Positions 1-36,830 of a stretch of 36,830 nucleotides of DNA are shown piece after piece. The position numbers and the translations under genes were made by a program. Every line of letters begins with the position of its first letter. The stretch's first letter is position 1. The DNA is from Spartobacteria bacterium (GTDB taxonomy: Bacteria; Verrucomicrobiota; Verrucomicrobiia; Chthoniobacterales; UBA6821): the NCBI GenBank assembly GCA_947487385.1, contig CANKWU010000019.1, positions 1-36,830 on the forward strand, in the 5' to 3' direction. A model generated the notes under the pieces. The model ran no database searches. It was not told where the DNA came from and saw only the letters and a program-made list of their open reading frames with translations.

Positions 1-81
1 AGTATTGAATCGGGAAAAGCCTCCCTTTCGCTGGATCGTCTCAGAGAGTCTTCAAAATCCCACTCTGCCAGCTAAATCCGC

Positions 82-321
82 TTAGACTCCCAGAAATCCG
101 GGGAGTTCCTCGGGACCGAAATCCGAGAGGAATTTTCCCTCCTCGGTTACAAGAACAGGAGCTTTCGACTGTCCTGAAATTCTTCTCATCTCAGCAAAAG
201 CATTCGCATCAACAAGAACGTCCAACACTTCATAGGACACACCCTTTTGGCGAAGCCATGTTTCAGCCATGACGCACCAAGGACATCCCCTTTTGATATA
301 AAGTTTCATGAAATTAATCAT
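82..321 (-). CDS. Glutaredoxin-like thiol-disulfide protein
   Basis: A 79-residue protein with a CPWC redox motif near the N-terminus (residues 13-16), preceded by a beta strand (KLYIKRG) and followed by the thioredoxin-fold pattern including the cis-proline region KAPVLV and the C-terminal FLSDFGPEEL. Glutaredoxins reduce disulfides or mixed glutathione disulfides in the cytoplasm; CPWC is closer to the NrdH/Grx type than to thioredoxin CGPC. The length of about 75-80 residues is normal for this family. ATG at 321 has a GAGAG about 10 nt upstream; a second ATG at 309 (protein starting MKLYIK) is an equally reasonable start. The gene stands alone and runs opposite to the tRNA and pilT genes. 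The physiological partner cannot be told from the sequence. Confidence 0.85.
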   Translation of the reverse strand: MINFMKLYIKRGCPWCVMAETWLRQKGVSYEVLDVLVDANAFAEMRRISGQSKAPVLVTEEGKFLSDFGPEELPGFLGV

Positions 322-381
322 GATGATTGATCTCTCTTCTTGCCAGCATCCAGATCATGGCTCAGAGTATTTTATTTCCAC

Positions 382-457
382 GGCGCGTTCGTCTAGTCGG
401 TTAGGACACAGCCCTCTCAAGGCTGGCGCACGGGTTCGAATCCCGTACGCGCTACCA
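382..457 (+). tRNA. tRNA-Glu (anticodon CTC)
   Basis: A 76-nt cloverleaf ending in an encoded CCA. The acceptor strands GGCGCGT and ACGCGCT pair (with a G-U at the first pair), the anticodon stem CAGCC/GGCTG encloses the 7-nt loop CTCTCAA with CTC at 416-418, and the T arm ACGGG-TTCGAAT-CCCGT is canonical. CTC decodes GAG (glutamate). It lies alone between the glutaredoxin-like gene and the pilT genes. Confidence 0.95.
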
Positions 458-511
458 TTTTATCGGTACAGCCTGCTGGACTGGTAGGAACAAGTCATAT
501 AAAATTCCTAT

Positions 512-1582
512 ATGGACTCCCTCCCGGAATCGATAGAACTCTATTGCAGGGCAGCTCATAAGTATAAGGCATCCGATCTTATTCTGCACGCAGGGGAGCC
601 TCCCATTATCAGGGTGTCTGGAAGTATCACGCCGATGGAGGCACCGTGCCTGAGTCTGAATGACCTGATGGCCTTTCGGAATCATTGCGGAGTTCCTTCG
701 GAAGCAACGGACTTTGACGCGAGTTTTGTTTCGGTTGATGGCATTCGTTTTCGTGTGAACTTTCACCGGCAACTTGGGGCAGAGGCTGCTGTGCTGAGAA
801 GAATCAGCAACACCCCCCCAGATATCGATGGGTTAGGCGTCCCCTCGGATATCCTCAAGTCTATGGCCGCACGGAAATCAGGACTATTGGTTGTTTCAGG
901 TCCTACCGGTTCCGGAAAATCAACAACTCTCGCCGCCCTGATTCAATGGGTGAATATGAATTTGGAGCGTCATATTGTGACTATCGAGGATCCCGTCGAG
1001 TATGTGTTCGAGCGCGACCGCTCGCTCTTTACCCAGCGTGCGGTGGGTCTGGATACTCCTAGCTTTGCCCAAGGACTCCTTAGCTCCCTGAGACAAGCCC
1101 CTGATATCATCCTGCTCGGCGAGATCCGTGATGCCGACACCGCCATGGTGGCTCTGCAGGCTGCTGAAACAGGGCATCTTGTCCTCACAACGCTCCATGC
1201 CTCCGACGTAGGGGAGGTGGTGGAGAGGCTCATAGCTTTCTTCCCTGATGGAGGGAGAAAAGGGCATCTGCAAGTGCTTGCGGGACAGTTGCTCGGTATT
1301 CTCTGCCAAAAGTTGCTACCTAGCACATCTGGTGGAATGGTTCTGGCCACTGAATTTCTGACGAATTTCGGACTCTCACGGCAATGCATCCGGGACGCCG
1401 ATCTCTCCGCCTTAAGGGATGTCATCATCCAGGCAGATTCCTCGGAATCATATGATTTCCTGAGCTCTTTCTTGGACCTGGTGACCTCCCAGAAGATTAC
1501 CGAGGAAACAGCCCTCCTTGCGGTGCCGAACCCTGCTGAACTGAGGAGACGGATGCGTGGAATAACCAGCAGCACCTACTAG
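512..1582 (+). CDS. PilT/PilU-type twitching motility ATPase (first copy)
   Basis: A 356-residue secretion ATPase of the PilT family, which powers type IV pilus retraction as a cytoplasmic hexamer at the pilus base. Walker A GPTGSGKST starts at residue 130, the acidic box IEDPVEYVF and the Walker B-like DIILLGEIRD (about 198-207) follow, then the His-box region TGHLVLTTLHASD. The N-terminal PAS-like domain begins near AASDLILHAG-type sequence (here KASDLILHAGEPP). The second copy follows 10 nt downstream, so the two form an operon. No Shine-Dalgarno sequence sits at the normal distance; TATAAAAT at 498-505, only 6 nt before the ATG at 512, raises the possibility of a near-leaderless start or a different true start. 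No pilin or assembly gene is nearby, so whether this copy acts as PilT or accessory PilU is open. Confidence 0.88.
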   Translation: MDSLPESIELYCRAAHKYKASDLILHAGEPPIIRVSGSITPMEAPCLSLNDLMAFRNHCGVPSEATDFDASFVSVDGIRFRVNFHRQLGAEAAVLRRISNTPPDIDGLGVPSDILKSMAARKSGLLVVSGPTGSGKSTTLAALIQWVNMNLERHIVTIEDPVEYVFERDRSLFTQRAVGLDTPSFAQGLLSSLRQAPDIILLGEIRDADTAMVALQAAETGHLVLTTLHASDVGEVVERLIAFFPDGGRKGHLQVLAGQLLGILCQKLLPSTSGGMVLATEFLTNFGLSRQCIRDADLSALRDVIIQADSSESYDFLSSFLDLVTSQKITEETALLAVPNPAELRRRMRGITSSTY

Positions 1583-1592
1583 CTTTTTTAGC

Positions 1593-2675
1593 ATGAAGGA
1601 ACTTCCCGACATCATCGATATTCTCAGGGAGGCCGTCCGGAACGGTGCGTCCGATGTTCATCTCTGTGCCGGATTGGCACCCTCGATGAGGTTGCGTGGT
1701 GATATACGACCTTGCCTTGGCCGTGTGATCTCGAATCACGAGTGCCGTGAGATCATCTTGGGAATTCTCACCGAGTCCCAAAGGACGAGACTGGAACGCG
1801 ACTTGGAACTCGATTTCGGCTTGCAAGTGGAGGGAACGGGGCGCTTCCGAGGAAACGCCCATTTCAGCAGGGGAGCCCTGGAGGCGGTTTTCCGGCTTAT
1901 CCCAGAGGAAATCCCCTCCTTGATGGAACTGGGGCATCGTCATTCGATTATGCAACTCTGCAAGCGTACCGCCGGTCTGATCCTGGTCACTGGTATGACC
2001 GGCTCTGGAAAAACCACCACACTTGCCTCCATGATCCGCTGGATCAGTGAAAACCGTGATGCGGTCATTGTGACAATCGAAGACCCTATTGAGTTTTATT
2101 TTACAAGCAACCGGTCCATCATCAAACAGAGGGAATTGGGGGCCGATACAAGATCGTTTCACGAGGCGCTGCGCCACGTGCTACGTCAGGATCCTGATGT
2201 CGTGATGGTCGGGGAGATGAGGGATAGCGAGACCGTCCGTGCCGCTCTTACTGCTGCCGAAACAGGCCACTTGGTGCTGGCGACTCTTCACACCAACGAT
2301 GCTCCGCAAGCGCTGGACCGGATTGTGGATTACTTTCCGGGAGATGAGCAGGAACAAGTGCTCGGCCAGTTGTCCAATGCCTTGGCAGGAATTTTGGCTC
2401 AACGTCTCATTCCCTCAGAGGATGGGTTGCGGCGGATCATGGTCAGTGAGTTGCTAACAAATAACAGCGCGGTGGGAGCCTGTATCCGTGAACGCCGTTT
2501 TGAACAGATCGTCGGATTAATGGAAATAGGGCGTAAGGATGGCATGCATACCTTTGACGACATGATGCAAGAGCTCTATCTCTCGGGTTACATCAGTAAG
2601 GAGGAGGTTGTGGCTGGAGCAAGGGACCCGGCACGTATGGAAGGGTTAAGGCGTAAACCTGCTCAAAAATCATGA
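1593..2675 (+). CDS. pilT: PilT-type twitching motility ATPase (second copy)
   Basis: A 360-residue PilT family retraction ATPase. The N-terminal domain begins with NGASDVHLCAGLAP, typical of PilT. Walker A GMTGSGKTT starts at residue 134, the Asp box is TIEDPIEFYF, Walker B is VVMVGEMRD around 207, and the His box is TGHLVLATLHTNDA. The C-terminal GMHTFDDMMQELYLSGYIS corresponds to the family's conserved tail. These residues match canonical PilT more closely than the upstream paralogue does, so this is the better candidate for the main retraction motor and the upstream copy for a PilU-like partner; that division is inference. The gene ends 24 nt before the convergent coiled-coil gene. Confidence 0.9.
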   Translation: MKELPDIIDILREAVRNGASDVHLCAGLAPSMRLRGDIRPCLGRVISNHECREIILGILTESQRTRLERDLELDFGLQVEGTGRFRGNAHFSRGALEAVFRLIPEEIPSLMELGHRHSIMQLCKRTAGLILVTGMTGSGKTTTLASMIRWISENRDAVIVTIEDPIEFYFTSNRSIIKQRELGADTRSFHEALRHVLRQDPDVVMVGEMRDSETVRAALTAAETGHLVLATLHTNDAPQALDRIVDYFPGDEQEQVLGQLSNALAGILAQRLIPSEDGLRRIMVSELLTNNSAVGACIRERRFEQIVGLMEIGRKDGMHTFDDMMQELYLSGYISKEEVVAGARDPARMEGLRRKPAQKS

Positions 2676-2699
2676 TCGCACAGGTGGCAGGTTAACGGA

Positions 2700-2978
2700 T
2701 TATTTTTCTTCCCTGTTCCTGATTTTATCCTTTTTTGTTTCGCGCTTTTCTTCCAGGGAGGCAATCTCACTGGCGAGTTGCTTTCGAAGTTCGGTGACCC
2801 TTGCCTCATCAGCAAAGGCCTTGGCGATCTCTCCATCAATGAAGATGCGCTGCTCGGCGATACGAGCCTCAACCTCTGAATCGATTGCCGCCAGCATCCT
2901 TTTCTGATCGGCAGTGAGTTCGATGGATGGAGCGGTTTTTTCCAGGCGACTCATGGCTAGTTCGTAGGCTGATTTCAT
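2700..2978 (-). CDS. Small charged coiled-coil protein, function unknown
   Basis: A 92-residue soluble protein rich in Glu, Lys, Arg and Ala with heptad-like spacing from about residue 20 to the end, ending in an almost uninterrupted charged helix (EEKRETKKDKIRNREEK). I do not recognise a named family. There is no signal peptide and no membrane segment. It is convergent with the second pilT gene. The ATG at 2978 and the amino-acid use (even, well-spread codons, no stop-rich shadow) support a real gene. Whether it has any link to pili is not shown. Confidence 0.6.
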   Translation of the reverse strand: MKSAYELAMSRLEKTAPSIELTADQKRMLAAIDSEVEARIAEQRIFIDGEIAKAFADEARVTELRKQLASEIASLEEKRETKKDKIRNREEK

Positions 2979-3061
2979 CTGTCAATCCTATCATTGCTGT
3001 TTCCGAAGAAGAACGAAATTTGTGGATTGCACACTTGGAGCGTCACAGGAAGAGTTCCCTG

Positions 3062-3910
3062 ATGATCCGATTACTGAGTACTGATTTCGATGGCACGCTG
3101 ACGGATTCCTTATATCCCGAACGTTGCGTTCCTGCCCTTGAGAGGGAGCTTACGGCAGCAGTTGGTAACGGAGCCATCTGGGCGGTGAACACAGGTCGCT
3201 CCCTGGAGAGCGCCCTCGACGGACTGAGGGGACTTGGTCTCACTGTCACACCCGATTACATTCTCACCAGTGAGCGGCATGTCCATAAGCGGGACGGAAT
3301 GGGTGGGTGGCACGACTATGGCGAATGGAATGAAATCTGCAGGGAGCATCATGATCTACTCTTCAGTGAGAGCGGGGATTTTTTTGCCAGCATTGCCACA
3401 CTGCTGGAATCCCATACAGGGGTGACCTTTCAGGCGAATCTTCACGGAGTTCCGGAGGGACTCATCGCCTCCACCGAGGAGCAACTGGATGCCGTCACTC
3501 AGGCGCTGGAATACCTCCCCGGAAGGCCTCCGGATTTTCACTACCAGCGCAGTACTATTTACCTGCGATTCTGCCATCGTCGTTATGACAAAGGCAGTGC
3601 CCTTGCCGAGTTAAGCCGATTGATCGATATGCCCACGACTGAGATTCTGGCGGTTGGGGATCATCAGAACGATTTGCCGATGCTCTTTGGTGACGTTGCG
3701 GCGATGGTCGCCTGCCCCTCAAATGCCCATCAGAGCGTGAAGGATACAGTTTCCAAAGCAGGAGGCCATGTTTCCGAGCTGCCCGCAGGCGAGGGGACGG
3801 CCGAGGCCATCCATCTTTATCGAACAGGGAAAAAGTCCCCTTCAGAAAAAAGAAACCGGGAAGTAGCCCCTGATTTTTCTCAAGGACCAACTTCCCGGTT
3901 AAGAGAGTAA
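3062..3910 (+). CDS. HAD-superfamily phosphatase (Cof/HAD-IIB type)
   Basis: A protein of 282 residues from the chosen ATG at 3062, which is preceded by AGGAAGAG at a normal distance; the frame is open further upstream but that part overlaps the divergent coiled-coil gene and lacks family similarity. Motif I is DFDGTLTDS (nucleophile Asp and acid Asp), motif II is the Thr in AVNTGRS, and motif IV is GDHQNDLPML with the two metal-binding acids. A cap domain of about 100 residues lies between motifs II and IV, as in HAD-IIB enzymes that dephosphorylate sugar phosphates and related metabolites. The substrate is not predictable. The last codons overlap a 10-bp inverted repeat. Confidence 0.82.
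   Translation: MIRLLSTDFDGTLTDSLYPERCVPALERELTAAVGNGAIWAVNTGRSLESALDGLRGLGLTVTPDYILTSERHVHKRDGMGGWHDYGEWNEICREHHDLLFSESGDFFASIATLLESHTGVTFQANLHGVPEGLIASTEEQLDAVTQALEYLPGRPPDFHYQRSTIYLRFCHRRYDKGSALAELSRLIDMPTTEILAVGDHQNDLPMLFGDVAAMVACPSNAHQSVKDTVSKAGGHVSELPAGEGTAEAIHLYRTGKKSPSEKRNREVAPDFSQGPTSRLRE
3855..3899. terminator. Inverted repeat between convergent genes
   Basis: A perfect 10-bp inverted repeat (ACCGGGAAGT at 3855-3864 and ACTTCCCGGT at 3890-3899, 25-nt loop) covers the last codons of the HAD gene and lies just beyond the end of the convergent gene at 3924. It may serve as a bidirectional terminator, although no clean T-run follows on the plus strand. Confidence 0.4.
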
Positions 3911-3923
3911 GCTTAGGAAAAAA

Positions 3924-4343
3924 TCAGGCTTTTTTCTCCTGAATCCTATAATGAGCTTTTCCAACCTTCTTGATTTCAGGAATTTTTGATCCAGTACTAC
4001 TAAACCAGACGTGAACATTGGCATTCTTAATGCCGATCTTTTTGGAAAGATCAGTGACCTTCATCCCTGCGTCTCCAGCAGCTTTAAGAGCGGAGAGGAT
4101 TTTCTTTTTGATAGCTCCTCGAGGGGCACGCTTGGAACTTTCAGCGATTTTCTTTCCCGTTGCCTGGAGGCTCTTCTTAGAGGGGCGCCCTTGGCGCTTG
4201 GCCGAGGAGCGAACCGTCTTTCCAGAAATCAGAGTGACGAGCTGTCCCTCGATTATTTCGATTTGTTTAATGAGCGATTCTTTGCGTTCTGTGAGTTTAA
4301 TCAGGTTACGCAAGGCAACTGAACTAATGTTTGTGATGTTCAT
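3924..4343 (-). CDS. Basic DNA-binding-like protein with AT-hook-like and winged-helix-like parts
   Basis: A 139-residue protein from the ATG at 4343 (an earlier in-frame ATG at 4382 would add 13 residues). Three parts can be seen: an N-terminal coiled coil (LIKLTERKESLIKQIEIIEGQ), a basic linker with an AT-hook-like core (RQGRPSKK) followed by a second cluster (KRAPRGAIKKK), and a C-terminal 55 residues that read like a small winged helix (ILSALKAAGDAGMKVTDLSKKIG then VHVWFSSTG and a final strand HYRIQ). I infer a nucleoid-associated or regulatory protein. A TATAAAAT (4364 down to 4357 on the minus strand) and a 9-bp inverted repeat lie between it and the divergent transferase gene. The DNA-binding assignment rests on composition and motif shape only. 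Confidence 0.6.
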   Translation of the reverse strand: MNITNISSVALRNLIKLTERKESLIKQIEIIEGQLVTLISGKTVRSSAKRQGRPSKKSLQATGKKIAESSKRAPRGAIKKKILSALKAAGDAGMKVTDLSKKIGIKNANVHVWFSSTGSKIPEIKKVGKAHYRIQEKKA

Positions 4344-4346
4344 AAC

Positions 4347-4387
4347 AATACTTGTTATTTTATAGGTTATTGATGATGACAAGTATT
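4347..4387. promoter_or_regulatory. Inverted repeat between divergent genes, possible operator
   Basis: AATACTTGT (4347-4355) and ACAAGTATT (4379-4387) form a perfect 9-bp inverted repeat with a 23-nt spacer, exactly in the divergent promoter region of the AT-hook-like gene and the phosphopantetheinyl transferase. The AT-hook/winged-helix-like protein is an obvious candidate ligand, by inference. Confidence 0.4.
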
Positions 4388-5101
4388 AAAATGCGAAATA
4401 ATCCGAAGATCTTAATACATGATGCATTTCCCGGAATGATTCCCTCCGGAAAAGAAGTCACCCTTTTCCTGTCAGATTTCAACATCTTTTCTGAAACCCT
4501 ACTTAGTGAAGAGGAACGAAAGCGGGGAGCTTTAATGTCCTCAGTCGGAACAAGAGAAGCGTTTCTTGCCGGACGACGTCTTGTCCGGAACGTGCTCTCA
4601 CATTGGCTCTCCGTGGATCCCGTGATAGTGCCGATCCATATCTCGTCTGCGGGAAAACCTTATCTGAGTGGAGATTCTGTTCCCTTCTTCAGTATCACTC
4701 ACAGCGGGGGTCTGGTAATGGCTGCATTCTCCGCGGCGCAAATTGGAGCTGACTTGGAGTTGGAGCGCCCCATTGATACCGTTGCCCTTGCTTCCCGTTT
4801 TTTTTCAAACCAGGAAGCTCTCCTGATGAGTAATGAGAAGAATGAAGAAGCGTTTTTCAGGCTCTGGACGTGTCGTGAGGCAGCGATCAAGGGTGACGGA
4901 CGTGGTATGGGAAAGCTCCTTTCTCTAACAAAGGGCAAATCGGCCTCTATGGAAGAGGGGGGAGGAAGCCTGAACGTTGAGATCGAAAGCGAGAGCTGGT
5001 CTGTGGAGCATTGGACCATTGGGATGATGGAGTCACGCTACCATCTGGCACTGGCCACCAAGGTCAGGCCTTCTCTTATTCGCTGGTGTGATCTCCGGTA
5101 A
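4373..5101 (+). CDS. 4'-phosphopantetheinyl transferase (Sfp type)
   Basis: A protein of 242 residues from ATG 4373, which has a weak AGG 6 nt upstream (ATG 4391 is an alternative). It carries the family signature: IGADLELERP (Mg-binding acids) and, about 50 residues later, FFRLWTCREAAIKGDGRGM, the W-T-x-K/R-E-A-x-x-K block. Earlier, GKPYL...FFSITHSGGLVMAAF is the usual substrate-binding strand pair. The enzyme moves phosphopantetheine from CoA to a serine of carrier proteins. The size matches Sfp/Gsp-type rather than the short AcpS type, so it could serve secondary carrier proteins. It could serve the ketoacyl synthase cluster near 27 kb, but no carrier protein gene is visible in the window. 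Confidence 0.88.
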   Translation: MMTSIKMRNNPKILIHDAFPGMIPSGKEVTLFLSDFNIFSETLLSEEERKRGALMSSVGTREAFLAGRRLVRNVLSHWLSVDPVIVPIHISSAGKPYLSGDSVPFFSITHSGGLVMAAFSAAQIGADLELERPIDTVALASRFFSNQEALLMSNEKNEEAFFRLWTCREAAIKGDGRGMGKLLSLTKGKSASMEEGGGSLNVEIESESWSVEHWTIGMMESRYHLALATKVRPSLIRWCDLR

Positions 5102-5121
5102 CTGCTACTTTTATTAGCTTC

Positions 5122-6345
5122 ATGTCATTTCAGGATCTTGGACTCTTAGAAGCCGTTGTCCACGGCGCTCAGCGGATGGGGTATGTGGAACCTTCACCGA
5201 TTCAGGAACAAGCGATTCCCATCGCGATGAAAGGGGGTGATCTTATCGCGTCTGCGCAGACTGGGACGGGAAAGACAGCGGCCTTCGGACTGCCCATTCT
5301 GAGCAAACTCAAGAATTCGACCGGCAAGACGCGGTGCCTGATTCTGGAGCCGACACGTGAATTGGCTCTTCAAGTCGACGAGGCGTTTAAGGAATTCTCG
5401 GCTTTCACTGATCTGGAGACGCTTGTCATCTTCGGAGGGGTTGGGTACGGGGCTCAGCGCGAGGCATTGGCCCGAGGGGTTGACGTCATTGTTGCAACCC
5501 CCGGACGCCTACTTGACTTCATGCAACAGGGGGAGATCAATTTGGCCGATCTTGAGATTCTTGTTCTCGACGAGGTTGACCGGATGCTCGACATGGGATT
5601 CCTTCCCGACGTCCGTAGAATTGTCGAGAAATGCCCTAAGGAACGCCAAACCCTCTTCTTTTCCGCCACAATCCCCGAGGAGATCGAGCGCCTTTCCTCC
5701 TGGTGCCTCCGCAATCCTGAGAAAATTTCCATCGGTGCCCGTCGCTCCGCTGCTGAAACAGTAAAGCATGCCTTCTACCCCGTCGCTGCTGATCAGAAAT
5801 TCGATCTACTGAAGGCGATGTTGGACCGAACGGAATACCACAGTGTCATCGTATTCTGCCGCACGAAGGATGGTGCTGACCGTATCGCCCGTCAGCTTGA
5901 GAACGAAAAACATAAGGTTGCCGTGATGCATTCGAACCGTTCCCAGCAGGAGCGCGTTGATGCGCTTGAAGGATTTAAGACCGGACGTTACGAGGTGATG
6001 ATCGCCACCGACATCGCAGCCCGTGGTATCGATATCGCGGGAGTCAGCCATGTCATTAATTATGATGTTCCCCAGCATCCCGAGGATTACGTCCACCGTA
6101 TCGGACGAACCGGCCGTGCCCAGAGCGAGGGGGATGCCTTCACGATCATGACGGCCGAGGAACTTCCCCATGTGAAGGCGATCGAGACCTTCATTGCGCA
6201 GAAAGTGCCCCGTGAAAAACTCGAAAACTTCCCGTATCTCTTCACCATGCTCTTTCAGGAGGATGAAGCTGCGAGAGTTCTCAAGAATATCCGTGGGGCC
6301 CGTACCCTCAAGGGTTACAGCTATGGGGCAAAGCGTCGGCGCTAG
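5122..6345 (+). CDS. DEAD-box-type ATP-dependent RNA helicase (RhlE-like)
   Basis: A 407-residue helicase with a complete motif series: Q motif (PSPIQEQAIPIA), motif I AQTGTGKT (45-52), Ia PTRELALQ, Ib TPGRLLD, motif II DEVD (150-153), motif III SAT (181-183), then the second RecA domain with VIVFCRTK, motif V ATDIAARGIDI and motif VI HRIGRTGRA. The lack of a long basic C-terminal extension and the overall length fit the RhlE/cold-shock group acting in ribosome assembly or RNA decay. Motif II reads DEVD instead of DEAD, a tolerated variant since the catalytic D-E and final D remain. It starts 20 nt after the transferase gene, so it may share its transcript. Confidence 0.93.
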   Translation: MSFQDLGLLEAVVHGAQRMGYVEPSPIQEQAIPIAMKGGDLIASAQTGTGKTAAFGLPILSKLKNSTGKTRCLILEPTRELALQVDEAFKEFSAFTDLETLVIFGGVGYGAQREALARGVDVIVATPGRLLDFMQQGEINLADLEILVLDEVDRMLDMGFLPDVRRIVEKCPKERQTLFFSATIPEEIERLSSWCLRNPEKISIGARRSAAETVKHAFYPVAADQKFDLLKAMLDRTEYHSVIVFCRTKDGADRIARQLENEKHKVAVMHSNRSQQERVDALEGFKTGRYEVMIATDIAARGIDIAGVSHVINYDVPQHPEDYVHRIGRTGRAQSEGDAFTIMTAEELPHVKAIETFIAQKVPREKLENFPYLFTMLFQEDEAARVLKNIRGARTLKGYSYGAKRRR

Positions 6346-6398
6346 TCCGGATTTTTTATCTGACTGCAGGGCTTATCGACCTTCTCAAAGGGAGACTC

Positions 6399-6995
6399 TT
6401 AGAGGGAGGATTGCGCCTGGAATTTTCTGAGTAATGGCTGATGCTCTTTGAGCGATTCCGCGGGTAGGTGATCGATAAAGAGGATTCCATGGAGGTGATC
6501 CACTTCATGCTGGGCGGCACGCGAAAGAAGCCCCTCGGCCTCGAAATCCAGGATTGATCCATCAAGGTCCTGACAGATCACGCGGATCCGTGTGGGACGT
6601 TCCACTTCGTCATGAAGTCCAGGCATGCTCAGGCACCCTTCAACTTCCGTGGATCGGTCTTCCCCGATAGGATGAATCTCCGGGTTGATCATCACGAGTG
6701 GCATCAGTGACTCGATCTCCAGTTCCCGCCCATCAATCCAGGCGCGACTGGGACGATCCTCGAAGGCAGGCATCACATCGATCACAGCGAGTTGAATGGA
6801 GCGTCCGATCTGCTGGGCTGCCAGACCGCAGCCATCCTCTTCGTACATCGTGAGGAGCATTTCATCAGCAAGGGTCAGGATGGATTCATCGATTTTCTCG
6901 ATCTTCTTTCCCTTACTTCGTAGGGCAGGGTGACCGTATTTCACCACCACGAGTGGCTTGATTGGGAGTGATTTGGCTTTACGTGGACGAACCAT
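6399..6995 (-). CDS. def: Peptide deformylase
   Basis: A 198-residue metalloprotease that removes the formyl group from nascent N-formylmethionine. The three family motifs are present: GCGLAAQQIG (55-64), EGCLSMPG with metal ligand Cys121, and QHEVDHLHG with His163, Glu164 and His167. The length is slightly above the usual 165-185 because of an N-terminal basic extension and a longer central loop (PSRAWIDGRELEIES). It lies downstream of exbD (21 nt gap) on the same strand, and the initiator tRNA gene lies just upstream of exbD, so two parts of the formyl-methionine cycle sit within 1.2 kb. Confidence 0.95.
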   Translation of the reverse strand: MVRPRKAKSLPIKPLVVVKYGHPALRSKGKKIEKIDESILTLADEMLLTMYEEDGCGLAAQQIGRSIQLAVIDVMPAFEDRPSRAWIDGRELEIESLMPLVMINPEIHPIGEDRSTEVEGCLSMPGLHDEVERPTRIRVICQDLDGSILDFEAEGLLSRAAQHEVDHLHGILFIDHLPAESLKEHQPLLRKFQAQSSL

Positions 6996-7016
6996 GTCGA
7001 TGAGAGGAAAGGGTGT

Positions 7017-7433
7017 TTACTTGTTGAGAGGTTTTGCAAGTGCAGGGATATTTTTGATTCCCGCCATCTGGAGAGCATCAAGGACGGTGACCACTGTGCC
7101 GAAGGGGGCCTCTTTGTCGGCCTGCATCGTGATGGAGCAACCAGGATTGACTCGCTGTGCCTCATGGATCGCCGCAGGAAGACCTGCAGCCGTGATCGGC
7201 TTGTTATCGAAGGTGATCTGGTCCGGCCCCTTGATCTGGAGGAGGATAGCCTTCTTTGGTTGGCTTGTCGCGCTCGCGGCAGCCTTGGACTCGGGCAGGT
7301 TGATCTGCAATTGAGGAAGGCGATCTTTAAATGTCGTCGTGACGATGAAAAAAATCAGGAGAATCGCGAGAATGTCGATCAGAGAGACAATTGTGATCGA
7401 GGGCATCTTCCGCCGCTTGGTGTAAAATCGCAT
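7017..7433 (-). CDS. exbD: ExbD/TolR-family biopolymer transport protein
   Basis: A 138-residue inner-membrane protein: short basic cytoplasmic N-terminus, a single transmembrane helix at about residues 13-35 (SLIDILAILLIFFIVTTTF) containing the conserved Asp used in proton coupling, then a periplasmic domain with the usual ExbD ending (VVTVLDALQMAGI). ExbD works with ExbB as the proton-driven motor of TonB or Tol systems. No ExbB/TolQ or TonB gene is next to it, so its partner must be elsewhere; the gene is instead placed between the initiator tRNA and def. Confidence 0.88.
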   Translation of the reverse strand: MRFYTKRRKMPSITIVSLIDILAILLIFFIVTTTFKDRLPQLQINLPESKAAASATSQPKKAILLQIKGPDQITFDNKPITAAGLPAAIHEAQRVNPGCSITMQADKEAPFGTVVTVLDALQMAGIKNIPALAKPLNK

Positions 7434-7477
7434 AACCTAAAGATGCGCTGACTGGCCAAGAAAGGCACCTGAAAAAA

Positions 7478-7554
<77 letters not shown>

Positions 7555-7629
7555 TCCAGAGCTATAAACTATCATTCCCTGAATCCCAGTCAAGGGGCTT
7601 TACCTTGCAATAACTTCTTGAGAGTAATT

Positions 7630-8592
7630 TTACCGGAGGCCAACTGCTTTTCTAAGGCGCTCCATAACTGGTGCCGCGATTTCAGAAGCCCGTTCTCCTC
7701 CTTGCTTCAGGATGCGGTCGACTTCCGCGGGGTCGGAGGAGAACTGCTCGCGACGTTCCCGCATGGGTGCGAAGTAATCGCGGACTGCCGAGAGAAGAGA
7801 TTTTTTGAAGTCTCCATAACCTTTTCCTCCAGCAAGGAAGTCCGCCTCCATCGTGGCATAATCAGCGGGGGAGGCGACATGCTTGTAGATGCCCAGGATG
7901 GCCGATCCCTCGATCGGTTTCGGGGATTCGACAGGTGTCGAGTCGGTTTGAATCCCCATAATTTTTTTCTTAAGAGCTCTTTCTTCAAGAAAGAGCTCCA
8001 CCGTGTTGCCATAGCTCTTACTCATCTTTGCCCCATCAGTGCCGGGAATGGCAGCCGATTCATCACGAATCATCGCTTCGGGAAGCTTAAAGATCTCGCC
8101 GTAGAGTTCGTTGATCTTCACAGCGATGTCGCGGGTGACTTCGAGGTGCTGTTTATGGTCCTTGCCAACCGGAACCACATCGCTGTCGTATGCTAGAATG
8201 TCAGCGGCCATGAGGACCGGATAAGAGAAGAGTCCGAGTGAGGCATGAAGGCCTTTGGCGAGCTTGTCCTTGTACGAGTGGCAACGCTCAAGAAGCCCCA
8301 TCGGGGTGACTGTGGAGAGAATCCAGGCAAGTTCCGGAATGCAGGTGATATCGCTCTGGCGAAAAAGGCATGCCTTCGCAGGATCAAGACCGCAGGCGAG
8401 GAAGTCGATCGCCACTTCTCGGGAGTTGCGGCGTAATGCCTCGGGATCCCTGACCGTGGTGAGCGCATGAAGATCCGCAATGAAATAAAAGGCCTCTCCC
8501 TTCTCCTGGAGTTCGATAGCTGCCCTCATCATGCCGAAGTAATTGCCAAGATGAGGAAGCCCCGTGGGCTGTATTCCAGAAAGAATGCGCAT
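7630..8592 (-). CDS. trpS: Tryptophan--tRNA ligase
   Basis: A 320-residue class I aminoacyl-tRNA synthetase that charges tRNA-Trp. The HIGH-equivalent PTGLPHLGNYFG is at residues 9-20 and the KMSKS loop (TDGAKMSKSYGN) at 189-193. The Trp-pocket elements DLHALTT and YPVLMAADILAY, plus VGKDHKQHLEVTRDIA, are as in bacterial TrpRS. The length is standard. It precedes the initiator tRNA on the same strand, 75 nt upstream. The upstream 180 nt before the next repeat element hold no gene and should contain its promoter. Confidence 0.96.
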   Translation of the reverse strand: MRILSGIQPTGLPHLGNYFGMMRAAIELQEKGEAFYFIADLHALTTVRDPEALRRNSREVAIDFLACGLDPAKACLFRQSDITCIPELAWILSTVTPMGLLERCHSYKDKLAKGLHASLGLFSYPVLMAADILAYDSDVVPVGKDHKQHLEVTRDIAVKINELYGEIFKLPEAMIRDESAAIPGTDGAKMSKSYGNTVELFLEERALKKKIMGIQTDSTPVESPKPIEGSAILGIYKHVASPADYATMEADFLAGGKGYGDFKKSLLSAVRDYFAPMRERREQFSSDPAEVDRILKQGGERASEIAAPVMERLRKAVGLR

Positions 8593-8770
8593 AAAATAAA
8601 AAAGGGTCTTAGGGAGCTGAGAAAGAGAGTCGACGAAAATGGTTGGTTAGGACGGTGTAGATTTTATGATTTCTGTTGTCGCAACGCCACTCACAATCTT
8701 GATGAAAAACCCCTCTGATCAAAAAATCTCTAACCAAAGGGCTAAGAAAACTCCGGGGAGGAGCGTCTAG

Positions 8771-9130
8771 GGAAGCGCTGAATAAATCCCATGATGGCCT
8801 CTGAAGTGCATTTAATTGTTATTCAAGGGCGTGTAGCTCAGAGGCAATACCCTTGCGGTCTTGCCCAAGCAAGCAACGCAGGAACATCGAGTATCGGGAG
8901 ATACGATGAAGCCTGCGAAGCAGTCCGGAGGACGAACCAAGCACCCGGGAGGGTGTGCTGAAGAAAGCGATGTAATCGCTCCCCAAAGGGTGCCACAGCT
9001 TCTCGGGAGGGAAGTGGCATCAACCCGTCGGGAGACGGCGAGGCAAAACGGCCCATTGCTTGCCCGGTCGTTGCTTCGCATCCGCTGCGACTTTCCGCAA
9101 CAGCCTCAATGCGATTTAATAAGCGCTTCC
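8771..9130. mobile_element. MITE-like element 1 with terminal inverted repeats
   Basis: A 360-bp segment with roughly 30-bp imperfect terminal inverted repeats: the left end begins GGAAGCGCTGAATAAATC, and the reverse complement of the right end begins GGAAGCGCTTATTAAATC. It is flanked by CTAG on both sides (8767-8770 and 9131-9134), which reads as a 4-bp target duplication. It contains no credible protein gene; its interior folds strongly (see the RNA entry). The ends match those of the element at 11242-11515. Termini beginning GGAA and 4-bp CTAR target duplications resemble IS5-family transposition, so it may be moved in trans by such a transposase; this is inference. The surrounding non-coding stretch 8593-9459 otherwise holds only the dispersed repeat at 9314-9445. 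Confidence 0.7.
8828..9107 (+). ncRNA. Probable structured RNA carried by MITE-like element 1
   Basis: Three long-range helices nest inside one another: GAGGC 8841-8845 with GCCTC 9103-9107, TTGCGG 8853-8858 with CCGCAA 9095-9100, and CAAGCAA 8870-8876 with TTGCTTG 9056-9062. Inside the last lies a row of local hairpins: CGCAGG/CCTGCG (8877-8917) enclosing GTATC-GGGA-GATAC; GTCC-GGA-GGAC at 8923-8933; CACCC-GGGA-GGGTG at 8942-8955; AGCGAT-GTA-ATCGCT at 8966-8980; CTTCTC-GGGA-GGGAAG at 8999-9014 within TGCCA/TGGCA; CCGTC-GGGA-GACGG at 9025-9038. Four loops are the same GNRA tetraloop, GGGA, a signature of RNA rather than DNA function. The GNRA loops suit the plus strand as the RNA. I cannot assign a family; group I/II intron-derived RNA or an omega/HEARO-type guide scaffold are alternatives. 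Confidence 0.5.
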
Positions 9131-9313
9131 CTAGGTACTGTCACGGGAGATCCGCAATTTCCCGAAGTGGATCGCGAGATCTTTTATGATTCGAAGCGCT
9201 AGGCTATTCAGTCGTTGCCTCATCCCGGGCCTAATCAATGGGGTAAGCTCGAATTGATAAAATTAAGGGATTGGCATCTGAATGACGAGCGAATGATACC
9301 CCCTTCCCAACCT

Positions 9314-9445
9314 GACGCCAAGTGTCTCATCCCTCTCTTTTAGTCGGGGCTTGGAAGTTTGGATGCAGGGCTAGGCGCGCGAGTTCCTCTGTAGTGAACT
9401 ACTGCAAACGAGCAGCAACACCGCCTTGCGCCATAAATCCCAAGA
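9314..9445 (-). repeat. Dispersed REP-like repeat, copy A
   Basis: Read on the minus strand, this 132-bp block aligns along its length with 28039-28163. The shared landmarks are a palindromic core (CTGTAGTGAACTACTG at 9389-9404 on the plus strand), CTCGCG next to it, CATCCAA-CTT-CAAGCC, and a terminal hairpin GACACTTGGCGTC (reverse complement of 9314-9326). It lies upstream of umuD, with the palindrome 55 nt before the ATG. No gene is seen in it. Confidence 0.65.
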
Positions 9446-9459
9446 CGCCATAATTCGCC

Positions 9460-9888
9460 ATGGAAATCGAGGTGCCAATACCCTTTGAGAAGCGGACTAG
9501 TTTGAAACTCCCTCTGGTCTCTGCCTCGGTGGAGGCGGGTTTTCCTTCTCCGGCTGATGACCATTTGGAGCGAGGGATCGACCTCAATGAGGAGCTGATC
9601 CGCAATCCCGCCGCAACCTTCCTAGTCCGCGTGAAGGGAGACTCGATGCGTGATGCTGGAATTCATGCCGGGGATGTGCTGATCGTCGACAAATCGCTTA
9701 CTCCGATCGACCGCAAGATCGTGGTGGCGATGATCGACGGGAACTTCACGGTGAAACGGTTCCGGAAGCGGGGAGGACAGGTCTTCCTCGAAGCCGAAAA
9801 CCCTGAGTTTTCCCCCATCGAGGTGACGGAGGGCCAGGAGCTCTCCATCTTTGGCGTGGTGAGCTACATCATTCATCAAGCCAGATAG
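9460..9888 (+). CDS. umuD: UmuD-like self-cleaving S24 peptidase, DNA polymerase V subunit
   Basis: A 142-residue protein matching UmuD in length and layout. The self-cleavage site is Ala26-Gly27 in VEAGFPSP, the catalytic Ser62 is in GDSMRDAG, and the Lys99 general base is in DGNFTVKRF. There is no N-terminal helix-turn-helix, so it is not a LexA repressor. In the SOS response RecA filaments trigger cleavage and UmuD' joins UmuC to form the error-prone polymerase. umuC follows 24 nt downstream. No clear Shine-Dalgarno precedes ATG 9460, but the family N-terminus fits that start. The pair sits between two related inverted-repeat elements, suggesting acquisition as a unit. Confidence 0.92.
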   Translation: MEIEVPIPFEKRTSLKLPLVSASVEAGFPSPADDHLERGIDLNEELIRNPAATFLVRVKGDSMRDAGIHAGDVLIVDKSLTPIDRKIVVAMIDGNFTVKRFRKRGGQVFLEAENPEFSPIEVTEGQELSIFGVVSYIIHQAR

Positions 9889-9912
9889 GCGCGAAAGGCA
9901 AGGTAGGGACAG

Positions 9913-11202
9913 ATGATCGCTCTGGTCGATTGCAACAATTTCTTCTGCTCCTGTGAGCGGGTCTTCAATCCAGCCCTGCAGGGGAAGCCAATCGTGGTGC
10001 TTTCCAATAACGACGGCTGCATCATCTCCCGCAGCGAAGAGGCCAAGGCATTAGGGATTCCCATGGGGGCACCTCTCCACGAACAGCAGGAGGTGATCCG
10101 CAAGCACGATGTCCAGGTCTTCAGCTCGAACTACACGCTCTACGGCGATATGTCGGCCAGGGTGATGTCGATCCTTCGGGAGGAGGTTACCACAATCGAG
10201 GTCTACTCGATCGATGAGGCCTTCCTGAAACTCACGGGCAACTTTGACGAGGAGATGGCGCGAGCGCTCCGGGCGAAGATTCTGCAATGGACGGGCATTC
10301 CAGTCTGTATAGGGATCGGATCGACAAAGTTGTTGGCGAAGATTGCCAACCGACACGCGAAGAAGAACAAGACTCTCACGGGCGGGGTCTTCGATTTGGC
10401 GAGTTACTGGGATCCGGAGGGAATTCTCGCCGATACTCCGACCGATGGACTATGGGGCGTGGGGAAGAACTTGGCCCAGCGTCTCAAGGGAATGGACATC
10501 ACGACGGCCTTGGGCTTCCAGCAGGCCGATCCCGCAGCCATCCGCACGAGCATGGGGGTCGTGGGCGAACGAATGCTCAGGGAACTCAACGGAATTTCCT
10601 GCTTGGAGTTAGAGGAGGTACCACCTGATCGCAAGGGTGTGATGGCCAGCCGATCCTTCGGAAGCCCTGTAGAGACCCTAGAGGAGCTGGAAGAGGCCCT
10701 TGCCAACCATGTGGCCCGGGCCAGCGAGAAGATCCGGCGCTATGGGCTACTCGCCACTCGTTTGGAGGTCTTCATCAAGACCAACCGCTTCAGGAAGGAT
10801 GATCCCCAGTATTCCCGAGGGATCGCCATCACCCTGGATCGCCCCACCAATGGGACGGCGGAACTGATGGCTGTAGCCCGCGAACTCCTTCAGCGGATCT
10901 ACCGTCCCGGCTACCGCTACAAGAAGACAGGGGTGCAGTTGGTACACCTAGTGGACGAGGATGCGTATCAGCCCGGTCTCTTCGATGCGCCGAAAGCGAA
11001 CCGGATCGACCTAGACAAGATCATCGATGAGATCAACCGCCGTCTGGGCGATCCCAAGAACCCCGTCATCACCCGCGCCTCTCAAGGAACCCAGCGCTCT
11101 GGTAGTGGAGGGAAGGGGTGGCAGATGAAAGCCGAGCGACATTCACCCCACTACACCACCGACTGGAATCAACTGCCTGAGGCAAAGAATTCAGTGATTT
11201 AG
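9913..11202 (+). CDS. umuC: UmuC-like Y-family DNA polymerase V catalytic subunit
   Basis: A 429-residue Y-family polymerase that copies past DNA lesions. The N-terminus MIALVDCNNFFCSCERVF holds the first catalytic Asp (Asp6), and VYSIDEAFLKL carries the catalytic Asp-Glu pair. The palm/thumb region WGVGKNLAQRLKGMDI has the helix-hairpin-helix element, and the little-finger domain follows, with the UmuC-type tail PGYRYKKTGVQLVHLV and the C-terminal QPGLFD segment (a likely beta-clamp binding motif). The length is normal for UmuC (about 420). It forms an operon with umuD. No stop, frameshift or missing catalytic residue is seen. Confidence 0.94.
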   Translation: MIALVDCNNFFCSCERVFNPALQGKPIVVLSNNDGCIISRSEEAKALGIPMGAPLHEQQEVIRKHDVQVFSSNYTLYGDMSARVMSILREEVTTIEVYSIDEAFLKLTGNFDEEMARALRAKILQWTGIPVCIGIGSTKLLAKIANRHAKKNKTLTGGVFDLASYWDPEGILADTPTDGLWGVGKNLAQRLKGMDITTALGFQQADPAAIRTSMGVVGERMLRELNGISCLELEEVPPDRKGVMASRSFGSPVETLEELEEALANHVARASEKIRRYGLLATRLEVFIKTNRFRKDDPQYSRGIAITLDRPTNGTAELMAVARELLQRIYRPGYRYKKTGVQLVHLVDEDAYQPGLFDAPKANRIDLDKIIDEINRRLGDPKNPVITRASQGTQRSGSGGKGWQMKAERHSPHYTTDWNQLPEAKNSVI

Positions 11203-11241
11203 TTTCATCCATGATGCTTCCAACAAGCTTCAGTGAGCTAA

Positions 11242-11515
11242 GGAACCGCTGATTAAATCGCATAGAGGCCGTGGCGGAAAGAATGGGCCGCCGGGCAAGG
11301 CGGCTTGGCGCAAGCATCCCCGCAGTGGGCTGTAAGCGCCAAGCCTACATGGCCCCCGGCCGGTTATCTCCGCAACCCGCAGGGCTGAAGCCATTTGTCG
11401 ATTTTTTCGCGTTGCTCGCTCGGGCGAGACCGCTGTGGGTATCGCCCAGCACTCGCGCCTCCAAAAATCAGCAACTGCTCTTCAGCGGCCTTCATGGGAT
11501 TTAATCAGCGGTTCC
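11242..11515. mobile_element. MITE-like element 2 with terminal inverted repeats
   Basis: A 274-bp segment with 30-bp terminal inverted repeats that differ at only three positions (left end GGAACCGCTGATTAAATCGC; right end, reverse-complemented, GGAACCGCTGATTAAATCCC), flanked by CTAA on both sides (11238-11241 and 11516-11519). The interior folds back: GCCGCC 11287-11292 with GGCGGC 11299-11304, GCTTGGCGC 11303-11311 with GCGCCAAGC 11336-11344, and GGGCC/GGCCC further out. No protein gene is credible. The ends share GGAASCGCTKAWTAAATCSCAT with element 1, but the interiors are unrelated. It follows umuC by 39 nt. Confidence 0.75.
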
Positions 11516-11519
11516 CTAA

Positions 11520-11890
11520 TTTCTAAGTAATTACAGGATCTTTAGCAAACCTGCTCATCCTGAAAGGATTAAGCCAAGAGAATTGCTTCCATAAGATGAC
11601 TCGGAACGTAAGGATCCAAGCGTCACAACTCGGAAATCATCTCCGTATCGATTCTGTGTGCTTCACTATATTTCGGGCCGCTATGAACGATGTGATGCTT
11701 CAGGGAAACAAGCGCATCCTACTGTTGCTCGATCCAGCCTTCCTTTACATTTATCAGACTGATATTTGTTTACAGTGTTGTATAAAGATCATGCTTAGCT
11801 TCCTTAAAGGTTTATCTAATAAAATTAATTAGCTTTTTCTAAGCACTTCCCCATCTGGCGGGAAAGGATTTCGAGGAGTAGATTTGTTTT
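11520..11890. other. Non-coding stretch without a recognised gene
   Basis: Between element 2 and the small lipoprotein gene I see no convincing gene. The only open frame of note (11596-11832, plus, 78 codons) has no family resemblance, an uneven composition and no ribosome site. CTAAT-AAAATTA-ATTAG followed by CTTTTTCT around 11815-11840 could be a weak terminator. The promoter of the lipoprotein gene should lie in the last 60 nt. Confidence 0.5.
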
Positions 11891-12064
11891 ATGGAAACAA
11901 CTACCAAGATCGTAATCTGCGCTTCAATTATGGCTCTCTCGTTGACTGGGTGCTTCTCGCTGAGCACGACAAGAACAGGAACACCAGACAGAACGACCAC
12001 TATTACCCAGCAGACTAGAAGTACACCGAACACGACTACTACAACACGGTCGACAACCTACTAA
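11891..12064 (+). CDS. Small Thr-rich lipoprotein, function unknown
   Basis: A 57-residue reading frame starting at ATG 11891 with GAGGAG about 12 nt upstream. The first 20 residues are a lipoprotein signal peptide (METTTKIV, then ICASIMALSLTG) ending in the lipobox LTGC, with the acylated Cys at 21. The mature part of about 36 residues is almost only Thr, Ser, Arg, Asn, Gln and Pro, with a TTTTT run near the end and no predicted fold. Such tiny outer-membrane lipoproteins are often stress-induced or structural; no function can be assigned. The next small membrane protein gene begins 63 nt downstream, so they may share a promoter. Confidence 0.65.
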   Translation: METTTKIVICASIMALSLTGCFSLSTTRTGTPDRTTTITQQTRSTPNTTTTTRSTTY

Positions 12065-12127
12065 GTGCTCGCTGAATGTGGAACGTCATTGATCGCCAAA
12101 ATTATCAATATTTAATACTTAAAAACT

Positions 12128-12277
12128 ATGTTCTACACAATCGCCATCGTTCTTCTTGTTCTCTGGGCACTAGGATTCGTCAGTGCCTACACGCTGGGTG
12201 GATTTATCCATATCCTACTTGTTTTCGCCCTGGTCATTCTCCTGGTCCAGATCATCCAGGGACGTAAGATCCTATGA
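12128..12277 (+). CDS. lmo0937-family (DUF5670-like) two-helix membrane protein
   Basis: A 49-residue protein from ATG 12128 with two transmembrane helices (about residues 3-20 and 25-43), a Gly-rich turn (YTLGGFIH) between them and a basic C-terminus (QGRKIL). The pattern MFYTIAIVLLVLWALGF followed by a second helix with HILLVFALVILLVQIIQGR matches the small lmo0937 family that is widespread in bacteria, is often stress-associated, and has no known function. Two hairpins with T-runs follow directly, marking the end of the transcript. Confidence 0.8.
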   Translation: MFYTIAIVLLVLWALGFVSAYTLGGFIHILLVFALVILLVQIIQGRKIL

Positions 12278-12292
12278 TTAGATTGCAAGAAT

Positions 12293-12319
12293 GCCCGATC
12301 ATTAGGATTCTCGGGCTTT
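12293..12319 (+). terminator. Hairpin terminator after the small membrane protein
   Basis: GCCCGA (12293-12298) pairs with TCGGGC (12311-12316), followed by TTTC, 15 nt after the stop codon. It is modest alone but is followed by a stronger hairpin. Confidence 0.45.
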
Positions 12320-12335
12320 CCTGAGATTTTTGGGA

Positions 12336-12372
12336 GGAAATCCCAGCCATCTAGGAGCTGGGGTTTCCTTTT
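12336..12372 (+). terminator. Strong Rho-independent terminator
   Basis: GGAAATCCCAGC (12336-12347) pairs with GCTGGGGTTTCC (12357-12368) at 11 of 12 positions, with a 9-nt loop and a following TTTT. It separates the small-protein genes from the dehydrogenase gene. Confidence 0.75.
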
Positions 12373-12485
12373 GTCCAAGGCAAAATAGCAACAGGGTTCT
12401 TGATTTCTAAAAAGACTTTTCTCTTTGAAAAGATGGATCTGTAGATAGCCCCCTCCTAGCATAGAGTCAGAGACTTTCACACATC

Positions 12486-13388
12486 ATGATCAAAGAAACT
12501 ATTGCAGTCGTTGGAGTTGGACGCATGGGCGCGAATATAGCGCGTCGTCTCAAGGATCAAGGATACAGCGTTACGGCCGTCCATGACTGTCAGGCACCAT
12601 TAGCCGCTGCACTTGCCGCCGAGCTTGGAGCAGAGGCCGCAGGATCGCTGGCCCGTGTTACGGAACTAGCCGATGTGATTTTCACTGTTGTTACTGACGA
12701 TGCTGCCATGCATGCGATCTTCCAACCCGGCGATGATAGCCTTCTGAACGGGGTGAAAGATCAAGCGAAGGGGAAGCTTTTCATCAACTGCGCCACCGTT
12801 TCACCCTCGGTTCATCTGGCCGTCGAGGAACTCGCCCACAATGCAGGAGCGGAGTCGCTCGAAGCGTGCATGGCCTCTAGCATCACTCAAGCACGGGAAG
12901 GCAGCCTTTATCTGATGACTGGGGGGACTGAGCAGGCTTTCCGTCGTGCGGAACCGATCCTTTGGGATCTCAGCATCTCGCTGCGCCACATCGGATCAAC
13001 CGGCAGGGCTGCCCAGGTTAAGGCCCTCGTCAACATGGTCATGAATGTCAATACGGCCGGTCTTGCCGAGGGACTCGGACTCGGGGAGGCCCTTGGACTC
13101 GACCTGACAATGCTGCGAGAGGTTTTCTCGCAGACTGGGGCAAGCTCCAGGGTACTTACCACAGATGGAGAGGATATGCAGAACTGTGACCACTCCTGCT
13201 TCTTCTCGGCTGCTCATGCCGCCAAAGACAGCGGTATCGCTCTTGAATTGGCACGGGACACCGGACTCAGTCTGCCACTCGCCGAGGCGACCAAGAGGCA
13301 GTACGACCGGATGGTTGCAGAGGGTTTTGGCGAACTCGACAAGTCAGGTATCGCTGAACTGACCTTTCTGGGGAGAGGAAAACAGTGA
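12486..13388 (+). CDS. NAD(P)-dependent beta-hydroxyacid dehydrogenase (HIBADH family)
   Basis: A 300-residue oxidoreductase. The N-terminal Rossmann fold carries GVGRMGANIARRL (GxGxxG/A cofactor loop, residues 8-20), then TVVTDDAAM and the strand FINCATVSPSV (equivalent of the family's substrate-binding DxSTxxP segment). The second domain has GSTGRAAQVKALVNMVMNVNTAGLAEGLGLGE, where the Lys in AAQVKALVN corresponds to the catalytic Lys of the family. Members oxidise 3-hydroxyisobutyrate or reduce tartronate semialdehyde, succinic semialdehyde or glyoxylate; the substrate here is not evident. The lipocalin gene follows at once, so they may be co-transcribed. Confidence 0.88.
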   Translation: MIKETIAVVGVGRMGANIARRLKDQGYSVTAVHDCQAPLAAALAAELGAEAAGSLARVTELADVIFTVVTDDAAMHAIFQPGDDSLLNGVKDQAKGKLFINCATVSPSVHLAVEELAHNAGAESLEACMASSITQAREGSLYLMTGGTEQAFRRAEPILWDLSISLRHIGSTGRAAQVKALVNMVMNVNTAGLAEGLGLGEALGLDLTMLREVFSQTGASSRVLTTDGEDMQNCDHSCFFSAAHAAKDSGIALELARDTGLSLPLAEATKRQYDRMVAEGFGELDKSGIAELTFLGRGKQ

Positions 13389-13411
13389 ATAATGCATCGG
13401 AGACACCAATC

Positions 13412-13954
13412 ATGAAAACAACTTCCCAAGCCTTCCTCTTGATGGCAGTGGTGCTACTGTGTGGATGCATGTCTATGCTAGCGAAAAACGAACCTTTGAG
13501 AACGGTTGATCATGTGGATCTGACCCGGTTCATGGGTGAGTGGTATGTGATCGGAACGATCCCGTGGATCGTTGAGAAGAACAACGTCGGGACGATGGAT
13601 ATCTATAAGATGAGGCGAGATGGTCGGATCGATATTACTTATGCCTTTCACAAGAAGGATCTTTCCGCAAAGTCTCAGGAGATGCATGCGATTGGAACGG
13701 TGCTCGATACCAAGACGAATGCCCGATGGGGAGTCCAGTTCATCTGGCCCTTCAAGGCTCCTTACCTGATCATCGATCTGGCAGAGAACTATAGTACCAC
13801 CACCATTGGCTATCCCTCTAGGGATCTGATCTGGATCATGGCTCGCACACCGACTTTGCCAGATATGACCTACCGGGCGCTTCTACAAAATGCTGCCCGC
13901 CAAGGTTACGACACCAATCGGATCGTCAAAGTCCCTCAGAAAACAGGTCAGTAG
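13412..13954 (+). CDS. blc: Lipocalin-family lipoprotein (Blc-like)
   Basis: A protein of 180 residues from ATG 13412, chosen because GGAGA lies upstream and because it opens a proper signal peptide (MKTTSQAFLLMAVVLLCGC) with lipobox LCGC. An in-frame GTG at 13385, overlapping the upstream stop, would add nine residues. The lipocalin GxW region is DLTRFMGEWYVIGTIP, then TYAFHKKD, WGVQFIWPFKAPYLIIDLAENYSTTTIGYPSRDLIWIMART in the order of Blc/apolipoprotein D barrels. Blc proteins bind fatty acids or lysophospholipids at the outer membrane and help in membrane stress. Confidence 0.9.
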   Translation: MKTTSQAFLLMAVVLLCGCMSMLAKNEPLRTVDHVDLTRFMGEWYVIGTIPWIVEKNNVGTMDIYKMRRDGRIDITYAFHKKDLSAKSQEMHAIGTVLDTKTNARWGVQFIWPFKAPYLIIDLAENYSTTTIGYPSRDLIWIMARTPTLPDMTYRALLQNAARQGYDTNRIVKVPQKTGQ

Positions 13955-13969
13955 TTAAAGTCTGCCTTG

Positions 13970-14190
13970 TCAGGTGACTCTCTCAATGAAGTGGAGTCTC
14001 TTTTCTATCAGGACGGTTGGTGAGGCAGCAGGGAGTTCGGATACATCCAGCCCAGCAACCGGTTGGTCTCGGAAGTGGACGAGTGAAGGGCCCGGATCCA
14101 TAAGCGGGGTGCAAGTCTTCGGGGGTTTTATCCTCCAGTTTTTCGAGAGGTGACCGGTCGTCATATTGCTTCGAATTCCCTGACATAGAG
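13970..14190 (-). pseudogene. Possible frameshifted small gene
   Basis: Two overlapping minus-strand frames each look protein-like over only part of this 273-nt gap. One (ATG near 14186) reads MSGNSKQYDDRSPLEKLEDKTPEDLHP; the other then continues with LMDPGPSLVHFRDQPVAGL and on to DVSELPAASPTVLIEKRLHFIERVT and a stop at 13970. Joining them across the AAAACCCCC tract would give a single protein of about 70 residues, so either a frameshift has broken it or there is a sequencing error in the homopolymer. I do not recognise the family. A hairpin GACTC/GAGTC near 13976 is also present. Confidence 0.3.
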
Positions 14191-14227
14191 GCTCCGCTAG
14201 CTTCCATGAAAAAAATGGTTCCGTAGA

Positions 14228-15334
14228 CTAGTAAACCAGCTTCCGGTGAATCCAGATGCTTTGAAGCAGCCCCATACAAGCGATTGTGATGAGCATGAAG
14301 GAGCCGCCATAGCTCACCATGGGGAGAGGAAGTCCGGTGATCGGTGTGACGGCGACCGTCATGCCGATATTCATGAAAACGTGCGTAAAGAGAAGCATCA
14401 CGATTCCAACCGAGAGTAGTCGTCCCAACAAATCCTGGGCCTGGGATGCCACGTAGAGACCACTCAGGAGAAGGATTCCGAAAGTCGAGATGAGAAGAAT
14501 GGTTCCCATGAATCCATGCTGCTCCCCAAACACGGAGAAGATAAAGTCGGTATGGACGATGGTGCTCGGGAGATAACCGAGCTCATTGAGCGTGTTGTGA
14601 GCCCTGAATCCCTTACCCCAGAACCCCGCACTTCCAATGGCATTAAGAGATTGGTTGATTGTCCAACCGGCACCTTGAGGATCAAGAGAGGGATCGAGGA
14701 AGATCAGGATCCGGTCTTTCTGATAAGGCTTGAGGCCGAAGTTCACAACAAGTGGCATCAAGGCGACACCCATAAGAAGGAGCGTCACCAAATAGCGAAC
14801 CTGGACACCTGCGACAAACAGCAGAGCAAAGAGTACGGGCAACCAGACAAGAGTGCCGCCCAGATAGGGTTGGATCAGGATGAGCACGCACGGAACGACC
14901 GTAATCATGAGGCAAATGAGAATACGGAGCACAGGGTGCATCTCCGGGCTTTCGCTCAGGAAAAGGGAAAAGACAAGAACTCCTCCGAAAATAGCCATCT
15001 GAGAAGGCTGGAAGTTTCCAAAGCCAAGATTCAGCCAACTTCTGGCCCCAAAAACCTTCACTCCGATGAAAAAAACAAGGACAAGAAGAATAACGCTTAA
15101 TATGTAGATGGGAATCGCTCCCAGTCTGATCCATTGGTAATCATTGAAGGCGATTAAAAAAAAGACGGGGATGCAGATCAGCATCCACTTGATCTGGCTT
15201 ATCCAGAAGGGAGCGTCCCTCATCCATGTTGCGCTATAGATCGCATAGATGCCAAAGGAGCAAAGGGCCAGCATCACGATCAGCAGTGGCTTATTGAGGG
15301 CGCGAAACTTCCGCGCTAGCATCAGTGTGTTCAT
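14228..15334 (-). CDS. rodA: Rod-shape-determining peptidoglycan glycosyltransferase RodA (SEDS family)
   Basis: A 368-residue integral membrane protein from ATG 15334 (protein starting MNTLMLARKFRALNKPLL); the open frame upstream overlaps the ABC ATPase gene and is not hydrophobic. About ten transmembrane helices are visible. SEDS landmarks are GARSWLNLGFGNFQPSQ (the conserved Glu/Gln-Pro-S motif), INQSLNAIGSAGFWGKGF, LPSTIVHTDFIFSVFGEQHGF, and the C-terminal TGLPLPMVSYGGSFML. RodA polymerises glycan strands with PBP2 during elongation. The usual pbp2 neighbour is absent; here rodA is the last gene of the tlyA-nadK operon, 10 nt after the ABC ATPase. Confidence 0.92.
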   Translation of the reverse strand: MNTLMLARKFRALNKPLLIVMLALCSFGIYAIYSATWMRDAPFWISQIKWMLICIPVFFLIAFNDYQWIRLGAIPIYILSVILLVLVFFIGVKVFGARSWLNLGFGNFQPSQMAIFGGVLVFSLFLSESPEMHPVLRILICLMITVVPCVLILIQPYLGGTLVWLPVLFALLFVAGVQVRYLVTLLLMGVALMPLVVNFGLKPYQKDRILIFLDPSLDPQGAGWTINQSLNAIGSAGFWGKGFRAHNTLNELGYLPSTIVHTDFIFSVFGEQHGFMGTILLISTFGILLLSGLYVASQAQDLLGRLLSVGIVMLLFTHVFMNIGMTVAVTPITGLPLPMVSYGGSFMLITIACMGLLQSIWIHRKLVY

Positions 15335-15344
15335 GGAGTCGTTC

Positions 15345-16175
15345 TCAGATTCGCGGGACGGCGGCGAGCAATTCGCGGGTGTAGGGATCCTTGGGGTCTT
15401 CCAGAACATCCCTGGAGGATCCTGATTCGACGATCTTTCCACGGTGCAGGACGAGCACCGAGTCGCTGATGTGTTCCACAACCGCAAGATCATGGGCGAT
15501 AAAGAGCATGGCCAGACCGAGTTCCTCCTGGATGTCCTGCAGAAGGTTCACGATCTGGGCCTGAACGCTGACATCCAGTGCGCTGACCGGCTCGTCGCAG
15601 ATCAGGAACTCCGGTTCGACGGCAAGTGCGCGCGCGATTCCAATCCGTTGGCGTTGACCTCCGCTAAACTCATGGGGATATCTCGCTCCCATTTCCGGAG
15701 TAAGACCGACACGGCGTAACAGGGCGGCAACCCGATCGGCACGTTCTGCCTTACTCAGCTCTCTAAAATGAATTTCCAGGGCCTCGCCGATGATCCGGGC
15801 CACGGTCATTCTGGGGTTCAGTGATCCGAAAGGATCCTGAAAGATATACTGAATTCTACGACGCAAGGGACGGAACTCCCGTTCAGTCATGGGCAAAATG
15901 TCATCTCCCTTCCAGAGCACCTCGCCCGAGGTGGCTTCAATGAGCTTCACCAAGGCTCTGCCGATCGTGGTTTTGCCACTTCCACTTTCTCCAAGAAGAC
16001 CGATCGTCTTGCCTGGCGGTATGGAAAAGCTAATGCCATCCACCGCCTTAAAGACATTGGTTTGGCGTTGGAGAATCCCTGATCGAATCGGAAAATGAAC
16101 CTTGAGATTGCGCACCTCCAATAAAGGGGAAAGGACCTCGTTCTGAACCTGTTGATCAGGGGTCATGCGCGGCAT
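15345..16175 (-). CDS. Oligopeptide/dipeptide ABC transporter ATP-binding protein (OppF/DppF-like)
   Basis: A 276-residue ABC ATPase. It has Walker A GLLGESGSGKTT, Q-loop QYIFQDPFGSLNPRMTV, signature FSGGQRQRIGIARAL, Walker B FLICDEPVSALD and the His switch FIAHDLAVVEHI. The FQDPFGSLNPRMTV and DPYTRELLAAVP segments are typical of the OppF/DppF/GsiA group energising peptide uptake. No OppD, permease or binding protein is adjacent, so it is an orphan subunit in a cell-envelope/NAD operon; partners must be elsewhere, or it was recruited by gene shuffling. Its start overlaps the end of the ptsN-like gene by 13 nt. Confidence 0.9.
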   Translation of the reverse strand: MPRMTPDQQVQNEVLSPLLEVRNLKVHFPIRSGILQRQTNVFKAVDGISFSIPPGKTIGLLGESGSGKTTIGRALVKLIEATSGEVLWKGDDILPMTEREFRPLRRRIQYIFQDPFGSLNPRMTVARIIGEALEIHFRELSKAERADRVAALLRRVGLTPEMGARYPHEFSGGQRQRIGIARALAVEPEFLICDEPVSALDVSVQAQIVNLLQDIQEELGLAMLFIAHDLAVVEHISDSVLVLHRGKIVESGSSRDVLEDPKDPYTRELLAAVPRI

Positions 16176-16624
16176 CCTTTCTCCAAGAAGGCCAAGAACT
16201 CGGCTTTATTTTCGAAAGCAAGTAGTGCATCGATGGTTCTTGGATTGTCACACACCCGTGAAATTGCCCCTAGGATTCTGAGGTATTCATTGTTCATGGC
16301 CTCTGGAATCGCCGCCACGAAGATGATGTTAATCCTTTCCTCACGCCCCGGAATGATGATCCCTGAGGCGCTCAGTCCGGCGGCCAGCACAAGCTCTGAA
16401 ACACTTTCTGTCCTGCAATGGTGGAGAAACATAGCACCCGGAACTTCACGAAAGGTTTCATTAAGTGAATTGGCGAGGAGAGCTGATCTCATCTCTTCCC
16501 AGTTCCGGATCCGGACATCCGATCTGAGTGGTGAGAGGATTTCCTCCAGCGCATCGTGATGATCAGTGGCCTTCAACTGAAGCCTGATATCCTTGCTTAG
16601 GAGCGAATAGCAAAGGGTATTCAT
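16163..16624 (-). CDS. PTS EIIA-type (PtsN-like) regulatory protein
   Basis: A 153-residue protein of the fructose/nitrogen EIIA family (PTS EIIA type 2). The phosphorylatable His is expected in AMFLHHCRTESVSELVLAAGLS, at the position of the PtsN 'PHG/PHA' motif, where there are two adjacent His residues and no Gly or Ala. The C-terminal NIIFVAAIPEAMNNEYLRILGAISRV matches the family's hydrophobic core. No EIIB/EIIC is nearby, which fits a regulatory rather than a transport role. It starts 19 nt after nadK ends and overlaps the ABC ATPase gene. Confidence 0.78.
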   Translation of the reverse strand: MNTLCYSLLSKDIRLQLKATDHHDALEEILSPLRSDVRIRNWEEMRSALLANSLNETFREVPGAMFLHHCRTESVSELVLAAGLSASGIIIPGREERINIIFVAAIPEAMNNEYLRILGAISRVCDNPRTIDALLAFENKAEFLAFLEKGCRA

Positions 16625-16643
16625 GAGATCGGGTCAGGCTCTG

Positions 16644-17510
16644 CTAAATATTGCTCCCACTCCATTTGAGCTTCTGGCGCAGGATTTCCGGAAAGTTACT
16701 ATCGGGCATCATGGCGAGCGGAAGTGTCAGTGGAGAAAGCTGTAGGATAACTTGTTCGGAAGGTTTGAGTGCATTGGGGGGACGTCCGTCAATCGTGACA
16801 AAGACTTCCTGATTGCCAGAGCACCGAATAACCACCCTGCTCTTGTCAGAAATCACCAGCGAGCGGTTGCTCAGAACGTGAGGGCAGATTGGCGTGATAA
16901 CAAGCGCTCCGCTCTCGGGCATGAGGATGGGTCCGCCCGCAGCCAGGGAGTAGGCGGTTGATCCCGTTGGAGTAGCCACAATGAGTCCGTCGGCATGGTA
17001 CTCGGTAAGTGGTGCGCCATCGACGGATGCCTCCAGTTTGACGAGTTGAGAACGCTCTCCGCGACTGATGGTGACATCGTTCAATGCCCGCTCCTGGGGA
17101 ACGGTGCCGTTGGGTCCTTCGATAGCGACATCCAGAAGACTTCTCGGGCTAAGCACGTAATCACCGGCTAGGACGCAGTCAATAGCCTTGAGGTATTCGG
17201 CGGAACCGAGACAGGTCAGGAAGCCCAGTGAGCCGATATTGATTCCAAAAATTGGACAAATATGTCCCCCGGAGCGGTGAAGCGCGCGAAGGATGCTTCC
17301 ATCGCCTCCCATAACCAGCAGAAGGTCGCATCGTTCAGACAGAAGAGCTTCATCCAAGTCTGACTCCTTTCCAATAAGTCCCGCTGTGGCTTTTTCCAAG
17401 AGATAAGGGGCGTTTCGCCGCTCCAGTTCAGTCGTAACGGACTGCACAAGGTTCGCGGAGCCATCCTTTCCAACGTGGGCGATCAGTCCAACAATCATGG
17501 GATTGGTCAT
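16644..17510 (-). CDS. nadK: NAD kinase
   Basis: A 288-residue enzyme that phosphorylates NAD to NADP. The catalytic GGDGS loop is at residues 68-72 (LLVMGGDGSILRALH), followed by NIGSLGFLT, then NDVTISRG and TPTGSTAYSLAAGGP with the conserved NAD-binding residues. The length is normal for bacterial NAD kinases. Its ATG overlaps the tlyA stop as ATGA (17507-17510), which implies translational coupling; the tlyA-nadK pairing is common in bacteria. Confidence 0.96.
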   Translation of the reverse strand: MTNPMIVGLIAHVGKDGSANLVQSVTTELERRNAPYLLEKATAGLIGKESDLDEALLSERCDLLLVMGGDGSILRALHRSGGHICPIFGINIGSLGFLTCLGSAEYLKAIDCVLAGDYVLSPRSLLDVAIEGPNGTVPQERALNDVTISRGERSQLVKLEASVDGAPLTEYHADGLIVATPTGSTAYSLAAGGPILMPESGALVITPICPHVLSNRSLVISDKSRVVIRCSGNQEVFVTIDGRPPNALKPSEQVILQLSPLTLPLAMMPDSNFPEILRQKLKWSGSNI

Positions 17511-18310
17511 GGAGTGGGTGATGGTGTCAGGTCGTTGATCCGGATGGGAACTGGCACCGTGGAATCTCCCCTGCGGAGCAGTGCCAAAAACTCGATGTTG
17601 CCCGAGGTGCCGGGTAGCGGCGACTCGATGACCCGATCGAAGCGGTGGCCTGCTGTGATCACCCAGCTTCTAATCGATTCCACGGCTCTCAGACGTGCTG
17701 CCGTGTCGCGCACAATGCCTCCCTTACCGATATCGGCACGGGCAAGTTCGAACTGTGGCTTGATGAGAACGATCATAAGACCCTCTGGGTTTAGCAACTG
17801 AAACGCCGCGGGGAGGATCTTAGTCAATGAAATAAAACTGAGATCTCCCACGATCAGGTCAAAGCATCGGTCGAAATCCGAAGCCGTGAGGTAGCGCGCA
17901 TTGATTCCCTCGCGGACTTCCACCCGAGGATCCTGTCGCAGTGACCATGCGAGCTGCCCTCTGCCGACATCGACCGCCGTGACATGGGCAGCCCAGTGTT
18001 GGAGAAGGCAATCAGTGAATCCTCCTGTCGAGGAGCCAAGATCAAGGCAGGATAAGCCTGTCGGATCGATCCCGAACTCTGTGAGGGCTCCCTCGAGTTT
18101 ATGCCCCCCCCGTCCCACATAGCGGTCTCGACCAGTGATGAGGATCTCGCTTGCGGTGTTCACTTTTGCACCCGGTTTGTCGGCGATCTGTCCCCCCACA
18201 GTAATCTGTCCTGCCAGGATGGCCCGTTGAGCTTTCTCCCTGGAATCGAAATGGCCTGTCTCAGTCAGATGCTGATCGAGGCGAACGCGGGTAGGGGATG
18301 CGCTTTTCAC
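17507..18310 (-). CDS. tlyA: TlyA-family rRNA 2'-O-methyltransferase / hemolysin A
   Basis: A protein of 267 residues starting at GTG 18310, which overlaps the upstream HAD stop as GTGA; the frame is open further upstream but lies inside the HAD gene and has no family character. An N-terminal S4 RNA-binding domain (RVRLDQHLTETG onward to about residue 70) is followed by a FtsJ-type methyltransferase with SAM-binding LDLGSSTGGFTDCLL and motifs CFDLIVGDLSFISL and VLIKPQFE. TlyA methylates 16S and/or 23S rRNA at ribose 2'-OH. Its neighbours (nadK downstream) support the call. Confidence 0.93.
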   Translation of the reverse strand: MKSASPTRVRLDQHLTETGHFDSREKAQRAILAGQITVGGQIADKPGAKVNTASEILITGRDRYVGRGGHKLEGALTEFGIDPTGLSCLDLGSSTGGFTDCLLQHWAAHVTAVDVGRGQLAWSLRQDPRVEVREGINARYLTASDFDRCFDLIVGDLSFISLTKILPAAFQLLNPEGLMIVLIKPQFELARADIGKGGIVRDTAARLRAVESIRSWVITAGHRFDRVIESPLPGTSGNIEFLALLRRGDSTVPVPIRINDLTPSPTP

Positions 18311-19035
18311 TGGCCGATGCTGGGTGATGTCATCCCAAGAAGCTCGGATGGCAATTTGAGGAGGTGGTCGGGATTCAGTGCTGCTAGCGCGGATTCGGAA
18401 TTGTATCCCCAAGTCACAGCTGCCATGCGAAGACCGCTCTCTTTAGCCGCTTCGATGTCCCTGGTTTCGTCGCCGACATAAAGTATTTCTGCCGGGGTGA
18501 CTGATTCGGCACGGCTGACCCGCTTCATTTCCCGTGCTTTTCCGAATAACTTGGAGGAGGTTCGCACGAAATAAAAGTAGGGAAGATTGTGGCGTTTCAA
18601 GAATGCGTTCACGTTTGCTTCCGAATTCGAAGTAAGGATGCCAATCCGATGACCCCGCCCATGCAGTGTCGCAAGAACTTCGGGAATCCCCTCGATTGGA
18701 TTCACCATTTCCATTCTTTCATGAAGAAGTTCCAGGCCCCTGCGGGCGATTGAGGGAACCCGCCATGTGCTGATACCCAAATGACGGATAAATTCCTTTG
18801 TCCCCATGTCCCTGGCATTCTCAAGATGGTCTAGCGGGAGCGCCCGAAATCCGAACTCCTTAGACATGTCGTTCAGGATACCATGGGCAATCTTTCTGGT
18901 GTCGGCAATCGTGCCGTCGAAATCAAAAAGCAGGACCTTCGTCTCGACCCTTGTGTCGTGATTCTTGGCGAGCAAGGGAGGAGTATCTCCGATGGGCTTG
19001 GACTCTCCCTGATCAATGTTCGAAGAGTCGATCAT
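18307..19035 (-). CDS. HAD-superfamily phosphatase (phosphoglycolate phosphatase-like)
   Basis: A 242-residue HAD protein with motif I FDFDGTIADTRK (about residues 37-48), the Thr/Ser motif II in IGILTSNSEAN, and motif IV ILYVGDETRDIEAAKESG. An all-helical cap lies between motifs I and II, as in Gph/PgmB-type enzymes. The first 30 residues (MIDSSNIDQGESKPIG and following) are not part of the fold and could be an extension or a start set too early. It is transcribed directly before tlyA with a GTGA overlap, so translation is coupled. The substrate is unknown. Confidence 0.85.
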   Translation of the reverse strand: MIDSSNIDQGESKPIGDTPPLLAKNHDTRVETKVLLFDFDGTIADTRKIAHGILNDMSKEFGFRALPLDHLENARDMGTKEFIRHLGISTWRVPSIARRGLELLHERMEMVNPIEGIPEVLATLHGRGHRIGILTSNSEANVNAFLKRHNLPYFYFVRTSSKLFGKAREMKRVSRAESVTPAEILYVGDETRDIEAAKESGLRMAAVTWGYNSESALAALNPDHLLKLPSELLGMTSPSIGQ

Positions 19036-19062
19036 CAGTCTCGGAGTTACAATGGGGCTGCT

Positions 19063-20115
19063 CTAGGCGATCAAGGAGGCAAGTTCAGCGGGAAGTTGCA
19101 TCTCACCCTTGAATTTGTGCTCTTCGGGTTCCAGTCCGAAATGAGAGGCCACCAGTTCGCTGATGCGGCTCAACTCGTCTTCATTGAGAGGGGGTGTCTC
19201 CGGGGTGGCGGCAAATTCTGAAATCTGTTCGGCGTTGTAGATATTGGGGAGCACTGAGAGTGTGCGTGGATCTTGCAACAACCATTGCATGGCAGCTTGT
19301 CCCATCGTCCGGTCAGGACGTTCCAGAAAGCGGAGTTGCTCGATCTTTTTGACACCATTGATGAGCCAGCTCTTTGGCCGGTGATTGCGGTGATCGTTTG
19401 GTGGGAAGACCGTATCAGCCGTGTATTTGCCCTCGAGCATTCCAGAGGAGTGAGGGACTCGGATGAGGAACTTGGTTGGGGCATGGGTCGCCTCGGCGAC
19501 CTTATGGAGATCGGATCCGGGATGCTGTTCCAGAAGGTTGTAGATATGCTGCACAACATCTGGTTTCCGGCGGGCAATGGCGGCTGCTCCCTCACCGATC
19601 CAGCCGATTGCAGGGCCAAGGGCGATTCCGCCGTAACGGAACTTTCCCTCACTCCGGAGATCCTCCATGACCTCCCACAAGGCATCATCGTTGACCTGGG
19701 CCTCACGGATATTGTGGAGTTGGAGGATATCGATGTGGTCGGTGCCCAACCGCTTCAGGGCAGACTCAACTGCCCCCCTTATCGCAGAGGGGCTGAAGTT
19801 TTGGGGAATTTCTTTCTGGCCGCGCCGTCCGTCGCCATGGTTCACGAAATCGTAGCCGACCTTGGTGGCGATCACGATCCGAGCGCGCTCCCCTGCGGGG
19901 AAGGCCTTTGCAAGGAGTTCCTCGCTCCGTCCGTTGCCATAAGTGTCGGCTGCGTCGAAGAGCGTGATGCCGAGGTCGGCGGCCTGCCGCATAAGGAGAA
20001 CCGCCTCCTCGTCGTTAAAGTTGCCCCACCATCCCGTGGAGACAGTCCAGAGACCGAAGCCGATTTCGCTGATCTTAAGATCTGAGTCCTTATTGAATGT
20101 GCGATACTTCATCAT
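19063..20115 (-). CDS. Aldo/keto reductase
   Basis: A 350-residue TIM-barrel NADPH-dependent oxidoreductase. The catalytic tetrad is visible: Asp and Tyr in LFDAADTYGNGRSEELL, Lys in VIATKVGYD, and His in DILQLHN. The cofactor loop is around PNIYNAEQISEFAA near the C-terminus. Start choice is between two adjacent ATGs (20115 or 20112). It lies 27 nt upstream of the HAD gene on the same strand and so is probably the first gene of the seven-gene operon ending in rodA. It is divergent from glycogen phosphorylase; the 156-nt gap should hold both promoters. Its substrate cannot be predicted. Confidence 0.9.
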   Translation of the reverse strand: MMKYRTFNKDSDLKISEIGFGLWTVSTGWWGNFNDEEAVLLMRQAADLGITLFDAADTYGNGRSEELLAKAFPAGERARIVIATKVGYDFVNHGDGRRGQKEIPQNFSPSAIRGAVESALKRLGTDHIDILQLHNIREAQVNDDALWEVMEDLRSEGKFRYGGIALGPAIGWIGEGAAAIARRKPDVVQHIYNLLEQHPGSDLHKVAEATHAPTKFLIRVPHSSGMLEGKYTADTVFPPNDHRNHRPKSWLINGVKKIEQLRFLERPDRTMGQAAMQWLLQDPRTLSVLPNIYNAEQISEFAATPETPPLNEDELSRISELVASHFGLEPEEHKFKGEMQLPAELASLIA

Positions 20116-20271
20116 GTTTCTACATTACCATCTCGATGGTTGATAATCCAAGCTCCGTGACTTGGAATGGCTTTTGCTTCTAAAAACTTCAACCAATCAT
20201 TTTTTTTAAATTGTCAAAACAACGCATCGAGACGAAACCCTCAAGCTGACCAAGAGTCCGTTTTACCCACC

Positions 20272-22737
<2,466 letters not shown>

Positions 22738-22766
22738 TTCTTCAAGCAAGGCTCTCTTTCTTCCGG

Positions 22767-24017
22767 ATGATTATCGTCGTAGGTGCCGGTCTTGCCGGAT
22801 TGGCCTCTGCAACGCGCTTGCAGGAGGCTGGGGTTGATTGGCTCCTGCTGGAGGCTGCGGATCAGCCTGGTGGCAGAGTTGTCACGGAGATCACTCCGGA
22901 GGGATATCGTCTCGACAGGGGATTCCAAGTATTGCTCGATTCCTATCCTACGGCACGGAGATTACTCGACTTCAAGGCACTCCAACCCCGTTATTTTGAG
23001 AGTGGTGCCCTGATGGTTGGCGAGGATGGCTGGGAGAGGATGCTCAATCCGCTTCATCATCCAGCCTGGCTGCTAGCTGCCCTTCTGATTCGATCGTTTT
23101 CTCTCCGTGAAAAGATCCTGCTCGGCCTGCTTACCTCCCTTCAGTGCCTTCGTTCCGATGACGCGCTGCTTGGTCAAGAATCAGGAATTTCTGCATTACA
23201 GGAAATTTCCCGATTCGGTCTGGAGGGTGATGTTCTGGAGAAGTTCCTCAGGCCCTTCTTTGCCGGTGTCTTTCTGGATAACGATCTTGGAACCGATGCC
23301 TCCATCTTCCGCTACGACTTGAAGAAGTTCGCTCTCGGAAAGGCTCTGCTACCAGCCAACGGCATGGGGGAGATCCCCCGGCAACTCGCTTCACGCCTCC
23401 CTTCTTCCCGTCAACGCTACGGTGCTCGTGTTCAGAAGATCCTGCGCAAGAATGGTACGAGCCACTGCATCACCGGGTTGGAACTTTCCAATGGCGAGAA
23501 GATTGAGGCTGATCAGGTGATTCTTGCCACTGATGACTCAACATCTTGCCGATTGCTTGGCTTGCAGGAACGACGCACCTGGTCTGAGGTCTCCACCTTT
23601 TATTTCACAGGCGATCTCCCTCTCTATGAAGGAGGGCTTTTGGTCTTGCCTGAGGGTAAAAAGGCTCTCGTCAGGCATTTCACGGATTTGACAAATACGG
23701 CACCCGAGTATGCCCCGGTGGGGAAAAGGCTTCTCTCCGCGACCGTTCTCAACCCGCCGGCAGGCCATCTCCCCCAACTGGTTCAAGATGAGATCACTAG
23801 TTTCCTTCCTGATTTTGCAGCATGGAAGTTTCTTCGCGAGGTGAGGATCATGAGGGCGCTTCCTTCCCAAATCCCGGGATTTCATCGATTCCAACCCGAG
23901 CGTCGCCCCGCCTCCAATCTCTGGCTTGCCGGGGATCAGGTGGCCCATGCCAGCATCGACTCGGCGCTTGCGAGCGGACTCCGAGCCGCCGATGAAGTTC
24001 TGAACTGCATCCTGTAG
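22767..24017 (+). CDS. FAD-dependent amine oxidase/desaturase-like oxidoreductase
   Basis: A 416-residue flavoprotein. The N-terminal dinucleotide fold MIIVVGAGLAGLASATRL with the acidic end of beta-2 (LLLEAADQPGGRVVTE) is classical for monoamine oxidase, protoporphyrinogen oxidase and carotenoid-desaturase relatives. The C-terminal FAD contact appears as LWLAGDQVAHASIDSALASGLRAAD. No membrane segment is clear. It opens a tight six-gene set ending with a ketoacyl synthase, so a role in making or modifying a lipid or polyketide-like product is plausible, but substrate prediction is not possible from sequence. Confidence 0.85.
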   Translation: MIIVVGAGLAGLASATRLQEAGVDWLLLEAADQPGGRVVTEITPEGYRLDRGFQVLLDSYPTARRLLDFKALQPRYFESGALMVGEDGWERMLNPLHHPAWLLAALLIRSFSLREKILLGLLTSLQCLRSDDALLGQESGISALQEISRFGLEGDVLEKFLRPFFAGVFLDNDLGTDASIFRYDLKKFALGKALLPANGMGEIPRQLASRLPSSRQRYGARVQKILRKNGTSHCITGLELSNGEKIEADQVILATDDSTSCRLLGLQERRTWSEVSTFYFTGDLPLYEGGLLVLPEGKKALVRHFTDLTNTAPEYAPVGKRLLSATVLNPPAGHLPQLVQDEITSFLPDFAAWKFLREVRIMRALPSQIPGFHRFQPERRPASNLWLAGDQVAHASIDSALASGLRAADEVLNCIL

Positions 24018-24039
24018 CGGTTGAGGTACCATTGGCGGC

Positions 24040-24960
24040 ATGCTTGCCTTTTCAACCAACTGGAACGCCGGTCGTCATCATGATGGTGAATCCATCGTGA
24101 GGGAGATTCTGGAACTTGGCTTCCACGAGATCGAATTGGGTCACGGCCTTTCGGTTTCTCAATTGCATGGAATCCGTGGTGCTTTTGCCAAGGGGGGATT
24201 CAAGGTTTTTAGTGTGCATAATTTCTGTCCGATGCCGATCGAGGTTTTCACGGATAACCCGGATTGCTATGAGTTTTCCTCCCATCGACCGGAGGAGAGA
24301 GAGCGCGCCGTCAGGCTGACGCGACAGACGATGGAGACGGCGGTGGATTTCGGAGCGCGGTTTGTGGTGCTGCATCTAGGGCGCATCATGCCCCTGCGCG
24401 GAATGACCGATTCGCTTCTGGATAAGTTGAGACTCAAGGGAGTAGCGGATCGTGACTATAGCCGCTTCAAGCTGGATGTCGTACGGAAAAGGGAAAGGCA
24501 GGGCCCCGCTTATCTGAATCGGGTGACTCGCTTGCTCGAGCCGCTTGTGGATCAGGCCTCTACAATGGGACTTACCCTGGTCGTCGAGAACAGGAGTGAC
24601 TTCGAGGCTATCCCGACAGAGAGGGAATTGCTGGCCCTACTCCGTCGCTTTGACACTCCCCATCTCCGCTACTGGCATGACTTCGGTCATGCCCAGATGA
24701 GGGAGAGCCTTGGACTTCTCGATCACGCCCAGTGGCTTGGGGAGATCGCCCCGTTTGCAGTGGGAGCGCATCTCCAGGATGCCCGGTGGCCTGATGAGGA
24801 TCACCTTATTCCTTTCGAGGGAGAGATTCCCTTCGACCAGCTTGTTCCACTTCTGCCATCATCACTTCCTTACATCCTAGAACTCTCCTCCAAGGCGACC
24901 CCCTCAGCTATTCAGACTGCTGTCGCACGGTGGAAAACTTTTTTCCCTAATGAAAATTAA
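24040..24960 (+). CDS. Sugar phosphate isomerase/epimerase-like TIM-barrel protein
   Basis: A 306-residue protein of the xylose-isomerase-like TIM-barrel superfamily. Likely metal and active-site residues lie at strand ends: Glu in FHEIELGHGLS, His in VHNFCPMP, His in VVLHLGRIMP, Glu in TLVVENRSDF, His/Asp in RYWHDFGHAQM, His in GAHLQD and the final Glu in YILELSS. These proteins isomerise or epimerise sugars or cleave related substrates. It sits 22 nt after the FAD oxidoreductase and overlaps the next gene by 11 nt, so the three are co-transcribed. Confidence 0.85.
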   Translation: MLAFSTNWNAGRHHDGESIVREILELGFHEIELGHGLSVSQLHGIRGAFAKGGFKVFSVHNFCPMPIEVFTDNPDCYEFSSHRPEERERAVRLTRQTMETAVDFGARFVVLHLGRIMPLRGMTDSLLDKLRLKGVADRDYSRFKLDVVRKRERQGPAYLNRVTRLLEPLVDQASTMGLTLVVENRSDFEAIPTERELLALLRRFDTPHLRYWHDFGHAQMRESLGLLDHAQWLGEIAPFAVGAHLQDARWPDEDHLIPFEGEIPFDQLVPLLPSSLPYILELSSKATPSAIQTAVARWKTFFPNEN

Positions 24961-25999
24961 AAAAATCATCATGACGCTTGTGCAAGCGGGCGTGACCTTC
25001 CTCCTTCTCTGGTTGCTCTTTCACGATCCGGTGCGTCGTCACCAGATGGTCCAGGCCCTGCATACCGCAAATCTCCTCTGGCTGATTCCCGGATTCCTCT
25101 GTTTCGGCCTTGTGCTGGTTTGCGGTGCTTTCCGATGGCAGCTTCTCATGAAGGTGCAGGGGATCTCCCTTGGGTGGTTCCGCGTTTGGCAGCTCGTCAT
25201 GATCGGGATGTTTTTCAATCTCTGTCTCCCCGGTGGAGTGGGAGGTGACCTGATCAAGGTCTTCTTTGCCATGCGAGAGGCTCCCAAGTCCAAAAGCGCC
25301 GTGCTTTTGAGTATCATCGTGGATCGGATTGCGGGGATGTTCGCCTTGATCATCGTCTCTGCCGGGGTCTTTGCCTGGTTCTACAAACCGCTGATGTCCC
25401 TGCCAATGATCCGGGCATTTCTGCTCACCGTCGGCATCATTTTCGCTGCTTTCCTTCTGCTTATTCTCTTGGGGATTGCCATCGACAAGTTTCATCTTGC
25501 CAACCGTCTTCCTGCGAAAATGCCGGGACATGCCGCCATCCTCGATACGGCTAGGGCCTTCTCCATCTATGCACGTGACTGGAAAGCCGTGATGGTTGCT
25601 GTTCTTATCTCCATGCCGCTGAATGCCTTTATCTTCGGTACTGCTATCTTCGCCGCCTTTGCCTTTGTGGGTAATCCTGGAGCCGCCGCCATGTCTTCGG
25701 TCATTCCCATCGTGAATACAATCAGCTCCCTGCCGATCAGCTTGGCAGGAATCGGAGTCCGAGAGGGACTGTTCTCCGTGATGCTCAATTCCCTCTATGG
25801 AACGCCGGTGGATCTTGCCGTGCTGATCTCGATCACGGGATTCGCCCTGGGAGTCGGATGGGGATTGATCGGGGGAATCATCTACATGACCTACAGGCCT
25901 GCCGATGGTGGAAGTGTCTCGATCAGTGACATGGAGGATCAGGTAAGTGAGGTCGAGCATCAGATCGAAGTTGAGGAAGAAAGCGGCGATCGAGTCTGA
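24950..25999 (+). CDS. Lysylphosphatidylglycerol synthase TM-domain / UPF0104 flippase-like membrane protein
   Basis: A 349-residue membrane protein with about eight hydrophobic helices and the family motif NLCLPGGVGGDLIKVFFAMR following the third helix, then LLSIIVDRIAGMFALI and, near the C-terminus, SSLPISLAGIGVREGLFSVM. This domain (related to the membrane half of MprF and to AglD-type proteins) is linked to lipid flipping. The last 40 residues form an acidic soluble tail (ISDMEDQVSEVEHQIEVEEE). It overlaps the TIM-barrel gene by 11 nt. In this cluster it could flip or export the lipid product. Confidence 0.85.
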   Translation: MKIKKIIMTLVQAGVTFLLLWLLFHDPVRRHQMVQALHTANLLWLIPGFLCFGLVLVCGAFRWQLLMKVQGISLGWFRVWQLVMIGMFFNLCLPGGVGGDLIKVFFAMREAPKSKSAVLLSIIVDRIAGMFALIIVSAGVFAWFYKPLMSLPMIRAFLLTVGIIFAAFLLLILLGIAIDKFHLANRLPAKMPGHAAILDTARAFSIYARDWKAVMVAVLISMPLNAFIFGTAIFAAFAFVGNPGAAAMSSVIPIVNTISSLPISLAGIGVREGLFSVMLNSLYGTPVDLAVLISITGFALGVGWGLIGGIIYMTYRPADGGSVSISDMEDQVSEVEHQIEVEEESGDRV

Positions 26000-26011
26000 G
26001 CACTCCCCCAG

Positions 26012-26323
26012 ATGATGAACTCCTCCCGATCCAAGAAGCGGGTGCTGGATTTTTCGATGAGCGTGGATGGGAGAGTGATCTCCTCCTCAGGACTTAAGCC
26101 GGAGAGTGCTCTGGAGGAGGCTCAGGAGTTTTTTGTCCGGATTCATCCTTTGATTGCGGGAAAGACCTCAGCGAAGGGAAAGAGCGCCTTATGCCCGGGG
26201 TTCCTCTCCGAGGAGCGTCGCTTCGTTCTTAAATCAATAAAGGATGAGGGAGGTGGGATTGCATGCCTTCACTACACCCGTGCTCGAAACTCAAAGAGGA
26301 AGGCGCAGAGCAAGGTGAATTGA
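26012..26323 (+). CDS. Conserved-looking hypothetical protein, function unknown
   Basis: A 103-residue soluble, basic protein (starts at either of two adjacent ATGs, 26012 or 26015). Visible parts are a short N-terminal strand pair (RVLDFSMSVDGRVISSSG), a helix (ESALEEAQEFFVRIHPLIAG) and a basic C-terminus. No domain is recognised. It starts 12 nt after the flippase-like gene and its TGA shares bases with the next ATG (TGATG at 26321-26325), so it is a firm member of the operon. Confidence 0.65.
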   Translation: MMNSSRSKKRVLDFSMSVDGRVISSSGLKPESALEEAQEFFVRIHPLIAGKTSAKGKSALCPGFLSEERRFVLKSIKDEGGGIACLHYTRARNSKRKAQSKVN

Positions 26324-26772
26324 TGCACACCGAATCCTCCATCCTGATCAAGGCCCCGATGGAACGGGTGTACTCCATGACTTCCGATCTCACCAGATGG
26401 CCAGCTTATCTACCTCACTACCGATGGGTGCGATGGATCGAGGGTGGTCCTGATCAAGGGATTGTCGAGATGGCGGCCCTGCGTGGGTCCATTCCCATTA
26501 AATGGACCTCAGAGTTTCATAGGGACTTCAAAGATCCTGAAAAACCGGAACTCTGGTTCCGACATCTGAGCGCCTTCACCAAGGGGATGGAGGTTCGATG
26601 GATCTATGATCAGCTTGAAGATGGCGTCCAGGTGACGATCGAGCATGATTTGAATTTCCGCTGGCCGCTCCTGGCTCCGATTGCAAATCCGATCATCGGT
26701 GACTTCATGATCGCTTGGGTAGCCCCCCGGACACTGGCCACATTCAAAAAGCATCTGGAGCTTACAAAATGA
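26323..26772 (+). CDS. SRPBCC (START-like) family protein, polyketide cyclase/dehydrase-like
   Basis: A 149-residue protein from ATG 26323, coupled by TGATG to the gene before. The opening HTESSILIKAPMERVYSMTSDLTRWPAYLPHY is the standard SRPBCC beginning: beta strand, helix, then 'D-x-xxWP' segment. The C-terminal helix (FMIAWVAPRTLATFKKHLE) closes a hydrophobic pocket in this fold. Members bind or cyclise lipids and aromatic polyketides or act as CoQ-binding chaperones (Coq10/RatA-like). Next to a ketoacyl synthase it may shape or hold the acyl product. It overlaps the next gene as ATGA. Confidence 0.85.
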   Translation: MHTESSILIKAPMERVYSMTSDLTRWPAYLPHYRWVRWIEGGPDQGIVEMAALRGSIPIKWTSEFHRDFKDPEKPELWFRHLSAFTKGMEVRWIYDQLEDGVQVTIEHDLNFRWPLLAPIANPIIGDFMIAWVAPRTLATFKKHLELTK

Positions 26773-28016
26773 CCCCCAACCGACACAAGCGCCGCGCCGT
26801 CATCACAGGAGTAGGTCCCATCAGTTGCATTGGAATCGGCAAGGAGCCTTTCTGGGAGGGGATACTTGCAGAAAAAAGTGGGATCTCATCACTTACCCGC
26901 TTCGATCTCGGTGGGTTGGATGCACGCTCTTCTGGACAGGTCGATGATTTTGATCCCTTGAACTATTTCCCTGCGAAGATGCTCAGACGCTTGGACCGTT
27001 ATGCCCAGTTTGCCGTCTCAAGTGCCCTGCTTGCTCTGGAAGATAGCGGGCTGGCCTACTCGCCCGAGTCTCCTAATCCTCGCCGGGGTGTGAGTTTCGG
27101 CACGGCCCTTGGTGGCATTTGCAACGCGGAGAAGGAGCATGATGCCTTTGTGAAAGGGGGATTCAAGGCTGTGAGTCCCCTGCTGGCTCTTCAGGTTTTC
27201 GGTGGGTCAGCTCATTCCAATATTGCCATCACCTGCGGGTTCCAGGGAGTAGGTACAACAAATTCCAACAGTTGCGCCAGCGGCACCGTGGCTCTTGGCG
27301 AAGCCCTGCGGTATATCCGCGACGGCATTGCCGACGTGATCATTGCAGGGGCCTCTGAGGCGCCGCTGAGTCCGCTCACCTATGGTGCCTTCGCCAACAT
27401 CCGGACCATGAGCGAGGCTGATCCTTCCGTTTCCTGCAGACCCTTCGATCTGAACCGGGACGGATTTGTCATGGGGGAGGGGGCTGCATCATTGGTCGTC
27501 GAGGAGTATGAGCATGCCAAGGCACGTGGAGCCCGGATCTACGCTGAGATCCTCGGGTTCTCTCATAATAACGATGCCTATCACATGACATCACCGCATC
27601 CCAATGGTGAGCCGAGCATTCGTGCCATGCGCGAGGCCCTGACTGATGCCACAACGAATCCCGAGGAGATCGGATACATCAATGCCCATGGCAGCTCGAC
27701 CCAAGTCAATGACAACAACGAAGCCCGCTGCATCCATAACGTTTTCGGTAGCCACGCAGCATCGATTCCCGTCAGCGGAACCAAGGCCTACACAGCTCAT
27801 CCGCTCGGCGCGACAGGGGCCCTGGAAGCCGTGATCTGCTGCCTGTCCATGACCGAGGGATATCTCCCCCCCACGCTTCATTACGAGACTCCTGATCCCG
27901 AGTGTCAGCTCAATGTCATTCCCAATAAAGGGAGGGAGGCAAGACCTCGCAAAATCCTCTCCAACTCCTTTGGATTCGGAGGGATTAATTCGTGCCTCAT
28001 TATCGGCTCCGTCTAG
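26769..28016 (+). CDS. Beta-ketoacyl-ACP synthase (FabF/KAS II-like)
   Basis: A protein of 415 residues from ATG 26769 (ATGA overlap with the previous stop). It is a condensing enzyme with the Cys-His-His triad: Cys in TNSNSCASGTVALGEAL, first His in INAHGSSTQVND, second His in GTKAYTAHPLGATGA, and the C-terminal NSFGFGGINSCLI. It extends acyl-ACP with malonyl-ACP. Placement at the end of a six-gene operon, away from fabD/fabG/acpP, suggests a specialised synthase for a secondary lipid or polyketide rather than housekeeping FabF; the Sfp-type transferase at 4.4 kb could activate its carrier. That link is inference. Confidence 0.88.
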   Translation: MTPNRHKRRAVITGVGPISCIGIGKEPFWEGILAEKSGISSLTRFDLGGLDARSSGQVDDFDPLNYFPAKMLRRLDRYAQFAVSSALLALEDSGLAYSPESPNPRRGVSFGTALGGICNAEKEHDAFVKGGFKAVSPLLALQVFGGSAHSNIAITCGFQGVGTTNSNSCASGTVALGEALRYIRDGIADVIIAGASEAPLSPLTYGAFANIRTMSEADPSVSCRPFDLNRDGFVMGEGAASLVVEEYEHAKARGARIYAEILGFSHNNDAYHMTSPHPNGEPSIRAMREALTDATTNPEEIGYINAHGSSTQVNDNNEARCIHNVFGSHAASIPVSGTKAYTAHPLGATGALEAVICCLSMTEGYLPPTLHYETPDPECQLNVIPNKGREARPRKILSNSFGFGGINSCLIIGSV

Positions 28017-28038
28017 TCAGGCAGAGGGCGGCTTGCGA

Positions 28039-28163
28039 TCTTGGCGTGGTATGGCGTCACTGCTCGCTTGCAGTAGTTCACTACAGCGGCGCTCGCGTTC
28101 CTGATCCCACATCCAAGCTTGCAAGCCTAGGCAGAATAAAATGAGCCTAGGACACTTGGTGTC
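28039..28163 (+). repeat. Dispersed REP-like repeat, copy B
   Basis: A 125-bp block that aligns in full with the minus strand of 9314-9445. The palindromic core CAGTAGTTCACTACAG is at 28071-28086, followed by CTCGCG, CATCCAAGCTTGCAAGCC, a small internal direct repeat (AGCCTAGG twice), and the terminal hairpin GACACTTGGTGTC at 28151-28163. It occupies most of the 244-nt gap between the ketoacyl synthase and cas3. The cas operon promoter must lie inside or after it. Confidence 0.65.
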
Positions 28164-28260
28164 TCGTCGGAGTGGTAGGGTTGGGGGAATGAATCCAGAG
28201 GGTAGAAGTATTGATTGTATGACGCTCTCTGATAGTTGTCGTAAAACGCATTAGTCTTTT

Positions 28261-30579
28261 ATGGATCAATCATCATCCGCGGCAATGCCACATGCTCACT
28301 CCCGATATGGGAAGGACGGGGGCGTTGAGTGGGAGGAACTATATACTGCTTGCGCTTCCTTGGACTGCAATGGACTCGGGAGAAAGTGTTCCGACTGCGG
28401 TCATCTCGATCGTGTTGCTCGTTTAACTCAGTCATTTGAATCCCAGATGTTCGCACCTGATACGGAGGATTCAAAATCTTCAGTCGAGTGGGGATACCTC
28501 ACGGGAATCTGGCATGATCTTGGTAAGTTCGCTCCCGAGTGGCAGAGTTATCTTCAGGGAAAGGTCGATCCCCATGTCGATGAAGTCTTGGGGAAGGTCG
28601 ATCACTCCTCAGCAGGGGCACAGTTTGCTGTGGAGAAGCATTTGCTGGGACATCTTCTCAGCTATCCGATAGCCGGACACCACTCCGGACTTCTTGATGC
28701 AACATCTAATGGTGCCTGTCAGGCGGATCGTCTCCGCAAAGAAGTACCATCATATCGCGATGCCGTTCCCTCAGCACTTCAGGACATCAAAATTCCGGAA
28801 CTGCCATCATTTTTAAAATCGGGAGATCCATTCTCATTGGGATTCTTTGTGAGGATGATTTTCTCCTGTCTGGTTGATGCCGATTTTCTGACAACCGAGT
28901 CCTTCATGGATGAAAAGCGTGCTTCCATGCGTAATGAGGCTCCTAATGATGTTCTAGAAAGCATCAGGGAATTGATTGATGCTCGGATCGATGGATTTGG
29001 AACACCCGATCCCTCTGATAGGGTAAATTTACAGCGATGTGCTGTGGTCGATGACTGCCGCATGTCGGCAATCCAAAAACCAGGACTTTTCACGCTCACG
29101 GTTCCCACAGGAGGAGGGAAGACCCTTTCCTCGATGAGTTTTGCCCTGCGCCATGCGATTGCGAACGGACAGAAAAGAATCATCTATGTTGCGCCTTTCA
29201 ATTCGATCATTGAGCAAAATGCAGAAGTGCTTCGCGGTATCCTCAAACCCTTGGAGTCCGAGTTCTTCGCCCCTCTGATCGAGCACCACTCCTCTCTCTC
29301 CCCCGAGAATGAAACGGCACAGTCCCGGCTGGCCTCCGAGAATTGGGATGCCCCGATCGTGGTGACCACGGCGGTGCAGTTCTACGAGTCATTGTTCGCG
29401 TCAAAAACCTCCCGGAGCCGTAAACTCCACAATATAGCCAATGCCGTCGTGATCCTAGACGAGGCACAGAGCCTTCCAGTCGATCTAATCAGTCCCTGCC
29501 TACGGGTTCTCCAAGAACTTTCTGATCATTACAAATCAAGTGTCGTTCTCTGCACGGCGACTCAGCCAGCGGTTCATTATCATCCGGAGGAGTTTCCGAT
29601 TGGTCTGAAGGGTGCACGGGAAATCATTGCTGATCCCAAAAGCCTCTTCGATGCCTTGAAGCGTGTCGAAGTCACCTCATTGGGAGATCTTTCCGACACG
29701 GCTTTGGTTGATCGGTTGCGTTCGCAGGAGCAAGTGCTCTGCATCGTGAACCGCCGTCGTCATGCTCAGGAACTCTACCGGTTGCTGGGAGCGGGGGAGG
29801 GGAATTATCACCTTTCTGCCCTTATGTGTCCGGAGCATCGACATCGAATCCTATGCGAGATTCGCCAACGTCTTAAGCAAGGGTTACCCGTCCGCGTCAT
29901 TTCCACCCAACTCATTGAGGCGGGTGTGGATGTTGACTTCCCGGTGGTTTACCGGGCCCTTGCAGGTCTTGACTCGATTGCCCAGGCGGCTGGTCGTTGT
30001 AATCGGCACGGGAAACTTCCAATATCGGGTCATACCTATGTCTTCCGGCCGGAGGATCACTCATGCGAGGTCTATTTCCGGGAGACAGCTCAGGTTGCCA
30101 ATCAATTGATCGGCCTGCACGACGACTTGATTGGTCGAGAGGCGATCCGAAGTTACTTCGACCTCTATTACTACCAGCAAAAGAGTCGGTGGGATTCCAA
30201 GGGAATTCTTGATGGCTTCCGTATTGATCGAAGGAATCGCGATCTCCCCTTTCACTTCTCCTACGCCACGGTAGCAGGAAAGTTCCGCCTCATTGATGAC
30301 TGGCAGATTCCAATTATTATTCCGTATGATGAGGTTGCACGAAAGGCTATTGCTGAGCTACGCACCGAAAATATCCCTCTCCATCGTGAACTCCTGCGTT
30401 GTCTTCAGCGCTACACTGTCCAGATCAGTCCACGACTTAGGGATGACAACATCCGATCCTTTGAGAGCCTTCGAGACGGGCAGTTTCATGCACTTGTCTC
30501 TACGGATTTCAACTACTCGGAGAATTTTGGTCTGACCTTTGATGAAAGCCACACCTCCTTACAAAACCTCATTCTCTGA
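28261..30579 (+). CDS. cas3: CRISPR-associated helicase/nuclease Cas3 (type I-C)
   Basis: A 772-residue HD nuclease-helicase that is recruited by the surveillance complex and degrades target DNA. The HD nuclease residues are in GIWHDLGKF (His85-Asp86), KVDHSSAGA and IAGHHSG (139-143). The SF2 helicase has Walker A PTGGGKT (282-288), DEAQ box (400-403), motif TATQPA, and STQLIEAGVDVDFP then AQAAGRCNRHG. Between the opening His and the HL-x-x-VA helix there is an unusual Cys-rich stretch with Cys31, Cys36, Cys43 and Cys46 (CNGLGRKCSDCGHL), possibly a metal site. First gene of the operon; cas5c follows after 6 nt. Confidence 0.96.
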   Translation: MDQSSSAAMPHAHSRYGKDGGVEWEELYTACASLDCNGLGRKCSDCGHLDRVARLTQSFESQMFAPDTEDSKSSVEWGYLTGIWHDLGKFAPEWQSYLQGKVDPHVDEVLGKVDHSSAGAQFAVEKHLLGHLLSYPIAGHHSGLLDATSNGACQADRLRKEVPSYRDAVPSALQDIKIPELPSFLKSGDPFSLGFFVRMIFSCLVDADFLTTESFMDEKRASMRNEAPNDVLESIRELIDARIDGFGTPDPSDRVNLQRCAVVDDCRMSAIQKPGLFTLTVPTGGGKTLSSMSFALRHAIANGQKRIIYVAPFNSIIEQNAEVLRGILKPLESEFFAPLIEHHSSLSPENETAQSRLASENWDAPIVVTTAVQFYESLFASKTSRSRKLHNIANAVVILDEAQSLPVDLISPCLRVLQELSDHYKSSVVLCTATQPAVHYHPEEFPIGLKGAREIIADPKSLFDALKRVEVTSLGDLSDTALVDRLRSQEQVLCIVNRRRHAQELYRLLGAGEGNYHLSALMCPEHRHRILCEIRQRLKQGLPVRVISTQLIEAGVDVDFPVVYRALAGLDSIAQAAGRCNRHGKLPISGHTYVFRPEDHSCEVYFRETAQVANQLIGLHDDLIGREAIRSYFDLYYYQQKSRWDSKGILDGFRIDRRNRDLPFHFSYATVAGKFRLIDDWQIPIIIPYDEVARKAIAELRTENIPLHRELLRCLQRYTVQISPRLRDDNIRSFESLRDGQFHALVSTDFNYSENFGLTFDESHTSLQNLIL

Positions 30580-30585
30580 ATATCT

Positions 30586-31311
30586 ATGAATTACGGCATC
30601 ACCCTCAAAGTCTCCGGCGACTACGCCCTCTTCTCCCGACCTGAGATGAAGGTCGAACGCGTCTCCTATGATGTGATTACTCCCTCTGCGGCTAGGGGAA
30701 TCTTGGAAGCCATTTATTGGAAACCGCAGATGCGCTGGGAGGTCACGGAGATCCGAGTACTGAATCCCATCCGCTTCACGAATATCCGCAGGAACGAGAT
30801 TTCCTCCAAGATCCCGATGGGGGGAGGTGGAGGAGTGAATGCTGCGATGCGCGATCCCTCTGTCCGCCCATCGATAGATGTCTCTGAACATCGCCAGCAA
30901 CGTGCCTCCCTCCTGCTCAAGGATGTCGCCTACGTGATCAGGGCCAGAGTTCATGTTCTTGATCCACGTATGGAGCAGGGGTCAGAACCCCTTCCTGATG
31001 CACAGGCCGCTGCCAAGCATATCGAGATGTTCAAACGGAGGGCTAGCAAGGGCCAGGCCTTCCATCAGCCGTACTTTGGATGTCGGGAATTTCCCGTCCG
31101 TTTTGAACTGATAGAGAACGAGGAACAGATCCCAGCCTGTGACCCCTCGCTTCTAGGAGATAAGGATCTCGGCTTCATGCTTCACGAAATCGACTTCGAG
31201 CAGAACCGTGCAACGAAAGCGATTCGATCGACCACTCCTCATTTCTTTCGCGCCCAGATGAACGATGGCGTGATCAAGGTTCCCGAACTCCCCTTCGCCA
31301 TCCGGTCATGA
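30586..31311 (+). CDS. cas5c: CRISPR-associated protein Cas5c (Cas5d), pre-crRNA endonuclease
   Basis: A 241-residue RAMP protein. In type I-C systems Cas5 itself cuts the repeat in pre-crRNA and caps the crRNA 5' handle, replacing Cas6. The N-terminus [22 protein letters not shown], the segment [21 protein letters not shown] (Tyr44 lies where the family has a catalytic Tyr), and the G-rich loop [11 protein letters not shown] are typical of Cas5c. No cas6 gene is present, which fits. It overlaps the Cas8c start as ATGA (31308-31311). Confidence 0.95.
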
Positions 31312-33086
31312 TCCTACAATCCCTTAGCGAACTCTACGACCGCCTGGCTGCTGATCCCTCCTATGGGATCGCCCCTCCAGGGTTTTCACCGCAGAAGATC
31401 AGCTTTCGGGTCGTCTTGAATACAGATGGCACACTCTTTGAGATTGAGGATGCTCAAATTAAGAATGATAGAGGAAAATCAGAACCCTCTCGCATGGAGG
31501 TTCCGGCGCATGAAAAACGGACTAGCGGTATCAAAGCTCAATTTCTTTGCGACAAGCAGGAATACTTGCTAGGCAGTCAGACAGAGGGGAAAAAGGATGG
31601 GGCAGGATCTAAGTGTTTTGAAGAATTTAAGAGGGTCCATTTAAGTTATGAAAAGGAGATTGATTCGGCTGATTACTCCATTCTTTGTCGCTTTCTGGAA
31701 AAATGGTATCCATCCAATTGCGAGCAATTTAAAGACCGGTTAAAGGAGGTTGGATCCAATTTTGGAGTCATTCAAATCAGAGGTGCAAAGAAGTGCATTC
31801 ATGATGATCCAAAAATCAAAAACTGGTGGATAAAAATACAAAGTGCATCAGAGATCCATGAAGAGAAGCAGCAATGCTTGGTGTCTGGTGAGTCCACGCT
31901 AATTTGTGGCATTCATCCCGATATCAAGGGATTTAAAAGCTCAATTGCCTTAGTTGGCATTCAGGAAAAAACATCCTACGAGTCTTACGGTAAATCAAAA
32001 ACCGAGAACTGCCCGATTGGTGAATCTGTGGCATTTCGCTATGCAACAGCTCTTAATGCGTTGCTTGATGGTCCATTAAAAGGGAGACATAGAATCAATA
32101 TCTCAGGAACGACTGCAGTCTTTTGGACCGAGAAACCTTCAATGTTGGAGGATTGCTTAGCTGATATTTTTTCCGGGGCTTCTCAACAACAGGAAGATTC
32201 TCAAGACCAGTCTAGGCGGGATCAAATTCAGCGTTTGTTGCAAGCAATCCGTTCGGGAGGACATTTCTCGGAGTTGGGCGAATTGGACACTCCTTTTTAT
32301 ATACTAGGATTGGAACAACCAAATCCTGGGCGTTTTGCTATTCGGTTCTTTCATCGATCCACGATTGGGGAGCTGCTGTCAAAATTGCATTCACACCAGA
32401 TGTGTCTCGAAATAGAGCGTCAATATGAGAATGAAACCGAGTCCCCCACTATTTGGCAAATTCTGGACGAGACAGCACCTAGACATCGCGACGCATCTGG
32501 AAAATACGGAAAGCCAGATAGGGAAAAAATTCCTCCTTTGCTCGGTGGGGCTTTGACCCGCGCCATCATTCAGGGAACACCGTATCCCGAGGGACTTTTC
32601 GCCGCGATCATCGGTCGGATTCGTGCTGATCGGACTGTCAACTATCTCCGCGCCGCTACCCTCAAGGCCATTCTCACCCGCAATCACCACCACACCATCA
32701 CAACCATGCTCGACTCACAGAATACTGACCCCGCCTACCTTCTTGGCAGGCTCTTTGCCGCCTTGGAAAAAACCCAGGAAGATGCCTTGGGTGTCGTGAA
32801 TGCGGGACTTCGGGACCGCTTCTACGGGAGTGCCTCTGCCACTCCTGCCGCTGTCTTTCCGAAGCTGCTGCGCACCTACCAGCATCACCTGTCCAAACTC
32901 AACGGTGGTGCCAAGATTCTACGCGATAAACTCGTGCAGGAAATTCTTTCGGGAATCTCCTCCGAAGGATTCCCAAAACAATTTCCTCTGAGGGAACAGG
33001 GAATCTTTGCGATTGGCTACTACCACCAGCGCAAAGACTTCTTCACCAAGAAAGACCAGACATCAGTAACAGAAACCCAAGACTAA
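31308..33086 (+). CDS. cas8c: CRISPR-associated protein Cas8c (Csd1), large subunit
   Basis: A 592-residue large subunit of the type I-C complex, expected to read the PAM and position the target. The start [30 protein letters not shown] and the C-terminal [16 protein letters not shown] and [18 protein letters not shown] are characteristic of Csd1. The C-terminal third probably also encodes Cas11c by internal initiation. Base composition changes inside the gene: from about 31430 to 32530 the sequence is clearly AT-richer than both ends and than the neighbouring cas genes, which suggests replacement of the PAM-facing part. No frame break is seen. Confidence 0.94.
32706..33086 (+). CDS. cas11c: Probable internally initiated small subunit Cas11c
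   Basis: Type I-C complexes contain a small subunit translated from within cas8c (established knowledge). An in-frame ATG at 32706 opens a 126-residue product beginning [20 protein letters not shown] and ending at the Cas8c stop, matching the size and the beginning expected for Cas11c. No strong Shine-Dalgarno is visible just upstream (the preceding sequence is CAC/ATC-rich), so the precise start is uncertain. Confidence 0.55.
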   Translation: MLDSQNTDPAYLLGRLFAALEKTQEDALGVVNAGLRDRFYGSASATPAAVFPKLLRTYQHHLSKLNGGAKILRDKLVQEILSGISSEGFPKQFPLREQGIFAIGYYHQRKDFFTKKDQTSVTETQD

Positions 33087-33113
33087 AACCACCATCCCAA
33101 ACCCACCCACATC

Positions 33114-33974
33114 ATGAAAAACCGCTATGACTTCCTCTACCTCTTTGACTGTCAGGATGCCAATCCGAATGGCGATCCCGACGCCGGCAACCTCCCCCGC
33201 ACGGATGTGGAGACCGGGCAAGGGCTCGTCACAGACGTATGCTTAAAGCGTAAGATCCGTAATTTTGTGCAGTTAACCAAGAAAGGTGATGATACGCACC
33301 GCATCTACTTCACCGATGGAGCAGTGCTAAACAACCTGCACAAGGAAGCGCAAGAAGCAGTTGGCATTCCTGCCGCTGAAGCAAAGTCCCCGAAGGATGG
33401 GAAAAAGGATAAGGCCACTCAGTGGATGTGTGATCATTACTATGATATCCGCACCTTTGGTGCCGTCATGTCGATGGAGATAAACTGCGGTCAGGTCCGT
33501 GGTCCGGTCCAGATCTCCTTTGCACGATCTATCGACCCGATCGTCTCCAGCGAGCATGCGATCACCCGCTCCTCAGTCACCAACGAGAAGGACGCAGAGA
33601 AAGAGCGGACGATGGGGCGCAAGTTCACCGTGCCCTATGGACTCTATAAGGCACAGGGATTCGTGAACCCGTTCCTCGCTGAGCAGACCGGCTTCTCAGA
33701 AGCCGATCTGCAATTACTCTGGGGGTCCCTAGAAAATGCCTTCCAGTTCGATCAGTCGGCGGCACGCCCAGCTGGCAGCATGAATCCACGTGCTCTGATC
33801 GTCTTCAAGCATGATACGGCATTAGGAGAAGCTCCAAGCCATGTGCTCTTTGACATGGTGAAGGTTGTGAAAAAAGACGGGGTGGAGACACCACGGTCCA
33901 TCTCTGATTATGAGATCATAATCGATGAGGAAAAGCTCCCCAAGGGTGTTCAGATCATCAGACGCCCCGTCTGA
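33114..33974 (+). CDS. cas7c: CRISPR-associated protein Cas7c (Csd2), backbone subunit
   Basis: A 286-residue RAMP protein that coats the crRNA spacer in multiple copies. The N-terminus YDFLYLFDCQDANPNGDPD with the NPNGDP motif is diagnostic of Cas7 in I-B/I-C systems, followed by TDVCLKRKIRNFV and, later, DIRTFGAVMS, RGPVQISFARSIDPI, TMGRKFTVPYGLYKAQGFV. The gene starts 27 nt after cas8c; the length is normal for Csd2. Confidence 0.96.
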   Translation: MKNRYDFLYLFDCQDANPNGDPDAGNLPRTDVETGQGLVTDVCLKRKIRNFVQLTKKGDDTHRIYFTDGAVLNNLHKEAQEAVGIPAAEAKSPKDGKKDKATQWMCDHYYDIRTFGAVMSMEINCGQVRGPVQISFARSIDPIVSSEHAITRSSVTNEKDAEKERTMGRKFTVPYGLYKAQGFVNPFLAEQTGFSEADLQLLWGSLENAFQFDQSAARPAGSMNPRALIVFKHDTALGEAPSHVLFDMVKVVKKDGVETPRSISDYEIIIDEEKLPKGVQIIRRPV

Positions 33975-33992
33975 TACTACTGCCTCGGTGCG

Positions 33993-34661
33993 ATGCATGG
34001 CGTGCCGGATCACGGAGTCATCCCGACACGGGAGGAAGAGTTCCTTCCCTTGTCGGGTCTCCAGCATTACCTCTACTGCCCACGGCAGTGTGCGCTGATT
34101 CATCTGGAGCAGGAGTGGCGTGAAAATCGCCTCACTGCGGAGGGAAGGGTTCTTCATAAGAAGGCTCATGATGGGCCCGATGAAACCAGGCCTGGTATCC
34201 GGATAACCCGTGGCATGGCAGTCTCTTCTTACCTACTGGGAATCTCCGGTCAATGCGACGTGGTGGAATTTCATGACGATGGCCTTGTCGTCCCTGTGGA
34301 ATACAAGAGGGGATCACCCAAGGCCCACCGTGCAGATGAGGTGCAACTCTGTGCCCAGGCTATTGCTCTCGAGGAGATGCTTGGCCTTTCTGAATGCGGG
34401 ATCAGGGAAGGCAGGATTTTTTACGGAAAGAATCGGCGCCGTCTTGCTGTGATCTTCGATGAGGAGCTTCGGGCTCTCACCTGCATTACGGCGGTTGGCC
34501 TTCACAGGATGATCGCCTCCCGTAGGACACCTGTCCCGATCTATAATCCCGATAAATGCGATGCCTGTTCACTCAAGGAGATCTGTAATCCCGAAGCCTG
34601 CTCACCGAAGTCTTCGACTCAGGAATGGTTTGAAAAGCAGGCTCTATCAACCAGTACATGA
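33993..34661 (+). CDS. cas4: CRISPR-associated exonuclease Cas4
   Basis: A 222-residue RecB-like nuclease with an iron-sulfur cluster, used with Cas1-Cas2 to select and trim PAM-containing prespacers. The N-terminal Cys pair is in HYLYCPRQCALIH (Cys29 and Cys33) and the C-terminal cluster is Cys189, Cys192, Cys198 and Cys203 (CDACSLKEICNPEAC). Nuclease residues are in GRVLHKKAH, CDVVEFHDDGLVVPVEYKRG (Asp and Glu-x-Lys) and QLCAQAIALEEM. It overlaps cas1 as ATGA (34658-34661). Confidence 0.94.
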   Translation: MHGVPDHGVIPTREEEFLPLSGLQHYLYCPRQCALIHLEQEWRENRLTAEGRVLHKKAHDGPDETRPGIRITRGMAVSSYLLGISGQCDVVEFHDDGLVVPVEYKRGSPKAHRADEVQLCAQAIALEEMLGLSECGIREGRIFYGKNRRRLAVIFDEELRALTCITAVGLHRMIASRRTPVPIYNPDKCDACSLKEICNPEACSPKSSTQEWFEKQALSTST

Positions 34662-35698
34662 AGACGCATCTTAATACCCTTTTCGTGACGCTAGAGGGAT
34701 CCTATCTACGAAAGGATGGTGCTGCTGTCGAGGTGCGCCACGAGGGAGAATCCAAACTCCGGGTCCCTCTGCATAATCTGGAAGCCATTGTTTGCTTCGG
34801 ATATGACATCTCCGCAAGCGTCTCTGTGATGGCGGGATGCTCCGAGGCCGGTGTGTCCCTGTCCTTTCATTCCCCAACCGGGAAATTTCTCGCTGCAACC
34901 AGAGGATTCACCTCGGGAAACATCCTGCTTCGTAGGGATCAATACCGCAGGGCAGACGATCGGAAAGACTCTGCAAATCTGGCGAGGAATATCATAGCCG
35001 CAAAGATTGCCAATTCTCGGACAGTGCTTCTCCGAGCTGCTCGCGATCATGGTGACAAAGATCCCGTTGGCACGACGGCCCTGCTAACGGCATCGGACTT
35101 TCTAGATCATCGGTTGGGGATGGCCCTACGAACCGACTCATTGGATAGTCTAAGAGGGATCGAGGGGGATGCGGCGGCGGCTTACTTCAGTGTCTTTAAG
35201 CACCTTGTTACGCTCAGTGATGGAGGATTGTCTTTCACAGGACGAACACGAAGACCGCCGAGGGATCCCATGAATGCCCTCCTTTCGTTCCTGTATGCTC
35301 TCCTGATGAGCGATTGCAGGTCAGCCTTGGAATCCTGCGGATTGGATCCTCAGTGTGGGTTCCTGCATAGGGATCGCCCCGGAAGGCCTTCCCTTGCTCT
35401 TGATCTCATGGAGGAGTTCAGAGCCTGCATGGCTGACCGAACAGCTCTAACGCTCATCAATAGACGGCAGATCACAACAGCGGATTTCAAATCTGAGGAA
35501 TCAGGGGCTGTACTTCTCCGTGAAGAGAGTCGCAAAACCGTATTAGGAGCCTGGCAAGAACGGAAGCAGGATCAGATTCTCCATCCATTCCTCGATGAGA
35601 AGGTCACTGTCGGACTTCTTCCTCATCTCCAGTCCCGTCTTATCTCCAGGTACTTGAGGGGCGATTTGGATGCCTATCCCGCATTCCTGTGGAAATGA
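34658..35698 (+). CDS. cas1: CRISPR-associated endonuclease Cas1 (type I-C)
   Basis: A 346-residue integrase that inserts new spacers at the leader end. Metal-binding residues can be placed at Glu in GIEGDAAAAYFSVF, His in CGFLHRDRPGRPSLALD and Asp/Glu in LALDLMEEFRACMADR. The N-terminal beta domain starts HLNTLFVTLEGSYLRKDG, as in I-C Cas1. Translationally coupled to cas4; cas2 follows 4 nt downstream. Confidence 0.96.
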   Translation: MKTHLNTLFVTLEGSYLRKDGAAVEVRHEGESKLRVPLHNLEAIVCFGYDISASVSVMAGCSEAGVSLSFHSPTGKFLAATRGFTSGNILLRRDQYRRADDRKDSANLARNIIAAKIANSRTVLLRAARDHGDKDPVGTTALLTASDFLDHRLGMALRTDSLDSLRGIEGDAAAAYFSVFKHLVTLSDGGLSFTGRTRRPPRDPMNALLSFLYALLMSDCRSALESCGLDPQCGFLHRDRPGRPSLALDLMEEFRACMADRTALTLINRRQITTADFKSEESGAVLLREESRKTVLGAWQERKQDQILHPFLDEKVTVGLLPHLQSRLISRYLRGDLDAYPAFLWK

Positions 35699-35702
35699 TC
35701 CC

Positions 35703-35993
35703 ATGCACATACTGATCACCTATGATGTTGCCACCTCTACGGAGCAGGGGAAGAGGAGGCTGAGACGCGTCGCCAAGGCATGTCTCGATTATGGTCAGCG
35801 GGTTCAGAACTCGGTTTTTGAGTGTAAGATCGATACCGCTACCTATGTGGTGCTGAAACAAAGGATTCTTGAGATCCTTGATTTAGATCATGACTCAGTT
35901 CGTTTTTACAATCTCGGAAAAATCTGGGATGAAAGAGTCGAACACTTCGGAACCAAGCCTTCGTTGAATATGGATCAAAATTTGATCGTCTGA
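35703..35993 (+). CDS. cas2: CRISPR-associated protein Cas2
   Basis: A 96-residue protein from ATG 35703. It has the ferredoxin-like fold opening MHILITYDVATST with the conserved Asp after the first strand, then GKRRLRRVAKACLDYGQRVQNSVFEC and a C-terminal strand region SVRFYNLG. Cas2 dimers bridge two Cas1 dimers in the adaptation complex. The chosen start fits the family; the open frame reaches a little further upstream but overlaps cas1. Confidence 0.96.
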   Translation: MHILITYDVATSTEQGKRRLRRVAKACLDYGQRVQNSVFECKIDTATYVVLKQRILEILDLDHDSVRFYNLGKIWDERVEHFGTKPSLNMDQNLIV

Positions 35994-36176
35994 AGCGTGC
36001 GCGAACCTGTAGTGAGCAATCTCATTGCAGGAGGTTCGCGATCGCCGCAACCTAGTGGCGTTCTGTTCTTTGAAAATCTTGAAGGAAGAGTTCCCGGAAA
36101 ATTTTCCTGGAAAACTCCTTGTTTCGCGCAGATCTGTCTGTAAGTCCATGAGTATGACCTGTTACTAGTATCTGCG
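35994..36176 (+). promoter_or_regulatory. CRISPR leader region
   Basis: The 183 nt between cas2 and the first repeat is the leader, upstream of the array in its transcription direction. It holds the hairpin at 36000-36040, an AT-rich part with a perfect 12-bp palindrome GGAAAATTTTCC (36096-36107), and flanking imperfect symmetry (GTTCCC and GGAAAAC). These could serve the array promoter or docking of the adaptation complex. No open reading frame of note is present. Confidence 0.7.
36000..36040 (-). repeat. Divergent REP-like hairpin at the start of the CRISPR leader (copy C)
   Basis: CGCGAACCT (36000-36008) and AGGTTCGCG (36032-36040) form a perfect 9-bp stem with a nested hairpin GCAAT-CTC-ATTGC. 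The arm plus GTAGTGA and TTGCAGG resembles the core of repeat copies A and B. It begins 6 nt after the cas2 stop and lacks a T-run, so it is unlikely to be an ordinary terminator. Confidence 0.5.
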
Positions 36177-36830
36177 GTCGCCCCCCGCGCGGGGGCGCGG
36201 ATTGAAACTGCCGCCTTAGCACAACTCATGCCATCTTTACCGGTCGCCCCCCGCGCGGGGGCGCGGATTGAAACCTCGCTCATCGCGGACAGTTGCGTAA
36301 TCCGGTCGTCGCCCCCCGCGCGGGGGCGCGGATTGAAACTTGGAGCGTCTGGAGTGGCTGGAGAAGCACAGCTGTCGCCCCCCGCGCGGGGGCGCGGATT
36401 GAAACGCTACAACTTTAGCGCGACCTGCCTAGGTCATGCGTCGCCCCCCGCGCGGGGGCGCGGATTGAAACTTGGGGCGGATCGTGAAGGGACCGGTGCC
36501 GAACGTCGCCCCCCGCGCGGTGGCGCGGATTGAAACTATGTAGATTACATAGAATATGCAAGAAAAAGTGTCGCCCCCCGCGCGGGGGCGCGGATTGAAA
36601 CACTTCCTTGGTCGGGATGAAGCCGACTGAGACGGGTCGCCCCCCGCGCGGGGGCGCGGATTGAAACTCGCTGAGCTGGTCGGCCTGAGTCGTGGCCAGT
36701 TGTCGCCCCCCGCGCGGGGGCGCGGATTGAAACTTGGGGCGGATCGTGAAGGGACCGGTGCCGAACGTCGCCCCCCGCGCGGTGGCGCGGATTGAAACTA
36801 TGTAGATTACATAGAATATGCAAGAAAAAG
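36177..36830 (+). CRISPR. Type I-C CRISPR array, ten repeats seen, continues past the window
   Basis: Ten 32-bp repeats start at 36177, 36243, 36308, 36374, 36440, 36505, 36570, 36636, 36702 and 36767. Each begins GTCGCCCCCCGCGCGG and ends GCGCGGATTGAAAC; the repeat can form a 7-bp stem CGCCCCC/GGGGGCG, as in type I-C. Spacers are 33-34 bp. Repeats 6 and 10 carry the same G-to-T change at position 17. Spacer 9 is identical to spacer 5, and spacer 10 (cut by the window end) matches spacer 6, so a block has been duplicated. Orientation agrees with the cas operon. Confidence 0.98.

Follow-up and report, generated by a model that had tools for sequence, protein, structure and literature searches.

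The closest known systems to the elements reported here are the palindrome-associated transposable elements (PATEs) and the small mobile repeats (SMRs) of Haloquadratum. In the portions of PMC3119063 drawn on here, PATEs are related to IS605-type transposons, have neither a transposase nor terminal inverted repeats, carry palindromes near both ends, cause no target duplication and often lie inside other mobile elements. SMRs measure about 80–110 bp and likewise cause no target duplication, SMR-A insert into the palindromes of PATEs, and PATEs and SMRs show a strong tendency to insert into one another; the same portions of PMC3119063 call the mobilisation of SMRs enigmatic. REPINs and REPs, which are associated with RAYT transposases, are also short multi-copy hairpin DNA, going by the extracts of PMC3116915, PMC3733652 and PMC8266576; a REPIN hairpin shows compensatory changes (PMC3116915), and CGTC repeats seem to have no dedicated transposase (PMC3733652). 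How small repeats without a transposase move is an open question, judging from what these extracts say of SMRs (PMC3119063) and of CGTC repeats (PMC3733652).

We analysed a window of 36,830 nucleotides from a Spartobacteria bacterium (contig CANKWU010000019.1), which is the whole stretch of DNA considered, and compared it with other genomes and loci, denoted by G and L numbers, respectively. Its structured stretch is a nest of three elements, in which C (87 nt) lies within B (75 nt) and B within transposon A (360 bp), as follows.

8767..8770, no strand: CTAG flanking A on the left, one copy of its putative target duplication (direct reading)
8771..9130, + strand: outer inverted-repeat transposon A, MITE-like, with ends GGAAGCGCT...AGCGCTTCC (inverted arms; related copies in its own genome and in the genus)
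8882..8884, + strand: GAA left of B, the insertion site of B in A (copies of A without B)
8885..8936, + strand: 5' part of B, closing with the GAA left of C (model R3, 71.7 bits; pair counts in 8 other B copies)
8885-8908, + strand: P1 of B, loop GGGA at 8896-8899 (within the 5' part of B)
8913-8923, + strand: P2 of B, CTGC-GAA-GCAG (within the 5' part of B)
8924-8932, + strand: P3 of B (within the 5' part of B)
8937..9023, + strand: element C (models R1 and R2 match 8934-9023 with 104.7 and 94.7 bits; pair counts in 129 copies; DNA and RNA folds)
8941-8956, + strand: P1 of C, loop GGGA at 8947-8950
8966-8980, + strand: P2 of C
8982-8990, + strand: P3 of C
8991-9019, + strand: P4 of C, loop GGGA at 9005-9008
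9020-9023, + strand: tail of C, TCAA
9024..9046, + strand: 3' part of B, with P4, loop GGGA at 9030-9033, and the end GAGGCAA (matches the 3' end of B copies without C)
9131..9134, no strand: CTAG flanking A on the right, the other copy of its putative target duplication (direct reading)

B and C have one plan in common: P1 with a GGGA loop, P2, P3, P4 with a GGGA loop and a 3' CAA, the whole starting directly after GAA. Their ends, GAA/CC...TCAA (the slash marks the junction), are not inverted repeats, and the palindromes P1 and P4 lie near both ends. As far as the consulted portions of PMC3119063 go, B and C therefore resemble PATEs in every trait listed above for them except the IS605 relationship, resemble SMRs in size and in the lack of target duplication, and share with both the habit of insertion into one another. 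They differ from PATEs, as described in those portions, in having four covarying hairpins in place of two near-terminal palindromes, GGGN loops and GAA/CAA junctions, and in that a search for Y1_Tnp in 16 genus genomes found no IS605-type parent with matching ends; they differ from SMRs in lacking terminal inverted repeats. With REPINs and REPs they share the short multi-copy hairpins and the compensatory changes, and with CGTC repeats the apparent lack of a dedicated transposase, but the architecture is different, no RAYT is linked, and the C consensus, by its reading, shows no GTAG- or CGTC-type tag. Among the open-licence papers listed in a literature search, none described B or C. The very small mobile repeated elements of cyanobacteria, attributed to Elhai (2008), are said to be 21–27 nt long, against 75–90 nt for B and C, which they resemble as very small mobile repeats and in their association with heptameric repeats.

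A preliminary description made from the letters of this DNA had taken the stretch for one highly structured RNA with four GGGA-capped hairpins, three nested long-range helices and no encoded protein, inside a transposable element. The four hairpins are present at the positions that it gave: the loops at 8896, 8947 and 9030 each cap a perfect 5-bp stem, and the stem of the fourth, at 9005, includes one G-T pair. Apart from the three perfect hairpins, the + strand of the whole window has no GGGA hairpin whose stem reaches 4 bp. When the 280-base stretch was shuffled, such hairpins occurred at a mean of 0.0055 and three were reached in 0/2000 shuffles, whereas 40 shuffles of the whole window gave a mean of 0.95 GGGA hairpins and a maximum of 3, so that it is the clustering, and not the window total, that is far from chance. 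The element indeed folds as RNA well below chance on both strands (z = -5.3 on the + strand and -4.7 on the - strand), and the transposable element around it is the outer inverted-repeat transposon A. The outer one of the three nested helices is the terminal inverted repeat of the DNA transposon A, with arms (8767-8792 and 9109-9134) of 88% identity. Neither of the two ORFs overlapping the element had a match in Pfam at E <= 0.001, which agrees with the absence of an encoded protein as far as recognised families go. The single RNA had to be given up: B and C are two nested elements, each found elsewhere alone, B without C at L022, L023, L028 and L044, and C without B at L031, L043, L007 and other loci. 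The neighbours of the element are a class I tRNA synthetase gene (W/Y type) on one side and a Peptidase_S24 gene on the other, the latter followed by a gene for an impB/mucB/samB-type polymerase.

Transposon A is itself repeated. A search of its own genome with the 376-base element returned the element itself, one copy of 94% identity over 350 bases and 17 partial matches, which end at common breakpoints; 14 of 58 genomes, its own included, have matches, and all of them belong to one genus. MITEs of the IS5 type have terminal inverted repeats and a short YTAR-like duplication. A has the terminal inverted repeat. It is bordered left and right by CTAG here and by CTAA in L036; other copies differ.

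As empty sites indicate, B and C have inserted precisely beside a GAA, or beside the CAA with which another copy ends, and readable sites carry no target duplication, although in heptamer-like arrays no duplication and a one-unit duplication cannot be told apart. Copies of A without B (L035, L024, L034) read GCAGGAA/AACGGCC, and the B of L022 sits exactly at that junction. C lies in the GCGAAGC loop of B at L124, where comparison with an intact B (L128) gives 60 gapless bases at 97% identity. In a longer type of B, C follows GGGACGAA at L100, L101, L105 and L138, and the same site is empty at L126 and L136; a C copy of G010 (L064) aligns with related empty sequence in G012 (L024) over 43 gapless bases at 84% identity. 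Among 126 distinct sites, the left flank has G as its first base in 104 and C in 13, and the next two bases are A in 123 and 116. Second copies adjoin the CAA end of the first copy directly. B and C insert into each other, also into hairpin loops, B being found within the P4 loop of C as well (L123, L126), and the B+C composite recurs at several loci. Some sites run counter to a strict GAA rule. Intact B reads GAGG at the place where the C lineage of the window shows GAAC, and a related G012 sequence reads TAGGG and TAGG at the places of GAGAA in L085 and GAAC in L080. The target is therefore not strictly GAA, or the site was altered later. Many copies of the B/C family are diverged.

Several C copies (L131, L139, L123, L126, L077) are flanked by intergenic arrays of 7–8-bp units, mostly with GAA, such as (ACCTGAA)n, (TTATGAA)n and (AAGTGAA)n, also (GTCGAGG)n, in which the C copies sit in phase. 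The GAA arrays may attract the elements or be made by them. Hairpin repeats might also spread passively, by replication slippage, template switching or recombination and without any dedicated enzyme; the many copies in tandem or in heptamer-like arrays, (ACCTGAA)n and (TTATGAA)n among them, fit such a process, as does the lack of a consistent transposase across genomes. We consider it unlikely, because the ends are constant on both sides and the elements have entered unrelated sequence, as with B in A, with C in B and at L064, which calls for a site-specific cut.

Element C is abundant within the genus and has relatives in several families of the phylum. Model R1, built from 11 C copies, detected C in 15 of 16 genus genomes with 3–136 copies each (136 in G006, 41 each in G003 and G009, 31 in G010, 26 in G014, 24 in G012, 21 in G000 and fewer, down to 3, in the rest), and none in the genus genome G013, which is 84% complete. 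Across the order, 25 of 197 genomes matched, 15 of them genus members, and none of the six genomes of the sister genus did. The broader model R2 found multi-copy relatives in genus g8 of another family, with as many as 11 copies. In a phylum sample of 387 genomes there were five matches at E <= 0.001, a value that is rough for models of this type: three in the genus, one in g8 and one in G298. The last, from another family of the class, has four tandem copies (L189) of P2-P3-P4-TCAA-like units with a period of 111. An exact pattern occurred in 10 stretches of named genomes, five from Spartobacteria MAGs, one from Terrimicrobiaceae and four from unrelated groups, and none of these last four was clearly confirmed by the model (one scored 20.5 bits, three had no match). 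B matched in 8 of 57 genomes of the order, a sample with three genus members; within the genus G014 (10), G000 (4) and G008 (2) were best, and weak matches appeared elsewhere, including two genomes of the sister genus. The exact pattern had no match in viral contigs, nor did the B+C stretch match phage and plasmid records by blastn.

Selection acts on the fold. Across 129 distinct copies of C, 95.4% of cells are paired, 25 of the 28 pairs have changes on both sides (20 on average in shuffles), double-change cells number 714 as against 197 in shuffles, and the pair score is 0.531 where slid pairs reach at most 0.067; the alignment behind these values was model-fitted and leans toward the structure of the model. 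In a MAFFT alignment of 11 C copies, 11 of the 28 pairs have double changes. For B, 8 copies give double changes in 8 of 22 pairs, with P2 and P3 invariant. Substitutions that break the stems in homologous copies had been named beforehand as evidence against the structured RNA, and the opposite is seen, namely compensatory change that keeps the stems. B and C are probably homologous, to judge from their common plan and from g8 copies with B-like 3' halves.

Whether selection acts on RNA or on DNA is best approached through the loops. A GNRA tetraloop leaves position 2 free and holds A at position 4. Here, 233 of 242 four-base loops have G at position 2, while position 4 varies most, with A in 188 of 242; only 2 of the 162 GNRA-type loops in P1 and P4 have an N other than G, and another 48 loops read GGG with C, G or T in fourth place. 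In P2, where the stem can vary freely, 85 of 113 hairpins (16 of the 129 rows, which had no 4-pair P2 stem, were left out) have triloops, 58 of them GNA, and 21 have tetraloops; GNRA occurs in 0/113. The GNRA tetraloops of an RNA, as originally read, are therefore better described as GGGN loops with a nearly invariant G at position 2 and a variable position 4, next to a P2 devoid of GNRA. Triloops of the form C-GNA-G, GCGAAGC foremost, are unusually stable in DNA. The GGGN loops and GNA triloops, with no GNRA in P2, point to DNA hairpins. Folded as DNA, C by itself is more stable than its shuffles on either strand (z = -3.3 and -3.0).

Other observations were weighed against a functional RNA family, that is, a 3'-end stabiliser, an attenuator or an sRNA, transcribed and spread as transposon cargo. 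Besides the strong covariation of the C stems, such a family could claim the low RNA folding energy of C alone, mainly on the + strand (z = -2.4, and -0.9 on the - strand), and the G-T pairs, which at 67 of 2798 cells (2.4%) are twice as frequent as A-C mismatches (34); this excess is compatible with any single strand, RNA included, and G-T pairs are few. The first stand-alone copies examined sit between genes of the same direction, but co-direction as a sign of regulatory RNA came from three early cases and was not upheld in a larger sample. Of 141 copies 76 were usable there, with crude ORF calls; 30 overlap ORF calls (8 in the same direction, 22 opposite), many of which look spurious, and among the 46 intergenic copies 25 have an upstream gene of the same direction and 21 one of the opposite direction, the corresponding numbers for the downstream gene being 17 and 29, so that no clear preference of orientation relative to genes emerges. 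In 34 of 53 clusters the flanks have a positive GC skew when read along the element strand (binomial p = 0.053, t-test p = 0.028), which is what a preference for the lagging-strand template would give, but at p = 0.05. The lack of a clear orientation, the P2 triloops without GNRA and the few G-T pairs, along with nesting and constant GAA/CAA junctions, which are traits of mobile elements, make an RNA family improbable; the fold, loop, orientation and skew evidence taken together makes single-stranded DNA the likelier substrate of selection, ahead of RNA. Should this DNA reading hold, it warns that strong covariation need not signal RNA.

We found no RNA family that could account for the stretch. 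The omega or HEARO-type scaffold (RF02033) and the group I or II intron suggested earlier both failed to appear: for the element, Rfam at E <= 10 gave one chance match, to an animal lncRNA family and far below its cut-off, the C and B loci at E <= 5 gave neither HEARO nor intron matches, and nothing relevant was found in the window at gathering score or in the distant relatives at a permissive threshold. A reverse transcriptase gene was found in just 1 of 16 genus genomes, which speaks against movement as a group II intron. Reverse splicing of a retroelement or of an intron-like RNA would likewise leave no target duplication, and would explain precise insertion along with a conserved fold. We regard such an element as very unlikely, given the rarity of reverse transcriptase, the lack of Rfam intron matches and a length of 75–90 nt, which seems too short; to our knowledge, known self-splicing introns are all far longer.

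Our preferred explanation, to which we give somewhat better than even credence, takes B and C for orphan elements without a transposase, moved in the form of folded single-stranded DNA in the manner of the PATEs of IS200/IS605. With similar, modest confidence we take them as one family of non-autonomous mobile DNA elements that could be called 'GAA-in, CAA-out'. An enzyme would recognise the folded top strand in single-stranded DNA, with P1 and P4 and their GGGN loops as the left and right recognition hairpins, and its cuts would follow GAA at the left end and CAA at the right end; the excised strand might then be joined after another GAA, by analogy with IS200/IS605 transposases. The fold would be kept by selection for being moved and not by an RNA function, and the mobilising enzyme may work from another place or may have disappeared from most of the genomes concerned.

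The candidate mobiliser is the weak step of this explanation. A Y1 transposase was found in just 2 of 16 genus genomes (two genes in G006 and a partial match in G003) and in 3 of 6 genomes of the sister genus, and it is absent from genus genomes with 41 (G009), 31, 26, 24 and 21 C copies. That G006 has both the most C copies and two Y1 genes is suggestive, but G009 keeps 41 copies without Y1. The C model has no match within about 1.5 kb of Y1 genes. The G006 Y1 genes were rejected as the source of C, having GGGGTC-type inverted ends of their own, and their NCBIfam scores lie under the cut-off of REP_Tyr_transpos (REP-associated transposase). Y2_Tnp (IS91) gave no match in 22 genomes, an uninformative result since 14 control genomes were likewise silent.

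Y1 transposase and reverse transcriptase are missing from most host genomes, and an enzyme of an unrecognised kind might therefore be responsible. It is possible, though we say so tentatively, that B and C represent an undescribed class of single-stranded-DNA mobile elements of 75–90 nt, with four covarying hairpins (GGGN and GNA loops), precise GAA/CAA junctions, self-nesting and relatives across several families of the phylum, and that such an enzyme moves them. There is a fair chance of a new mechanism behind the movement of B and C. The needs of the enzyme should be readable from the family itself, which reaches 136 copies in one genome, keeps its ends constant, offers empty sites in nature and has diverged widely while the fold stayed the same.

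Some minor observations concern the surroundings of the elements. At L148 1376-1393, by eye, a truncated C reads GAACCAAGCCGCTG and then TCAA, and a G006 Y1 transposase element starts right after it; upstream of the other G006 Y1 gene there is an A-type end, GGGAAGCGCTGATTAAATCGCATGCAGGCC, at L143 301-390. The right arm of A (window 9050-9095; also L017) contains a further small repeat, whose - strand sequence is GGATGCGAAGCAACG. L035 (G003) and L024 (G012) have common outer flanks of A, and the right-arm repeat is present in L035 only. This repeat was rejected as a third GAA/CAA element, as the junctions between L035 and L024 do not fit. A second A-type element, at window 11238-11519 and 2.1 kb downstream of the first, has inverted repeats, is flanked by CTAA left and right, and contains neither B nor C.
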